DNA from: Porticoccaceae bacterium
GTDB taxonomy: Bacteria; Pseudomonadota; Gammaproteobacteria; Pseudomonadales; Porticoccaceae
Direction: 5' to 3'
Assembly (NCBI GenBank): GCA_902562425.1
Contig: CACETF010000003.1
Location: 1-64,000 of the forward strand
DNA: 64,000 nucleotides
Shown here piece after piece: positions 1-64,000 of the stretch (its first letter is position 1; each line of letters opens with the position of its first letter). Under the pieces are notes generated by a model. That model did no database searches and had not been told where the DNA came from. It worked only from the letters and a program-made list of their open reading frames with translations. The position numbers were made by a program, and so were the translations under genes.

Positions 1-150
1 GGCGGTTTCACGCTCGGGGTTGCAAATAAATTTTTAGAGCCAATTACCGGACCAGTTTTGGCTAATATTTTTGTGCTCATTTTCATAATTTTGTTTATTC
101 AAAAGCGGCCCAGCGGTTTGTTTCCTCAAACAGGAAGGGCAGCGGAATGA
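1..150 (+). CDS. urtB: Urea ABC transporter permease UrtB, C-terminal end (partial)
   Basis: The window opens inside a gene read in frame 1. It encodes about 49 residues ending in a hydrophobic helix (VLANIFVLIFIILFI) and a short basic tail with RPSGLFP, the typical end of branched-chain-amino-acid-type permeases (LivH/UrtB). The TGA stop at 148-150 overlaps the ATG of urtC (ATGA), so the two permeases are translationally coupled. UrtB would be one of the two membrane subunits of the urea importer. The gene start, and presumably urtA for the binding protein, lie upstream of the window. The identity rests on this short C-terminus plus the urtC-urtD-urtE genes that follow. Confidence 0.85.
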   Translation, partial: GGFTLGVANKFLEPITGPVLANIFVLIFIILFIQKRPSGLFPQTGRAAE

Positions 151-1262
151 TTCAGTATTACCGAGATGAAGTTAGAACGGATTATTTACACAAAAATGGA
201 CGTGTGTTTTTAATTGTCCTTTTTGGAGTGGTTATCTATGCATCTTTTTGTAACTTATTTATTCCAGATAATTCAATCTTTTATGTAAGCACATACACAA
301 TAACGTTACTCGGAAAATATTTGTGTTTTGCTTTACTTGCACTCTCGGTGGACGTTGTTTGGGGCTATTGCGGAATATTGAGTCTTGGACACGGAGCCTT
401 TTTTGCTCTCGGCGGATACACCATGGGAATGTATCTTATGCGGCAAATAGGGGAGCGTGGTGTTTATGGTCATCCGGTCTTACCTGATTTTATGGTATTT
501 TTAAATTGGAAAGAGCTTCCTTGGTTCTGGTATGGCTTCGACAGCTTTGGATTTGCAATGCTAATGACCTTGGTTGTACCTTCAGCTTTAGCATTTGTTT
601 TTGGTTGGCTCGCATTCCGATCTCGCGTTACGGGGGTATACTTATCGATCATCACGCAGGCACTGACTTATGCATTGATGCTCGCTTTTTTTCGTAATGA
701 AATGGGATTTGGAGGAAACAATGGACTTACCGACTTCAAAGATATTCTAGGGTTTGATCTTCAGTCAGATAGGACGAGGGTTGCTCTTTTTTGTTTGTCG
801 GCAATTGCGCTTACATTGGCTTATCTCCTGAGTCAGCTAATCCTGCAATCTCGTTATGGGAGAGTGGTGGTAGCCATTAGGGACGTGGAACCCAGAACTA
901 GATCCATTGGCTTTAAGACTGAAAATTACAAGGTTTCCTTATTTGTTTACTCAGCGGCGCTTGCTGCAATTGCTGGTGCGCTTTATGTGCCTCAGGTAGG
1001 TATTATCAATCCTGGCGAATTTTCTCCGTTAAATTCAATAGAAATTGTTGTGTGGGTTTCTGTTGGAGGACGTGCCACTTTATATGGCGCAGTTGTGGGA
1101 GCGATTCTGGTGAACTATGCAAAGACGAAATTCACAGCGGAATTTCCAGATGAATGGCTATATGCGTTAGGACTACTTTTTGTTGGAACGACGATTTTTT
1201 TACCTAAAGGCCTGATGGGCTTTTTCGATGCAAAACAATGGCGAAACCAAATAAGAGGGTAG
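147..1262 (+). CDS. urtC: Urea ABC transporter permease UrtC
   Basis: This 371-residue multi-pass membrane protein belongs to the LivM/UrtC family and has the usual length. Around residues 76-91 it carries the family motif GILSLGHGAFFALGGY. Most of the protein is hydrophobic helices, with a conserved cytoplasmic loop near residues 230-255 (SRYGRVVVAIRDVEPRTRSIG) that contacts the ATPases. With UrtB it forms the inner-membrane channel for urea. The ATG overlaps the urtB stop by three bases. urtD follows after 12 bases, so this lies within one operon. Confidence 0.96.
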   Translation: MIQYYRDEVRTDYLHKNGRVFLIVLFGVVIYASFCNLFIPDNSIFYVSTYTITLLGKYLCFALLALSVDVVWGYCGILSLGHGAFFALGGYTMGMYLMRQIGERGVYGHPVLPDFMVFLNWKELPWFWYGFDSFGFAMLMTLVVPSALAFVFGWLAFRSRVTGVYLSIITQALTYALMLAFFRNEMGFGGNNGLTDFKDILGFDLQSDRTRVALFCLSAIALTLAYLLSQLILQSRYGRVVVAIRDVEPRTRSIGFKTENYKVSLFVYSAALAAIAGALYVPQVGIINPGEFSPLNSIEIVVWVSVGGRATLYGAVVGAILVNYAKTKFTAEFPDEWLYALGLLFVGTTIFLPKGLMGFFDAKQWRNQIRG

Positions 1263-1274
1263 AAAAAAGATAAT

Positions 1275-2117
1275 ATGACCATCTTTAACTTCCCCAAAAT
1301 AGAGCATGTGCGTCGTGCAGTGCCTCCGTTTAGGTCGGCTCGGAATAATAGCGAGTCAGCAGTGGATGTATCTCATAACGTGATCTTGTATGTAGAGTCT
1401 CTGTCGGTAAGCTTTGATGGTTTTAAGGCTCTCGATGACTTGAATTTATACATAAATAACGGTGAACTTCGATGCTTGATTGGCGCAAATGGAGCTGGTA
1501 AAACCACTTTAATGGATGTTATAACTGGAAAAACTCATCCAGACAGAGGGCATATATATTTTGGTCAAACCATTGATCTTCTGGGTAAAACAGAGACTGA
1601 AATAGCGCAGTTGGGAATTGGAAGAAAATTTCAAAAACCTACTGTTTTTGAGAACCAAACGGTATTTTCTAACCTCGAATTGGCGATGAGAGGAGACAAA
1701 GGTATCTTGCATGCCTTATTCTCCAAGTTAAACTCAACCGATTTGGATTGGATAAAGGAAGTTACAGAAATTATTGGACTCGATTCGAAAGAAAATTTGT
1801 TAGCAGGTGCACTATCCCACGGTCAGAAGCAATGGCTCGAGATAGGGATGTTACTTATTGCAGATCCAAGACTTATGCTTATTGATGAACCAGTTGCGGG
1901 AATGACTGCTAGCGAGACTGAGCGGACAGCAGAGCTGCTTATTTCACTTGCGGGAGATCGGACTGTGGTTGTGGTTGAACATGATATGGACTTTGTAAGA
2001 AGTATTGCTCGCACAGTCACGGTGTTGCATCAAGGTTCGGTTATAGCTGAGGGTAGTATGTCGGATATTCAAAATAATCCGGCAGTGGTTGAGGTATATT
2101 TGGGTGAAGAACAGTGA
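1275..2117 (+). CDS. urtD: Urea ABC transporter ATP-binding protein UrtD
   Basis: ABC ATPase of 280 residues, one of two that power urea import. Walker A is GANGAGKTT at residues 70-78, the signature is LSHGQKQ at 180-186 (the atypical form found in UrtD/LivG proteins), and Walker B is LMLIDEP near 200-206. About 35 residues precede the ABC domain; such an N-terminal extension is common in UrtD and separates it from generic LivG. Its end overlaps the urtE start by four bases (GTGA), indicating coupled translation. Confidence 0.96.
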   Translation: MTIFNFPKIEHVRRAVPPFRSARNNSESAVDVSHNVILYVESLSVSFDGFKALDDLNLYINNGELRCLIGANGAGKTTLMDVITGKTHPDRGHIYFGQTIDLLGKTETEIAQLGIGRKFQKPTVFENQTVFSNLELAMRGDKGILHALFSKLNSTDLDWIKEVTEIIGLDSKENLLAGALSHGQKQWLEIGMLLIADPRLMLIDEPVAGMTASETERTAELLISLAGDRTVVVVEHDMDFVRSIARTVTVLHQGSVIAEGSMSDIQNNPAVVEVYLGEEQ

Positions 2118-2809
2118 TCGCCTTGCATGGTGTTAATCAACACTATGGGGGAACTCAGATTCTTTGGGACCTAGATTTAGAGATCGAGGAGGGATCGTGT
2201 GTTTGCGTAATTGGACGTAATGGTGTTGGGAAGACTACTTTGTTGAAGTGTTTGATGGGGTTGTTGCCATTAACTTCCGGGAAAATTAGCGTTTCTCATA
2301 CAGATTTTTCTGGGGAATCTCCTGATAAGCGAGCTAGAGAGGGAATCGGCTACGTGCCTCAAGGCCGTGAAATCTTCCCACTACTGACAGTTGAAGAGAA
2401 CTTGCGCATTGGATTAGGAGCTAGATCGGATAACGCTTCAGTTATCCCTGAGAAGATATTTGAGCTTTTTCCGGTACTGCATGAAATGCTGATACGCAGG
2501 GGTGGTGACCTATCAGGAGGGCAACAGCAGCAACTTGCAATTGCTCGAGCTCTGGTAATTGACCCCAAGATTCTCATCCTAGACGAACCTAATGAGGGTA
2601 TACAACCGAATATAGTAGCCGAAATTGGACGAGTCATAACATATTTGAATAAGACTGAGGGAATAACAGTTCTTCTAGTAGAGCAGAAAATCTCTTTTGC
2701 TAGAAAAGTTGGTAAAGAGTTCCGTTTGATGGAAAAAGGTCGGATTGTGGCATCGGGTCGAATGGCGGAGTTAAGTGATGATTTAATCTCACAACATTTG
2801 GCGGTCTAA
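2114..2809 (+). CDS. urtE: Urea ABC transporter ATP-binding protein UrtE
   Basis: ABC ATPase of 231 residues (LivF/UrtE type), the second nucleotide-binding subunit of the urea importer. Walker A GRNGVGKTT is at residues 34-42, signature LSGGQ at 133-137 and Walker B LILDEP near 154-159. The start is GTG at 2114, inside the urtD stop. The transporter block ends here, and 41 bases separate it from the next gene, which has its own strong ribosome-binding site. A transporter-urease supraoperon is therefore possible but not proven. Confidence 0.96.
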   Translation: MIALHGVNQHYGGTQILWDLDLEIEEGSCVCVIGRNGVGKTTLLKCLMGLLPLTSGKISVSHTDFSGESPDKRAREGIGYVPQGREIFPLLTVEENLRIGLGARSDNASVIPEKIFELFPVLHEMLIRRGGDLSGGQQQQLAIARALVIDPKILILDEPNEGIQPNIVAEIGRVITYLNKTEGITVLLVEQKISFARKVGKEFRLMEKGRIVASGRMAELSDDLISQHLAV

Positions 2810-2850
2810 ATTAAATAAAATACCTAATCTTTAAAGGGAGGACATTAAAA

Positions 2851-3105
2851 ATGACTTGTAATAATCTTGTCAGGTCGATAGTTTTGGTGATGGTCGTATC
2901 GGGTAGTGGGACTATATTAGCTCACGACGGGATTCATACATGGAACAATATGAGTGTTGGCGTCCATTTTCTCTTCGATTTTCTGCACTTGAGGGAGATA
3001 CTGATTGTTGGTTTAACTGCTATCTGGGCAGCGCTTATGCACTCGACTATACGACAACGTGCGTTTCAGTGCCTCAAATTAGACAAGTGCTTTTATGTTG
3101 ACTGA
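2851..3105 (+). CDS. Small exported or membrane protein of unknown function between urtE and ureD
   Basis: This 84-residue protein is not one I can assign to a family. It starts at ATG with a strong GGGAGG ribosome-binding site nine bases upstream. Residues 1-24 look like a signal peptide ending ..TILA, followed by HDGIHTW, a further His-containing amphipathic stretch (VHFLFDFLH, about residues 38-46), a hydrophobic helix near 48-63 and a basic, Cys-containing tail. Its last 11 bases overlap ureD, so it is translated with the urease genes. The AH-G start and following helix loosely recall the N-terminus of HupE/UreJ nickel permeases, but it is far too short to be one. A role in nickel or urea handling is only a guess from context. 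Confidence 0.7.
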   Translation: MTCNNLVRSIVLVMVVSGSGTILAHDGIHTWNNMSVGVHFLFDFLHLREILIVGLTAIWAALMHSTIRQRAFQCLKLDKCFYVD

Positions 3106-3970
3106 ATTAGAGCGCTGCTCTTCAGATGGCTCAAAAATATGGCCGGCATATTTAGGTCTCACCTTTGACATGCCAGGCAAGAAGACTCGTTTGATCAAGA
3201 GTGTGCACAAGGGCCCCCTTTACGTGCAGAAATTGTTTTATCCGGAGGGTTTAGAGCATGCACATGTCTACCTGTTGCATCCCCCGGGTGGAATTGTTTC
3301 TGGCGATCATCTTAGAGTAAGTGTTAATGTCGGAGAGAACGCGGGAGTCTTTTTAACTACACCCGGAGCCTCCAGGATATATAGGGCTCGTAAGGATGTA
3401 TCGGTTCAGCGAGTAGAATTTGACTTGAACATTGGAGCTAACGCCATGGTGGAGTGGTTCCCATCAGAAACGATTGTTTTTAGCGGTGCGTGTTCACAAA
3501 TTTCAACCAAAATAAATTTGTCAGAAGGGAGTTGTTTCGCAGGTTGGGATATATGCTCACTGGGCATGCCTGCCTCTTTTTCAGGTTTTGACTTCGGAAG
3601 TTTTGAACAAAAATATATTCTCCAGAAGGATGGCATGCCTGTTTATGTGGATCGACTCGAGTTGTGTGATCAGGAAAACTCACTTCTTTCAAAGCTTGCG
3701 GGGTTGCAAGGCTTCATGGTGTCGGGATTCCTCATACTCGGACCTTTTGTTGATGGTGCGGATTCTTTAGTATCAAGGATGCGTGAGATTGAATTTAGGG
3801 CTAAATCTCTCCATTTAATGTCTATATCGCGGGTTGGAAATTTTCTAATCGGACGCTACTTAGGAAACAGTGCGGAGCATGCTAAAAAAATATTTGTGAA
3901 CTGGTGGAAGTTAGCAAGGCCAATTCTAATGCTACGCGAATTTTGTGAACCACGAATTTGGCTAACCTAA
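3095..3970 (+). CDS. ureD: Urease accessory protein UreD (UreH)
   Basis: UreD, 291 residues, binds the urease apoenzyme first and recruits UreF and UreG for nickel insertion in the cytoplasm. Family features visible are the early [20 protein letters not shown] stretch, [10 protein letters not shown] (around residues 61-70) and [10 protein letters not shown]. The ATG lies inside the end of the upstream small gene (11-base overlap), so translation is probably coupled. ureA follows after 25 bases. Length and order (ureD before ureA) match the usual proteobacterial urease operon. Confidence 0.95.
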
Positions 3971-3995
3971 ATACCCCAGAAGGAGTGAGACTATA

Positions 3996-4298
3996 ATGGA
4001 ATTACTGCCCAGAGAAAAGGATAAATTAATCACTTTCACCGCGGCCCTTCTCGCTGAGAGAAGGCTCGGTCGCGGATTAAAACTTAACTATCCCGAGGCT
4101 GTTGCTTATATTTCTATGGCAATTGTTGAGGGAGCTAGGGATGGGAAGTCCGTTGCTCAGTTGATGAGTGATGGAAAGAATATTTTAAGAAGTGACCAGG
4201 TGATGGATGGTGTAGCGGAACTTGTTTCAGAAGTCCAAGTAGAGGCAACATTTCCAGATGGCACAAAGTTAGTCACGGTGCATGACCCTATAAATTAG
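3996..4298 (+). CDS. ureA: Urease gamma subunit UreA
   Basis: The 100-residue gamma subunit is one of the three structural subunits of urease. The sequence follows the family throughout: [11 protein letters not shown] at the start, a long helix with [17 protein letters not shown], then [13 protein letters not shown] and a C-terminal VTVHDPI. AAGGAG lies upstream of the ATG. Separate ureA and ureB genes, rather than a fused UreAB, are the normal arrangement in most bacteria outside Helicobacter. Confidence 0.98.
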
Positions 4299-4317
4299 AA
4301 CCGATGAGGTAATTGAT

Positions 4318-4641
4318 ATGATTCCTGGTGAAGTTTTTGTAAGCAGCGGCTCTATTCTGATAAATCAAAATAGGGACACAATTAAATTAGAGGTGGCTAA
4401 TGTAGGAGATCGACCGGTTCAGGTTGGCTCGCACTATCATTTTTATGAGGTGAACCCCGCACTAAAGTTTGATCGAATCAGAGCGCGCGGCTTTCGTTTG
4501 AATATCGCGTCGGGCACTGCGGTTCGGTTCGAACCAGGACAGATTAGGGAAATTGAACTTGTTTCTCTTGCTGGAACGCGAAATGTTTTCGGGTTCCGAG
4601 GAGAGATTATGGGTTCTCTAGAGGAGGTTGAAAATGACTAA
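4318..4641 (+). CDS. ureB: Urease beta subunit UreB
   Basis: The 107-residue beta subunit of urease forms the trimer scaffold with UreA and UreC. It opens with the typical [13 protein letters not shown] and carries [25 protein letters not shown] and [10 protein letters not shown], all conserved in UreB. The last eight bases overlap the start of ureC, and the GAGGAG ribosome-binding site of ureC lies inside its final codons. Confidence 0.98.
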
Positions 4642-6337
4642 TATTGATCGCAAGGCCTATGCTTCCATGTTTGGTCCCACAAAGGGTGATCGAGTTCGTT
4701 TGGGAGACACAGAGCTTATTATTGAGGTAGAGGATGACTTTACTTGCTACGGAGAGGAGGTAAAGTTCGGTGGGGGAAAAGTTATTCGAGACGGCATGGG
4801 GCAAGGCCAACACAGTTGCAGTGAGTCTGTCGATGTTGTAATAACAAATGCTCTGATTTTAGATCACTGGGGTATTGTTAAGGCGGATGTCGGCATAAAT
4901 CATGGTAGAATCGCTGCCATAGGAAAAGCGGGTAATCCAGATATCCAGGATAACGTGTCGGTCATTATTGGGCCTGGCACTGAAGTTATAGCAGGAGAGG
5001 GTTTGATTTTGACTCCTGGCGGCGTTGATGCACATATCCACTTTATTTGTCCGCAACAAATTGAGGAGGCTCTTATGACCGGTATTACTACCATGATTGG
5101 TGGTGGAACAGGGCCGGCCACAGGAACCAATGCTACAACGTGTACACCTGGACCTTGGAATATTGGCAAGATGTTACAAGCTACTGACGATATGCCAATG
5201 AATTTAGGATTTTTGGGAAAAGGTAACGCTAGCACACCCATTGCGCTGGAGGAGCAGCTCTTGGCTGGAGCATGTGGTCTAAAATTACATGAGGACTGGG
5301 GCACTACGCCGGCATCCATTGACAATTGTCTCAGTGTGGCGGAAACAAATGATGTACAGGTTGCTATACATACTGATACCCTAAATGAGTCGGGATTTGT
5401 CGATGACACCATCGCGGCTTTTAAGGGACGGGCAATTCACACCTATCATACAGAGGGTGCCGGCGGCGGACATGCTCCTGATATTATTCGAGCTTGTGCG
5501 GAGTTGAATGTTTTACCCTCATCCACTAATCCCACGCGTCCATACACTGTAAACACTATTGACGAGCATCTGGACATGTTGATGGTGTGTCATCATTTAG
5601 ACTCGTCCATTCCTGAGGACATAGCATTTGCGGACTCGCGAATCCGTAAAGAGACAATAGCGGCAGAGGATATTTTTCATGATCTTGGAGCTTTCAGTAT
5701 GATTGCTTCGGATTCTCAAGCAATGGGTCGAGTAGGAGAGGTGATTACACGCACTTGGCAAACGGCTCATAAAATGAAGGTCCAGCGGGGGCCTTTAGAT
5801 CAAGATAATGAAAAAATGGATAATTTTCGAGCCAAGCGTTACATTGCAAAATATGCTATCAATCCGGCCATAACTCATGGTATTGATGATGAGATCGGTT
5901 CTATCGAAGTCGGGAAGCTCGCAGATCTTGTACTATGGAAACCGGCTTTTTTTGGGACTAAGCCCACACTGATTATTAAAGGTGGGATAATTGCTGCGGC
6001 TCCTATGGGTGATCCAAATGCATCAATCCCAACACCGCAGCCAGTGCATTTCAGAAAGATGTTTGGGAGTTATGGGAAGGCTCCGTCGCAAACATGTGTT
6101 ACTTTCACTTCAAAAATGGCCGTTGAGGACGGTCTTGCAAAAAAGTTAGATCTTTCTCGCCGGCTCGTGGCATGCAGGAACACTCGATCAATTACCAAGC
6201 GAAACATGATTCATAACGCATGGATGCCTAAGGTCACCGTGGATCCTCAGACTTACGAAGTTCATGCGGATGGATTATTAATGACCTGCGAGCCGGCAAA
6301 AGTACTCCCGCTGGCACAACTTTACAACTTATTTTAG
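4634..6337 (+). CDS. ureC: Urease alpha subunit UreC (catalytic)
   Basis: The catalytic subunit hydrolyses urea to ammonia and carbamate at a di-nickel centre. Counting from the ATG at 4634 gives 567 residues, and every active-site residue falls on the standard Klebsiella numbering: His134 and His136 (HIH), carbamylated Lys217 with His219 (LKLHEDWG), His246, His272, flap Cys319-His320 (MVCHH) and Asp360. A TTG at 4628 could extend the frame by two codons, but GAGGAG at 4621-4626 is well placed for the ATG and the family starts MTNIDR-like. The enzyme should be active if nickel is loaded by UreDEFG. Confidence 0.99.
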
Positions 6338-6350
6338 TTCTCGAACCTCG

Positions 6351-6803
6351 ATGTTAGAAATATACCAACGACTGTCATCTGCAACGGGGCTCGATATTTA
6401 TGGGGAGGTAGAACTTTGTCATTTGCAGCGAGAAAAGGGTCGGTTTAAAACGGCCATTTTCACAGGAGAGGCAGTTGGATTTTTTTTGGAGCGAGGGAAC
6501 GTACTCAAGGTCGGTGATGCATTGATTAGTAGGTGCGGGAGGGTTCTTTTAGTAACCGCAAAAAAAGAGGATGTGGTTAGAGCTTCGACGGACGATTGGA
6601 GTCAGTTTAGCAAGGCTTGCTACCATCTTGGGAACAGGCATGTGAAAGTTCAAATAGGCGAAAAGTGGCTAAGGATATTGCCCGATCATGTTCTTGAGGA
6701 AATGCTCACAAGGTTGAACATGACTTTGAAACACGAAAAATCGGCTTTTGTTCCAGAACAAGGCGCGTACAAACACGTAAAAAATCATGAACGCATTATC
6801 TGA
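6351..6803 (+). CDS. ureE: Urease nickel metallochaperone UreE
   Basis: UreE delivers nickel to the UreDFG complex. At 150 residues it has the N-terminal substrate-recognition domain and the C-terminal metal-binding domain. The latter carries YHLGNRHVKVQI and LPDHVLEEML, whose His is the conserved dimer-interface nickel ligand. The C-terminus has only scattered His (KHVKNHE) and no polyhistidine tail as in Klebsiella, so this is the non-storage type. It ends 17 bases inside ureF, a coupled arrangement. Confidence 0.95.
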   Translation: MLEIYQRLSSATGLDIYGEVELCHLQREKGRFKTAIFTGEAVGFFLERGNVLKVGDALISRCGRVLLVTAKKEDVVRASTDDWSQFSKACYHLGNRHVKVQIGEKWLRILPDHVLEEMLTRLNMTLKHEKSAFVPEQGAYKHVKNHERII

Positions 6804-7461
6804 TCTGGGATTACTGCGAATACTCCAACTCAGCAGTTCCGCTTTGCCAGTCGGCGGATACTCCTTTTCACAAGGTCTTGAATTTGCGATAGAGAAACAT
6901 TGGTTGAGAGATTCTTCTGATGTCCGCGATTGGATCGCAACTGTATTAAAGCATGCCATAGCGAAGACTGATTTACCATTACTGATTCGTCTTGTTGAAG
7001 CGTTTAAAACTCATGATTTCAAGGGCGTGAGGTATTGGAATTTGCATGTGCTAGCTTGTCGTGAGACGCTGGAATTACGCGAAGCAGAAATAGCGACAGG
7101 AAAAGCGCTTGTTAAACTACTCAAAGGCATAAAGGTTTGTCAGGGTACTGTTCTAAAAGAATCTCTGACTTTTGTAGCAGCTTATGCATTCGCGGTTTCT
7201 TTTTGGAAGATTGATGTAAGAGTAGCTTGCCATGGGTTCGTGTGGTCTTGGATGGAAAATCAAGTAGCTGCAGCCACAAAATTACTTCCACTTGGACAAA
7301 GTGTAGCGCAACGTATATTGGATGATTTGATTGGTATGATTCCGGGTGCAGTGAGCGCCTCTCAGTCTGCAAGTGATGCAGAAATCGGGAGTTCTCTGCC
7401 TGGACTAGCGATGGCAAGTGCTTTACATGAAACGCAATACACTCGGTTATTTAGATCTTAA
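6787..7461 (+). CDS. ureF: Urease accessory protein UreF
   Basis: UreF, 224 residues, bridges UreD and UreG in the urease activation complex and helps control GTP-dependent nickel transfer. It is mostly helical and has the N-terminal family signature [20 protein letters not shown] followed by QGLE (about residues 9-32). The start overlaps the end of ureE by 17 bases, and ureG begins 11 bases after its stop. Length and order are normal. Confidence 0.95.
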
Positions 7462-7471
7462 AGGAGTCAAT

Positions 7472-8089
7472 ATGGAAGATAAACAAACTTTGCGAGTCGG
7501 TGTCGGAGGGCCGGTAGGGTCGGGAAAAACTGCGCTCCTAAGGGCACTTTGTATGAATTTGCGCTCTCAATATGAGATCGCAGTCGTGACAAATGATATC
7601 TACACTAAGGAGGACGCTGATTTTCTCACTAAGCATGAAGCACTTAGTGCAGACAGGATTTTAGGAGTAGAAACAGGGGGCTGTCCTCATACTGCAATCC
7701 GAGAAGATGCGTCTATGAACCTTGCGGCTGTTGAGTTACTGGGAGTTCGTCATAAAAGTTTGGATATAATTTTTATTGAAAGTGGTGGTGACAATTTGAG
7801 TGCTACTTTTTCTCCAGAATTATCTGATTTGACTTTATATGTAATTGACGTATCAGCCGGCGATAAAATACCAAGAAAGGGTGGTCCTGGAATTACAAAA
7901 TCAGATTTACTAATAATAAACAAAACTGATCTCGCGCCCTATGTAGGCGCATCCCTGGATGTTATGGATCGGGACGCGAAGCGAATGAGGAATGCAGAAC
8001 CATTTGTCTTTTCTAATTTAAAAAGCGGAGAAGGGCTTCCAGAAATTATAAATTTTATTATCAATGAGGGGATGTTGGTAAAAGAATGA
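7472..8089 (+). CDS. ureG: Urease accessory GTPase UreG
   Basis: This SIMIBI-class GTPase drives nickel delivery to urease. From the ATG at 7472 it is 205 residues, with the P-loop GGPVGSGKT at 12-20, the nickel-binding Cys-Pro-His at 71-73 and the base-recognition motif NKTDLA. The frame is open upstream to 7418, but AAGGAG at 7461-7466, five bases before this ATG, and the family length favour the start given. It closes the urease operon. The next gene is convergent after 44 bases, and no clear terminator hairpin is visible. Confidence 0.97.
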
Positions 8090-8133
8090 CGGTTGATGCT
8101 TCTGTTTCATTAAAACCCTTTTCAAATTTATAT

Positions 8134-9618
8134 TTAGCCTGTTCTAGGTAACGTCAAGTGGAATGTTGTACCAGCCGCATTATTTGATGTAACAGTAATC
8201 TGACCATGGTGCTGATTAACTACGATAAACTTGGTGAATGAAAGACGGTTTTCGGGCAGATACTTATCTGTGGGAGGCGCATGATCTGTGTATGGCTCGA
8301 ATATTAACCGTTGCTCTTCCAAACTCATAGAAGATCCATTGTGATTGACTTGGATAATGATGCTTTCTTCGTCAGAAAAAACCCGAATATTAATTTGCGG
8401 TGTATGGTCATCTTCATCTATCTCCCCTAGCTGCTGACAGGAATGTCGAAACAAACTTAGGAAAACTTGTTGTAGCTCTGTTACGTGACATCGTATCTGA
8501 AGGGTGTTATCTTCATAGTCACAAGCGACATCGATATCTCGGAATCTTAACCCAGAGTTCACTGAGAGTAGACTCACGGCAAGGTCAAGACTGTGGTCGA
8601 TTATTGTATTCATTTGTTCAATCGACTTTTTATTCCCTTTTGTGTTAGAGAAAGAGAGTAAATTTTCTACAACATTTTTGGATTGCTGACCACGAATGAG
8701 TGCGTTTTCTATGAGTTCGTTGAGCCAAATCGTATCCAGCAATTCTTCGGATAAAGCTTGTCGGACTGAATGTAAATCCTTCAGAGTAGCGTTAAGAGGT
8801 AAATTAATATCCTGTGCCATCACGGCGGCCATTTCCCCCACAGATGACATTTTGTCTCTCTGAAGAATAAGATTGTTTGCATTTACTTGTTCAGTCACGT
8901 CATCAATAAGGATAACTGCGCCGGTTTCCTGTCGCTCTTGAAGCGGATAGATTGTGACATTATAGTACTTGTGATCTTTTCGATACGATTTAAACGAAAG
9001 GATTTTTTTTTCCGTACGCGCCTGAGTAACTTGGTCTTTTGATAGTGTGATTTGAGGATATCGTTCCCAAAGGTTCTGTCCCTTTATTTCACTTCTCTTG
9101 AATCCGCTTACTTTTTCAGCTTCAAGGTTCCATTGTGTGACTATATTTTTTTCATCCAGCCCCACCAGCATGAACGGCATGTAGTGTAAAATACTTCCAA
9201 TGTATGCCTCTGAACTTGCAAGTCGTTTAGTTGTAGTAAGATGTTCTTTAATTTCTTCCGCAAGTGCTAAATTGCTATTTTGTAGTAGCTGATTTGAATG
9301 GTTTAAGTTTGAAGTGCGTTCTTCGACTCGTTCTTCAAGTTGTCTGCGGATTGCTTCTAATTCTTTGTTATAGCGGTTGACTTGCCTTTGGCTTAAAAAT
9401 AATCGCAAAGCGGTCAGAGATAAAGCGATAATTAAAATGCTGCTCGAAAAATTTGCAACATACTGCCAGTTCGTGCTGCTATCCTCATTTCGAAAGGCCC
9501 AAAATATATCTGCCGATGCGATCTGGGATAACGTCAATCCCAGAATTATTATGGCCCCTCTGAAGACGCTAATAATTTCTATTTGTCTCTTTTTGAGAAC
9601 TGCATTGCACTTGTTCAT
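8134..9618 (-). CDS. Membrane PAS sensor histidine-kinase homologue, probably catalytically dead
   Basis: The protein has 494 residues: two membrane helices (about 20-38 and 57-75), a coiled coil (about 77-130), a PAS-like domain (about 137-245), then a DHp and HATPase-like region. The DHp motif reads GEMAAVMAQDINLPLN, with Gln269 where the phospho-accepting His belongs. The N-box (382-395, QQVFLSLFRHSC) lacks its Asn, the G1 box is NHNGSSM at 425-431 instead of D-x-G-x-G, and no G2 glycine motif is visible near 454-465, though EPY (441-443) and a GTTFHLTLP end survive. It lies downstream of selO on the same strand with no response regulator nearby. A pseudokinase or signal-binding scaffold role is inferred. 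Confidence 0.85.
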   Translation of the reverse strand: MNKCNAVLKKRQIEIISVFRGAIIILGLTLSQIASADIFWAFRNEDSSTNWQYVANFSSSILIIALSLTALRLFLSQRQVNRYNKELEAIRRQLEERVEERTSNLNHSNQLLQNSNLALAEEIKEHLTTTKRLASSEAYIGSILHYMPFMLVGLDEKNIVTQWNLEAEKVSGFKRSEIKGQNLWERYPQITLSKDQVTQARTEKKILSFKSYRKDHKYYNVTIYPLQERQETGAVILIDDVTEQVNANNLILQRDKMSSVGEMAAVMAQDINLPLNATLKDLHSVRQALSEELLDTIWLNELIENALIRGQQSKNVVENLLSFSNTKGNKKSIEQMNTIIDHSLDLAVSLLSVNSGLRFRDIDVACDYEDNTLQIRCHVTELQQVFLSLFRHSCQQLGEIDEDDHTPQINIRVFSDEESIIIQVNHNGSSMSLEEQRLIFEPYTDHAPPTDKYLPENRLSFTKFIVVNQHHGQITVTSNNAAGTTFHLTLPRTG

Positions 9619-9747
9619 CGTGATTTTCTCGTGCGATGTCCGATTTTTAGGCCCAACCTCATTGTATCTATTGCGAACCTAGTTTGGCGAGTTTTTTGTT
9701 ATTTAAAACATAAGTGTGTGAGGAGGATGAACAGGTTTTATAGAAGT

Positions 9748-11214
9748 CTATGATGAGCAACTTATGCTTATAGTCGACGCCCATTTGGGAGGTCTTAATG
9801 CATACTTCGACATTGCTGAGTTTTCATCATATGGATGTTGGAGCAAATGTAAGAGATCTGTTACCAAGCTAAAGTCTCCACACTCGGCAAGTGTTATCGC
9901 TTCTTGCGCCATGTGATTACGTAGAATGTATTTGGGGTTGACATTCAACATTTTTTTGCGACGCACTTCTTCGGACACTATTTCGTGTTGCAGCAACTTG
10001 TTATAATCTGCGGCCCATTTATTGAAATCGCCCAAACATGAAAACATATCTCTTATAAAAGAGTTCTCACCTGCTAGCCTGTAGTGACTTAAAGATCGAA
10101 AAAAAATACTATAATCAATTTTATTAATTGCGATAGGCTCCAATAAGCGCTCTATGATTTTTAACTTTTTAGAGGGAGTGTGCTCAAGACCAAATTTATC
10201 TGCCATTAGTCGGGTGTAAACTTTTTCGTACTCTGGCTGATATTCATTTAGAATTTCTTCTAATTCTATTTTCGGTATCAGTGTAGAAAAGGCAAGTGCA
10301 AGTGCATTGAGGTTCCAAAGACCGATTTTGGGCTGATTTTGAAATGAATAACGCCCTTGATGATCAGATTGATTACATATAAAACTCGGAGTATATTCGT
10401 CGAGAAATCCATACGGGCCATAATCAATAGTGTCCCCGAGTATACTCATGTTATCTGTGTTCATTACGCCATGACAAAAACCAATCGCTTGCCATTTGGC
10501 AATAGTTCGAGCAGTATTTAGAACGGCAAATCTAAATAGTTCTTTGTAGTTAGTTTCACAATTATTCCAGTCTGAAAAATGCCGTTGAATTACGTATTGT
10601 GCTAAATTTTTTACAGCTGATTTTTCGCCTCTGTGATGAAAATGTTCAAATGACCCGAAACGAATATGACTTCTCGCTATGCGGCAAATTACCGCGGCAT
10701 TTTCTGTACACTCCCTGTAAACTGGTGTTTTACTGTTGAAAATACAGAGTGCCCGAGTTGTCGGGATACCCAACGCGTGCATTGCTTCGGAGCATAGGTA
10801 CTCGCGTATGCTGGATCGTAAAACAGCACGGCCGTCTCCAAACCGTGAGTAAGGTGTTGTCCCTGCCCCTTTGAGTTGGACATCCCATAAATCACCGTCA
10901 ACCGAGAGCTCTCCTAGAGTTATAGCTCGCCCATCACCTAGTTGTCCTGCCCAAACTCCGAATTGATGGCCAGAATAAACAAGGGATATTGGTGTTATGT
11001 TAATGGGGATATTTGAACCAGATAAAAGATTAAATGTTTCACGATTTTTGAGGAAATCTGCTTCCAGCCCCAGATCTCTGGCTAGTAAATCATTTACATT
11101 TCCCAATTGAGGCTTTTGAAGTGGTGCCGGTGCAACAGAGCTGAAATACTCTTCATCGAATTCTTTGAAAGAGTTAAAGAAATGTTGCTCAAGTCTCTTT
11201 GATATGACACCCAT
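9748..11214 (-). CDS. selO: Protein adenylyltransferase SelO (YdiU)
   Basis: SelO has a pseudokinase fold with ATP bound in flipped orientation and transfers AMP to Ser/Thr/Tyr of target proteins, linked to oxidative-stress responses. The 488-residue protein shows YSGHQFGVWAGQLGDGRAI, KGAGTTPYSRFGDGRAVLRS and the metal-binding region HGVMNTDNMSILG..DYGPYGFLD. It ends in ISCSS; eukaryotic homologues carry selenocysteine at this third-from-last position, and here it is Cys. Length and motifs are complete. It is divergent from prfB and precedes the degenerate kinase gene by 129 bases. Confidence 0.96.
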   Translation of the reverse strand: MGVISKRLEQHFFNSFKEFDEEYFSSVAPAPLQKPQLGNVNDLLARDLGLEADFLKNRETFNLLSGSNIPINITPISLVYSGHQFGVWAGQLGDGRAITLGELSVDGDLWDVQLKGAGTTPYSRFGDGRAVLRSSIREYLCSEAMHALGIPTTRALCIFNSKTPVYRECTENAAVICRIARSHIRFGSFEHFHHRGEKSAVKNLAQYVIQRHFSDWNNCETNYKELFRFAVLNTARTIAKWQAIGFCHGVMNTDNMSILGDTIDYGPYGFLDEYTPSFICNQSDHQGRYSFQNQPKIGLWNLNALALAFSTLIPKIELEEILNEYQPEYEKVYTRLMADKFGLEHTPSKKLKIIERLLEPIAINKIDYSIFFRSLSHYRLAGENSFIRDMFSCLGDFNKWAADYNKLLQHEIVSEEVRRKKMLNVNPKYILRNHMAQEAITLAECGDFSLVTDLLHLLQHPYDENSAMSKYALRPPKWASTISISCSS

Positions 11215-11340
11215 AAAAATCGCCTCAAGTTGATAAAGTTCTTGCCTCTTTTTGATTATAATGAGAGTGTTATTTTTCTGCTTAAACTTTTTCTAGTGAG
11301 TAGCTTAATTAAATTATGAAATGAAAAGAATTTTTTCTTA

Positions 11341-11356
11341 GGTGTGATATAACACC
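11341..11356. repeat. Near-perfect 16-base palindrome upstream of prfB
   Basis: GGTGTGATATAACACC has five-base arms (GGTGT/ACACC) around a six-base AT core and lies 46 bases before the prfB start codon in the selO-prfB intergenic region. It could be an operator half-site pair or a small 5' leader hairpin. A TATAAT-like hexamer sits farther upstream at 11257-11262, without a well-spaced -35 box. The function is unknown. Confidence 0.35.
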
Positions 11357-11401
11357 ACATCTACTATACGCAAAATTCGAATTAAGGGGTCCAAGCCAAT
11401 T

Positions 11402-12497
11402 ATGGAAGTGAATCTAATCTTAGATTTGATCGGTGACTTGAAAGAGCGTACAGATGTGCTCAGGAGGTACCTTTGACTATGATCATCGAAAAGAGCGACT
11501 TGCCGAGGTTGAGTTAGAACTAAGTGAACCTCGTGTATGGAAGAATACATCAAAAGCTAAGGAGTTAGGTCGAGAGCGGGCTTCACTCGAGGATATAGTT
11601 ACAACAATTGAAGCACTTGACAGAGGCGTAGAGGATACGCGTCAGCTCTTACAACTTGCTGTGGAGGAGCTTGACGTTGATATTGTTAATGAGGTGAAAT
11701 CTGAAATTAGCTCGCTAGACGCAAAACTAGCCGAACTTGAATTTAAGCGTATGTTTTCTGGACAAATGGATGGTAATAATGCCTTCATTGAAATACAAGC
11801 AGGATCAGGAGGCACTGAAGCGCAAGATTGGGCAGAGATGCTATTACGGATGTATCTCCGTTGGACTGACGATAAAGGATTTAAGAGTGATTTGATCGAG
11901 TACTCCGCAGGTGAGGTCGCCGGAGTGAAAAGCGCTACTGTGCAAGTAAGTGGAAACTATGCGTACGGCTGGTTACGCACAGAGATTGGAGTTCATCGAC
12001 TTGTTCGAAAATCACCGTTTGATTCCGGTAATCGAAGACATACGTCATTTGCCGCCGTTTTTGTGTCCCCTGAAATTGACGACAATATAGCAATAGATAT
12101 TAATCACTCTGATGTTCGAACAGATACATACCGAGCCTCTGGAGCGGGCGGCCAGCACGTGAATAAAACTGATTCGGCAGTGCGATTGACTCACCAACCT
12201 AGCGGGATTGTGGTTCAATCTCAAAGTCAGCGTTCTCAGCATCAAAATAAAGAAAAATGTTGGCAGATGCTTCGTGCGAGACTATATGAATTTGAGGTTC
12301 AGAAACGAAAACAGGTTGCCCAAGAGACTGAGGATGCCAAGTCTGAAATTGGATGGGGAAGTCAAATCCGATCATATGTTTTAGACGACGCCAGAATAAA
12401 GGATTTGAGAACAAATGTTGAAACACGTAATACGCAAGCGGTCTTGGATGGTAAACTTGATGTATTCATTAAAGCATCGCTCAAGGCAGGACTTTGA
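11402..12497 (+). CDS. prfB: Peptide chain release factor 2 (RF2), made by programmed +1 frameshift
   Basis: RF2 recognises UGA and UAA stop codons and triggers peptide release. Translation starts at ATG 11402, reads 24 codons ending ..RRYL, meets an in-frame TGA at 11474-11476 and shifts +1 to continue GAC TAT GAT (DYDHRKERL). The product is 364 residues, coded by 11402-11473 joined to 11475-12497. The tripeptide anticodon SPF is at about 204-206 and the catalytic GGQ at about 249-251, almost identical to E. coli numbering. The shift is autoregulatory: low RF2 lets the ribosome pause and slip. A caller that ignores the shift would wrongly start this gene near 11454. Confidence 0.97.
11462..11476 (+). 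promoter_or_regulatory. RF2 programmed frameshift site
   Basis: The sequence AGGAGG TAC CTT TGA, then C, has the same spacing as the E. coli site (AGGGGG TAT CTT TGA C). It comprises an internal Shine-Dalgarno-like element, three bases, the slippery CTT codon, and the UGA read by RF2 itself. Here the stimulatory element is a perfect anti-16S match. Low RF2 activity favours the +1 slip, giving negative feedback. Confidence 0.95.
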
Positions 12498-12545
12498 TCA
12501 ATCTATTGGGGCTAGTGGGTAAGTTTTTATGAGAAAATATTTCTA

Positions 12546-14039
12546 ATGACCGAACAACGAGATGAGAATAAATTAATAGCGGAGCGCAGAGTAAAGTTAA
12601 ATAAACTTCGGTCTGGAGCAAATACGCCCTTCCCGAATGATTTTAAACCTAAAGCACTTGCCGACCAACTTGAGAAAACCTATTCACTGGCAACTAAACA
12701 AGATTTGGAGGCGCTCCGACATCAAACCTCTGTCGCTGGGCGTGTTATGCGCAATAGAGGTTCTTTTATTGTCATACAAGATCGCTCTGGAGCCATACAG
12801 CTCTACGTAACAAAACATTCCAGAGTTTTTGTGAAGAACCTCGATTTGGGCGATATTATTGGAGTTGAGGGTATGTTATGCCGGTCAGGTAGAGGAGAAC
12901 TTTATGTCGAGATAGAAACATTTACCTTGCTCACTAAATCTTTGAGACCTTTACCTGACAAGTTTCATGGATTAGCCGATCGTGAAATGCGTTATCGTCA
13001 GCGATATCTTGATTTAATTGTCAACTCAGATGTTCGCTCTTCATTCCGTACACGCTCCAAAATCATTACTTATATACGTGATTTTTTAAATAGCGAAAAT
13101 TTTTTGGAGGTAGAGACGCCTATGTTGCAGCCTATTCCCGGCGGAGCGGCTGCACGACCTTTTGTGACCCACCATAACGCAATGGCGATTGATATGTACC
13201 TCCGCATAGCTCCAGAATTGTATCTAAAGCGTTTGGTAGTTGGGGGATTTGAACGAGTTTATGAGATCAATCGTAGCTTCCGAAATGAAGGGTTATCAAC
13301 TCGGCATAATCCCGAGTTTACTATGCTTGAATTTTATCAGGCCTATGCGGACTACAATGACCTGATGAAGTTTACTGAGCGGTTACTCAGTGGTATCGCA
13401 AGGGAAATTCTCGGCAGCGATCGGGTGATTAATACAAAGCGAGATGAATACGGCAATAAATTGGGTGAAGTGGAATATGACTTCTCCAAGCCATTCAGGC
13501 GCTTATCGGTCATGGACGCAATTTTATTGTTTAATCCAACTATTGTCTCTGATGAATTATTAAATTTGGAGCAAGCAAAGCGCGTCGCTGTAGATCTTGG
13601 AATTTCTGTTGATGCAAATTGGGGTGTTGGTAAATTGCAGATTGAAATTTTTGAGAAAACTGTCGAGCATCGTTTAGAACAACCCACTTTTGTAACGAAT
13701 TATCCAATTGAAGTATCTCCTCTTGCGCGGCGAAGTGACGCCAATCCTAGTGTCTCTGATAGATTTGAATTATTCATAGGCGGACGAGAGCTGGCGAATG
13801 GTTTCTCAGAACTTAATGATCCTGAAGAGCAGGAAAATAGATTTGGTGCACAGTTAAACCAAAAAGATTCTGGCGATGAAGAAGCGATGTATTTTGATGA
13901 GGATTATATCAAAGCTTTGGAATATGGCATGCCTCCTACTGCTGGGGAGGGCATTGGTATTGACCGCCTTGTGATGCTGTTCACTGATTCTTCATCTATT
14001 AGAGATGTTCTGCTGTTTCCGCACATGAAATTGGAGTAG
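12546..14039 (+). CDS. lysS: Lysyl-tRNA synthetase, class II
   Basis: LysRS charges tRNA-Lys with lysine. At 497 residues it has the N-terminal OB-fold anticodon-binding domain (about 60-145; [17 protein letters not shown]) and the class II core: motif 1 around [20 protein letters not shown], motif 2 with [20 protein letters not shown], and motif 3 [12 protein letters not shown] near the C-terminus. It follows prfB by 48 bases, the common prfB-lysS pairing in Gammaproteobacteria, so the two are probably co-transcribed. Confidence 0.98.
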
Positions 14040-14103
14040 TTTACTTTGTTTAATCTGTCTCAGGTCGCAGAATTGGATTCAAGGCTCTCTTGCGCAATCA
14101 ACT

Positions 14104-15216
14104 TTAGTCAGGATTCAGCGGAACTTTTGCCCGATAGAGCGTATGAGTTATGAAGATTGATGCTGTCAAAAGAGCCACCGCAACTGATTGGTGTGCTGCA
14201 GCGAGCGGTATTGGAACGTGTAGAAGTAACGTGGAGATCCCCAGAGTTACTTGTAGTGTAATTAAAACGAAAATGCATTTTGTGCTGGTCTTAAACGCGT
14301 CACTCATATCAGAGCGTAAAGCTTTGATAACAAACAGAATAATCGACAGAGTTGTCAGATACGCAAGTATTCGGTGGTTGAATTGTATGGTCGCTATGTC
14401 TTCAAAAATCGATAACCATTTCGGCTGCATTGAATAAACCTCGGCCGGTATAAAAGAATCACCCATCAATGGGAATGTAGGGTAAGCATAACCGGCGCGC
14501 GTGCCAGCCATCAATCCTCCAGACACAATCATAAAGAAGATAAGCACCGATATAAGACAAGAGGGTAATAGCAAATGAGTGGCTTGTCGTTCTGGTCGAT
14601 TTCCTAAGTCGAGTGTAACCCAAATAATAGAGCTATAGATAATAATCGCGTTTGAAAGGTGGGCAGTGAGTCGGTATTGGCTAACTCTAGGATCGTCAGT
14701 CAGGCCGCTTTGCACCATGTACCAGCCCAAAATACCTTGTGCGGCCCCTAACACTAATATTGCAAATAATTTGGGCGATAAACCTTTCGGGATGCGCTTA
14801 GTGATACATAAAAAAAGAAAAGGGAGCAAAAATATGATGCCAATGAAGCGTCCGAGCATTCGGTGAAGATACTCATACATAAATATTTTTTTAAATTCGT
14901 TTAAACTCATTCCATTGTTTATAAGTTTGTACTCAGGAAATTGTTGATACTTAACGAAAAGGATCTCCCAGTCATTTGTGTTCAATGGAGGAATAACACC
15001 CATGATTGGCCTCCACTCCACCATTGATAATCCAGAACCAGTAAGTCTAGTCACACCACCTAATAAAATCATGCCGTATATTGTGAGTGCACACGCAGAA
15101 AGCCATAAGATGATTTGCTTGTTATAGTAAGCTTGAAGCTCAGTGGACGGGTTTGCTGACGATAATGCGAGGGAAATCCGGGATAACATTTCTGCGGGAC
15201 CTAAAATAAAAAACAT
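14104..15216 (-). CDS. ctaA: Heme A synthase, COX15/CtaA family
   Basis: This inner-membrane enzyme oxidises the C8 methyl of heme O to make heme A for aa3-type cytochrome oxidase. It is 370 residues with about eight helices. The conserved heme-ligand histidines are visible in EYLHRMLGR, RLTAHL, FNHRILAY and AAAHQS, and the N-terminal LGGVTRLTGSGLSMVEWRP is diagnostic of the proteobacterial type. A second Met at residue 10 (MLSRIS) could be the true start. It is convergent with lysS and stands alone here, without ctaB or other oxidase genes in view. Confidence 0.95.
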   Translation of the reverse strand: MFFILGPAEMLSRISLALSSANPSTELQAYYNKQIILWLSACALTIYGMILLGGVTRLTGSGLSMVEWRPIMGVIPPLNTNDWEILFVKYQQFPEYKLINNGMSLNEFKKIFMYEYLHRMLGRFIGIIFLLPFLFLCITKRIPKGLSPKLFAILVLGAAQGILGWYMVQSGLTDDPRVSQYRLTAHLSNAIIIYSSIIWVTLDLGNRPERQATHLLLPSCLISVLIFFMIVSGGLMAGTRAGYAYPTFPLMGDSFIPAEVYSMQPKWLSIFEDIATIQFNHRILAYLTTLSIILFVIKALRSDMSDAFKTSTKCIFVLITLQVTLGISTLLLHVPIPLAAAHQSVAVALLTASIFITHTLYRAKVPLNPD

Positions 15217-15497
15217 TATAATGCAACTTTTTCAGTGTTACGCGGGTAGTTATCGAACAGACCAACCTCGGCAAATTTAAAAAATTTTGATAGAAACGAC
15301 AAGACAAATAAAGTTATGTTTTGGGAAATGACAAATCATGCATGTTTGATAAGATTTTGGCGTTAAAGCTGGGAAAAGATTTATTGTCTGATGATGAGAA
15401 ATCATGGCCTTGTCGGTTGTCTTAAATTGATGACTACCGATCTTGTATTCATTGACTAATTTCTATTATTACATTTTAAAAAATTCTGGAGTTTCTG
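15217..15497. other. Intergenic region between divergent ctaA and ung
   Basis: These 281 bases separate two divergent genes, so promoters for both should lie here. No canonical -35/-10 pair stands out. The only reading frame of note is 15342-15425 (27 codons starting ATG TTT GAT AAG, acidic end, no membrane segment), with no clear ribosome-binding site and no recognised homologue. It may be chance or a gene remnant. Confidence 0.4.
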
Positions 15498-16217
15498 ATG
15501 ACAATCAAAAGAAGAAATAGAAAGCTTTTGGAATTGCCAGAGGGTGAATGGGTTACTATATTGGGAGAATATTTGAAAAAATCAGAGTTTTTAGATCTGG
15601 AATCATTTTTAAAAGCCCAATATGAGAACTGCGTAACAATATATCCGCCCCGAAATCGAGTCTTTGCGGCGCTTGAGCATACTCAATTTAATGATGTCCG
15701 TGTCGTAATTTTGGGCCAAGATCCCTATCATGGCCCTAATCAAGCAAATGGTCTCTGCTTTTCAGTGATGCCCGGTGTTGCTGTACCCCCGTCTCTGGCA
15801 AACATTTATCGAGAGTTGAGGGATGATGTTGGTTGTTTGCTCCCCTTGCATGGGTGCCTTCATAGCTGGGCAAAACAAGGTGTATTATTAATTAATTCCG
15901 TTTTAACAGTAGAAAAATCAGCGCCCGGTTCACATAGAGGAAAAGGTTGGGAAGTTTTCACAGATGCTATAATTACTTTGCTTAATGAAAAACACAAGGA
16001 TTTAGTATTTCTTTTGTGGGGAAGTTACGCCAGAAAAAAGGCAGTTTTAATTGATCGTCAACGCCACATGGTCCTAGAGGCCGCTCATCCATCACCACTT
16101 TCGGCTTACCGAGGGTTTTATGGATGCAAACATTTTTCTCGATGCAATACGTACTTAAAAAACATTGGTAAAACACCTATCGACTGGCAGTTACCTTTAT
16201 TACATGGCATTGAATAA
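15498..16217 (+). CDS. ung: Uracil-DNA glycosylase, family 1
   Basis: Ung removes uracil from DNA to start base-excision repair. The 239-residue protein has the catalytic water-activating motif GQDPYHG at 73-79, the uracil-binding FSV region and LINSVLTV, and the DNA-intercalation motif HPSPLS at 197-202. All family-1 hallmarks are intact. CTGGAG lies upstream of the ATG. Confidence 0.97.
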   Translation: MTIKRRNRKLLELPEGEWVTILGEYLKKSEFLDLESFLKAQYENCVTIYPPRNRVFAALEHTQFNDVRVVILGQDPYHGPNQANGLCFSVMPGVAVPPSLANIYRELRDDVGCLLPLHGCLHSWAKQGVLLINSVLTVEKSAPGSHRGKGWEVFTDAIITLLNEKHKDLVFLLWGSYARKKAVLIDRQRHMVLEAAHPSPLSAYRGFYGCKHFSRCNTYLKNIGKTPIDWQLPLLHGIE

Positions 16218-16384
16218 TCGAACTTAACCCAACACTAGTTAAAAAAGAAATAATCATTGCCTTGTTCTAGTAAGTTCCATTCATTGGCGAGAACACAAAA
16301 ATTTCAATTTGTCGTAAAGATAAAGCCAATCGATTAGATGTTATTACACTTAACTTTTTTTTAATTCTTGGAGTTGTTGGCACA

Positions 16385-17401
16385 TTAATATTCTATCAGG
16401 ATTTCAGATGCATGGATTAGCGTGTCGTCTGCTATTTGAAGGTTGTTAAAGTCTTCGCATGTTATGGAGATAACAGCCAACATTTCGACTTCCTTTCTGT
16501 TTACCCATGCCGCTGCTGTAACATGCCCGAGTAATTTATTGCTGGAAGAAGATATTTTGCTACCCGGTTCAGGTAAGTTTTGAAGTGAGCAACGGAAGGC
16601 GCGTATGCGTCTTTTCACTGAACCTCTGTAATGCGTTCTTGCTATGACTTCTTGTCCTGTGTAGCAACCTTTTTTAAAGCTTATAAAACCTTGGCTATCT
16701 AAATTTAACATCTGAGGAATAAAACGCTCTGAGGTTGCTTGAGTCACTTCAGAAAAACCGGTCCTGAGTGTTAGTAAGTCAGCGAAATTTGTATCCACAA
16801 AAATCAAACCTCTTAGCGATTGAAGTCCAGCAAAGTTAAGACCTTGTTTACAAGTAAATGAATATTGACCCTCTTCAATACAGCTTAGCCACCCTATGCT
16901 GTTCTCACACCTGCCACCTTTAATGGTGGGAACTGAGTCGAAAAGAGTATGCATGACGGTCTGGACTTTAGGACCAGCAATAAAAAAACTGCAAAACTTT
17001 TCGCTGACGTCCTGCACTTTTAATTTGAAGAACTTCGAATATTTTTGAAGGCTTTTAATGGCAACTTCAATCATGGATAGATTAGTTTCCAAGAGAATGT
17101 CGCCGTTTGACGAACTGTGCGCACTAAAAGTAAAGATTACTGTCCCTGAAGGAGAGCAATGCGCTCCTTTAACGACTGACTGATTATTAACTTGACTGAT
17201 ATCGCAAGTTACTTGTCCTTGAAGAAATTTGATTACTTCTGGACCAGAGAGAGCAATGTATCCTCTTTGCTTAGAACAAATAATTGTCTTCTTAAGAGTT
17301 AAGTTGAAATTCGCGGGGAGCTTTTGCAAAGGCAGCATTAACTCATGGTAACCATCATCTAGATGAGATATCTGCGTAGTATATAGGCTTGAGATTATCA
17401 T
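16385..17401 (-). CDS. ygfZ: Folate-dependent Fe-S assembly/repair protein YgfZ
   Basis: YgfZ is a GcvT-like folate-binding protein needed for full activity of some iron-sulphur enzymes, including MiaB. The 338-residue sequence has the diagnostic KKGCYTGQEVIARTHYRG with the essential Cys. Its N-terminal half contains SGPEVIKFLQGQVTCDI, the typical GcvT-fold start. It is divergent from sdhE with 71 bases between them, a neighbourhood common in Gammaproteobacteria. Confidence 0.94.
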   Translation of the reverse strand: MIISSLYTTQISHLDDGYHELMLPLQKLPANFNLTLKKTIICSKQRGYIALSGPEVIKFLQGQVTCDISQVNNQSVVKGAHCSPSGTVIFTFSAHSSSNGDILLETNLSMIEVAIKSLQKYSKFFKLKVQDVSEKFCSFFIAGPKVQTVMHTLFDSVPTIKGGRCENSIGWLSCIEEGQYSFTCKQGLNFAGLQSLRGLIFVDTNFADLLTLRTGFSEVTQATSERFIPQMLNLDSQGFISFKKGCYTGQEVIARTHYRGSVKRRIRAFRCSLQNLPEPGSKISSSSNKLLGHVTAAAWVNRKEVEMLAVISITCEDFNNLQIADDTLIHASEILIEY

Positions 17402-17472
17402 TTTTATCTCGGGCGTTTTGTTTCATCATTGCAAGTAAGATTATACTCCGGTTTTAGAAAGGATGGCGATGT

Positions 17473-17712
17473 ATGCATAAAAATAGACTCAACTGGGCTG
17501 CAAGACGGGGGATGTTGGAGCTTGATTTGTTGTTGCAGCCGTTTGTGGAGAATGAGTATGAAAAGTTAAATCAAGAGGACAAACTGCGTTTTGAGGTACT
17601 ACTTGAAAAAGATGATCAAACTTTATTACGGTGGTTTTTGAAATTAGCTGAGCCCAGTGACCTGAACATTAAACGAATTGTGGACTTGATACGAGCTACT
17701 TTCTCGAGCTGA
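17473..17712 (+). CDS. sdhE: FAD assembly factor SdhE (YgfY)
   Basis: This 79-residue protein promotes covalent attachment of FAD to SdhA and FrdA. The conserved surface motif is RRGMLELDLLL near residues 12-22, and the five-helix bundle length is right. It lies between ygfZ and nadB; NadB is an SdhA-like flavoprotein that binds FAD non-covalently, so the proximity is a conserved neighbourhood rather than proof of interaction. ATG is preceded by GGATGG. Confidence 0.94.
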   Translation: MHKNRLNWAARRGMLELDLLLQPFVENEYEKLNQEDKLRFEVLLEKDDQTLLRWFLKLAEPSDLNIKRIVDLIRATFSS

Positions 17713-17729
17713 TTAGCTTACTTACCTTT

Positions 17730-17751
17730 TCTTTTGGTACACATCAAAAGA
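17730..17751. terminator. Possible bidirectional terminator hairpin between sdhE and nadB
   Basis: TCTTTTG (17730-17736) and CAAAAGA (17745-17751) form a perfect seven-base inverted repeat with an eight-base loop in the 61-base gap between the convergent genes. The stem is AT-rich and the flanking T-runs are short, so it would be a weak terminator at best. Confidence 0.35.
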
Positions 17752-17773
17752 ATCCGTTTGTTGGATGATTTGT

Positions 17774-19369
17774 TTACTGCGGCTCTTTACTTGGTGTCAA
17801 AATTGTGTCCACAGCGGTCTCTTCCCTTTGAGGATAATCCAAGTTGTAATGAAGGCCTCTACTCTCCCGTCTTTTTAAGGCAGACCAAACAATAAGTTCA
17901 CAGGTCGCAGCAATATTACGTAATTCTAAAAACTGAGAATTAATATCACTTTGTTTAAAACGCACATCAATCTTGCGTTTAAGTTTTTGAATCTTTAATT
18001 TTGCTTTTTGCAATTCGCGATCTGTGCGCACTATACCTACACGTTTCCACATAAGCATCCGTAAAAATCGCATGTTTTCATCAACGAAAGCGGTTTGATT
18101 AATTACTTTTGTTTTCTCAAACTTTTTTCTCGGAATTTCATTTGGTTGGAGAGGGGATATTATTTTTTGGTTGATGAAGCTTGCAGCCGCCCGCGCATAC
18201 ACAACGCATTCAAGAAGTGAGTTACTAGCCATTCGGTTTGCGCCATGGAGACCGGTGAATGCATTTTCGCCAATTGCAAAAAGATTTCTAATGTCTGTTT
18301 GAGCATTCATGTTTACCACTATCCCCCCACAAGTGTAGTGAGCAGCTGGTACGATGGGTATGGGTGTTTTGGTGATATCTATACCGAGGGCTAGACAATG
18401 TTCATAGACCGTGGGAAAGCTTTCGATGATAAATTTCGAGGATTGCTCACTAATATCGAGGTATAAGCAGGCACACTTTAGTCTCTTCATTTCTTGATCT
18501 ATTGCTCGAGCAACTACATCGCGGGGAGCTAGTTCTGCTTTCTCGTGGTATAGATGCATAAAACGACTTCCGTCAGGTAGCAGTAGTTTCCCACCCTCCC
18601 CTCGCAAAGCTTCCGTTATCAGAAATGAATTAGCTTTTGGATGGTACAGACAAGTAGGATGAAATTGATTAAATTCTAAATTGCCAACTCGACAACCGCT
18701 TCGCCAGGCCATGGCTATTCCATCTCCACTTGCTCCATCGGGATTGCTAGTGTGGAAATAGCATTTGCTTGCTCCTCCAGTAGCCAAAACCACATCGTGA
18801 GCCAAAAAGGTAACTATTTTATTCTCGTCAATATCAAGCAAATGAGCGCCGATGCAAGTTACATCTTCAACTAATTTATCTGCGCTCGTGATGAGATCTA
18901 TAGCGTGATGATTTTGGAAAACGTCTATATTCGATGCTGAAATGACTCGGTGTACTAGAGCATCCGTAACAGAACGCCCAGTCGCGTCGGCGCTGTGAAG
19001 AATTCGTCTATGACTATGTCCGCCTTCTTGCGTAAGATGAAATTGCTTTTGGTCGTCCTGTAGGGTGAAACTTACTCCCTGATTGATTAGCCAATGAATG
19101 GCGTCGGGCCCATTTTTGATCACAAATTCAACAGCACCCTTGTGGCACAAACCTGCTCCAGCGACTTGGGTATCATTCATGTGAAGAGCTGTGCTGTCGT
19201 TTTCATCAAATACGGCGGCAATTCCACCTTGAGCCAGCCAAGAGGCTCCTGCTTTGAGTGTTGATTTACTCACTAAAGCTACACGTTTATTTCTGTCGAT
19301 ATGCAAAGCGAGGGTCAGTCCAGCGGTGCCGCTCCCCACCACTAGCACATCATAGTATAAGTTTTTCAT
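17774..19369 (-). CDS. nadB: L-aspartate oxidase NadB
   Basis: NadB oxidises L-aspartate to iminoaspartate, the first step of bacterial NAD synthesis. The 531-residue flavoprotein has an N-terminal FAD dinucleotide fold (VVGSGTAGLTLALH), ASWLAQGGIAAVF, the active-site region HSHRRILHSADATGR and the capping domain. The late AIGENAFTGLHGANRMASNS segment is characteristic of NadB rather than SdhA. It is divergent from rpoE, the usual gammaproteobacterial arrangement. nadA and nadC are not in view. Confidence 0.96.
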   Translation of the reverse strand: MKNLYYDVLVVGSGTAGLTLALHIDRNKRVALVSKSTLKAGASWLAQGGIAAVFDENDSTALHMNDTQVAGAGLCHKGAVEFVIKNGPDAIHWLINQGVSFTLQDDQKQFHLTQEGGHSHRRILHSADATGRSVTDALVHRVISASNIDVFQNHHAIDLITSADKLVEDVTCIGAHLLDIDENKIVTFLAHDVVLATGGASKCYFHTSNPDGASGDGIAMAWRSGCRVGNLEFNQFHPTCLYHPKANSFLITEALRGEGGKLLLPDGSRFMHLYHEKAELAPRDVVARAIDQEMKRLKCACLYLDISEQSSKFIIESFPTVYEHCLALGIDITKTPIPIVPAAHYTCGGIVVNMNAQTDIRNLFAIGENAFTGLHGANRMASNSLLECVVYARAAASFINQKIISPLQPNEIPRKKFEKTKVINQTAFVDENMRFLRMLMWKRVGIVRTDRELQKAKLKIQKLKRKIDVRFKQSDINSQFLELRNIAATCELIVWSALKRRESRGLHYNLDYPQREETAVDTILTPSKEPQ

Positions 19370-19405
19370 GATACTAACATTCTCAAATAATCTTCACGTG
19401 ATTAT

Positions 19406-19442
19406 AGCCTAACGGCTGTGTAGCCATGGGAGTTTTCCCTGG
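19406..19442. promoter_or_regulatory. Two small hairpins in the nadB-rpoE divergent promoter region
   Basis: AGCC-taac-GGCT (19406-19417) is followed by CCA(t)GGGA-gttt-TCCCTGG (19424-19442), a seven-base-pair stem with one bulged base. They lie 57-93 bases before the rpoE start codon. They could be operator sites or leader structures. I see no clear sigma-E-type GAACTT promoter beside them. Confidence 0.3.
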
Positions 19443-19498
19443 CGAAGGAATCAAGTCTCCGGTATCGTTAGAGGTAATTGTTATTTAGTTGATACTTA

Positions 19499-20092
19499 AT
19501 GATAGATCACAACATTTCAAATGTAACAGACTGTAAGCTTTTGTCGAGGGCTAAAAGGGGAGACAAGAGAGCATTTGAATTATTGGTGATTAAATATCAG
19601 CAAAAGGTTCAGAATTCTTTGGCACGTTTCGTAAAAGATCGAGATGAATTGAATGACTTAACCCAAGAAGTTTTTATTAAAGCATATAAAGCCTTGTCAG
19701 CATTTCGAGGGGATAGTCAGTTCTATACTTGGTTACATAGAATTGCATTAAATACGGCTAAAAATCATTTAGTTGCAAGAAATCGACGACCACCCACATC
19801 TGATATTCAAGTATCTGATGCGGAAAGTTATAACAGGTATTATCAACTCCACGATATTGATACGCCAGATAACATTTTATTGTGTGAGCAAATGGATCAA
19901 ATATTAAAAGAAACTATAAGTCAATTACCGGAAGATCTTAGATCTGTAATCTCCCTTCGAGAGAATCAAGACTTGAGCTATGAGGAAATCGCTAAAATAA
20001 TGGGATGCCCCATAGGAACTGTGCGATCGCGATTGTTTCGGGCCAGAGAAATTCTTGACGAGAAAATGACGGCAGTATTGAATGGCAGGTAA
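19499..20092 (+). CDS. rpoE: Envelope-stress sigma factor RpoE (AlgU)
   Basis: This 197-residue group 4 (ECF) sigma factor directs transcription of envelope-stress genes. Region 2 (about 25-95) carries NDLTQEVFIKAYKALSAFRG and FYTWLHRIALNTAKNHL; region 4 (about 135-190) carries LPEDLRSVISLRENQDLSYE and GTVRSRLFRARE, typical of the RpoE/AlgU clade. rseA follows after 70 bases. In the family it is held at the membrane by RseA until periplasmic proteolysis releases it. Confidence 0.96.
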   Translation: MIDHNISNVTDCKLLSRAKRGDKRAFELLVIKYQQKVQNSLARFVKDRDELNDLTQEVFIKAYKALSAFRGDSQFYTWLHRIALNTAKNHLVARNRRPPTSDIQVSDAESYNRYYQLHDIDTPDNILLCEQMDQILKETISQLPEDLRSVISLRENQDLSYEEIAKIMGCPIGTVRSRLFRAREILDEKMTAVLNGR

Positions 20093-20162
20093 AAAATGAT
20101 TTGAACGTTTTTTTAAAATAGGTGTCAAAGTAATCGTTGGATAATTTTGGAGGCTAAAGGGC

Positions 20163-20789
20163 TTGGAGAAGAAAAAGATTCATTTAAACGATAAGTGCCG
20201 GAGAGATCTTTGCGCATTGGTGGACGGTGAAGCAAATGACTTTGAAGTTCAAAGTATTTTGACTGCCATGGATGGCGAGAACGCGAGAGAAGTAAGAGAG
20301 CTTTGGCGTCGCTATAATCTTGCGTCTAATAGCATCCGAAATGAAACATTCGGTCTAGGGTTCGATGTAAGCGGTGATGTTGTAGCCGCGATAAAAAACC
20401 AACCAATCCGCCATTTGACCGAGTCAAATAAAATTTCAGAAGCTATCCTTCAGTTCGGTTTGGCGGCTTCGGTAGCGGTGTTGACAATATTTAGTGTTCA
20501 GTATTTCAATAATAGTGATATGGTTGATCAAACTCGGCATAATGTTAAAGTTGAGTCAAACGGAGTAGAAGCTAGTGCGGGTCCGGCTGCACAATTCCCC
20601 AACGGATTCAAACCTAATATTAATGTTCAGACCGTTAGTGTTGGCTCGATAAGAAAGTCAGAACCAAAGGTGTCTCTAGATACCCGCCTATTTCAGGATG
20701 ATAAAATTCGAGATCATATTGATCGTAAGGTCTCAGAGTATTATCGTCAGTCCACACACATTGATCATGATCGCAAGAACCGTATGTAA
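20163..20789 (+). CDS. rseA: Anti-sigma-E factor RseA (MucA)
   Basis: This 208-residue single-pass membrane protein sequesters RpoE. The cytoplasmic N-domain holds the family pattern LCALVDGEAND..ELWRRYNLASNSIRNE (residues 16-61), a membrane helix spans about 95-116, and the rest is periplasmic. The start is TTG at 20163, with GGAGG about ten bases upstream; the first in-frame ATG would cut into the sigma-binding domain. The gene that normally follows, rseB, is present only as a remnant, so the RseA periplasmic domain may lack its usual partner. Confidence 0.88.
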   Translation: MEKKKIHLNDKCRRDLCALVDGEANDFEVQSILTAMDGENAREVRELWRRYNLASNSIRNETFGLGFDVSGDVVAAIKNQPIRHLTESNKISEAILQFGLAASVAVLTIFSVQYFNNSDMVDQTRHNVKVESNGVEASAGPAAQFPNGFKPNINVQTVSVGSIRKSEPKVSLDTRLFQDDKIRDHIDRKVSEYYRQSTHIDHDRKNRM

Positions 20790-20889
20790 AGCTCAACAAG
20801 ACAAAAATTACACCTGATAAAACAAAGTGCTGTAGCCTGCAAAATGTAAATTCTGCAAGTCGATGAGGTAGCAAGTGTTATAGGCTCAC

Positions 20890-21850
20890 ATGATACTAAT
20901 CGCTTTCTTGTGATCTTATTGGTACTGGTGCCCTTATCGTCGTGTTGCTCTGGCTTAAGGCGTGAAGAAGATGCCAAATTTCAAATTGCCGCTGTTTAAC
21001 ACTTCGTGGGATCCTTGTGTCTCATTCTGAGTGAATATTTGGGAAAATGAAGGATTGCAAAAGCAAAGAATCGTAGCTATGCAGATAATGCACTTATGGA
21101 CTTGGAGTGTTCAGAGGGGATGTATCGAACTGTTAATAGTCATATTCGGAGAAATCATTGTGCAGTGATTAATGATTTAAAGTAACGATTGAAGGTCACC
21201 ATTTAAGATTGTTAATTGAGCATTCAAAACCAGCGAATTATGGTTGTTTGGCCTATCAGAAAGGAGTACCGTTAAACCGGCTAACATAAGAAATTCGTAC
21301 AAGAGGAGTGAATTGAAAATATTATACGCACTACAGTTCTTTCGTGGCATCGTCCTTGAAAAGGGCGAATATGTTCGGATAGATCATAATTTCGGTACAT
21401 TATGCTCTATATAAAAAGACTCGAGAGTCTATTTATTTTGGCTAATGCGGAGGTAATTAACTGGCACTCATCGGTCAACTTAATTAAATGAGAGTGAAAT
21501 CAAAGATGTGTTTGATGACGAACTTGGTGTTAATCGATGTTACATTTGGAGGATATAGCAATGATGTGCTGTTAGTGGAGAAAAATTTATTTGGTGACGG
21601 ATTAACATTCAAGTCGGTACTGATCAGGGCATCAAAATCTGAAGTTTTTGCCAATGTCTAACACCAATCTGTATAATTTAAGCTCTTCTGCTGGCAACCT
21701 GCCAAATCAAAGAAACAATTAAGAGATTTATTTTACAGGACACTTACTTTATGAAGAAGTATCAAAATGTGCGAAAAATTTTAGGCACTATAGATCCATA
21801 ACGCTTTACTACCGATGGATTTCGGTTGTCGAAAGGGGTAGTAGCAAGCT
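20890..21850 (+). pseudogene. Decayed rseB/mucB remnant
   Basis: No intact gene occupies the 1.1 kb between rseA and mucD, the standard place of rseB. Pieces resembling RseB lie in order but in different frames: a signal-peptide-like run (FLVILLVLVPLSSCC, from 20904), ALMDLECSEGMYRT (21090-21131), FFRGIVLEKGEYVRIDH (21337-21387), RLESLFILANAEVI (21417-21458), GLTFKSVL (21599-21622) and DGFRLS (21814-21831). These recall family segments such as the WLERM start, YRGxFxY..RIxH, ERLxSLxGxxREVI, LLLKSxL and LPxGFxL. Each is short and matched by eye from memory; the colinear order is the strongest point. At least four frame changes or stops separate them. About 200 extra bases between the second and third pieces do not fit well. 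Confidence 0.45.
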
Positions 21851-21887
21851 CAGTTCGTTGAATTCACGCTTATTTAGAGGGTTTTAG

Positions 21888-23267
21888 ATGTTAGTGAAAA
21901 TGTACCTTATTTTATTGTTGACTGGTATTACCCTATCAAAGGCCGTTGCCTCACTTCCAGATTTTACAGAACTCGTTGAGAGGGTAGCCCCAGCAGTTGT
22001 AAAAATCAATGTATCCTTCAGTGGAGAAAGTTCACTACAATCGCAGCCTTACGGTAGAAATTTACCTGATATTTTTCGTGAATTGTTAGAGCAACAGCGA
22101 AACTTGAGAGAAAGACCTGATAGGGTTTCTATGGGATCGGGGTTCGTAATCTCTTCGGATGGGTACATTATTACAAATCATCATGTGGTGGAGCGTGCCA
22201 CTAAAATCCAAGTGTCGTTTGCAGACAGGCGTGAGTTCGAAGCTGAAATGGTTGGTACAGATCGGCGGTCTGATTTGGCACTTCTAAAGGTCAATGGAAA
22301 TGACCTACCAACTTTAGAGTTTGCCACGGAGAACGACTTGAGAGTGGGAGCTTGGGTTTTAGCAATAGGATCGCCTTTTGGACTGGATTACTCAGTTACT
22401 GCTGGTATTGTAAGTGCCATTGGGCGAAGTATCCCGACGGAAAGGAATGAAAATTATGTGCCATTTATACAGACTGATGTAGCTATTAATCCGGGTAATT
22501 CTGGAGGGCCTCTTTTTGATTTGTCAGGAAAAGTAGTTGGTATTAATTCACAAATTTATTCCCGATCAGGCGGTTCTATCGGGCTTTCTTTTGCGATTCC
22601 GGCTAATTTGGCGCTCGATGTGGTCCAACAATTAAAATCTACTGGCCGCGTGGATAGAGGTTGGTTAGGGGTGGCTATTCAAGATGTAGATCAAAAACTA
22701 GCACGATCTTTAAATTTAAAAGAGGCCAAGGGAGCTTTAGTGAGTGCGGTGGAAATTGACAGTCCCGCTGACGTAGGTCAAATATTGCCGGGCGACGTCA
22801 TAATAAGTTTTAATCGAGAGGCAGTTATTGAATCCAGTGATTTGCCGCCCCTCGTTGGGCAGGTGGCGCCTGGTGGTCGTGTTCCGGTTGAGATAGTGCG
22901 GGACGGAAAGATCAAGAAGTTGAACGTAATAGTAGCGGCTCTAGATGGTGATCAACCAATTGCTGAGAAGAGATCAAAAGCTAATGAAAGTGGCGATCGG
23001 CTTGGTCTGATAGTAGAAGATGTAACCAAATTATCAATACCCGAAGATGGTTTAACTGGAGTGGTTATTCGATATATCGCGCCAAAATCTGCGGCAGAAA
23101 TGGCCGGATTGCAGCAAGGAGATATTATCGTTCAGTTAGGAAAAATGAGAATCTCGAGTTCCAAAGAATACGACAAAACGGTCCGGCAGATGCCGAAGAA
23201 TCGACCAGTTGCCATCCGTTTTCTGCGGCGCGGTAACGCAGTATTTAGGACAATAGAGATTGACTGA
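21888..23267 (+). CDS. mucD: Periplasmic serine protease/chaperone MucD (DegP/HtrA family)
   Basis: MucD degrades misfolded envelope proteins and dampens sigma-E signalling. The 459-residue precursor has an N-terminal signal peptide (about 1-21, ..KAVAS), a trypsin-like domain with His99 (TNHHVV), Asp129 (RRSDLALL) and Ser205 (NPGNSGGP), then two PDZ domains (about 250-345 and 365-455). The triad is intact. It sits downstream of the rseA/rseB-remnant region, as mucD does in Pseudomonas-type algU clusters, and a GAGGG ribosome-binding site precedes the ATG. Confidence 0.95.
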   Translation: MLVKMYLILLLTGITLSKAVASLPDFTELVERVAPAVVKINVSFSGESSLQSQPYGRNLPDIFRELLEQQRNLRERPDRVSMGSGFVISSDGYIITNHHVVERATKIQVSFADRREFEAEMVGTDRRSDLALLKVNGNDLPTLEFATENDLRVGAWVLAIGSPFGLDYSVTAGIVSAIGRSIPTERNENYVPFIQTDVAINPGNSGGPLFDLSGKVVGINSQIYSRSGGSIGLSFAIPANLALDVVQQLKSTGRVDRGWLGVAIQDVDQKLARSLNLKEAKGALVSAVEIDSPADVGQILPGDVIISFNREAVIESSDLPPLVGQVAPGGRVPVEIVRDGKIKKLNVIVAALDGDQPIAEKRSKANESGDRLGLIVEDVTKLSIPEDGLTGVVIRYIAPKSAAEMAGLQQGDIIVQLGKMRISSSKEYDKTVRQMPKNRPVAIRFLRRGNAVFRTIEID

Positions 23268-23372
23268 TAGTTCGCTGCGCGTAAAGAGATTACTGATGTT
23301 TAAACATTACTTTGGTAACGAAGCCATAAATAAGATAAACTGTATATCCAGACAAGTGGATGACTAGCACAC

Positions 23373-25166
23373 GTGTCAGAACTAACCTCTATCCGTAATT
23401 TTTCCATAATTGCGCACATTGATCACGGGAAATCAACATTGGCTGATAGGTTTATTCAGCTTTGTGGTGGGTTGAGTGAGCGGGAAATGGACACCCAGGT
23501 TCTTGATTCCATGGACATAGAGAGAGAACGGGGTATAACCATCAAAGCTCAGAGTGTGTCGCTCTCATACAAAGGCGTGGACGGCAGGCACTATAAACTT
23601 AATTTTATTGATACACCTGGACATGTAGATTTTTCCTATGAGGTGTCAAGATCACTTGCTGCATGTGAGGGTGCATTATTGATCGTTGATGCAGCGCAGG
23701 GCGTTGAAGCCCAGTCCGTAGCTAATTGCTATACAGCAATAAATCAAGGCTTGGAAGTTCTTCCTGTACTTAACAAGATGGATTTACCTCAAGCTGAGCC
23801 GGAACGAGTTGTCTCAGAGATTGAGGACATCATTGGCATTGATGCCAGTGAAGCAATTCACTGCAGTGCAAAAAGTGGATTGGGTGTTATTGATGTGTTG
23901 GAGCAGATAGTCCTTAAGATTCCTCCTCCCCGAGGCTTGACACAAAATCCATTACAGGCCTTGATAATTGATTCTTGGTTTGATAACTATCTTGGAGTTG
24001 TTTCTTTAATTCGTGTAATGGAAGGCACGCTTTGTGTAAAAGATAGAATTATCGCCAAATCTATTGGAAGGACACATGTTGTAGATAGCCTTGGGGTATT
24101 TACACCAAAGCGCCAAGAGAAGAACGTGCTTAAAGCTGGAGAGGTAGGCTTCATGGTTGCGGGCATAAAAGATATCAAAGGGGCTCCTGTCGGGGATACC
24201 TTAACTCACTATAATACCGCTGATGTTTTATCGCTACCAGGATTTCAAACTATAAAGCCGCAGGTGTACGCGGGAATGTTCCCTGTGGACTCAGATGATT
24301 TTGAAGTTTTTCGTGATGCGCTCTCAAAATTGGCGATTAATGATGCCTCGTTGTTTTATGAGCCAGAAAGTTCCGATGCGTTAGGATTCGGATTTCGTTG
24401 TGGCTTTTTAGGTATGTTACACATGGAAATTATTCAGGAGAGATTAGAGCGCGAATATCGACTTGATTTGATCACTTCTGCTCCTTCAGTGGTTTATGAG
24501 GTAGTGTCCAACAAGGGCGGACAGTTTAGTATTTCGAATCCCTCTGATCTACCTGACCCAACGCACTTAGTTGAATTGCGCGAACCAATCTGTGTTGCAA
24601 ACATTCTCGTGCCAAAGGAATTCGTCGGTAACGTTATTTCGCTCTGCATAGAAAAACGTGGTGTTCAAATTGACCTCCAATATGTTGGTGGACAAGTTGC
24701 GATTAATTATGAATTGCCCTTAAGCGAGGTTGTCATGGATTTTTTCGATCGATTGAAATCGGTCAGTCGTGGTTTCGCCTCTTTAGAATATAATTTCTTG
24801 CGATTCGATCCAGCGCCTTTGGTAAGACTTGATGTTTTGATTAACGGTGATCGAGTTGATGCACTGGCAGCAATTGTCCACCGAACAGAATCGTCTCGTA
24901 AGGGCCGCGTGCTAACCGAGAAAATGAAGGAGTTGATTCCTAGACAGATGTTTGACGTGGCAATTCAAGCGGCTATTGGTGGACATATCATCGCTAGAAC
25001 TACAGTAAAAGCATTACGGAAAAATGTCACTGCGAAATGCTATGGGGGAGATGTTTCTAGGAAGAAAAAGCTCTTAGAAAAACAGAAGGCGGGGAAGAGA
25101 CGTATGAAGCAAGTTGGGAGCGTGGACATTCCTCAGGACGCTTTTCTCGCTGTTTTAAGAACTTAA
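23373..25166 (+). CDS. lepA: Elongation factor 4 (LepA)
   Basis: LepA is a ribosomal GTPase related to EF-G that acts during translation and ribosome assembly under stress. It is 597 residues with the P-loop region [14 protein letters not shown] at the N-terminus, the switch motifs DTPGHVDF and NKMDLP, and the LepA-specific C-terminal domain including [15 protein letters not shown] and [16 protein letters not shown]. The start is GTG at 23373. lepB follows after 29 bases, the conserved lepA-lepB pair. Confidence 0.98.
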
Positions 25167-25195
25167 GTATGGGTTTAACTTTGAGATGAAGAGTT

Positions 25196-25924
25196 GTGAA
25201 TCTTAACTTCGAATTGATACTTACTTTGCTGTTTATACTGTCAGCACTTTTCTGGCTTAGTAATTACTTCCTATTGAAAAGACAAGATGGTGTTATTGAG
25301 TTTATCGCATCAATGGCGCCAGTGCTTGGTGTAGTTTTATTGCTGCGATCATTTATTATCGAACCTTTTCAAATACCATCTAAATCAATGGTTCCAAACT
25401 TGCTTGTTGGCGACTTTATCCTGGTAAATAAATTTGCTTATGGTTTAAGACTGCCGGTTTTACGATACAAATTATATGATTTCGGCAAGCCGGAACGTGG
25501 AGATGTGATGGTATTTTTCCCTCCTCATGATGATAGGTATTTTATAAAAAGATTGATTGGATTGCCTGGGGATGAGGTGCGTATCATTGAAGGAGTTGTT
25601 TATATTAACGGACGCCAAATCTCACAGAAGATTTCAGGAGATATTGCGACTGCTAACCACATCATAATGAATGAGCGACTGGCAGAGTCGGAGCATAAGG
25701 TCCAAAAACGCCTAGTTCCCACCCGTTTAAGCTTGAATCACACGGCAATAGTGCCTGAGGGTCACTACTTCATGATGGGTGACAATCGCGATAATTCCAG
25801 TGACAGTCGAGTTTGGGGGCCAGTGCCTGAGGATCGGTTGGTAGGGAAAGCTTTTGCGCGATGGATGTATTGGGACAAATTTCTCAGTTTTCCTAGCTTT
25901 AGCAGGGTAGGTTGGCTGAATTAA
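25196..25924 (+). CDS. lepB: Signal peptidase I LepB
   Basis: LepB removes signal peptides from exported proteins at the outer face of the inner membrane. The 242-residue protein has two N-terminal membrane helices (about 5-26 and 37-53), the catalytic serine Ser64 (IPSKSMVPNLLVGDF), catalytic lysine Lys118 (DRYFIKRLIGLPGD) and the box MGDNRDNSSDSR. It is shorter than E. coli LepB but within the family range. The start is GTG. Confidence 0.97.
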   Translation: MNLNFELILTLLFILSALFWLSNYFLLKRQDGVIEFIASMAPVLGVVLLLRSFIIEPFQIPSKSMVPNLLVGDFILVNKFAYGLRLPVLRYKLYDFGKPERGDVMVFFPPHDDRYFIKRLIGLPGDEVRIIEGVVYINGRQISQKISGDIATANHIIMNERLAESEHKVQKRLVPTRLSLNHTAIVPEGHYFMMGDNRDNSSDSRVWGPVPEDRLVGKAFARWMYWDKFLSFPSFSRVGWLN

Positions 25925-25988
25925 CGCGCCCATTGGCGACATAAATTAAAAAAGCTTGGACTTTAAATAATTAGCGAAGGCTAGTGGT

Positions 25989-26690
25989 ATGACCCGTGTA
26001 GTTGAGCATGCAGAAATGGAGCAAAAACGATTACTGCAGGAAAGACTTAATTATGTTTTTTCTGATCAAAATCTTTTGGTATTGGCTCTTACTCATCGTA
26101 GCTACGGTTCACAAAATAATGAACGACTTGAGTTCCTAGGTGATGCAATTCTTGGCTCGATAATAGCGAATTATTTATATCGACATTATCGTCAGTTGAG
26201 AGAGGGTGAAATGAGTCGAATGCGCGCGCAGATAGTTCGCGCCGAATCTTTGGCTGGGGTGGCTAGAAGATTGGATTTGGGCAGTTGCCTACTGCTAGGC
26301 CCCGGAGAGATGAAAGCGGGCGGGGTAAAGCGTGATTCAATTTTGGGTGATACTGTAGAGGCAATCATTGGTGCTGTTTACATTGATTCTGGTTTAGATT
26401 CTTCCAGCGACTGCGTCTTGCGTTGGTTTGAAAAAGAATTGATCAAAGTGTCATATGAATACCCATCCAAAGATTCAAAAACTCAATTACAAGAATGGTT
26501 GCAAAAGAGGGGACAGCCCTTACCCTGTTATCGACTGATGGATACGGTAGGAGCGGCGCACAGGAGATTATTTACTGTTGAATGTGTTCTTTCATCAATT
26601 GACATCGAAGCCAAAGCCTCAGCAAGTAGCGTGAAGAAAGCAGAACAAATTGTCGCGGAAAAGCTTCTTAATGAAATAGGAGAAACATAG
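25989..26690 (+). CDS. rnc: Ribonuclease III
   Basis: RNase III cleaves double-stranded RNA during rRNA and mRNA maturation. At 233 residues it has the catalytic domain signature NERLEFLGDAILGSIIANYL, the second acidic cluster GDTVEAIIGAVYIDSG, and a C-terminal dsRNA-binding domain starting near DSKTQLQEWLQKRG. The stop codon TAG shares one base with the GTG start of era, so the pair is tightly coupled. Confidence 0.97.
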   Translation: MTRVVEHAEMEQKRLLQERLNYVFSDQNLLVLALTHRSYGSQNNERLEFLGDAILGSIIANYLYRHYRQLREGEMSRMRAQIVRAESLAGVARRLDLGSCLLLGPGEMKAGGVKRDSILGDTVEAIIGAVYIDSGLDSSSDCVLRWFEKELIKVSYEYPSKDSKTQLQEWLQKRGQPLPCYRLMDTVGAAHRRLFTVECVLSSIDIEAKASASSVKKAEQIVAEKLLNEIGET

Positions 26691-27592
26691 TGGCCTCAAC
26701 AACAAATCAGTGCGGTTATGTCGCAATAGTTGGGCGTCCAAATGTAGGTAAGTCGACGCTGCTCAACAATATCTTGGGAAGAAAGTTGAGTATTACTTCC
26801 AGGAAGCCCCAGACTACCAGACATACACTTTTGGGTATTTTCACAGAGGGAGCAATGCAGTTAATTTTTGTCGATACCCCCGGCATTCATGCGAATCGAG
26901 ATCGTGCAATTAATCGTGTAATGAATAAGACCGCAATCAGCGTTTTACAAGATGTAGATTTGGTGCTCTTCGTGGTTGATCGTCTTGTGTGGGGGATTGA
27001 GGACGAGTATGTAGCGAAACATCTGCAGAATAGTCGTGTGCCGATGTTGGTAGTAGTTAACAAGATCGATATGTTAAGTGAAAAAGAGCTCTTGTTACCT
27101 CAGTTAAAATTTTTGTCTCACAAATGCAAGCCTAAAGAGTTGATACCTGTATCCGCGCTTCGAAAAATCAACATTTCTAGACTGATGTCTTCGATCAGGC
27201 CATTCATTCCGACAAATATGCACTTGTTTCATCAAGATCAAATAACTGATCGGAATGAACGATTTTTGTGTAGCGAGATAATTCGGGAAAAGATTACCAG
27301 AAAACTCGGAGCTGAATTACCTTACGAAGTAACAGTAGAAATAGAGGCATTTAGCACTGGGGCAAGTATCACCCATATTGACGCACTGATATTAGTGGAG
27401 CGGGCGGGCCAAAAAAAAATCATCATTGGTGACGGAGGCAAGTGCTTAAAGGAAATAGGTAAAAGTGCGCGTGTTGATATTGAAAACTTAATTAATTCTA
27501 GAGTCATGCTGAGGACTTGGGTGAAGGTCCGCAGTGGTTGGTCAGATGATGAGCGGGCTCTGAGAAGCCTTGGGTACTTGGATAGTTGTTAA
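26690..27592 (+). CDS. era: Ribosome-assembly GTPase Era
   Basis: Era binds the 3' end of 16S rRNA during 30S maturation. The 300-residue protein carries G1 GRPNVGKSTLLN, G3 DTPGIH and G4 NKID in the N-domain, and a C-terminal KH domain with ERAGQKKIIIGDGGKCLKEIG. It begins at GTG 26690 within the rnc stop, and recO starts immediately after its stop codon. Confidence 0.97.
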   Translation: MASTTNQCGYVAIVGRPNVGKSTLLNNILGRKLSITSRKPQTTRHTLLGIFTEGAMQLIFVDTPGIHANRDRAINRVMNKTAISVLQDVDLVLFVVDRLVWGIEDEYVAKHLQNSRVPMLVVVNKIDMLSEKELLLPQLKFLSHKCKPKELIPVSALRKINISRLMSSIRPFIPTNMHLFHQDQITDRNERFLCSEIIREKITRKLGAELPYEVTVEIEAFSTGASITHIDALILVERAGQKKIIIGDGGKCLKEIGKSARVDIENLINSRVMLRTWVKVRSGWSDDERALRSLGYLDSC

Positions 27593-28309
27593 GTGAAGGG
27601 ATTCCAAGAACAACTTGGTTTTGTTTTGCACACGCAGCCATTCAGTGAGAACAGTCTTCTTGTAGACCTATTAACATCTGGATATGGAAGGATTAAGTGC
27701 ATTGCTAAAGGCTTCAGGGGTGGGCGTAAAAATGGGCGCACTAAGTCGCTCTTTCCGCACTCTGAATATAATTTATGTTGGCATGGTAAAAATGATTTAA
27801 AGGTACTCACGAGTGCAGAGTTGGCAAGGCCACCAGTATTTTTAGATAGAGAGCCTCTCTATTATGGGCTGTACTTGAACGAATTAATTTATCGTTTGGT
27901 TGATTGTCAAGAGTATTTGGATGGTTTCTATTCAGCTTATAGAGATTTTATAAGTTCTTTAATATTGACTGGTGCTGATGAAACACGGTTGCGAAAAATT
28001 GAGATGCAATTACTGAGAGAACTCGGGTTTGGTCTTTTACTAAATGTTGATGTCCATAGTGGGGCAAGTGTAAATCCGGAAAACTTTTACAAGTTCAATC
28101 CGGAATCAGGTTTTTACAAGGCATTGAAGGATGACCTATCCGATAACCTATTTTTAGGTAAGTATTTGCTTGAATTACATGCCGGATGTTGGGAGCGGCG
28201 CGAGGTTTTACTGATTGCAAGAATAATTTTAAGAAAGACAATAGATTTCCGTCTCAATGGAAAACCCCTGCATAGTCGGCGACTTTATAAGTCTTTTTTG
28301 GCGTCTTAG
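27593..28309 (+). CDS. recO: DNA repair protein RecO
   Basis: RecO, 238 residues, loads RecA on SSB-coated single strands in the RecFOR pathway. The N-terminal OB-fold is visible (GFVLHTQPFSENSLLVDLLT, GRIKCIAKGFRG), followed by the helical domain with LYYGLYLNELIYRLV. The zinc-binding cysteines present in some RecO proteins are not seen. It begins at GTG directly after the era stop. pdxJ, which often follows recO in Gammaproteobacteria, is absent. Confidence 0.93.
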   Translation: MKGFQEQLGFVLHTQPFSENSLLVDLLTSGYGRIKCIAKGFRGGRKNGRTKSLFPHSEYNLCWHGKNDLKVLTSAELARPPVFLDREPLYYGLYLNELIYRLVDCQEYLDGFYSAYRDFISSLILTGADETRLRKIEMQLLRELGFGLLLNVDVHSGASVNPENFYKFNPESGFYKALKDDLSDNLFLGKYLLELHAGCWERREVLLIARIILRKTIDFRLNGKPLHSRRLYKSFLAS

Positions 28310-28354
28310 CTTCGTAACCTTTAATTCTTTTGTATTTTTGTTTGGATAAAAAAA

Positions 28355-28732
28355 ATGGTTGTATCAATAGGAACAGACATTGTTGAAATTGAGAGAGTTA
28401 AAAAGGTACTTTTGAGGTTCGGCGGCCGTTTCGTCCAACGAATATTGACCCAAGGCGAAATAAGTGAATGGTACCGGAGAGGTTGCACTGAAGGCTTTTT
28501 GGCGCGCCGCTTTGCAGCTAAGGAGGCAATCTCAAAAGCTCTTAAGACCGGTATTTCTGAGAGCATAAACTTTCAGGACATAAGTATCAAAAATGATCAA
28601 AAAGGTGCGCCGTTTGTTGTTTTATCAGATAAGGCTGGTAGCTTGTTGGAGAGTTTTGGAGCTACTCGCGTTTTACTAAGTATAAGTGATGAGCGAAGTT
28701 ATGCCATTGCTTATGCCATGATAGTATCGTAG
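28355..28732 (+). CDS. acpS: Holo-[acyl-carrier-protein] synthase AcpS
   Basis: AcpS transfers 4'-phosphopantetheine from CoA to acyl carrier protein, activating fatty-acid synthesis. The 125-residue protein starts with the magnesium-binding IGTDIVEIERV and has the second conserved block FLARRFAAKEAISKAL, plus the C-terminal SISDERSYAIAYA. Length is standard. It sits 45 bases after recO, with an A-rich stretch before the ATG. Confidence 0.96.
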   Translation: MVVSIGTDIVEIERVKKVLLRFGGRFVQRILTQGEISEWYRRGCTEGFLARRFAAKEAISKALKTGISESINFQDISIKNDQKGAPFVVLSDKAGSLLESFGATRVLLSISDERSYAIAYAMIVS

Positions 28733-28762
28733 CGTGGTGTTTAATGTTTTGAAAAAAATTAG

Positions 28763-29593
28763 ATGACAATGAAAAAATATGTTTTCAATGATTTGTTTTA
28801 TTTAATTGATCGTCTTAGAGACCCCGAACTTGGATGTGAATGGGATATCAGTCAGGATTTAGAGAGCATTGTTAAATTCATACTTGAGGAAGTCTATGAG
28901 GTTGTTGATGCCGTGGAGACAAGCGATTATTCGCATCTGAAAGAGGAATTAGGAGATTTATTATTTCAAGTAATTTTCATGTGTAAGTTAGCTGATGAAA
29001 AAAAACTCTTTGATTTTGACGAAGTCGCTGCGGAATCTGTAGCTAAACTAGTTAGGCGACATCCTCATGTTTTTCCCGACGGCACACTTTTCTCAAAGAG
29101 AATTATTGGCGATGACAACTGTTTACAACAGATTTCAGCCAAATGGGAAGAAATTAAGTTAGCTGAGCGCGTCAAAAAAGGACAGGATCAACTCTTGTCT
29201 GATATTCCTCTTGCGATACCAGCGCTGGCGAGAGCGGAAAAAATTCAAAAAAGGACATCCAAAGCTGGATTTGACTGGGACAATGTTGACAAAGTTTTCC
29301 TGAAGGTCAAAGAAGAACTCGGGGAATTAGGAGATTCTATGCAAGAGGGTAATCAGGCTTCTATAGAGGAAGAATTTGGAGATTTGTTGTTCAGTTGTGT
29401 CAATTTAGCTAGACATTTAAGTATAAATTCTGAGCAGGCGCTTCGAAAAGCAAATGCTAAATTTGTTGAAAGAGTTTGTAAGGTAGAGGCCTTATGCGAG
29501 GCACAGGGGCTGACGACCTTGGCCAGTGTCGATCTTGAGGCGCTGTGGCAAAGGGCAAAGTTAGATGAAAATAATTCCTTGAAGGATTGTTAA
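28763..29593 (+). CDS. mazG: Nucleoside triphosphate pyrophosphohydrolase MazG
   Basis: MazG hydrolyses NTPs and dNTPs to monophosphates; in E. coli it also lowers ppGpp during starvation. The 276-residue sequence contains two tandem MazG domains: LEEVYEVVDAVE..LKEELGDLLFQVIF in the first half and KVKEELGELGD..EEEFGDLLFSCVNLARH in the second, each with the EExxE..ExxD metal-binding pattern. No mazEF toxin genes are nearby. Confidence 0.95.
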   Translation: MTMKKYVFNDLFYLIDRLRDPELGCEWDISQDLESIVKFILEEVYEVVDAVETSDYSHLKEELGDLLFQVIFMCKLADEKKLFDFDEVAAESVAKLVRRHPHVFPDGTLFSKRIIGDDNCLQQISAKWEEIKLAERVKKGQDQLLSDIPLAIPALARAEKIQKRTSKAGFDWDNVDKVFLKVKEELGELGDSMQEGNQASIEEEFGDLLFSCVNLARHLSINSEQALRKANAKFVERVCKVEALCEAQGLTTLASVDLEALWQRAKLDENNSLKDC

Positions 29594-29730
29594 GTTGTTA
29601 CTTCTTGTCTGAAATATTCAATCAGTGTAAGGTGCTCCCGAAATAAAGGTTTTTTAAAGTGCACGCAAAAGAAAAGTGCTCACAACTTTGTTCGCGTTAA
29701 AGTGTCTCTGGGAAAAAGGTATTAAGCATT

Positions 29731-30387
29731 GTGAGAATTATTTTGTTAGGTCCACCGGGAGCGGGAAAAGGTACGCAAGCAAGGTACATCGTTGATTATT
29801 TTGGTATTCCACAAATATCGACAGGCGACATGCTTAGGACTGCTGTAAAGGCGGGCACAGATTTAGGTCTTCGAGTACAGGATATAATGACTTCGGGAGG
29901 ATTAGTTTCAGATCAAATAATTGTAGAGTTGGTCAAAGAAAGAATAGCTCTTCCCGACTGCGTTAATGGTTTTCTTTTTGATGGATTTCCCCGAACCATC
30001 CCCCAAGCCAGGGCAATGTTGGAAGCAGGTGTGGACATTCAATATGTGATAGAAATTTCCGTAAATGATGACGAAGTAGTGACTAGGCTTGGCGGAAGGA
30101 GGGTGCATGAAAGGTCGGGACGCAATTATCATGTAATTTATAACCCGCCAAAAATAGAAGGACTTGATGATGAGACTGGTGAACGTTTGATTCAACGCGA
30201 GGATGATAGGGAGGATACGGTTCGTAATCGGCTAAAAGTTTATCGGCAGCAGACTAAGCCATTAGTCGCGTTTTATAAAGGTTTTGCAAGCGAGGGTTCT
30301 GGCATTGTGCCCTGCTTTGCCTCTGTAGATGGCTCCGGAAACCTGGATTTTATTCAGTGTAAGATAAGAGAAGTACTTTTGCGATGA
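29731..30387 (+). CDS. adk: Adenylate kinase
   Basis: Adk interconverts ATP + AMP and two ADP. The 218-residue enzyme has the P-loop [11 protein letters not shown], the AMP-binding STGDMLR, the DGFPRT motif, and a long LID domain ([19 protein letters not shown]) without zinc cysteines, as in Gammaproteobacteria. The start is GTG at 29731. The 137 bases upstream presumably hold its promoter, though no canonical boxes are obvious. Confidence 0.97.
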
Positions 30388-30399
30388 TCTTTAAATACT

Positions 30400-30440
30400 G
30401 GCCACACTAAACATGTTGTTTCATAGAAATTAGTGTGCCT
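30400..30440 (+). terminator. Stem-loop between adk and tsaB
   Basis: CACACTAA (30403-30410) pairs perfectly with TTAGTGTG (30430-30437). With one bulged base the stem can extend to GGC/GCC, giving about ten pairs around a 19-base loop. No T-run follows, so a classical intrinsic terminator is unlikely. It may protect the adk mRNA end, act as an operator, or help Rho-dependent termination. Confidence 0.4.
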
Positions 30441-30517
30441 CATGAATTTCAATGATGTGGCAATACTATTTGCTTACGCCCAGCTTTCTCTCTTTGTTTT
30501 AGTAGTGGAGTTTTGAA

Positions 30518-31204
30518 ATGATGCTCGCAGTAGAAACAGCAACCGCTGCTTGCTCGGTCGCTCTGTCTGATGGTAACCAAACATTTTTTCGTTATTCTAA
30601 AGAACCTCGCTCACATAGTAAGAAAATCATTAATATGATAGGGGATGTTTTGGAGGATGCTGAAGTTTCGTTTTCAATGATTAATTGTCTTGCTGTGACA
30701 GTTGGCCCCGGATCGTTTACGGGGCTTCGGGTTGGCTTTTCAGTTATCCAAGGACTAGCTTTTGCTCGAGACCTCCCAGTCGTTCCGCTGTGTACATTGG
30801 AGGTTCTTGCCGCTACATATCGAAGGACACATATCGAGAAAACCGGAAATGGATTGGTAATCTCGTTGTTGAACGCCCGCATGGGTCAATGCGCTCTTGG
30901 CGGGTATAGGTGGAATGGAAATTTTTGGTCAAATGAAATTGCAGTTTGCTTAATGGAAATAGATAGGGCAGAGAAATTGATATGCGAGCAACAACCTGAA
31001 ATGGTAGTAGGAGATGTGGGTGTATTATTTGAAAAGGAAAATATGAATCGCGATAAGCATGCTCACATAGTTTTAGAGCTTTGTCCTCATGCCATTGATG
31101 TCATAGTGCTTGCAAGTGAGTCTAGTAAAAACGCAGATAAAATAGGAAACATCGCACTCACCTATCTAAGGGAAAGCAATACGTGGTCCAAATCTAAAAG
31201 ATAA
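30518..31204 (+). CDS. tsaB: tRNA threonylcarbamoyladenosine synthesis protein TsaB
   Basis: TsaB (YeaZ) is the scaffold partner of TsaD and TsaE in making t6A37 on ANN-decoding tRNAs. The 228-residue protein has the ASKHA-fold start MLAVETATAACSVAL and the conserved VTVGPGSFTGLRVG. The catalytic metal site of its relative TsaD is not expected here. tsaE is in this same window at 50652, but tsaD is not seen. Confidence 0.95.
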   Translation: MMLAVETATAACSVALSDGNQTFFRYSKEPRSHSKKIINMIGDVLEDAEVSFSMINCLAVTVGPGSFTGLRVGFSVIQGLAFARDLPVVPLCTLEVLAATYRRTHIEKTGNGLVISLLNARMGQCALGGYRWNGNFWSNEIAVCLMEIDRAEKLICEQQPEMVVGDVGVLFEKENMNRDKHAHIVLELCPHAIDVIVLASESSKNADKIGNIALTYLRESNTWSKSKR

Positions 31205-31219
31205 CTAGGTTTAAAACTA

Positions 31220-32014
31220 ATGGATATTTTCCAAGCTATTTTTTTGGCTTTAGTTCAAGGAATTACAGAGTTTCTACCCGTGTCCAGCTCGGGGCACTTG
31301 ATACTAGCAAGCAATCTTTTAGGATGGAGAGATCAAGGTCTGGAGTTTGACGTTGCCGTTCATTTGGGCTCCTTGGTTGCGGTCATTGTTTTCTTTCGAA
31401 AAGATTTAACCCGCCTAACAAATTCTTGGTTAGCTAGTATTTTTAAGAGGCACGTGGATGGAGATGCGATATTGGCCTGGCAGTTGTTTGTTGTCACGAT
31501 ACCAACAAGTGTGGTTGCTTGGGTTTTTAGTGATTTTATTGAAATGCATTTCCGTTCATTAAGTGTAGTTGCTTCTGCTACTATTTTTTTTGGACTGTTA
31601 CTTGGATTGGCAGATATATCGAGAGAGACAGATGCACCGTCAGAGACTCTAAGTTGGCGAGATTCGTTTCTTGTGGGTTGCGCGCAAATTTGTGCTTTGG
31701 TACCCGGGGCTTCAAGATCTGGAGTAACAATGGCCGCGGCATTGGCATTAGGTTACTCTAGGAATGTATCAGCGCGCTTTTCCTTCTTAATGGCTGTACC
31801 GATAATCTTTCTGAGCGGTGTTTATAAAACAACACAATCAATTTGGGAGGAGACACTGTTGATACCGCTTCTCATAGGGGTTATTGTTTCAGCAATGAGT
31901 GCCTATTTTTGTATAGGAATCTTTTTGCGTTTTATTCAACGCGTCGGAATGATGCCTTTTGTAATTTATCGGTTGATACTCGGTAGCGTGTTACTTTTTG
32001 TTGGCCTGAATTAG
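31220..32014 (+). CDS. uppP: Undecaprenyl-diphosphatase UppP (BacA)
   Basis: This membrane enzyme recycles undecaprenyl pyrophosphate, the lipid carrier for cell-wall precursors, and gives bacitracin resistance. The 264-residue protein has multiple hydrophobic helices, the signature GITEFLPVSSSGHL near the N-terminus and the second active-site segment LVPGASRSGVT. It starts 15 bases after tsaB and may be co-transcribed with it. Confidence 0.97.
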   Translation: MDIFQAIFLALVQGITEFLPVSSSGHLILASNLLGWRDQGLEFDVAVHLGSLVAVIVFFRKDLTRLTNSWLASIFKRHVDGDAILAWQLFVVTIPTSVVAWVFSDFIEMHFRSLSVVASATIFFGLLLGLADISRETDAPSETLSWRDSFLVGCAQICALVPGASRSGVTMAAALALGYSRNVSARFSFLMAVPIIFLSGVYKTTQSIWEETLLIPLLIGVIVSAMSAYFCIGIFLRFIQRVGMMPFVIYRLILGSVLLFVGLN

Positions 32015-32058
32015 TTAGGGTGGGGTTTTTTCAAAAACAAACTCGGAGGTATAACTGA

Positions 32059-33351
32059 TTGGCATATGATATGAAATTGAAAGAGTTGAATCAAAGGTTG
32101 TACAGTTTTTTAGATAACTCTCCGACTCCTTTTCATGCGGTCTCGCAGATGTCCCAAATTCTGGAAAAAGCAGGGTTCACTCAAATTTTTGAGACGGAAG
32201 ACTGGTGTTTAGAGACAGGTGGAAAATATTTTGTCACTCGAAATCAGTCCGCGTTGATTGGTTTTATAGTAGGAGAGAGTGACCCCGCAGAGTTTGGAGC
32301 TCGCGTGGTGGGAGCTCACACGGATAGCCCTGCTTTAATGGTCAAACCCCAGTCGGAAATAAGGGACAATGGTTTTCTTCAATTGGGTGTAGAGGTGTAT
32401 GGGGGCGCACTTCTCAATCCCTGGTTTGACCGCGATTTATCTATCGCGGGCCGCTTGGTTTGCCAGTCAGTTGAGGGTGAACTGTCATCTCATCTCATAG
32501 ATTTAAAAAGACCCGTGGCTTTCATTCCTAGTCTTGCGATACATCTTGATAAAGAGGCAAACAAGAATCGCACTATTGATCCGCAAACAGATCTTTCGCC
32601 TGTTGTACTGCAATTAAATAAAAATCAAGAGCTGAGAGAGGTCCTCCAGAAAGAATGTCTCAATGAGGAATTAATAATAATTGATTACGAGTTATATCTT
32701 TATGATTCTTTGGGTGCGACAGAGTTGGGGTTGCAGAATGAATTTTTCTCATCAGGCAGGCTGGATAACTTATTAAGTTGTTTTTCAGGAGTTGAGGCAC
32801 TGTCCCGTGCGGATTCAAAGCATTTCTGTGTACTCGTTTGTAATGATCATGAGGAGGTTGGAAGTATTTCTGCCTGTGGAGCGAGCGGTTCATTTTTAGA
32901 ATCGGTCTTTGAAAGAATTTTTGTCAGCAAGCCTTTGAGTAGCGTTTTTACAAGCTCTATGTTTATTTCATGTGATAATGCCCATGCTGTTCACCCAAAC
33001 TATAAAAAACAACATGATTTCTGGCATCAGCCAGTCTTAAATGGAGGCTTAGTCATAAAGGTAAACGCCAAACATAGGTACGCTACAACCAGTCTAACGT
33101 CTAGTATTTTTAAAAAGATATGCTTGAATGCTGAAGTGCCAGTTCAAACTTTTGTTTCTCGGAATGATTTAAGTTGTGGCAGTACCATTGGGCCTATGAC
33201 CTCGGCTCGTTTGGGGATACCCACAATTGATGTAGGCATACCGCAGCTGGCTATGCACTCGTGCAGAGAAACAGCTGGTGTAAAAGATCCAGTTTATTTA
33301 AGTAAGGCACTGGAGAAGTTTTTTAATTTTCCGCACTCAGTTTCAGTGTAG
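32059..33351 (+). CDS. apeB: M18-family aspartyl aminopeptidase
   Basis: This cytosolic zinc aminopeptidase removes N-terminal acidic residues. The 430-residue protein shows the metal-binding motifs GAHTDSPAL, SGRLDNL, CNDHEEVGS and a C-terminal MHSCRE, in the order expected for M18. The start is probably TTG at 32059, because GGAGGT at 32045-32050 is well spaced for it; the in-frame ATG at 32071 is 20 bases away. Other members run 425-450 residues. Confidence 0.93.
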   Translation: MAYDMKLKELNQRLYSFLDNSPTPFHAVSQMSQILEKAGFTQIFETEDWCLETGGKYFVTRNQSALIGFIVGESDPAEFGARVVGAHTDSPALMVKPQSEIRDNGFLQLGVEVYGGALLNPWFDRDLSIAGRLVCQSVEGELSSHLIDLKRPVAFIPSLAIHLDKEANKNRTIDPQTDLSPVVLQLNKNQELREVLQKECLNEELIIIDYELYLYDSLGATELGLQNEFFSSGRLDNLLSCFSGVEALSRADSKHFCVLVCNDHEEVGSISACGASGSFLESVFERIFVSKPLSSVFTSSMFISCDNAHAVHPNYKKQHDFWHQPVLNGGLVIKVNAKHRYATTSLTSSIFKKICLNAEVPVQTFVSRNDLSCGSTIGPMTSARLGIPTIDVGIPQLAMHSCRETAGVKDPVYLSKALEKFFNFPHSVSV

Positions 33352-33365
33352 GTTTGCATTAAAAT

Positions 33366-34385
33366 ATGGTCAATTTTTCTGGCAAAAAACGCGTTCTCAC
33401 GGGCATCACCACTTCTGGGACACCACATTTAGGAAACTATGTGGGAGCCATCAGACCGGCTATTCATGCCAGCAGATCTGAGTCTAATGATGCTTACTTT
33501 TTTTTGGCGGATTATCATGCGTTAATTAAAACGCAAGACCCGCTCTTGGTGCATCAGTCTACGTTAGAAGTGGCGGCGACATGGCTGGCACTTGGTCTTG
33601 ATCCGGAAAAAGTGACTTTTTATAGACAATCAGATATTCCAGAAATTCAAGAATTGACTTGGTTCTTATCCTGCATGACGGCGAAAGGCTTGATGAATAG
33701 AGCCCATGCTTATAAGCATGCAGTGCAGGGAAATCTTGATAATGGAGAAGACGAGGATTTTGGAATTAACATGGGATTATTTGGATATCCAATACTTATG
33801 GCGGCAGATATATTGATGTTTAATGCACATGAGGTACCGGTAGGACAGGACCAAGTGCAGCATGTTGAGATGGCAAGAGATATCGCTCAGCGGTTCAACC
33901 ATAAATTTGGAGAATATTTCGTCTTGCCCAAGGCGGGGGTGGATAAAGATTTATCGCTTTTAAAAGGCTTGGACGGCCGTAAAATGAGCAAAAGTTACAA
34001 TAATACGATCCCACTATTTCTCCCAGAGAAACAACTCAAAAAATTTATCAATAAAATAAAGACTAACCTTTTGGAACCCGGAGAGAGGAAAGATCCAGAT
34101 TCTTCTGCGGTTTTTCAGATTTGGAGGGCATTTGCAAGTCGGCAACAAACACAGGAAATGCGAGAAAGGTTTGAACATGGCATTGGGTGGGGCGAAGCGA
34201 AGAAACAATTATGTCATTTAATCAATACAGAACTTCAATTACCAAGGGAGCGTTATTATAAGTTTTTGGAAAATCCTGAAAGAGTAGAATCCATTTTGAT
34301 TAAAGGAGCAGACAAGGCCCGCGCAGAATCGAAAATAATGATTGAAAATCTGCGCGATGCGGTTGGCATAAGGCCGTTGTCCTGA
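33366..34385 (+). CDS. trpS: Tryptophanyl-tRNA synthetase
   Basis: This class I synthetase charges tRNA-Trp. The 339-residue protein has the HIGH-like [15 protein letters not shown] near the N-terminus and KMSKS in [15 protein letters not shown] near residue 200. [13 protein letters not shown] and [15 protein letters not shown] fit TrpS specifically. It follows apeB by 14 bases. Confidence 0.97.
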
Positions 34386-34475
34386 TTTTAAAATTAAATT
34401 TTTTAATCATCAGTTTGCACCTCAAAAAAGCTGTATACTCTCACTAGGTATTAATGCAAAGATGTGGAGGTTTGG

Positions 34476-35078
34476 ATGTTTAGTCGAATTGTTCCTTTGA
34501 ACAATTTTGTCTTGTTTTTCCTTCTCGTTGGGTGTGGTTTTGGGGGAGACAAAGCACCGCTAACGGAAAAACAAAAAACTATGATTGCAGAGCGCATCGC
34601 GCCGGTGGGATCAATTGTAAAAGTTGAGGATTTGATTCAAGAAAAAAGTGATGCTTCCTCCGAAATGATGTTAGACAAAGTAGCATTGTCACAGGGAAAT
34701 GAGCACGTAGTCGAAATGCTAAATTCCGGTGATGGAGGAAACATGATTTTTGATCCGCCAGTAATTAAAGTGTCCAAGGGTGATACTATTCACTTCAGAG
34801 CAGTAGACATGTCGCATAATTCTGCAACAATCAATTCGATGATACCGCCTGGCGCTGAGTCGTGGGCCGGATTGATAAACCAAGACATAAGTGTGGTCTT
34901 AGATATTGAGGGCGTTTATGTATACCAATGTGATCCTCATGCGATGATGGCAATGGTTGGGGTGATTCAGGTTGGGGCGGCTACTAACATCAGTGAGGTA
35001 AAAATTGCGGCTGAGGAATATAAATCTAATTTCATGCTTAACACTGATAGGTTAGCCGGATATTTGGCCCTGCTCTGA
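34476..35078 (+). CDS. Lipoprotein with pseudoazurin-type blue copper domain
   Basis: From the ATG at 34476 (GGAGG five bases upstream) the protein is 200 residues. Residues 1-20 are a lipoprotein signal ending LLVGC, with Cys20 as the likely lipidated residue. Residues 75-167 match a pseudoazurin-like cupredoxin (KGDTIHF, MIPPGAE, GVYVYQCDPH), with all type-1 copper ligands present: His114, Cys152, His155 and Met160. The linker (about 29-52, with ERIAPVGSIVKV) resembles the start of cytochrome c5 domains but has no CxxCH haem site. A periplasmic electron-carrier role is inferred from the family. The partner is unknown; no nitrite reductase or oxidase is nearby. Confidence 0.88.
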   Translation: MFSRIVPLNNFVLFFLLVGCGFGGDKAPLTEKQKTMIAERIAPVGSIVKVEDLIQEKSDASSEMMLDKVALSQGNEHVVEMLNSGDGGNMIFDPPVIKVSKGDTIHFRAVDMSHNSATINSMIPPGAESWAGLINQDISVVLDIEGVYVYQCDPHAMMAMVGVIQVGAATNISEVKIAAEEYKSNFMLNTDRLAGYLALL

Positions 35079-35147
35079 CCGATATACCGTATTTTCAAAG
35101 CCTCATCGAGCCGCCTTCCAATCCTGACTATTATTATTTGTGTGTGA

Positions 35148-36710
35148 TTAGACGCCACTTATTCGCTGTGGTCCAGCCGCTAAAATAGAGTTTGAGACTT
35201 CGAATTTCTGCATGTTTTCTGTAAATAGATTGGCTAGTTTTCTGGCTTGTACATCATACTCTTTTGAATCTTTCCAAGTTGTTCTGGGATTAAGATACTT
35301 ATCGTCGATACCGGGGATGTCTGCGGGAACGTGAAGATTCAGGATCTCTAGATATTGGGTCTCTGCGTTACTTAAGTCGCCATTGACTATGGCAGACACA
35401 ATTGATCTTGTGACAGGTATTGGAAAGCGGTTTCCTTTTCCGTTTGGTCCGCCAGAACCACCAAACCAGCCAGTGTTGACTAAAAATACCTCAGATCCAA
35501 ATTTTTCAATACGCTTTAACAATAGATTGGCATAAATTTCTGCTTTTCTTGGCATGAAAGGGGCACCAAAGCAAGGTGAAAAAGTGGGGGATATCCCTTT
35601 CTCAGTCTCTATTTCAGTCGAGCTCACTCGTGCAGTGTAGCCCAATAAAAAATGATATGCTGCTGCCTCTTGGCTCAGCAATGAGACAGGAGGTAACACT
35701 CCATTCACATCGCAGGTTAGGAAAATGATATATTTTGGTTCACCAGAAGAATTTTCGATTTTTCGATTGGGCACGTGTTCAAGTGGGTAGCTACATCTGC
35801 CATTTTCCGTGATTGAGGTATTATCGAATTCTGCGATGCGCTGATTGGAGGCATTTACGAATACATTTTCAATAATGGCACCAAATCGGATAGCATTCCA
35901 AATAATAGGCTCATTTTTTTTGTTCAAGTTTATTGTTTTAGCATAACACCCACCTTCAAGGTTAAACACACTGTCTTTAGCCCAACCATGTTCGTCATCT
36001 CCAATGAGAGCACGCCGTGGGTCTGCAGAGAGTGTGGTTTTTCCTGTACCGGAGAGGCCAAAAAATAAGGAAGTATTTCCGTCATCTCCAACATTTGCAG
36101 CGCAGTGCATTGGCATTACGCCTAGAGCGGGTAAAAGAAAATTTTGTACGGAGAACATCGCTTTTTTAATTTCACCAGCGTAGCTTAGTCCGGCGATTAG
36201 AACGCGTCTCATAGAAAAGTTGATAGCCACCACACCCTCAGATCGCGTTCCATCCGCAGCTGAATCACAGACGAAGTTACAAGCATGCAGCATTTCCCAG
36301 CAAGGTTTGTTTTTTGGATTATATTGCTTGGTCCTCACGAACATATTTCGGGCAAATAAATTATGCCAAGCAGTTTGCGTTGTTATTTTTAAGGGTAGAT
36401 AGTGTTCTTCATGCTGCGCCACATGGAGGTGAGAAATAAATTGCTCTTGTTGATTTAAATAAAGCACAACTTTTTCCCAGAGAAGGTTAAATTTGCTCTC
36501 TTTCATCCTCTGGTTTGTTGTCCCCCAAACGATTGATTCGGCGGTGGTGGGCTCATCCACAAAAAATCTGTCGAGTGGAGAACGTCCACTTCGATTTCCT
36601 GTAAACACGCACAAAGCTCCGTTGTCAAGCAGGTGTCCCTCTCTACGAATTAAAGATAGTTCAATTAATTCAGCTACGCCTAAGTCGTTATGGGAGATTG
36701 CTTTGGCCAT
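35148..36710 (-). CDS. pckA: Phosphoenolpyruvate carboxykinase (ATP)
   Basis: PckA converts oxaloacetate and ATP to PEP, ADP and CO2, the entry to gluconeogenesis. The 520-residue protein has the P-loop-like kinase motif GLSGTGKTTLSADP, the metal-binding GDDEHGWA just after, and NTGWFGGSGG near the C-terminus, all diagnostic of the ATP form. It is downstream of hslO on the same strand after 175 bases, which likely hold its own promoter. The gene order yrfG-hslR-hslO-pckA is as in E. coli. Confidence 0.97.
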   Translation of the reverse strand: MAKAISHNDLGVAELIELSLIRREGHLLDNGALCVFTGNRSGRSPLDRFFVDEPTTAESIVWGTTNQRMKESKFNLLWEKVVLYLNQQEQFISHLHVAQHEEHYLPLKITTQTAWHNLFARNMFVRTKQYNPKNKPCWEMLHACNFVCDSAADGTRSEGVVAINFSMRRVLIAGLSYAGEIKKAMFSVQNFLLPALGVMPMHCAANVGDDGNTSLFFGLSGTGKTTLSADPRRALIGDDEHGWAKDSVFNLEGGCYAKTINLNKKNEPIIWNAIRFGAIIENVFVNASNQRIAEFDNTSITENGRCSYPLEHVPNRKIENSSGEPKYIIFLTCDVNGVLPPVSLLSQEAAAYHFLLGYTARVSSTEIETEKGISPTFSPCFGAPFMPRKAEIYANLLLKRIEKFGSEVFLVNTGWFGGSGGPNGKGNRFPIPVTRSIVSAIVNGDLSNAETQYLEILNLHVPADIPGIDDKYLNPRTTWKDSKEYDVQARKLANLFTENMQKFEVSNSILAAGPQRISGV

Positions 36711-36885
36711 TTTAAGTTTATAGCTTAAGTATTTTTAACCTTGAAGTAGACCCTTATTTAAATATCAGGCTATTCGACTACAGTCTCTTTACTTCTGATG
36801 GTAGCTTAGAAACGCCAGTCTGCCTATTCTTTTTGAATGAAAATTTTGATTCTAATTATATATTACACAAGTTATTCTCCAATTG

Positions 36886-37764
36886 TTAATTATGCGTATT
36901 TTTGAACTCCGATTTATGAAACTCATAGTTTTTATCGCAAAACTCACAGTTTACCGAGATTGAATCCCCTTCCTGAAATAAAGATGGTGGTTCTTTTAAA
37001 TTAAGTTCATGAAGTGCTTTTAGAAATCTTTCACGTGAGCAGCTACACCAAAAATTTGGATTTTCCACAGATAAAATGCGGATGTCATCATTGGAAAACA
37101 AAGAAGTAAGTTGATCGTCATGGGGCAGATTAATTTGTTCCTCCGCACGAAGTGTTTCTAGCAGAATAGATTTTTCTCTCCAAACTTGGGAGCATTTGTC
37201 ATTCGAAGTCTGTTCCGGCATTTTTTGTAGCAGTATGCCGGCTGCAGTTTGCATATTGCCAGCGAGTTTGATTTTAGTTTTTAGCTGCTCCGATTGCTCG
37301 AAATAATACTCTAAACAACGACTTAGGGTCTTTTCGCAAATCGGGACGATTCCTTGATACCTATCCCCATATTCGGGCTCCATAGTGAGTCTTAGAGTAC
37401 CTTTTTTAAATATTTGGTAAAAATCGATTTGGTCCGAAAGCATTGAGAAATCGCCACGTACAATTCCTCTAATATTATTTTTCGAGGTGCATTCAGCCAT
37501 AATACTTGACAGGCCTCTTGCTCTTTGAGCATGAAGGATCAAACGACCGTCGTATTTAAGATTTGCGTTGAGTAAACAAACAGCTGCGAGAAATTCCCCG
37601 AGCAGTTTACTGACGTCGTGAGAGTAGCTATTGATCGAGATTACGTCTCTAAAATACGAGCACAATGTCACTACTTGCCCTTTAATGTTAGTGTTATCGA
37701 AAATAAATTTAGTCAATGTATTATCTTTAAACATTTCTTCACGTGGGTCTTTGGTCAGTCTCAC
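36886..37764 (-). CDS. hslO: Redox-regulated chaperone Hsp33
   Basis: Hsp33 is a holdase activated by oxidative unfolding of its zinc-binding C-terminal switch. The sequence carries the four switch cysteines as FWCSCSRERF and, about 30 residues later, NCEFCDKNY (CxC..CxxC). The annotated GTG start shares GTGA with the hslR stop, suggesting coupling. Homology would also fit a start at the internal ATG near 37734 (MFKDNTLTKFIFDN). The family length is about 290. Confidence 0.95.
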   Translation of the reverse strand: MRLTKDPREEMFKDNTLTKFIFDNTNIKGQVVTLCSYFRDVISINSYSHDVSKLLGEFLAAVCLLNANLKYDGRLILHAQRARGLSSIMAECTSKNNIRGIVRGDFSMLSDQIDFYQIFKKGTLRLTMEPEYGDRYQGIVPICEKTLSRCLEYYFEQSEQLKTKIKLAGNMQTAAGILLQKMPEQTSNDKCSQVWREKSILLETLRAEEQINLPHDDQLTSLFSNDDIRILSVENPNFWCSCSRERFLKALHELNLKEPPSLFQEGDSISVNCEFCDKNYEFHKSEFKNTHN

Positions 37765-38135
37765 CTAAGTTTTCGCAGTTGGTGTATTTGCCGACGTTGT
37801 TTTTTATTTGGTCGAGTTGCAATTGGATTTGAAAGTGATGAAATTTTCTTCTCCTCGATTAGTACCTGCCTCTTTTGATGGCTTGTGTCGGTCTCCGAGT
37901 AGAGCTTCTGAGCTTCGGGAGCTCCTTTTCTTTTTGAGCTTACTGCAAGCACAACAACAATTTTCTCACCTACAGGTTGTTTGATGCTTACAAGTTGATT
38001 GATTTCAACTTTTCGACCCGGCTTTATTTTCTCTTTATCAATCTTTATGTGGCCGGCGTTAATGGCGGCTTTAGCCATCGACCGTGTTTTGTAAAATCTT
38101 GCGGCCCAGAGCCACTTATCGATTCTTACTATCAT
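37761..38135 (-). CDS. hslR: Heat-shock protein Hsp15, S4 RNA-binding protein
   Basis: Hsp15 binds free 50S subunits carrying nascent chains and helps recycle stalled ribosomes. The 124-residue protein starts with the S4 domain (VRIDKWLWAARFYKTRSMAK..AINAGHI) and ends in a very basic tail (RPNKKQRRQIHQLRKLR). It is followed by hslO with a four-base overlap and preceded by the HAD gene after nine bases, so these three form one operon. Confidence 0.95.
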   Translation of the reverse strand: MIVRIDKWLWAARFYKTRSMAKAAINAGHIKIDKEKIKPGRKVEINQLVSIKQPVGEKIVVVLAVSSKRKGAPEAQKLYSETDTSHQKRQVLIEEKKISSLSNPIATRPNKKQRRQIHQLRKLR

Positions 38136-38144
38136 AAAAAATTT

Positions 38145-38804
38145 TTAGTTTGCTCTCATCAAGTCGTCAAAGTGTGGCAATGCATTAAAATCACGGTATT
38201 GATTTTTTTTAGCCTTGCTGTCAGGTTTTTCAATGCCAGTCAGAAAAGCAATTCCATATGTCCTAGCTGATTGAAGGATATCTTCGGAATCATCAATGAA
38301 AAGTGTCCTCTTTGGATCAAAATTTACATCTTGCTGCAAGTGTTCCCAGAATTTTAGGCTTTCTTTTGGGAAGCCGTAATCATGTGAAGATATTATCAAG
38401 TCAAGATTATGTATGAGATCCGTCTTTGAACATTTTATTCTTAGATCACCTTTGTCTGCGTTAGTTAACAAAATCCTTGATTTGTTCATGTTCATGAGGG
38501 TCTTGAGAAATATCATGCCACCGGGACGTTCTTTAATAAGATGGCTAATTTCTCTCTTCAGTTCAAGGATATCTACACACAGTTCATTAGACCAAAATTT
38601 CGCCGAGTACCAATTCAAAGTTCCTACATGCTGTAAAAGGAGCGAGCGAATTTTGTCTTGAACCTCTCCTAAAGGTTGATTAAAAAGTTCTGAGTATCGT
38701 AAAGGTAAGTGACGTGACCAGAATTCGTTATCAAAATTCAGGTCTAAGAGCGTTCCATCCATATCGATAAAAACGGTATCAATAAGCTTCCAATCAACAA
38801 CCAT
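38145..38804 (-). CDS. yrfG: HAD-family GMP/IMP nucleotidase YrfG
   Basis: This HAD-superfamily phosphatase is related to E. coli YrfG, which dephosphorylates purine monophosphates. The catalytic aspartates are in motif I DTVFIDMDGTLLDL. Motif II is ILLTNADKGD, and the acidic motif IV is LFIDDSEDIL. I take the ATG at 38804 (MVVDWKLIDTVF, 219 residues); the frame stays open to a GTG at 38828, but alignment with YrfG favours the shorter form. It shares an operon with hslR and hslO. Confidence 0.88.
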   Translation of the reverse strand: MVVDWKLIDTVFIDMDGTLLDLNFDNEFWSRHLPLRYSELFNQPLGEVQDKIRSLLLQHVGTLNWYSAKFWSNELCVDILELKREISHLIKERPGGMIFLKTLMNMNKSRILLTNADKGDLRIKCSKTDLIHNLDLIISSHDYGFPKESLKFWEHLQQDVNFDPKRTLFIDDSEDILQSARTYGIAFLTGIEKPDSKAKKNQYRDFNALPHFDDLMRAN

Positions 38805-38870
38805 AGTTATCCACGTAGAAAAATACACTTGCAGTTATTTAGTATACTATAAAGTTTTCTGACTTAGTAA

Positions 38871-38897
38871 TTGATGTTTTATTCATGATGATATAAT
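38871..38897 (+). promoter_or_regulatory. Candidate promoter for cysQ
   Basis: TTGATG (38871-38876) and a perfect TATAAT (38892-38897) are separated by 15 bases, shorter than the ideal 17. The -10 box lies 19 bases before the cysQ ATG, with AGAGGA as the ribosome-binding site between, so the leader would be very short. The region also separates cysQ from the divergent yrfG. Confidence 0.4.
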
Positions 38898-38916
38898 TCT
38901 ATTAAGAGGAAATGGC

Positions 38917-39735
38917 ATGGATTGGAAATTAATGAATTCAGTCCTAGAAATAGTAGCAGCGGCAAGCGCATCTATTTTGGAAATTTATAAATCTAAAAAT
39001 TACGATTTATGTAAGAAAAATGACGGCTCCCCGTTGACGTGTGCTGATCTTTCAGCGCATCAAATCATATCAGATGGCCTACAAAAGTTAGAATCAACTA
39101 CTCCAATACTATCCGAAGAGTCGAGGCAAATTAGTTGGATAAATCGGGCTTTGTGGGAGCGCTATTGGCTTGTGGATCCTTTGGATGGCACATCGGAGTT
39201 CTTAGCAGGGAATGGAGAGTTCAGTGTCAACGTGGCGTTGATTCAATCGAATAAACCCATAATGGGTGTCGTTGATATTCCGGTTCAGGGAATTACCTAT
39301 TTTGGGGGTTCTCATGGCGGCGCCTATAAGCGCGATTCGTTGGGTCAGAGGGAAATAAATTGTCGCTCTGTGGCTTCCGTTTTAGGGGGAAGAAATGCAA
39401 TGGTGGTCATGATGAGTCGCAGGCACGGAGATACAAAAGCTGTTGAGTTAGTAGAAAAAATTAAACGCTTCATAGGACCTTGTGAGGTCAAAAATGTCGG
39501 TAGCTCTATAAAAATATGTATGATTGCGGAGGGAAAAGCTGACCTTTATCCGCGGCTTTCGACGACTTGTGAATGGGATACCGCGGCTGCACAGGCAGTA
39601 CTGGAGGCAGCTGGGGGTGCTATACTGGACGAAAAGATGCAAGTTCTTTCGTACAACACAAAGACAGATCTAAAGAATCCTTTTTTTTACGCTGTTGGTG
39701 ATATCACCTATGATTGGCAAAGAATACTATTTTAA
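38917..39735 (+). CDS. cysQ: 3'(2'),5'-bisphosphate nucleotidase CysQ
   Basis: CysQ hydrolyses PAP, a by-product of sulphate assimilation, to AMP. This inositol-monophosphatase-fold protein of 272 residues carries the metal-binding motifs LSEESR, VDPLDGTSEFL (about residues 87-97) and WDTAAAQAVLEAAGG. FLAGNGEFSVNVALI is typical of CysQ. It is convergent with mrcA, leaving only 20 bases between the stop codons. Confidence 0.94.
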   Translation: MDWKLMNSVLEIVAAASASILEIYKSKNYDLCKKNDGSPLTCADLSAHQIISDGLQKLESTTPILSEESRQISWINRALWERYWLVDPLDGTSEFLAGNGEFSVNVALIQSNKPIMGVVDIPVQGITYFGGSHGGAYKRDSLGQREINCRSVASVLGGRNAMVVMMSRRHGDTKAVELVEKIKRFIGPCEVKNVGSSIKICMIAEGKADLYPRLSTTCEWDTAAAQAVLEAAGGAILDEKMQVLSYNTKTDLKNPFFYAVGDITYDWQRILF

Positions 39736-39755
39736 GCTGTGATGTTGTTCCCTCC

Positions 39756-42260
39756 TTAGAATAAGTCCTCAGGGATTGGATTCTGCTGATCTATTGGTAA
39801 TTCCCCTGTCCCCTTCAATAATTCTGGAACCTCATCACTTTTGAAGTACTCGAAAATCCCTTCCTGATTTGCACCAATTCTTTTTCCTGTCTCCTCATCA
39901 ATTTTTACACGAACTAGTCCGCTCGGTTGCAATTTTGGCACTTGCTTTGTATCTTTGAGTGCTTTTGCCATGAATTCGATCCATATTGGGAGTGCCGCTG
40001 AACCGCCATACTCGTTTTTACCAATTGTCGAATTATCATCAAAGCCTAACCATGCTGTTGCAACAAGAGTTGGTGAATACCCTGAGAACCAAGCATCGCG
40101 AGGTCCATTTGTTGTGCCTGTCTTCCCGCCCAGATCCTCACGATCTAAGATTTTAGCTTTCATTCCAGTTCCACGTTGAATAACGTCTTTGAGAATTGAG
40201 TCAATTATAAATGCAGTCTGAGGATCGAGCACTTGAGGTGCTTGAGAATTGGTGAAACTGGTTGGCCGTTTGAGAGCAAGTTGTAACATTTGCTTATTTA
40301 CTCTATCACTTTGCAATTTTTTTCGATCGCTTAGCTCGGAGAACAAGTTCTCGAGAGCAACATCGACATTAATTAATTCAGATAGTTTTGTATCGGGCAT
40401 TATATTTTGTCCCTCTAGACATTTTGGGCATGCTGACAACGGCTCGGTTGCAAAGATTATATTCCCATCTCTATCAATAACTTTTTCAATTATGAATGGT
40501 TTAATACGGTATCCGCCATTAGCAAAAACCGCGTAACCTGACACAATCTCAAGTGGAGTAAGTGCGTGACTGCCGAGTGCCAGCGACAGATCCAGAGGCA
40601 TATTTCCTGTTTCAAACCCAAAGCCTTGCAGCCCCTCGAGCGCACGATCAATGCCAAGCCTGCGGAGCAATCGGATTGATACAAGATTTCGTGATCGATA
40701 TAATGCCTCCCGTAATCTTGTAGGACCAAAAAATTTTCCGCCGTCATTTTCAGGTCTCCAGGTTTCTTCCAGTTTTTCATCGTTAAAAACTACTGGGGCA
40801 TCGTTAATCAAAGTTGCTGCGGTGAAACCGTTCTTTAGGGCGCTTGCATAAATGAATGGCTTAAAGTTAGATCCAGGTTGTCGGGAAGCTTGTGTTACCC
40901 TGTTAAAATTACTATGCTGATAGTCAAAACCTCCCACCATCGCTTTAATTGCACCATTATTGGGAGTCATGGCAATCAATGCAGCTTGCGCTTTTGGCAC
41001 CTGTGTTAATTGCCAGTCTCGGTCCTTCGTTCTAATAAGACGTATTAGGTCGCCCTTTGAGAAGATTTCATTGGGCGATTTGATGGGATCAGATGTCTCA
41101 TTCACTGTTTTGTATTTTCGTACGTGCTGAAGGCTATCTTTCCAATTAATTGTGTGGAAACGACTCTCAGCATCAAGAGCGATACAAAACTCCTCATTTA
41201 TTTCAACGATAATCATAGGCTGTAATTCGGCAAATATAGGAGTACTTTTTAAGGTGGACAGCCATTCGGTTGACGCAATAGCTTTTTTCTCTGGGCCCCT
41301 GTAACCGTGCCTTTTGTCATAAGTTAATATTCCGGACTGGAGAGCTCGAACTGCATTTTCTTGCATATTAGAGTCGATCGTTGTAATTACACTGTATCCC
41401 CTCGTATAAGCTTCTCGGCCAAACTTTTCGATCACTTTTTGACGAACGAACTCCGCCGAATAGTCAGCCTCAACTTGCGATAACGATCCATGATAAGAAG
41501 CCTCGTCCGGCTCACTGATTGCATTTTGGTACTCTACTTGATCGATATTTCCCAGCGCAAGCATCCTTCCCAATATCCAATCACGTCTCAGAAGAGCCCG
41601 TTGTGAATTGGCAAGGGGATTATATTTTGATGGAGCCTTGGGCAGGCCAGCTATCATTGCAGTTTCGGCTAAACTGAGTTGATTCAGGGATTTTCCATAA
41701 TACACTTGAGCGGCGGCGCCTACACCGTAGGCACGATTTCCCATATAAATTTTGTTGGCATACAAGGATAAAATTTCTTTTTTTGAAAATTCCTTCTCAA
41801 TTTTTAAGGCAAGGATTATTTCATTAAATTTTCTGGTAAACTCCTGCTTCCTGGTTAGAAAAAAATTCCGAGCTACTTGCATGGTAATCGTGCTTCCTCC
41901 ACTGCGGATTGACCCTGTTCGTGCAAGTTCAAGAGCCGCTCTTGCTAAGCCAGAGATAGCGATACCACTGTGCTCGAAAAAACTTGAGTCCTCTGCTGCC
42001 AAAAATGCATTCACCATAGTATTCGGAATTTCTTGGAATGAAACTGGGCTTCGTTTTTTTTCGCCGAACTCTGCGATAATTTTTAAGTCATTTGAGTAAA
42101 TGCGGAGTGGTATTTGCAGCTCGATTTCACTTAGTTCTTCGACAGAGGGTAATTTCGGACTGAGGTATAAATATAAGCATGACGTAAGTACTAAGCCACT
42201 ACTAAAGAGAATAATGCCTAAAAATAGGACAGCTTTCAGAAATTTATTGTACTTTAACAT
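39756..42260 (-). CDS. mrcA: Penicillin-binding protein 1A (bifunctional class A PBP)
   Basis: PBP1A polymerises and cross-links peptidoglycan at the inner membrane. From ATG 42260 it is 834 residues: a membrane anchor (about 10-32), a glycosyltransferase domain with EDSSFFEHSGI and GGSTITMQVARNFFL, an OB-like insert, then the transpeptidase with SXXK in RQPGSNFKPF, YRSRN and KTGTT. The frame is open to a GTG at 42335, but a TATAAT on the minus strand at 42294-42299 lies inside that extension, and MLKYNKF is the better start. Confidence 0.96.
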   Translation of the reverse strand: MLKYNKFLKAVLFLGIILFSSGLVLTSCLYLYLSPKLPSVEELSEIELQIPLRIYSNDLKIIAEFGEKKRSPVSFQEIPNTMVNAFLAAEDSSFFEHSGIAISGLARAALELARTGSIRSGGSTITMQVARNFFLTRKQEFTRKFNEIILALKIEKEFSKKEILSLYANKIYMGNRAYGVGAAAQVYYGKSLNQLSLAETAMIAGLPKAPSKYNPLANSQRALLRRDWILGRMLALGNIDQVEYQNAISEPDEASYHGSLSQVEADYSAEFVRQKVIEKFGREAYTRGYSVITTIDSNMQENAVRALQSGILTYDKRHGYRGPEKKAIASTEWLSTLKSTPIFAELQPMIIVEINEEFCIALDAESRFHTINWKDSLQHVRKYKTVNETSDPIKSPNEIFSKGDLIRLIRTKDRDWQLTQVPKAQAALIAMTPNNGAIKAMVGGFDYQHSNFNRVTQASRQPGSNFKPFIYASALKNGFTAATLINDAPVVFNDEKLEETWRPENDGGKFFGPTRLREALYRSRNLVSIRLLRRLGIDRALEGLQGFGFETGNMPLDLSLALGSHALTPLEIVSGYAVFANGGYRIKPFIIEKVIDRDGNIIFATEPLSACPKCLEGQNIMPDTKLSELINVDVALENLFSELSDRKKLQSDRVNKQMLQLALKRPTSFTNSQAPQVLDPQTAFIIDSILKDVIQRGTGMKAKILDREDLGGKTGTTNGPRDAWFSGYSPTLVATAWLGFDDNSTIGKNEYGGSAALPIWIEFMAKALKDTKQVPKLQPSGLVRVKIDEETGKRIGANQEGIFEYFKSDEVPELLKGTGELPIDQQNPIPEDLF

Positions 42261-42293
42261 AATGTAATTTATGGCTTTTTGAGATTTTTCTTC

Positions 42294-42371
42294 ATTATAG
42301 ATGTGCCACTTGTAAAAGTAATTTTTTCCCTTCACTTATTTGTTAGTTTTAAATCATGAAACGCTTATAAT
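42294..42371. promoter_or_regulatory. Divergent -10 boxes in the mrcA-aroK intergenic region
   Basis: A perfect TATAAT is found on the minus strand at 42294-42299 (34 bases before the mrcA ATG), and another on the plus strand at 42366-42371 (in CTTATAATAG), about 140 bases before aroK. Neither has a strong -35 at ideal spacing; TTAGTT at 42343-42348 is 17 bases from the plus-strand box. They are plausible promoters for mrcA and the aroK-aroB operon. Confidence 0.35.
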
Positions 42372-42511
42372 AGAGGTTGAACGTCCAGATAACACGTATA
42401 ACCTTTAATTTATATTAAATCTTGATGGATTTTTCATAAAATTACATGGATTGCATGGTATGCATGAATAGTCGAAATGATTGGTTAAAAGATTAAATCT
42501 TTGAGTAAGGT

Positions 42512-43030
42512 ATGGAAGGATCAAATATTTTTTTAGTCGGAGCGATGGGGTCAGGAAAATCCTCAGTAGGGAAGGCATTAGCTGAAACTCTTTGCCGGAA
42601 TTTTCTCGATGTTGATGCTGAAATCGAATCGCAAACAGGAGCTAACATCGGATGGATCTTTGATATGGATGGAGAGCAGGGGTTTCGTGATCGGGAATCA
42701 AAAATTTTTTCAATGCTTATTTCAGAGAATACGAATGCTGTAATTGCGACCGGAGGAGGCATCGTCTTGCGAGAAGAGAACAGGCGATTACTGCTTGATC
42801 ATGGATTAGTAATTTATTTATGTGCCAGTTCACAACAATTATATCAACGTACTCGGAAGGATAGAAAACGACCATTGTTGCAAGTCGCGGATCGAAAAAG
42901 TGTGATCGAAAAATTATTGGAAGAAAGAGATCCGTTATACCGTCAAGTTGCTGATATCGTAGTCAACTCTGGACAGGGGAGGCTCTCTCATTCGGTAAAG
43001 AAACTTGCAGAAAAGGTACTAGCGATGTAG
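42512..43030 (+). CDS. aroK: Shikimate kinase I
   Basis: AroK phosphorylates shikimate in aromatic amino-acid synthesis. The 172-residue protein has the P-loop GAMGSGKSSVGKALA, the shikimate-binding DVDAEIE and ATGGGIVL, and the LID region RTRKDRKRPLL. aroB follows after 74 bases, the conserved aroK-aroB pair. The pilMNOPQ genes that often precede aroK are absent. Confidence 0.96.
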   Translation: MEGSNIFLVGAMGSGKSSVGKALAETLCRNFLDVDAEIESQTGANIGWIFDMDGEQGFRDRESKIFSMLISENTNAVIATGGGIVLREENRRLLLDHGLVIYLCASSQQLYQRTRKDRKRPLLQVADRKSVIEKLLEERDPLYRQVADIVVNSGQGRLSHSVKKLAEKVLAM

Positions 43031-43104
43031 TTAATACAACATGATTCTGCAGAGTTAGAACGCCAGTAGGCATTACAATACTTGCTAAGGAAAAAGATTA
43101 CGAA

Positions 43105-44220
43105 ATGGATACGTCGCTCTTAAGACCTAAATCACAGTGTGACATAGTAAACGTGACTTTGGGAGTTCGAAGTTATTCAATTATCATTGGTCCTGGGGCT
43201 ATGGAGGAGGTAGTATTTGCAGACCATATTTTTGGTCGCCGTTTGATGGTTGTAACGAATGAAATAGTCGACCGATTGTATTTCGAAAACATTGCTCAAA
43301 ATTTTAAAGAATTTCAGGTTGACAAAGTAGTGCTCCCTGATGGGGAAAAGATTAAGACTCTCGAGGGTCTTAATGTCATTCTTTCGGCATTGCTTGAGCG
43401 CGGTCACGATCGAACCTCCACTGTGGTCGCATTGGGTGGAGGAGTAATTGGGGACATGGCTGGTTTCGCGGCCGCCGTTTATCAGCGAGGGATTGATTTC
43501 CTCCAAATCCCGACGACCATGCTAGCGCAAGTTGATTCTGCAGTTGGTGGAAAGACTGGCGTTAATCATGCTTTGGGTAAAAACATGATCGGCGCATTCC
43601 ACCAGCCATCAATTGTCATAGCGGATACGATGACATTGAAAACTTTACCCAAGAGAGAGTTTGCAGCTGGTTTATCTGAAGTAATTAAATATGGATTAAT
43701 CGCTGATAGGTCTTTTTTTGATTGGATTGAGAAAAACTTAGATGGTCTGTTGACTCATGATTCGAATTTATTGACATATGCTATCCGTGTGTCCTGTCAA
43801 ATAAAAGCATCAATCGTATCGCAAGATGAGACTGAACAGGGACATCGCGCAACCCTAAATTTTGGGCATACCTTTGGACATGCAATAGAAACTTTTCTTC
43901 AATATCGAGACTGGGTTCATGGTGAGGCAATTGCCGTTGGTATGTTAATGGCAATGAAATTATCGGTCTTACTCGGCAGTATTTCGGAGACTGATTTTGA
44001 TAGGCTTAAAGTAATGCTTGAACGATGTGGACTTCCAACATCGCCACCGATGTTGATGACTGCTGAAGACTTCAACCTTATTATGATGCGTGACAAGAAA
44101 GTTATAGATGGTCAACTGCGTTTGGTTATTTTACAGACACTTGGTCTCGCAACAGTTTCTACTGAGTACGGTGATTCTAATTTACAAAAAGTCTTATCAC
44201 TTCACTGTACCGCTCAGTGA
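43105..44220 (+). CDS. aroB: 3-dehydroquinate synthase
   Basis: AroB converts DAHP to 3-dehydroquinate using NAD and zinc. The 371-residue enzyme has DGEKIKTLEG, the NAD-binding ALGGGVIGDMAGFAAA, IPTTMLAQVDSAVGGKTGVNH, and the metal ligands including HGEAIAVGM and NFGHTFGHAIE. Length is normal. damX/dam, which may follow in other genomes, are not present; hemE is next. Confidence 0.97.
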   Translation: MDTSLLRPKSQCDIVNVTLGVRSYSIIIGPGAMEEVVFADHIFGRRLMVVTNEIVDRLYFENIAQNFKEFQVDKVVLPDGEKIKTLEGLNVILSALLERGHDRTSTVVALGGGVIGDMAGFAAAVYQRGIDFLQIPTTMLAQVDSAVGGKTGVNHALGKNMIGAFHQPSIVIADTMTLKTLPKREFAAGLSEVIKYGLIADRSFFDWIEKNLDGLLTHDSNLLTYAIRVSCQIKASIVSQDETEQGHRATLNFGHTFGHAIETFLQYRDWVHGEAIAVGMLMAMKLSVLLGSISETDFDRLKVMLERCGLPTSPPMLMTAEDFNLIMMRDKKVIDGQLRLVILQTLGLATVSTEYGDSNLQKVLSLHCTAQ

Positions 44221-44284
44221 TGCTTAACGTATGCAGTGCATTGTGTTTATATGTGGGTAAGCCGATCTGTTTGGGGAAGATGTA

Positions 44285-45340
44285 GTGAGTGAGCTTAAAA
44301 ATGATTGCCTCATGAGGAGCCTTTTAAAAAAGCCGGCTTCGCGTACGCCCGTGTGGATGATGCGACAAGCCGGAAGACATTTGCCTGAGTATCGTAAATT
44401 ACGACGTAAAGCTGGCGATTTTATGAGTCTCTGTCGTGATCCAAAACTTGCCTGTGAAATAGCAATGCAACCATTACGTCGGTATGAATTGGATGCAGCA
44501 ATTTTATTCTCCGATATTCTAACAATCCCGGATGCTATGGGTCTAGGTTTGCATTTTGTGGAAGGGGAGGGACCAAAATTTCGTAAACCTCTTCGAACTG
44601 AGCGAGATATTAAATCGCTTTCAGTGATAAACTCCGAGGATGATCTTGCTTATGTCCTAGAGGCGGTATCATTGATTCGAAAGGAATTAGATGGTTCAGT
44701 GCCATTGATAGGATTCGCGGGTTCACCATGGACATTGGCGGCGTACATGATCGAAGGGAAAAGCTCCAGAGACTTTGTGCTCGCCAAGACCTGGCTGTAT
44801 CAGCATCCAGAAATTTTGCATCAGTTACTACAAAAATTAACACTCTCCCTCATTGATTATTTGAATGCTCAAATCGTTAGTGGTGCGCAAGTGATTCAAA
44901 TCTTCGATACTTGGGGAGGAATTCTGAGTGATGCTGCCTATGAACAATTTTCGCTTGCTTATACAAGAGAAATTATAACTAATTTGATTTCACGTTATGA
45001 AGATCGTGAGGTTCCCGTAGTTTTGTTTACAAAAAGTGGTGGAAATTGGCTTGAAGAAATAGCCGCCAGTGGCTGCAATGCGATTGGCTTAGATTGGACC
45101 GTAAGTTTGCGAGAGGCACGACGAAGAGTTGGTGCGAGAGTGGCTCTCCAGGGAAATATGGATCCCACGGTGTTGCGAAGTAATCCAGAATGTATCGAGT
45201 CAGAGGTTCGAAGAATTCTTGATTCCTACGGCAGCGGAAGTGGCCATGTTTTTAATTTGGGTCATGGAATTACTCCAGACATTGACCCCCTTCACGTCTC
45301 AGTGTTCATTGAAGCTGTCCATCGATATTCTGGGGCCTAG
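44285..45340 (+). CDS. hemE: Uroporphyrinogen decarboxylase
   Basis: HemE removes four carboxyl groups from uroporphyrinogen III to give coproporphyrinogen III in haem synthesis. The 351-residue protein begins with the substrate-binding [18 protein letters not shown], has [18 protein letters not shown] with the catalytic Asp, and ends with [16 protein letters not shown]. The start is GTG at 44285. It is convergent with psd, leaving four bases between stops. Confidence 0.98.
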
Positions 45341-45344
45341 AGAT

Positions 45345-46199
45345 TTATTCGGAACGTAAAGCTAGTCGCTCACCCATTCGGAGGTCAGCTCCTGAAGTAA
45401 GATTTTCTAGCCATTGAAATTTTGGCACAAACAACAGAATCACGGTAGATCCATACTTAAAACAACCGAGTTCTTCTCCTTTTTTAAACAGTAAATTTTT
45501 CTCTTCGAAGCTATTGTACTTAGGCAAACGTTGCTCCATATTAGCGGATTCCTTCCAAACTGTTTCTATGCCGCGAACCAAAAGTGCTCCCACAAATATT
45601 AAGCAAAAATCACCAAAGTTAGGAGACCTAAAGTAGCAGACTAATCGTTCGTTTCGAGTAAATAAATTGGGTATGGTCTGGCAGGTTTCTGTGTTTACGG
45701 AGTATATATCGCCGGAGAAATAGCAGGTTTTGATTAATTTACAATCACAGGGAGCATGAACTCTGTGATAATTACTGGGCGAGAGATAAATAGTGGCAAA
45801 CTTCCCCATATGAAATGTTTGGGCTATGTCTTCGCACCCAACTAAATCCTCAACGGTATAGTTTCTGCCTTTAGCTTGGAGTATTTTGTTCTTGTAAATT
45901 TGACCAATTTGACTGATTGAGCCATCAACTGGTGAAGATATCGATAGGTCATTCTCATCACATTCGCGGGCGTCTGCCGATAGTCGACGAGTAAAAAACT
46001 CATTAAAAGATAAGTAGAAGTTGATATCAGGATTTTCCACTTCACTCATGTTAATTTTATAAATTTTGATGAACCCTCGGATAAGAAAGTTCTTTAGCCA
46101 TACTCTTTGCGATTCAGCAACAATAGCAGTCAATTTTGAAAGAAGATGTTTTGGTAGTAACCTCTGGAGATTGACTATGAAATATAATTTTATTTTCAT
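45345..46199 (-). CDS. psd: Phosphatidylserine decarboxylase proenzyme
   Basis: Psd makes phosphatidylethanolamine. The 284-residue proenzyme is cleaved autocatalytically at a Gly-Ser-Thr motif, here FKYGST, so Ser251 becomes the pyruvoyl group of a 34-residue alpha chain. FFTRRL, SPVDGSISQIG and the catalytic His region LSPSNYHRVHAP are visible. The residue before GST is Tyr rather than the common Leu. rsgA lies 57 bases upstream, the standard order. Confidence 0.95.
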   Translation of the reverse strand: MKIKLYFIVNLQRLLPKHLLSKLTAIVAESQRVWLKNFLIRGFIKIYKINMSEVENPDINFYLSFNEFFTRRLSADARECDENDLSISSPVDGSISQIGQIYKNKILQAKGRNYTVEDLVGCEDIAQTFHMGKFATIYLSPSNYHRVHAPCDCKLIKTCYFSGDIYSVNTETCQTIPNLFTRNERLVCYFRSPNFGDFCLIFVGALLVRGIETVWKESANMEQRLPKYNSFEEKNLLFKKGEELGCFKYGSTVILLFVPKFQWLENLTSGADLRMGERLALRSE

Positions 46200-46256
46200 T
46201 ATGTAAGTTTGGCTCGTTTTGTGGGAGGTTTTACGTTTTGCTAACTAAAAACCCAC

Positions 46257-47267
46257 TCATGTTCTTTTTAATTCGTCCCTGATGTGATGATAATTTTTTA
46301 ATCGCGTGGCCGATACCAAATTTTTTTTTGTGGCCTCGACAATTGCGCATCCTGATTGTTCATCATGAATACAATCTCGGAACTTGCATTGTCCAAGAAA
46401 CGGATGGAAATCTTTGAAGCCCTGCATAAGCTGCCGGGAGTCAAGATGAGCTAACGAAAATGCGTGTGTGCCCGGTGAATCTATTAAATTCCCGCCACTC
46501 GATACTCTGAATAATTTCGAGGCAGTGGTCGTATGAGAACCCTGTTCGTTTGCTATAGACAAGGTTCTCGTCGGAGAGTTTGCTGTGGGCTCAATGAGAT
46601 TCAAAAGCGATGACTTACCTACGCCGGATTGACCAACAAAGAGCGAGGTTTCATTTCGAAGATGATATTTTATCAAATTAATCCCAAGTGGTATTTTAAC
46701 AGACGAGCGTATCACTGGATAGCCGACGTGCTGATACTTGCTTATAACTTTTTCTAAGTACGTCAAATTTTTATGGTTAGTTAAATCCATTTTGTTGGCT
46801 ACCAATCTCACAACTATTTTCTCTGCCTCAGCGGCCACTATATAGCGATCTATCAAGTTTGGTTTCGGGAGGGGGGCACAAGCTATTACAACAAAAATTT
46901 GACTCACATTTGCAGCAACTGACTTTGTTTTGCCACTGATATCAACTCTGGCCAGTTTAGATGAGCGATTTTTTCTCGCGACGACTACCCCAAATGGGTT
47001 GGCATGTCGCCAAATCACAAGGTCTCCTGCCACTAAAGAGGGTACATTTGCTCGTTTATAACATCGATAATGGTTTCCGCAATGTGCCCCATCTAGACCC
47101 TCAATGAGAATGTGGAGGCCATAATTTGTGATAACAAGGCCGGTCGCCTCAGGCTCCAGCCCCTCAGTGCTACTCTCCAAATCATTGAAGATAATATTTT
47201 TTCTTGCCACTTCATTACCTTGTGCTATGCGTCTCTTTTGTTGTTTGTTTAAAATTTTTTTGTTCAA
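46257..47267 (-). CDS. rsgA: Small-subunit ribosome-biogenesis GTPase RsgA
   Basis: RsgA checks maturation of the 30S decoding centre. It is a circularly permuted GTPase of 336 residues: OB-fold first, then G4 NKMDL, then the P-loop GQSGVGKSSLLN and DSPGTHAF, ending with a zinc-knuckle CKFRDCIHDEQSGCAI. The N-terminus is basic (NKQQKRRIAQ). It is divergent from orn, as usual in Gammaproteobacteria. Confidence 0.96.
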   Translation of the reverse strand: MNKKILNKQQKRRIAQGNEVARKNIIFNDLESSTEGLEPEATGLVITNYGLHILIEGLDGAHCGNHYRCYKRANVPSLVAGDLVIWRHANPFGVVVARKNRSSKLARVDISGKTKSVAANVSQIFVVIACAPLPKPNLIDRYIVAAEAEKIVVRLVANKMDLTNHKNLTYLEKVISKYQHVGYPVIRSSVKIPLGINLIKYHLRNETSLFVGQSGVGKSSLLNLIEPTANSPTRTLSIANEQGSHTTTASKLFRVSSGGNLIDSPGTHAFSLAHLDSRQLMQGFKDFHPFLGQCKFRDCIHDEQSGCAIVEATKKNLVSATRLKNYHHIRDELKRT

Positions 47268-47423
47268 AGGATTCTCTCGACTGCATATAAAATATTACCG
47301 TTTCCATAAATGTTCAGGATATAGCATAATCCAACTTCGTGACAATGGTGAGCCTTTCAATCTTATGAGTGATAGGACCAATTTGTTGTTGGACCCTCAT
47401 TTTTATGCTAGGGAGAGGCAAGA

Positions 47424-47972
47424 TTGGAAAAATTGTCGACTAATTTAATCTGGATTGATCTAGAAATGACTGGCTTACGGCCGTCTGAGAATCGCATTTT
47501 AGAGATAGCGACGGTTATAACGAATAGCGACTTAAAAATTTTGGCGGAGGGGCCAGTGGTCGCAATTAATCAGTCGGAAGAGGAATTGACCACGATGGAT
47601 GAGTGGAATACCACCCAACACTCGCGCTCCGGTTTAATCGACAGGGTAAGAAGAAGTTCGGCCTGTGAAACTTCTGCCATGAGGACAACTCTAGATTTTC
47701 TTGAAAAATGGGTTGACTTCCAAACATCTCCGATGTGTGGAAATTCTATCTGTTTAGATCGGCGTTTTTTGGTCAGACATATGCCAGAGCTAGCTAATTT
47801 TTTTCATTATCGTAATATAGATGTGTCAACGTTAAAGGAACTTGTTCAACGCTGGAAGCCAAGTTTACTGAGAGGATTTAATAAAAACTCTAAACACCTT
47901 GCGCTTGATGACATTCACGATTCGATAGCTGAACTGAAATATTACCGTGATAATTTTATTTCTGTTGAGTAA
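47424..47972 (+). CDS. orn: Oligoribonuclease
   Basis: Orn degrades dinucleotides and very short RNAs, including pGpG from c-di-GMP breakdown. The 182-residue DEDDh exonuclease starts [11 protein letters not shown] (first Asp and Glu), and has [16 protein letters not shown] and the final [17 protein letters not shown] with catalytic His and Asp. The start is TTG at 47424; no in-frame ATG precedes the catalytic DLEMTGL motif. The stop is three bases from the convergent queG stop. Confidence 0.96.
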
Positions 47973-47975
47973 TGT

Positions 47976-49082
47976 TCAATTTGATATATGTCCGAGTTTC
48001 TTACGCTGTTGCTTTATAGCCCAAGAAATGTGATCTCTAACGAGAGAGCTCGAAGCCTCAAGTCGCCGTTTTAGTGCTGCTAACACTTCTGTGTTGCCTT
48101 CTGAGTTTCCTAAACCAACGGCAAGGTTGCGCTGCCACTGCTGATACCCGATCCTCCTGATTGCTGATCCACGTGTTTTAAATAAAAATTCTTCCTCATT
48201 CCAAGTGAAGAGAGTTAGCAGTTCGATATCATCAAAATTATGTCTTGGTTTAAAATCGGACTCCTTTGATTTAGTTGGAAAGCGATTCCAAGGACAGATT
48301 ATTTGACAATCATCACAGCCAAAGACCCGATTCCCCAGAAGAGGTCTTATTTCTTCTGGGATTTCATGTTTGTTTTCTATAGTCAAATATGAAATGCAAC
48401 GTCTTGCATCTAAAATGTATGGTTCGGGGAAAGCATTGGTAGGACAGATGGAATTACATGCACGACAATTACCGCACAGATTTTCTGCTTTACCAATGTC
48501 TATTGGGAGCTCTAATGAAGTATAGATCTCGCCAATAAAAAACCAAGAACCTGCTTTTTCATTAAGGAGAAGGGTATTCTTGCCAATCCAGCCCAAGCCT
48601 GCTTGCGCGGCTAACGGTTTTTCCATCACTGGCGCACTGTCTACGAAAGCTCGTTGATTGACATTATGGTTAGGGATTTCTTGCCGTATCCGCCACACAA
48701 GTTCCCCAAGACGGCGCCTTATTAATTTATGATAATCTCGTCCCAGGGCGTACCGAGATATATAGGCCTTATCATCATTTCTAAGTACTGCCACCATTTT
48801 ATCATCGGTTAAGTAATCCATTCGAAAACAGATGACACGCATCGCTTGGTCCACGAGTTTATCAATTTTGTATCGCTTTTCTCCATGTGTGTTCATCCAA
48901 TCCATGGTTCCGTGGTATCCATCACTTATCCACTTTCGGAGATTTTTTGAAGCCTCAGATAAGTCAGGTTTGATAATTGCAACTTGTTGGAAACCAAGGT
49001 CTGCGCCCCAATTTTTAATTTTTGTGGCTAAGTCATGGAGGTTTTTGGGGGAGTCAAACGTTCGAGACATGTTGGGTGACAT
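47976..49082 (-). CDS. queG: Epoxyqueuosine reductase QueG
   Basis: QueG carries out the last step of queuosine synthesis in tRNA, reducing epoxyqueuosine with a cobalamin cofactor and two [4Fe-4S] clusters. The 368-residue protein has CGNCRACNSICPTNAFP and CDDCQIICPWNRFP as cluster ligands, and AGLGWIGKNTLLL. It lies between orn and nnr in the conserved block. Confidence 0.96.
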   Translation of the reverse strand: MSPNMSRTFDSPKNLHDLATKIKNWGADLGFQQVAIIKPDLSEASKNLRKWISDGYHGTMDWMNTHGEKRYKIDKLVDQAMRVICFRMDYLTDDKMVAVLRNDDKAYISRYALGRDYHKLIRRRLGELVWRIRQEIPNHNVNQRAFVDSAPVMEKPLAAQAGLGWIGKNTLLLNEKAGSWFFIGEIYTSLELPIDIGKAENLCGNCRACNSICPTNAFPEPYILDARRCISYLTIENKHEIPEEIRPLLGNRVFGCDDCQIICPWNRFPTKSKESDFKPRHNFDDIELLTLFTWNEEEFLFKTRGSAIRRIGYQQWQRNLAVGLGNSEGNTEVLAALKRRLEASSSLVRDHISWAIKQQRKKLGHISN

Positions 49083-49125
49083 CCGCTAGACTATGGTTAC
49101 ATGAGTTTACTTGGATCTTAATTTA

Positions 49126-50655
49126 ATGTCGCTAAAAACGGATGATAATTCTTTATTTGATGTGTCTAATGTTAAAAAAATCGAACAACAGTTCATCAAA
49201 AAAAATAACTCAACGGAATATGCTCTTGCTCTGAGTGCCGCAGAAGCTCTCTTGTACGAGTTAACCGGAAAGTTTGGGCAGCCGCAGTCCATCACTGTTT
49301 TTTGCGGGGGAGGCAAAAACGCTGCGGATGGATACTTGTTATCTGCTCTAGCTTCTACTAAATCAATATCGGTTAAAGTTTTAGAACTTGGGGATCCACT
49401 CCAATTTTGCCCAAACGTAGCTCGTGCTAGAGAATTGGCGCTGACTAGAAATGTTGAGGTGAAAAGATTTTCAGGTGAGGAGATAATTGAGAGTGAGGTT
49501 ATTGTTGACGCGCTGATAGGGATCGGTTTGCGAGGAAAACTAAGCGAAAAATATAGATGCGCTATTCGCAGAATTAATTACTCAAACTTACCTACACTTT
49601 CAATAGATGTGCCCTCGGGCTTAAATGCTAGCACCGGCGGAGTTCTTGATGTGGCCGTAAATGCAGATGTAACGGTAACCTTTTTTGTTAATAAACAGGG
49701 TTTTTTCACAGGATACGGTCCTTCATGCTGTGGTAGCATCATTTTAAGACGCTTGGGTATGCGGCGTGAGGAGAACTTGCACGAGTGGGCTAGTGCAAGG
49801 ATTCTGCGTCGAGAAAAACTCTACAAAATTATGCCAAGTCGACTGAATTATTCCTGTAAAGTAAATTATGGACATGTTTTGGTTATCGGAGGTGATTATG
49901 GTTATGCTGGGGCCGGGATAATAGCCGCTCAAGGCGCTGCAAGGACTGGAGCGGGACTTGTATCTCTCGCGACTCGTCCCGAACACGTAGCAGCTATGTT
50001 AACGAGACAACCCGAGGTTATGGCGATCGGAGTGTCATCTGGACAAGAGCTGGAGCCTTTTTTGAGTCGGCCAAGTGTGTTGGTTTTAGGTCCAGGCTTG
50101 GGCACTTCCGCTTGGTCTGAGCAACTACTACAAAGAGCGTTAGACACAAGAATATTAACGGTTATTGATGCGGATGCGCTTAATATAATTTCATCAAAGA
50201 AAGTAAAAATTAGTAGAGAACATGCAAAGAATTGTGTGATTACTCCTCATTCGGGAGAGGCCGCTCGCTTGTTGAATATCTCTGTTAAGGAAGTCGAACT
50301 AGACCGCATCTCAGCGGCAATCAAACTTCAAAAGGTATATGGCACAACAGTAGTTCTGAAAGGGTCTGGGACCATAGTCTTTGGCCATACCTCAGAGTTG
50401 GTCAGTATATGTCCATACGGCAATCCAGGCATGGCAAGCGCTGGAATGGGTGATCTCTTGAGTGGAATTATTGGTGGTCTTCTAGCTCAATCATTGTCAT
50501 GCATTTCTGCCGCGGAACTGGGGTGTTGTTTACACTCTTACGCTGCAGACTTGATGGTCAATCAGATAGGTCAACAAGGACTGCTGGCAACTGACCTATT
50601 GAGATCGATCAGTGACCAATTGATGACCCCAGAACGATCAGGTGAGTCAATTTGA
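49126..50655 (+). CDS. nnr: Bifunctional NAD(P)HX epimerase/dehydratase Nnr
   Basis: Nnr repairs hydrated NAD(P)H. The N-terminal YjeF_N epimerase domain (to about residue 215) shows VFCGGGKNAADGY and SIDVPSGLNASTG. The C-terminal ADP-dependent dehydratase has LVIGGDYGYAGA, LVLGPGLG, VIDADALN and GMASAGMGDLLSGIIGGL. I take the ATG at 49126 (509 residues); a TTG at 49111 would add five codons. tsaE overlaps its stop. Confidence 0.95.
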   Translation: MSLKTDDNSLFDVSNVKKIEQQFIKKNNSTEYALALSAAEALLYELTGKFGQPQSITVFCGGGKNAADGYLLSALASTKSISVKVLELGDPLQFCPNVARARELALTRNVEVKRFSGEEIIESEVIVDALIGIGLRGKLSEKYRCAIRRINYSNLPTLSIDVPSGLNASTGGVLDVAVNADVTVTFFVNKQGFFTGYGPSCCGSIILRRLGMRREENLHEWASARILRREKLYKIMPSRLNYSCKVNYGHVLVIGGDYGYAGAGIIAAQGAARTGAGLVSLATRPEHVAAMLTRQPEVMAIGVSSGQELEPFLSRPSVLVLGPGLGTSAWSEQLLQRALDTRILTVIDADALNIISSKKVKISREHAKNCVITPHSGEAARLLNISVKEVELDRISAAIKLQKVYGTTVVLKGSGTIVFGHTSELVSICPYGNPGMASAGMGDLLSGIIGGLLAQSLSCISAAELGCCLHSYAADLMVNQIGQQGLLATDLLRSISDQLMTPERSGESI

Positions 50656-51149
50656 AAAGCGTTTCCGAAAATTTATGCATCGACGATTGGGCCAATTATA
50701 GAACGATTGTTGATGAGCAGGCAATGTTAGCGTTCGGACATTCGGTTGCGAGGGCGCTAGTGCCTCGTTTGGTAATAACACTTTCTGGAGATTTGGGTGT
50801 CGGTAAGACGACATTGGCGAGAGGATTGATCCAAGGTTTGGGTTTCACTGGAATAGTAAAAAGTCCAACATATGCGATGTTGGAAGCCTACCACTTGGAC
50901 AGCGGTGCGGTGTATCATTTTGATCTCTATAGAATGAGTGACCCTGAAGAATTGGAATTCCTCGGTTACCGAGATTGTTTAGGTGATGCATATCTATGTC
51001 TCGTAGAGTGGCCGGAGCGTGGCGCTGGATTCCTTCGTAATATAGATTTGGAATTGTCGATAAAATCTGATGGGGTTGCTCGAATTGTAAATGGAAGAGC
51101 GCATACTCTCGCCGGAAAGATTACGAATGAGCATTTGCAACACATATAG
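50652..51149 (+). CDS. tsaE: tRNA threonylcarbamoyladenosine ATPase TsaE
   Basis: TsaE is the ATPase that resets the TsaB-TsaD complex in t6A tRNA modification. The 165-residue protein has the P-loop GDLGVGKTTLARGL (46-59), KSPTYAMLE and HFDLYRM. It starts at TTG overlapping the nnr stop (TTGA), so translation is coupled. The conserved Walker B-type VEWPERG follows. Confidence 0.95.
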   Translation: MKSVSENLCIDDWANYRTIVDEQAMLAFGHSVARALVPRLVITLSGDLGVGKTTLARGLIQGLGFTGIVKSPTYAMLEAYHLDSGAVYHFDLYRMSDPEELEFLGYRDCLGDAYLCLVEWPERGAGFLRNIDLELSIKSDGVARIVNGRAHTLAGKITNEHLQHI

Positions 51150-51215
51150 AGTAAAAGATTTGCTTCCAGTCGATGCATATTCGTCTATTTTTTGCAAGCA
51201 GTGTCGGATGTTTAA

Positions 51216-52526
51216 ATGCTGACTTTTTTAATCTCGTGTTTAATTATGTTGATCTTCAGTGACTTTGCTGAGTCATCGGAAATTGAGGGACTGAGGCTCT
51301 ACAGATCCCCAGACAGAACCCGTATCGTCTTGGATCTTAACGAGGCAGTCAGATACCACACGTTCACATTAGAAAATCCAAATCGTGTGGTTGTCGATAT
51401 TCTGGATTCGAGGTTAAATGCAGCATTTGAGCTACTCGATCTCTCAAACACTCCCATCACCCGCATCCGCACTGGCGTGAGGGGCAGCACTAATTTAAGA
51501 ATGGTATTCGATTTGGCAGATCAAGTCAGTTCAAAGGTGTTTAGTCTCCAATCAAACGAACGCTATGGTAACCGTTTAGTTGTGGATCTTTACGATATAA
51601 AAAAACGCACGAGTAAAAAATTAGCTGGAATTATTGAACAGGCAAATCGAAAAATTGTCATTGCAATCGACGCTGGGCATGGAGGAGAAGATCCAGGAGC
51701 TTTGGGTCCGGGAAGGATTCGGGAAAAGGTGATAGTGTTGCAAATTGCAAAGCGTCTCAAGACTTTGTTCGATGAGGATCCCGATTTTATTGGAGTTCTA
51801 ATTCGAAAGGGAGATTATTATTTGGCTCATCGTAGGCGGACGGAAATTGCGCACAACAGTCTTGCAGATTTCTTCATATCTATCCATGCCGATGCATTTT
51901 CTAGTCCCGCAGCCTATGGAGCTTCTGTTTATGCCTTGTCAACTAAAGGAGCCACTAGCGAGGCTGCCAGGTATCTTGCATCTAAAGAGAATCGTGCTGA
52001 TCTCATTGGGGGTGCGGTATCGTTGAGTTTGGGAGATAAGCCAGATGCTCTTGCTGAGGTTCTGTTAGATCTATCAATGACTGCGACTTTAAGTAGTAGT
52101 CTAGCCGCAGGTGAATATGTGTTGAAAAATATTGATGGACTTGCGAGGTTACATAAAAAACGCGTGGAGCAGGCCGGATTTTTGGTCCTTAAATCACCAG
52201 ATATCCCTTCTCTACTTATCGAAGCTGGATTTATTTCAAATCCACGGGAGGCGAAACTTCTCTCAAGTAATACTTACCAACAGAATATGGCAAGGGCTAT
52301 TTATCGGGGCATGGTTCAATATTACTTAGACAATCCACCTCCGGGAACATCTCTGGCGGTTAATAAAACTGAACGTTTAAAAACACATATTGTGCTAAAA
52401 GGTGATACGCTTTCTCAAATTGCGCAAAAGTATAGAACCACGGTAGATTATTTATTACGTTATAACAATTTATCCTCGAAACAAATCAAAGTCGGTCAAA
52501 GGATTTCATTACCACCTTCTAAATAG
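51216..52526 (+). CDS. amiC: N-acetylmuramoyl-L-alanine amidase, AmiC/AmiB type, with LysM
   Basis: This periplasmic zinc amidase splits daughter-cell peptidoglycan. The 436-residue precursor has a signal peptide (about 1-19), an AMIN domain (about 22-115), an Amidase_3 domain (about 145-370; IDAGHGGEDPGA, SIHADAF, LLIEAGFISN) and a C-terminal LysM (about 388-434; HIVLKGDTLSQIAQKYRTT). It follows tsaE and precedes mutL. The exact paralogue (AmiB or AmiC) cannot be decided from sequence alone. Confidence 0.93.
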   Translation: MLTFLISCLIMLIFSDFAESSEIEGLRLYRSPDRTRIVLDLNEAVRYHTFTLENPNRVVVDILDSRLNAAFELLDLSNTPITRIRTGVRGSTNLRMVFDLADQVSSKVFSLQSNERYGNRLVVDLYDIKKRTSKKLAGIIEQANRKIVIAIDAGHGGEDPGALGPGRIREKVIVLQIAKRLKTLFDEDPDFIGVLIRKGDYYLAHRRRTEIAHNSLADFFISIHADAFSSPAAYGASVYALSTKGATSEAARYLASKENRADLIGGAVSLSLGDKPDALAEVLLDLSMTATLSSSLAAGEYVLKNIDGLARLHKKRVEQAGFLVLKSPDIPSLLIEAGFISNPREAKLLSSNTYQQNMARAIYRGMVQYYLDNPPPGTSLAVNKTERLKTHIVLKGDTLSQIAQKYRTTVDYLLRYNNLSSKQIKVGQRISLPPSK

Positions 52527-52538
52527 CGGTCTAAAATA

Positions 52539-54350
52539 ATGGGAAAAATTCGTGTTTTAAGTACACAATTGGCGAACCAAATCGCCGCTGGGGAGGTTGT
52601 AGATCGGCCTTTTTCTGTGGTGAAAGAGCTTGTAGAAAATAGTCTCGATGCTGGGGCGACAAATATACATGTTGAGGTGGAGAAAGGTGGGATGAACCTT
52701 TTGAAAGTTCGTGATGACGGAGCGGGGATTCCAGCAGATGAGCTCGCACTGGCATTGAGTCGACATTCTACCAGCAAAGTTTATGATTTAGTAGATTTAA
52801 ACTCCATAAGGACTTTGGGATTTCGTGGTGAAGCTTTATCAAGCATAGCATCGGTTTCGCAATTAACATTGATATCTATGCACTCTGAATCTGCATGGCT
52901 TGCACAGTCAGAGGGCTGTGATACCAATGTAAGTTTACGTCCGGCAGCACATCCAAAGGGAACCACGGTTGAGGTCAGAGAATTATTTTACAATACTCCT
53001 GCACGACGAAAGTTTTTGCGCTCTGAAGCCACAGAATTCAACAATATCAGCTCCTGTATAAAGAGGTTAGCTCTCAGCCGCTTTGAGGTAACGTTCGCCC
53101 TCACGAATAATGATCGATTGAGGCTAGACCTTCATGCGGCGAGTTGTTATGTGGATGAGCTGGAGAGACTTCGTGTGATATGTGGAAACATTTTTGTAGA
53201 CAACGCCATTTACCTTGATAATCAAAGCTTGAATTTGAGAATTCGAGGATGGATTTCTTCACCAACGTTTAGTAGAAGTCAATCTGATTTGCAATATCTT
53301 TACGTTAACGGAAGGTATGTCAAGGATAAAACCATCTCTTATGCAATAAGGCAGGCATATCAGGATGTTTTGTACAAGGGACGACATCCGGCCTTCGTGT
53401 TGTATTTAGAAACTGATTTAAAGGATGTTGATGTGAATGTGCATCCGACGAAACATGAAGTTAGATTTAGGGATAGCAAAATAATCCATCGCTTTGTTTA
53501 CACCGCAATAAATTCTGCAATAGCGAAGGGACATCTAAAAAATGATAATTTTAGAGATTCGGAGTTTAACCAGGTCTCGGGACATCAACTTCAAAAAGGA
53601 AATGTGTCTAACGGAGAAATGTTTCCGTCTAATCGCTTCTTCCAGAATGCTGATCGCAACATCGGTGGACAAAAATCAGAAATTATTGCCCTAAGATCAG
53701 GGTCTGCCGAATTTTCTAATGATCAGAATAGTGGCAATATTGCAGAGAAAGATGACTGCGAGCCAATCCCACCACTAGGATTTGCATTGGCACAATTGAG
53801 ATATGCCTATATTCTCGCAGAAAATGCGACTGGATTAGTGGTGGTAGATTCCCATGCCGCCCATGAAAGAATAATTTATGAGGAATTGAAGCGCACCTAC
53901 GAGGAACAAGGACTGGTTTCTCAACCTCTTTTAGTGCCGCAAGGAGTTCTAGTAAGTGAAACTGAAGCTGATTTGGGAGAGCATCTTGCGGAGGAGTTAA
54001 AAAAACTTGGATTAATTTTTGATAGGACATCGTCAGAGTCGCTATTGGTAAGGGAAATTCCGGCTATTCTGAGGGGGTCGGATGTAGAGCAACTCCTGCG
54101 AGACATTTTAGCTGATTTGATTCAAAATGATATCTCGGATCGAATAAGCAGCGAGATCCATCTCATTCTGGCCACAATGGCTTGCCATGGATCAGTTAGA
54201 GCGAATAGAAAGCTTACTTTGTCGGAAATGAATGCTCTTCTTCGGCAAATGGAAGAAACAGAACGAATTAATCAGTGCAATCATGGTCGACCAACTTGGA
54301 CTGAGTTTCCAGTAGAGGATATTGATAAATATTTTATGCGGGGTCGTTAA
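52539..54350 (+). CDS. mutL: DNA mismatch repair protein MutL
   Basis: MutL links mismatch recognition by MutS to strand incision. The 603-residue protein has the GHKL ATPase N-domain (QIAAGEVVDRPFSVVKELVE with Glu33; DDGAGIP; RTLGFRGEAL) and a C-terminal dimerisation domain. That domain holds DSHAAHERIIYE from Asp437, matching the D-x-H-A-x2-E-x4-E metal motif of endonuclease-type MutL, plus ACHGSVR and CNHGRPT. It therefore probably nicks DNA itself and does not need MutH, unlike E. coli MutL. Confidence 0.96.
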   Translation: MGKIRVLSTQLANQIAAGEVVDRPFSVVKELVENSLDAGATNIHVEVEKGGMNLLKVRDDGAGIPADELALALSRHSTSKVYDLVDLNSIRTLGFRGEALSSIASVSQLTLISMHSESAWLAQSEGCDTNVSLRPAAHPKGTTVEVRELFYNTPARRKFLRSEATEFNNISSCIKRLALSRFEVTFALTNNDRLRLDLHAASCYVDELERLRVICGNIFVDNAIYLDNQSLNLRIRGWISSPTFSRSQSDLQYLYVNGRYVKDKTISYAIRQAYQDVLYKGRHPAFVLYLETDLKDVDVNVHPTKHEVRFRDSKIIHRFVYTAINSAIAKGHLKNDNFRDSEFNQVSGHQLQKGNVSNGEMFPSNRFFQNADRNIGGQKSEIIALRSGSAEFSNDQNSGNIAEKDDCEPIPPLGFALAQLRYAYILAENATGLVVVDSHAAHERIIYEELKRTYEEQGLVSQPLLVPQGVLVSETEADLGEHLAEELKKLGLIFDRTSSESLLVREIPAILRGSDVEQLLRDILADLIQNDISDRISSEIHLILATMACHGSVRANRKLTLSEMNALLRQMEETERINQCNHGRPTWTEFPVEDIDKYFMRGR

Positions 54351-54353
54351 GTT

Positions 54354-55328
54354 TTGAGAGCAACAAATTTTGCGCGTCGAAATACAAGATTACCGTTAAT
54401 TATTTTGATGGGCCCGACCGCAATTGGTAAAACTGACGTAGCACTCTCAATTTGCCGTCAGTTGCCGGTCGAAATAGTAAGTGTGGACTCTGCTCAAGTA
54501 TATCGTCACCTAGACATAGGCACCGCTAAGCCGTCCAAAGCTATTCTAGAAGAGGTACCACATTGGCTAATAGATGTTGCGGATCCCAAAGATACTTATA
54601 ACGCTGCAAGGTTCTTGAGCGACGCTAATTATGCTATCGGAAGAATTCGGCAGAAAGGCAAATTTCCTCTCCTAGTGGGTGGCAGTATGATGTATTTTAA
54701 TGTGCTGGTAAATGGGTTGTCTAATTTGCCGCCTGCCAGCCCGACAGTTCGAGAAAAGTTGAATCGACAGATCGAGTTGGAGGGACTGCAAAGTTTATAT
54801 GATCGCCTGAAAAGGATTGATGCACATACTGCATCTCGTTTGCATCCGAATCAAAGACAACGTGTACTCCGCGCACTGGAGGTATTTGAATTAACCGGTA
54901 CGCCCTTATCTGAGTTACAAGTCCAAAAAAGTTCCACTAACTTGCCTCATCCTTTGGAAATTTACCAAATTGGACTGTGGCCTTCTGATCGAGCGTTGCT
55001 CCATCGACGCATTGAAGAGCGTTTTGAATCTATGTTAAAACGAGGATTCTGTGATGAGGTAAAGACTCTTTGCGCTCGTGGGGATTTACATCCTGATTTT
55101 CCTGCCATTAGGGCAGTTGGATACAGACAAATATGGGGATTTCTTCAAGGTGCATACGATCTAGAGACGGCTAAAAATTTGAGTATTTTTGCTTCCAGGC
55201 AGCTAGCCAAACGACAACTAACTTGGATGCGACGTTGGTCAGATCTTGATATTGTGCATGTTGATCCAATGAGCAATAGAGAAAAAGAGAAAAAAAATAT
55301 TCTGAACCGCTTGAAAAAACGCGTGTAA
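54354..55328 (+). CDS. miaA: tRNA dimethylallyltransferase MiaA
   Basis: MiaA adds the isopentenyl group to A37 of UNN-decoding tRNAs. The 324-residue protein has the P-loop GPTAIGKTDVAL, VSVDSAQVYRHLDIGTAKP and the conserved VGGSMMYF. It begins at TTG three bases after mutL. The order miaA-hfq-hflX is conserved. The modified tRNAs are then acted on by MiaB. Confidence 0.96.
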   Translation: MRATNFARRNTRLPLIILMGPTAIGKTDVALSICRQLPVEIVSVDSAQVYRHLDIGTAKPSKAILEEVPHWLIDVADPKDTYNAARFLSDANYAIGRIRQKGKFPLLVGGSMMYFNVLVNGLSNLPPASPTVREKLNRQIELEGLQSLYDRLKRIDAHTASRLHPNQRQRVLRALEVFELTGTPLSELQVQKSSTNLPHPLEIYQIGLWPSDRALLHRRIEERFESMLKRGFCDEVKTLCARGDLHPDFPAIRAVGYRQIWGFLQGAYDLETAKNLSIFASRQLAKRQLTWMRRWSDLDIVHVDPMSNREKEKKNILNRLKKRV

Positions 55329-55443
55329 AACCCCATCTTCTACAATAAGATCTCATCTACTGATTTCCAAAAAGTCTATTGGGAGAGCTCAATAGTTGTT
55401 AAAATGTTGCGAAAGCGTGCTGACTGTTTTAGGAGACTGAACA

Positions 55444-55740
55444 ATGTCCAGGGGACACAATTTACAAGATCCGTTTCTCAATGTGCTGAGGAAAGAGAAA
55501 GTCGCTGTGTCGATATTCCTTGTTAATGGTATAAAGCTCCAAGGGCAAATTGAGTCTTTTGACCAGTTTGTGGTTCTATTAAAGAATACAGTTAGCCAGA
55601 TGGTATACAAGCATGCAATTTCCACGGTGGTGCCATCCCGAGCGGTAAAACTTCCTTTGCCGAGCCCGGGTTCCTCTGCAACCAACGAGAGCCGCTACGA
55701 CCTAGGAAATACGCATACGTTCTCTGAAGACAATTTCTAA
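55444..55740 (+). CDS. hfq: RNA chaperone Hfq
   Basis: Hfq, 98 residues, forms a hexamer that pairs small RNAs with mRNAs. The Sm1 region [34 protein letters not shown] and the Sm2 motif [10 protein letters not shown] are all conserved. The C-terminal tail is moderately long and acidic. It lies 115 bases after miaA, enough for its own promoter, and six bases before hflX. Its presence implies sRNA regulation in this organism. Confidence 0.98.
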
Positions 55741-55746
55741 CAAAAT

Positions 55747-57042
55747 ATGCTGTTTTTTGGGCGACCCATTAGCGGAGAAAGAATTTTAATGGTTAGCTTG
55801 AGGATACAGTCCGACGTTTGGGCGGGGGAAACCTCTGAGTTTGAAGAATTGGTGGCGTCGACCGGTGGGAGCGCGGTTTGGTCAGTTACGGGCTCTGTAA
55901 AAGTTCCGCACCCCAAATTTTTTTTAGGTAGGGGAAAATTAGAAGAGATCGCATCGCTCAGACTTGAGAAAGATGTGGACTTAATAATTTTTAATCACGA
56001 TTTATCAGCGAGCCAAGAACGAAATCTCGAGGAGAAATTAAAGTGCAAAGTTTTGGATCGATCTGGATTGATACTTGAAATATTCGCACAACGTGCTCGG
56101 ACACACGAGGGCAAGTTGCAAGTAGAATTGGCGCAGCTAAAGCATCTTTCGACACGCCTAATACGCGGCTGGACGCATCTCGAAAGACAGAAAGGCGGTA
56201 TCGGTCTGCGGGGGCCAGGCGAGAAACAACTAGAATCTGACAGAAGGTTGGTAAAATCTCGCATTTCCAGCGTCAAAAATAGTTTGTTAAAAATACGAAA
56301 GCAAAGATCTCTTGGGCGACAGGCTAGGCTCAAATTGAATACCAGAACCATATCATTAGTAGGTTATACTAATGTAGGAAAGTCAACTATATTTAATATT
56401 TTGACTCAGAGTGGAGTTTATGCTGCAGATAAGTTGTTTGCGACATTAGACCCGACAATTCGCCGAGGCAAAATCGAGAAAATTAGAGACACAGTTTTTT
56501 CTGACACAGTGGGATTTATAAAGCATCTACCTCATAGCCTAATAGAGGCATTTCAAGGTACTTTGGAAGAAATTCGAGGTGCTTCATTGATCCTTCATGT
56601 CATCGATGCGTCAGCAATAGATGTTGAGTCAATGAAACACAGTGTAGATACCGTTCTGAAAGAAATTGGCGCAAATGAAATTCGTGTTTTAATAGTGTAT
56701 AACAAAGTAGATTTGCTGGACCGTTGCGAATGTCGAATAGACAGAGATGCAGGGGGTTTTCCCACTGCTGTCTGGGTATCCGCAGAAACTGGTGAGGGAA
56801 TAACCTTGTTGGTTGATGCTATCGTGGAATGCAGTGACGATGGCGCTCTTACAGGAAAACTAAGTTTGCCACCGGCACTCGCATCGTTGAGAGCTGAGCT
56901 TTATAATTGTGGAGCGGTGACGAAAGAGAGTATTGATAATAGAGGCGTCTCTGTGGTGGACGTCAGAATAAATAGAATTGAGTATGCTCGCGTTTCAAAG
57001 CGTTATAAAGAATTCGCTGACATTTTTACTATGGCTTGTTAG
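55747..57042 (+). CDS. hflX: Ribosome-associated GTPase HflX
   Basis: HflX splits stalled or stressed 70S ribosomes. The 431-residue protein opens MLFFGRPISGERILMVSL, equivalent to the start of known HflX proteins, so the ATG at 55747 is preferred over the internal one at 55789. It has GRGKLEEI, the HflX domain with RGPGEKQLESDRR, then G1 GYTNVGKSTIFN, G3 DTVGFIKHLP and G4 NKVDL. It lies in the conserved hfq-hflX-hflK-hflC order. Confidence 0.96.
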   Translation: MLFFGRPISGERILMVSLRIQSDVWAGETSEFEELVASTGGSAVWSVTGSVKVPHPKFFLGRGKLEEIASLRLEKDVDLIIFNHDLSASQERNLEEKLKCKVLDRSGLILEIFAQRARTHEGKLQVELAQLKHLSTRLIRGWTHLERQKGGIGLRGPGEKQLESDRRLVKSRISSVKNSLLKIRKQRSLGRQARLKLNTRTISLVGYTNVGKSTIFNILTQSGVYAADKLFATLDPTIRRGKIEKIRDTVFSDTVGFIKHLPHSLIEAFQGTLEEIRGASLILHVIDASAIDVESMKHSVDTVLKEIGANEIRVLIVYNKVDLLDRCECRIDRDAGGFPTAVWVSAETGEGITLLVDAIVECSDDGALTGKLSLPPALASLRAELYNCGAVTKESIDNRGVSVVDVRINRIEYARVSKRYKEFADIFTMAC

Positions 57043-57127
57043 ATGAGAATCTTGAAGAGTTGTATAAATAAACTGGGTGGATTATCAATTAAAGTCAACT
57101 TAATGGAGTGTGCAATAGGAGTGATTT

Positions 57128-58258
57128 ATGGCATGGAATGATCAAGGTGGGGGAAAAGATCCGTGGGGAGGAAATCGCGGTGGTGATGGTCCTCCTGATA
57201 TTGATGAGGCGCTGAGAAAATTGAAGGAAAAATTTTCAAACTTCGGCGGTGGTGGCTCTGGAGGCGACAGTTTTGGTACTGGTGGCAAATCATTAGTAAC
57301 TGCTGCGCTTACTATCGTTCTGCTTCTTTGGGCGATGCTGGGGGCTTACCAAATTGATGAGAAAGAGCAGGCTATTGTTTTGCGTCTAGGAAAATATAGT
57401 GAGACTGTTGGTCCTGGCTTGCATTGGAATCCCCCTTTGATCGATTCTGTAGAAATTGAAAGAGTAACTGAGGAGCGGCAATACTCTGCGAGAGGCTTGA
57501 TGTTGACTGAGGATGAAAATATTGCAGAACTAACTCTCACAGTTCAATATAATATTTCTGATGTGAAGGCCTTTGTTTTGAATATTAAAGATCCAGAGAC
57601 AACGCTCCAGCAAGCGACCGATAGTGCTCTCAGGCATGTAGTGGGTAGCTCTGGACTTGATGATGTGATTTCCACTGGACGAGAGCAGATTGCGGTAGCT
57701 ACCGCCGAGAAGCTCCAGGACTACTTAAATGTTTACGATAGTGGAATCAATGTGGTGAAAATTAATATTGAGGAGGCTAGACCACCTACGCAAGTGCAGG
57801 AGGCATATGATGACGTCATAGAGGCGCGAGAGGATTTGGAGCGTTACATTAATGACGCCCAAGCATATTCAAATGGCATTATTCCCCAAGCTCGCGGTGA
57901 AGCACAGCGCCTAAGAGAGGAGGCTGAGGCATATAAATCGCAGGTAGTATCAAAAGCTGAGGGTGAAACTGAGCGCTTTGTGGCATTACTCACAGAATAT
58001 AAAAAGGCTCCTGTTGTGACGCGAGAACGACTTTATATCGATGCCATGGAAGAAGTCATGACGCAAACAAGTAAGGTGCTGATTGATTCAAAGGGAGGTA
58101 ACAACATGCTTTACCTGCCTCTGGATCAATTAATGAGGAGTAGGAGTCTAGCTCGCGAAACGAGTAATTTAGATGCGATTGATGTTGATAGAGTGGCTGA
58201 CCAAGTATTGGACAGAATTCAGAGGAACAGCACGAGGCAGGGAGAGGGGCGGAGATGA
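57128..58258 (+). CDS. hflK: FtsH protease modulator HflK
   Basis: HflK is an SPFH (band 7) membrane protein that cages FtsH with HflC. The 376-residue protein has a Gly-rich cytoplasmic N-terminus (about 1-55), one membrane helix (about 56-76), the SPFH domain (EKEQAIVLRLGKYSETVGPGLHW) and a long coiled coil with repeated EA-rich helices. Its stop overlaps hflC by four bases (ATGA). The Gly-rich start is typical of HflK. Confidence 0.97.
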   Translation: MAWNDQGGGKDPWGGNRGGDGPPDIDEALRKLKEKFSNFGGGGSGGDSFGTGGKSLVTAALTIVLLLWAMLGAYQIDEKEQAIVLRLGKYSETVGPGLHWNPPLIDSVEIERVTEERQYSARGLMLTEDENIAELTLTVQYNISDVKAFVLNIKDPETTLQQATDSALRHVVGSSGLDDVISTGREQIAVATAEKLQDYLNVYDSGINVVKINIEEARPPTQVQEAYDDVIEAREDLERYINDAQAYSNGIIPQARGEAQRLREEAEAYKSQVVSKAEGETERFVALLTEYKKAPVVTRERLYIDAMEEVMTQTSKVLIDSKGGNNMLYLPLDQLMRSRSLARETSNLDAIDVDRVADQVLDRIQRNSTRQGEGRR

Positions 58259-59124
58259 ATAAATTAGTAGGAATATCACTGACGTTTGCCGGACTTGTAG
58301 TTATAGCGGCGAGTAGTTTGTTTGTGGTCACTGAATTTGAGCGCGGAGTGAAGCTAAGATTCGGTAAACTAGTGGATGATGATCTGAGTCCAGGCCTCCA
58401 TGTCAAGTTGCCTTTGGCCGAACAGGTGCGTATTTTCGATGGACGAATTCTTACAGTTGATGCACAACCTGCTAGTTTCTTTACGATTGAAAAGAAAAGA
58501 TTGATTGTTGACTCCTACGCTAAATGGCGTATTCAAGATGTAGGAACATATTACAAAGCGACGGGCGGTGTAGAGTCCATTGCGCAGAATAGGCTTGCTA
58601 ACCGCGTAAATAATGGGTTGAGGAACCAATTTGGTACACGAACATTAAAGGAAGTGGTCTCAGGTGAGCGAGAATTGCTGATGAGAAATATCACACAGGG
58701 CCTCAATGAAACTGTATTACAAAGTCTCGGTATAGAGGTGGTCGACGTGAGGGTAAAACGGATTGATTTACCCTCTGAAGTCAGTAATCAAGTTTATAGA
58801 AGAATGACTGCTGAACGGACGAAGGAGGCAACCGAACTGAGATCCACTGGCAAAGAGCGCGCCGAAAAGATACGAGCTTCGGCAGATAGGGAGCGCACTA
58901 TTGAACTAGCAAATGCTTACAGAGATGCAGAGCAGTTGCGCGGTCAGGGAGATGCTGAAGCTGCATCAATTTATGCTAATGCTTTTAGTCGAGACGAAGA
59001 ATTTTATGCTTTTATGAGAAGCCTCAATGCGTATAAATCGGCTTTTGCAAATAAAGGGGACATTATGTTGGTTGAGCCAACCAGCGAGTTTTTTCGATAT
59101 CTCAAACAACCTGATGGATCATAA
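58255..59124 (+). CDS. hflC: FtsH protease modulator HflC
   Basis: HflC partners HflK around FtsH. The 289-residue protein has an N-terminal membrane helix (about 4-24), the SPFH start FERGVKLRFGKLVDDDLSPGLH, GIEVVDVRVKRIDLPSEVS and a C-terminal coiled coil. A DUF2065 gene would usually follow; here there is only a remnant at 59245-59420 before hisZ. Confidence 0.97.
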   Translation: MNKLVGISLTFAGLVVIAASSLFVVTEFERGVKLRFGKLVDDDLSPGLHVKLPLAEQVRIFDGRILTVDAQPASFFTIEKKRLIVDSYAKWRIQDVGTYYKATGGVESIAQNRLANRVNNGLRNQFGTRTLKEVVSGERELLMRNITQGLNETVLQSLGIEVVDVRVKRIDLPSEVSNQVYRRMTAERTKEATELRSTGKERAEKIRASADRERTIELANAYRDAEQLRGQGDAEAASIYANAFSRDEEFYAFMRSLNAYKSAFANKGDIMLVEPTSEFFRYLKQPDGS

Positions 59125-59244
59125 AGGAGCAGGAGTGCGTCCTCGCTTTCATCATGCACCTGAGAGCACATGAACGCCTTGGTGCGCCAGAAGACTGAGC
59201 TTAATAAACACATGACGTGTGAAAAAAGGTAGGAATCATGCTTC

Positions 59245-59420
59245 ATGAACAGTAACTGAACGGGGACTTTTATTTTTATTGGAGGGGATTCCCCTTATTT
59301 TATGTCTGATCGTTGGCATAAACTACTGCAGATTATGGCTCCGGTTGAACCGATAAGGTTGAAATGTTCGGTTTATCAAGCTTTCTGATTGGACCTTGGT
59401 TTCTCGTGTTCTCTCGATGA
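59245..59420 (+). pseudogene. Decayed DUF2065 (YjeT-like) gene
   Basis: Between hflC and hisZ, where Gammaproteobacteria carry a small DUF2065 membrane protein of about 60 residues, ATG at 59245 reads MNSN, a TGA at 59257-59259, then TFIFIGGDSPYF, MSDRWHKLLQIMAP and PIRLKCS to a second TGA at 59386-59388. A shifted frame gives GPWFLVFSR near 59391-59417. This lines up with E. coli YjeT: the MNST start, the hydrophobic-EG-xx-P run, a Trp followed by Lys-rich helix, LRR, and a final hydrophobic helix ending in Arg. One internal stop, a later frame change and loss of the conserved Glu mark it as non-functional. No other gene is seen in 59125-59449. Confidence 0.6.
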
Positions 59421-59449
59421 AGGCATGCCGCCGATGGAGGAAATTATAG

Positions 59450-61958
<2,509 letters not shown>

Positions 61959-61977
61959 TGAAAAATCGGAGGAGTCG

Positions 61978-62019
61978 ATGTTAATAAATTCCTACATTAG
62001 TCTTATAAAAAAACTATGA
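61978..62019 (+). other. Strong ribosome-binding site with a 13-codon reading frame downstream of purA
   Basis: GGAGGAG, three bases, then ATG at 61978 starts a frame of 13 codons (MLINSYISLIKKL) ending at TGA. The translation signal is among the best in the window, yet no gene follows for 115 bases. It could be a leader peptide, the start of a lost gene, or chance. The rest of the 61959-62134 gap shows nothing clear. Confidence 0.3.
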
Positions 62020-62134
62020 CCCATTTCTGACGGTTTCGAAGTGATGATCTTTAAATTTTAATCAACTCTGGCTATCAGAAAAGTTTTTACTCTTTGCATA
62101 TTCACGGTTAGATAAAGATAAAAAGGTGGTTTTA

Positions 62135-63517
62135 ATGAGTACAAGCAATACTAGTTCTATTCTCCAATTTATCGGCGAAACCCCCGTCATTAAGATTAAC
62201 TGTTTTGATACAGGTTCCTGTGAGTTATTTGTAAAATTGGAATCACAAAATCCTGGAGGCTCGATAAAAGACAGGATAGCCCTCACAATTGTTGAAGAAG
62301 CGGAAAAAAGTGGAGCACTCAAGGTTGGAGGCACAATTATTGAGGCTACTGCAGGGAATACGGGGATTGCATTAGCACTTGTTGCCGCAATAAAAGGATA
62401 TCGTATTATCCTTGTTATCCCGGATAAAATGAGTCGCGAAAAGATTCTTCATCTGGAAGGTCTGGGAGCGGAGGTGGTCTTAACTCGATCCGATGTTCCA
62501 GAAGGACATCCAGACTATTACCATTCAGTCGCGCGGAGAATTGCGGCATCTATGCCTGGAAGTTTTTTAGCAAACCAGTTTTCTAATCCGGCGAATCCTC
62601 TGGCTCATCGTTTAACCACAGCTCCTGAGATTTGGCGGCAGTTGGAAGAGCAAGTTGACGCTGTCGTGTGTGGTGTCGGTTCGGGTGGCACAGTCACTGG
62701 AATGGCCCAATTTTTCAGGGAGAAACAACTCGACGTCAAGATGGTCGTTGCTGATCCTAAAGGTTCCATAGTAGCGGATGCTGTCACCACAGGTGATTTC
62801 GTTTATGACGGCAGTTCATGGTTAGTCGAAGGGATTGGAGAGGATTTTATACCTGATAACTTAGACCTTTCTCTAGTAGATGATGCGGAAATCGTTTCTG
62901 ATGAGGAGGCTTTTCAAACATTACAGGTGCTTTTGCGGGAAGAGGGGATCCTCGGAGGTTCCTCTAGTGGCACACTGGTGGCAGGGGCGGTCAAATGGTG
63001 TAAGAGACAGAAACAGGCAAAACGAGTCGTCACATTTATATGTGACACAGGTAATAAGTATTTATCTAAGGCGTTTAATAAAAGCTGGTTGCATGACAAT
63101 CAGTTACTCGAAAAATCATATGTCGGTAACCTAACAGATATGATAAGTCGCAGAGCAGACAGTGGTGATATGATTTCTGTTGCGCCCTTCGACACGCTGA
63201 ACACCGCATATAATCGTATGCGCTCCGCTGACGTGTCGCAGGTGCCCGTTTTGGATAAAGAGAAACTCGTTGGCATTTTAGATGAAGAAAATTTGCTCGA
63301 GGCTGTCAGTACCAACAGCTCAGCATTTGCTCAAACAACATCTGAATATATGTGCACCAATTTTGAAGTGCTTGAGAAGGACGCGAGTTTGCGGGTGTTG
63401 AGGACAGCTTTGACTTCGAATAAAGTGGCGATAATTTTTGACGGAAGTGTGTTTTTGGGTTTTATCACAAAAATTGATTTAATCAATTATGAGAGAAATC
63501 TTTTTTTCAATAATTAG
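62135..63517 (+). CDS. cbs: Cystathionine beta-synthase
   Basis: This PLP enzyme joins homocysteine and serine to cystathionine. From ATG 62135 (AAGGTGG just upstream) it has 460 residues: a fold-II PLP core with the lysine in NPGGSIKDRIAL, the substrate loop EATAGNTGIALA, the phosphate loop GVGSGGTVTG and GILGGSSSGT, then a C-terminal tandem CBS pair (about 340-455). A GTG at 62126 could add three codons. A cystathionine-lyase-type gene follows eight bases later, so the two likely run reverse transsulphuration from homocysteine to cysteine. Confidence 0.94.
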   Translation: MSTSNTSSILQFIGETPVIKINCFDTGSCELFVKLESQNPGGSIKDRIALTIVEEAEKSGALKVGGTIIEATAGNTGIALALVAAIKGYRIILVIPDKMSREKILHLEGLGAEVVLTRSDVPEGHPDYYHSVARRIAASMPGSFLANQFSNPANPLAHRLTTAPEIWRQLEEQVDAVVCGVGSGGTVTGMAQFFREKQLDVKMVVADPKGSIVADAVTTGDFVYDGSSWLVEGIGEDFIPDNLDLSLVDDAEIVSDEEAFQTLQVLLREEGILGGSSSGTLVAGAVKWCKRQKQAKRVVTFICDTGNKYLSKAFNKSWLHDNQLLEKSYVGNLTDMISRRADSGDMISVAPFDTLNTAYNRMRSADVSQVPVLDKEKLVGILDEENLLEAVSTNSSAFAQTTSEYMCTNFEVLEKDASLRVLRTALTSNKVAIIFDGSVFLGFITKIDLINYERNLFFNN

Positions 63518-63525
63518 GGATAACT

Positions 63526-64000
63526 ATGAACAGAAAGAGTGATCAACTTGGCTTTGAGACACGAGCTATTCATGCTGGGCAGAGTCCCGACCCGTCGACC
63601 GGAGCAATAATGACTCCGATTTATGCCACTTCCACGTATGTTCAACAAAGTCCGGGTGTACACAAAGGGTATGAATATTCGCGTAGTCATAATCCCACGC
63701 GAAGAGCTTTGGAGGCATGCATAAGTAGCTTGGAGGGAGGATGCAAAGGATTCGCTTTTTCCTCGGGTATGTCGGCTACTGCTGTAGTAATGGAGATATT
63801 GAATTCAGGAGATCACATAATCGCTTCAGATGATCTTTATGGTGGTACCTTTAGGTTATTTGAGAACGTAAGAAAACGTTCATCAGGGTTGGAGTTTACG
63901 TTCGTTGATATGAGTGATCCCAAGCAGTTGGAGGTGGCTTTACGCAAAAATACTAAAATGATTTGGGTCGAGTCCCCAACCAACCCAATGCTAAAGCTCG
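63526..64000 (+). CDS. Cystathionine gamma-lyase/gamma-synthase family enzyme, N-terminal part (runs off the window)
   Basis: An open frame from ATG 63526 continues past the window end, giving about 158 residues. It has the Cys/Met-metabolism PLP family features GFETRAIHAGQSPDPSTGAI, PIYATSTYVQ, GYEYSRSHNPTR, FSSGMSATAVV, DDLYGGTFRLFE and WVESPTNPM. The PLP lysine lies beyond the edge. Adjacency to cbs favours cystathionine gamma-lyase, but gamma-synthase cannot be excluded from this part. Confidence 0.9.
   Translation, partial: MNRKSDQLGFETRAIHAGQSPDPSTGAIMTPIYATSTYVQQSPGVHKGYEYSRSHNPTRRALEACISSLEGGCKGFAFSSGMSATAVVMEILNSGDHIIASDDLYGGTFRLFENVRKRSSGLEFTFVDMSDPKQLEVALRKNTKMIWVESPTNPMLKL

Follow-up and report, generated by a model that had tools for sequence, protein, structure and literature searches.

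We found that the window, the stretch of 64,000 nucleotides of Porticoccaceae DNA analysed here, carries a gene for a membrane PAS protein which belongs to the sensor histidine kinase superfamily but in which the residues for phosphate chemistry have been replaced. The protein has both the HATPase_c (CA) domain and the DHp domain of this superfamily. It combines a kinase-like fold, loss of the catalytic residues and constraint on the gene, as a pseudokinase does. Histidine pseudokinases as a kind are known; what is of interest here is the family, its evolutionary series and two fixed replacements in the ATP site. Relatives with the same degenerate ATP boxes fall in one clade of 106 distinct proteins, and catalysis was probably lost once, after which the dead form was kept intact in related marine bacteria; this is the simplest reading of the sequences, not a proof. 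We favour the view that the protein, as a membrane PAS pseudokinase, acts on a partner by binding it directly, with an output that does not involve phosphotransfer. Pseudo-histidine-kinases are known from few studied cases, and no paper on this pseudokinase family was found in the open text of PubMed Central.

The open reading frame (8134-9618, minus strand) encodes 494 amino acids from an ATG start and has no internal stop, in line with the intact frame of the initial annotation. It lies 129 bases downstream of a SelO-like gene on the same strand (9748-11214), and 44 bases separate it from the end (8089) of a convergent ureG-like gene; both gene names were given by eye. The ureG-like gene closes a urease operon (3095-8089; ureD, A, B, C, E, F and G by eye), which adjoins the pseudokinase gene solely in L062-L066 among the named loci. 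In most other SAR92-type loci, a large permease, an ABC ATPase and an esterase are found at the place of the urease operon. Features of the gene are listed in Table 1.

Table 1. Features of the pseudokinase gene and its product, in window coordinates.
Feature	Position	Strand	Remarks
Membrane PAS pseudo-histidine-kinase, 494 aa	8134..9618	-	Intact ORF; HATPase_c and PAS above Pfam cut-offs; orthologues
Residues 1-36, hydrophobic N-terminus with AxA-like end (QIASA-D), putative signal peptide	9511..9618	-	
Residues 37-56, presumed periplasmic segment of about 20 residues, conserved motif DGxTNWQYVAN	9451..9510	-	
Residues 57-78, transmembrane helix	9385..9450	-	Hydrophobic stretch; long model helix 51-145
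Residues 79-135, coiled coil	9214..9384	-	Model helix
Residues 136-245, PAS domain	8884..9213	-	PAS_9 and PAS matches
Residues 246-326, DHp two-helix domain	8641..8883	-	Model helices 242-289 and 296-325; match to HK853, ThkA and DivL structures
Residues 330-494, CA (HATPase_c), ATP site predicted disabled	8137..8631	-	Pfam; CA fold
Gln269 replacing the phospho-accepting His	8812..8814	-	Minus-strand codon CAG
Asp270	8809..8811	-	D in 106/106 dead-clade rows; 0 changes in 103 rows
His392 replacing the N-box Asn	8443..8445	-	Stretch SLFRHSC
His426 replacing the G1 Asp	8341..8343	-	Stretch VNHNGSS
Arg458 replacing a G2 Gly	8245..8247	-	Region ENRLSFTKF, without GxGLGL

The window protein matched the HATPase_c model of Pfam with 39.7 bits (cut-off, 26.4), and the PAS_9 and PAS models also exceeded their cut-offs. 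Its AlphaFold model (mean pLDDT 79.4, pTM 0.52, from a 27-row alignment) contains the DHp-CA fold of histidine kinases, and the coiled coil is a helix in it. The DHp-CA part matched histidine kinase structures with Z values of 17-18 (4kp4, 17.6; HK853, 17.4), and the CA domain alone matched 3a0x with Z 16.2 (rmsd 2.3 over 147 residues). The RetS structure 6dk7 was also among the matches of the model (Z 14.5). At the N-terminal end, small residues are present at both 34 and 36 in 96 of the 106 dead-clade rows. The periplasmic motif reads SSTNWQYVAN in the window protein. WQ at 51-52 was found in 104/106 dead-clade rows versus 2/40 canonical rows (L055 and L196), and the sole match to the TNWQY motif in the own genome was the pseudokinase gene itself.

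A competent kinase has a phospho-accepting His, the N-box Asn, the G1 Asp and the G2 glycines, and the window protein has none of them. Its DHp motif is VMAQDINLP. The four replacements that had been read from the letters, namely Gln for the phospho-accepting His, the missing N-box Asn, the G1 box NHNGSS and the missing G2 glycines, were all confirmed (Table 1). Loss of motif residues alone does not prove inactivity. Pfam alone passes the window protein as an ordinary sensor kinase, which is a warning for annotation.

A match with an E-value of ≤ 1e-10 was found in 44 of 58 genomes (that of the window and those of 57 relatives), weak matches to other kinases included. Twelve of the 13 other genomes of the window's genus have an orthologue, and the exception, G006, is 78% complete. 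Named genomes gave 136 relatives in 196 candidate stretches, and the best 80 of the 136 were kept; these are mainly from Porticoccaceae and SAR92 and also from Porticoccus, Marinobacterium, Nitrincola, Teredinibacter, Dasania and Pseudomaricurvus. Order-wide, the family was matched in 77/244 genomes. The alignment contains 146 distinct proteins. The 40 rows with both Asn392 and Asp426 were called canonical, and the remaining 106 were called dead, their inactivity being predicted.

All 40 canonical rows have His269, Asn392 and Asp426, and position 458 is Gly in 39 of them and a gap in the other. At positions 269, 270, 272 and 273, 38 canonical rows have HE-N-N (the HEINN form) and L055 and L196 have HD-N-S. 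In the 106 dead rows, position 269 is H in 72, Q in 18, Y in 8, R in 3, N in 2, and G, S and F in one each; position 392 is H in 81, Y in 14, S in 7 and N in 4; position 426 is H in 103, F in 2 and a gap in one; and position 458 is R in 102, G in 2, P in one and a gap in one. The pair of N-box Asn and G1 Asp was found in 0/106 dead rows, and the GxGLGL stretch was found solely in L227. L227, a dead-clade row at a contig edge, has HNG in G1 yet GxGLGL in G2, and may have arisen by recombination, fusion or misassembly. One subclade has Tyr (L234, L239, L241, L249 and L264) or Phe (L242) at 269, a residue kind known from DivL.

Thus, Gln269 is lineage-specific, whereas the degenerate ATP boxes are clade-wide. 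Even in the 13 gene-bearing genomes of the window's genus, 10 have Gln269 and 3 have His269, and we rejected the idea that a conserved Gln is the key feature. Of the two traits whose conservation among orthologues was in question, the boxes stood and the Gln did not, as the residue is His in 72/106. The initial annotation had counted normal orthologues as evidence against its reading; a normal His does occur in many, but the N-box Asn together with the G1 Asp occurs in none.

The tree was built by a quick search from columns other than 269, 270, 392, 426 and 458; its root was not inferred, and it has several long branches (L059, L261, L060, L237, L057 and others). A single branch (SH-aLRT 96) separates all 106 dead rows from the canonical ones, and canonical L055 and L196 adjoin the dead side. 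These two proteins have the DGSTNWQYLAN motif and the HD-form DHp, which are typical of the dead clade, yet their His269, Asn392, Asp426 and GxGLGL stretch are intact. Five of the columns 79-494 are fixed differently in the dead rows and in the other canonical rows, namely 255, 270, 320, 426 and 458. L055 already has the dead-clade residue at 255, 270 and 320, but not at 426 and 458, which are in the ATP site. His426 and Arg458 are therefore the only columns in this range that are newly fixed in the dead clade while L055 still has the old residue. The states of L055 and L196 place both ATP-site changes at the loss and the origin of the sensor motif before it. Because these proteins share the motif and have intact residues, the dead clade probably descends from an active kinase that had the same sensor.

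The frames in the dead clade are intact, and dN/dS in six close pairs was 0.11-0.15 for the whole gene and 0.13-0.19 for CA; few changes underlie the single-domain values of the closest pair, and these values scatter (for example, coiled coil, 0.88 from 3 and 1 changes). Degenerate residues would be expected if the kinase gene had recently decayed in the window genome or its close kin, but such a decay is scarcely credible given that the 106 dead rows share one clade, that their frames are intact and that dN/dS is 0.11-0.15, and decay of a single genome was rejected on the same grounds. The proposal that the gene is retained under selection for a non-catalytic role gained support from the single-origin dead clade, from the low dN/dS in 6/6 pairs and from the fixation of the replacement residues His426 and Arg458 themselves.

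Relative rates, that is, changes per column on the tree divided by the group mean, were compared between 103 dead and 38 canonical rows, after exclusion of three doubtful dead rows: L059 (long branch), L227 (mixed) and L043 (truncated). In ordinary kinases, response regulators dock on the half of DHp helix 1 that corresponds to residues 269-290. The relative rate of this half was 1.13 in the dead rows versus 0.42 in the canonical rows, a ratio of 2.68 (bootstrap, 1.64-5.18), which was reached by 0/5000 random column sets. When column 269 was removed and the dead rows were split by whether His was kept or lost, the rates were 1.16 and 1.15, respectively, versus 0.45 in the canonical rows. The top-residue frequency of the docking face was 0.52 in the dead rows versus 0.79 in the canonical rows, and a simple entropy count agrees with the rates. 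The dead/canonical ratios of other parts were 1.53 (helix 2, 299-326), 0.77 (PAS), 0.87 (upper half of helix 1), 1.04 (CA) and 0.83 (coiled coil; 0.88 versus 1.06). Several columns (for example, Trp184, Phe359, Arg391, Gln436 and His487) are locked in the dead clade but vary freely among the canonical rows; since L055 already has the dead-clade residues there, this constraint is not a consequence of the loss.

The drift of the docking face bears on two explanations in which the DHp domain would still deal with a response regulator or a phosphoryl group. The protein could be a sensor of a phosphorylated response regulator like DivL of Caulobacter, in that the DHp face would dock the regulator and the dead kinase would read the binding out. 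In the parts of PMC4211667 cited here, DivL has PAS, DHp and CA domains and a non-His phospho-site, is active neither as a kinase nor as a phosphatase, and binds DivK~P via the DHp docking face. Its structure 4q20 matches our model (Z 15.3, rmsd 3.9 over 200 residues), and the Tyr or Phe at 269 in the six-row subclade also fits. The docking face conserved in such a sensor is, however, freed from constraint in the dead clade, and a receiver gene is near a family member in 2/111 loci (L059 and L132), many of which have short flanks, so that we regard this explanation as unlikely. The present family further differs from DivL in its variable phospho-site and in the two ATP-site columns fixed to new residues. 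The likeness is seen at the level of the histidine kinase superfamily, our tree being one of the present family.

The other explanation is that the protein is a phosphotransfer intermediate, in which another kinase would phosphorylate the retained DHp His and the group would be passed on. His is present in 72/106 dead rows and the adjacent Asp in 106/106. But the window protein itself has Gln, position 269 must have switched between His and other residues at least 15 times on the tree, also within the window's genus, and His-bearing and His-less members have equal rates; this role is very unlikely. Even less probable is a functional kinase with atypical residues. The retained CA fold and a CA rate no faster than that of the canonical relatives would suit such a kinase, but the N-box, the G1 Asp, the G2 Gly and, in the window protein, the His are replaced together, and the docking face drifts.

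Overall, constraint on the CA domain has become neither weaker nor stronger, a result at odds with decay and with an entirely new surface alike. Within the domain, the ATP-lid (445-457), nearly invariant in the canonical rows, and the second G1 Gly (430) drift in the dead clade, whereas His426 (1 change) and Arg458 (2 changes) are among its least-changing columns. Because these two residues replace those of the metal and adenine sites and are fixed while neighbouring ATP-site positions drift, the former ATP pocket may, tentatively, have been rebuilt into a new site, and CA might bind another, perhaps anionic, ligand or a partner protein. His392 and the invariant Arg391 are near in sequence to the proposed site. 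If this idea, on balance unlikely, is true, a sensor kinase would have been turned into an allosteric switch with two inputs, one at the membrane and one from a cytoplasmic ligand.

A weakly retained nucleotide site would suggest another role, that of a nucleotide sensor in which CA binds ADP or ATP and thereby controls whether a transcription activator, for example NtrC, is bound, in the manner of NifL. The NifL-NifA structure 9qq6 was among the Foldseek matches (rank 23, E 1.1e-12), and an NtrC-like protein is encoded in the own genome; such fold matches are, however, common to histidine kinases at large. NifL is soluble, a difference from the present membrane protein. According to the cited parts of PMC12540587, NifL, an anti-activator of Azotobacter, has PAS, kinase-like H and GHKL domains and acts by protein contact with NifA in a complex that ADP stabilises. 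In the present family the ATP site is altered: Asp426, present in 40/40 canonical rows, is His in 103/106 dead rows, and the ATP-lid is free to vary. A NifL-like role therefore appears quite improbable.

We return to the favoured reading, in which the pseudokinase touches its partner and so acts on it. Sensing would fall to the PAS domain and to the short, conserved segment in the periplasm. The signal would then travel as it does in ordinary kinases, along the coiled coil and on through the upper half of the DHp helix. The protein would act as a dimer and would have no kinase activity in vitro. In place of autophosphorylation and phosphotransfer, it would change its conformation and thereby alter the partner bound directly to it. 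All counts are most simply accommodated by a sensor that has retained its input and helical transmission, has no further need of phosphate chemistry or regulator docking, and hence acts by contact. The retention of His269 in 72/106 dead rows counts against a role by contact only, which does not need His. The partner may most likely be another sensor kinase or a regulator, and in this form the earlier suggestion that the protein modulates another kinase is kept.

Contact-dependent action by kinase-like proteins has precedents in DivL, RocA and NifL, in the parts of the sources used here (PMC4211667, PMC7028121, PMC12540587; review, PMC12189002). RocA of group A Streptococcus is, as described in the cited part of PMC7028121, a membrane sensor-kinase homologue without several CA residues; it can do without the one His that it still has, and it works through another kinase, CovS, although the pair gave no signal in a two-hybrid assay. 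RocA differs from the present family in that it has six putative transmembrane segments and that overexpressed RocA without CA complements (PMC7028121), whereas the CA of the present family is as constrained as that of active relatives. RetS of Pseudomonas is a sensor kinase that acts on another kinase, GacS, by forming a heterodimer, but it is a hybrid kinase which, in the cited part of the review, also uses phosphate siphoning and dephosphorylation (PMC12189002). The nearest comparison is with canonical relatives of the same order (such as L221, L235 and L055). They have the same coiled coil, PAS, DHp and CA and form one alignable family with the dead proteins, and differ in H269, N392 and D426, present in all 40 canonical rows.

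A partner was sought in the gene neighbourhood with a receiver HMM made from 8 seeds in a six-frame search of loci. The 111 loci (80 named stretches and 31 others) overlap and include canonical L055, L058, L060 and L061; 45 of the 80 named loci are at least 17 kb. Gene neighbourhood gave no partner in these loci: the gene stands alone and its neighbours differ between lineages. In L132, a helix-turn-helix and receiver protein (L132:1640-2239) follows the pseudokinase gene; we rejected it as a general partner, since matches were found in 50 of 58 relatives and almost all were ordinary receivers. The SelO-like gene (by eye) is the next gene upstream both in the window and in some of the SAR92-type loci, and unrelated neighbours are found in other genera; no functional link to SelO is claimed, as other genes are at that place in other SAR92-type loci. 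Metal-related neighbours (DUF411-like and Cu/Zn-efflux-like, by eye) change between lineages.

Receivers were found in 7/20 loci around mainly canonical copies (18 canonical-type, dead L339 and L196-type L342). In five of these 20 (L325, L326 and L329-L331), a receiver and GGDEF-like protein (by eye) is encoded 2-3 genes upstream of the canonical copy, and its gene adjoins ketopantoate-reductase-like and adenosyltransferase-like genes (by eye). Among 244 genomes, counted by eye and bit score, this protein was found in 0/28 with only the dead copy, 20/43 with only the canonical copy, 3/4 with both and 0/2 with the L055 type, and also in 44 genomes with neither copy above threshold. It was set aside as an ancestral partner, because kinship alone could give this pattern.

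In the own genome, 7 receivers and 11 HATPases were matched; by eye, these include PhoR/PhoB-, NtrB/NtrC- and LytS/LytR-like pairs and GyrB-, ParE-, MutL- and HtpG-type ATPases and others. At an E-value of 1e-10 the sole match to the protein in this genome was the pseudokinase gene, so no close active paralogue was found there. L191 (contig C17) of the own genome encodes a 1225-residue multi-PAS hybrid kinase beside a CheY-like protein and a receiver-cyclase protein (by eye). An active relative of the same subfamily, assigned by bit score and sequences, was found in 4/32 genomes with a dead copy; therefore, a pair of dead and active close paralogues is not the general case. The dead gene is still present in the 1.3 Mb relative G016, in which receivers gave 4 matches and HATPases 7. 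Its remaining set (by eye; PhoR/PhoB-, NtrB/NtrC- and RegB/RegA-like pairs and a receiver-phosphatase-like protein) consists of systems too common to single out one partner.

In conclusion, one alignment holds a series that can be dated by the tree: an active sister with the same sensor, one probable loss at the ATP site, and then repeated loss of the phospho-accepting His and release of the regulator-docking face. Comparison of the L055 type with the window type makes it testable what a non-phosphorylating sensor kinase is kept for.
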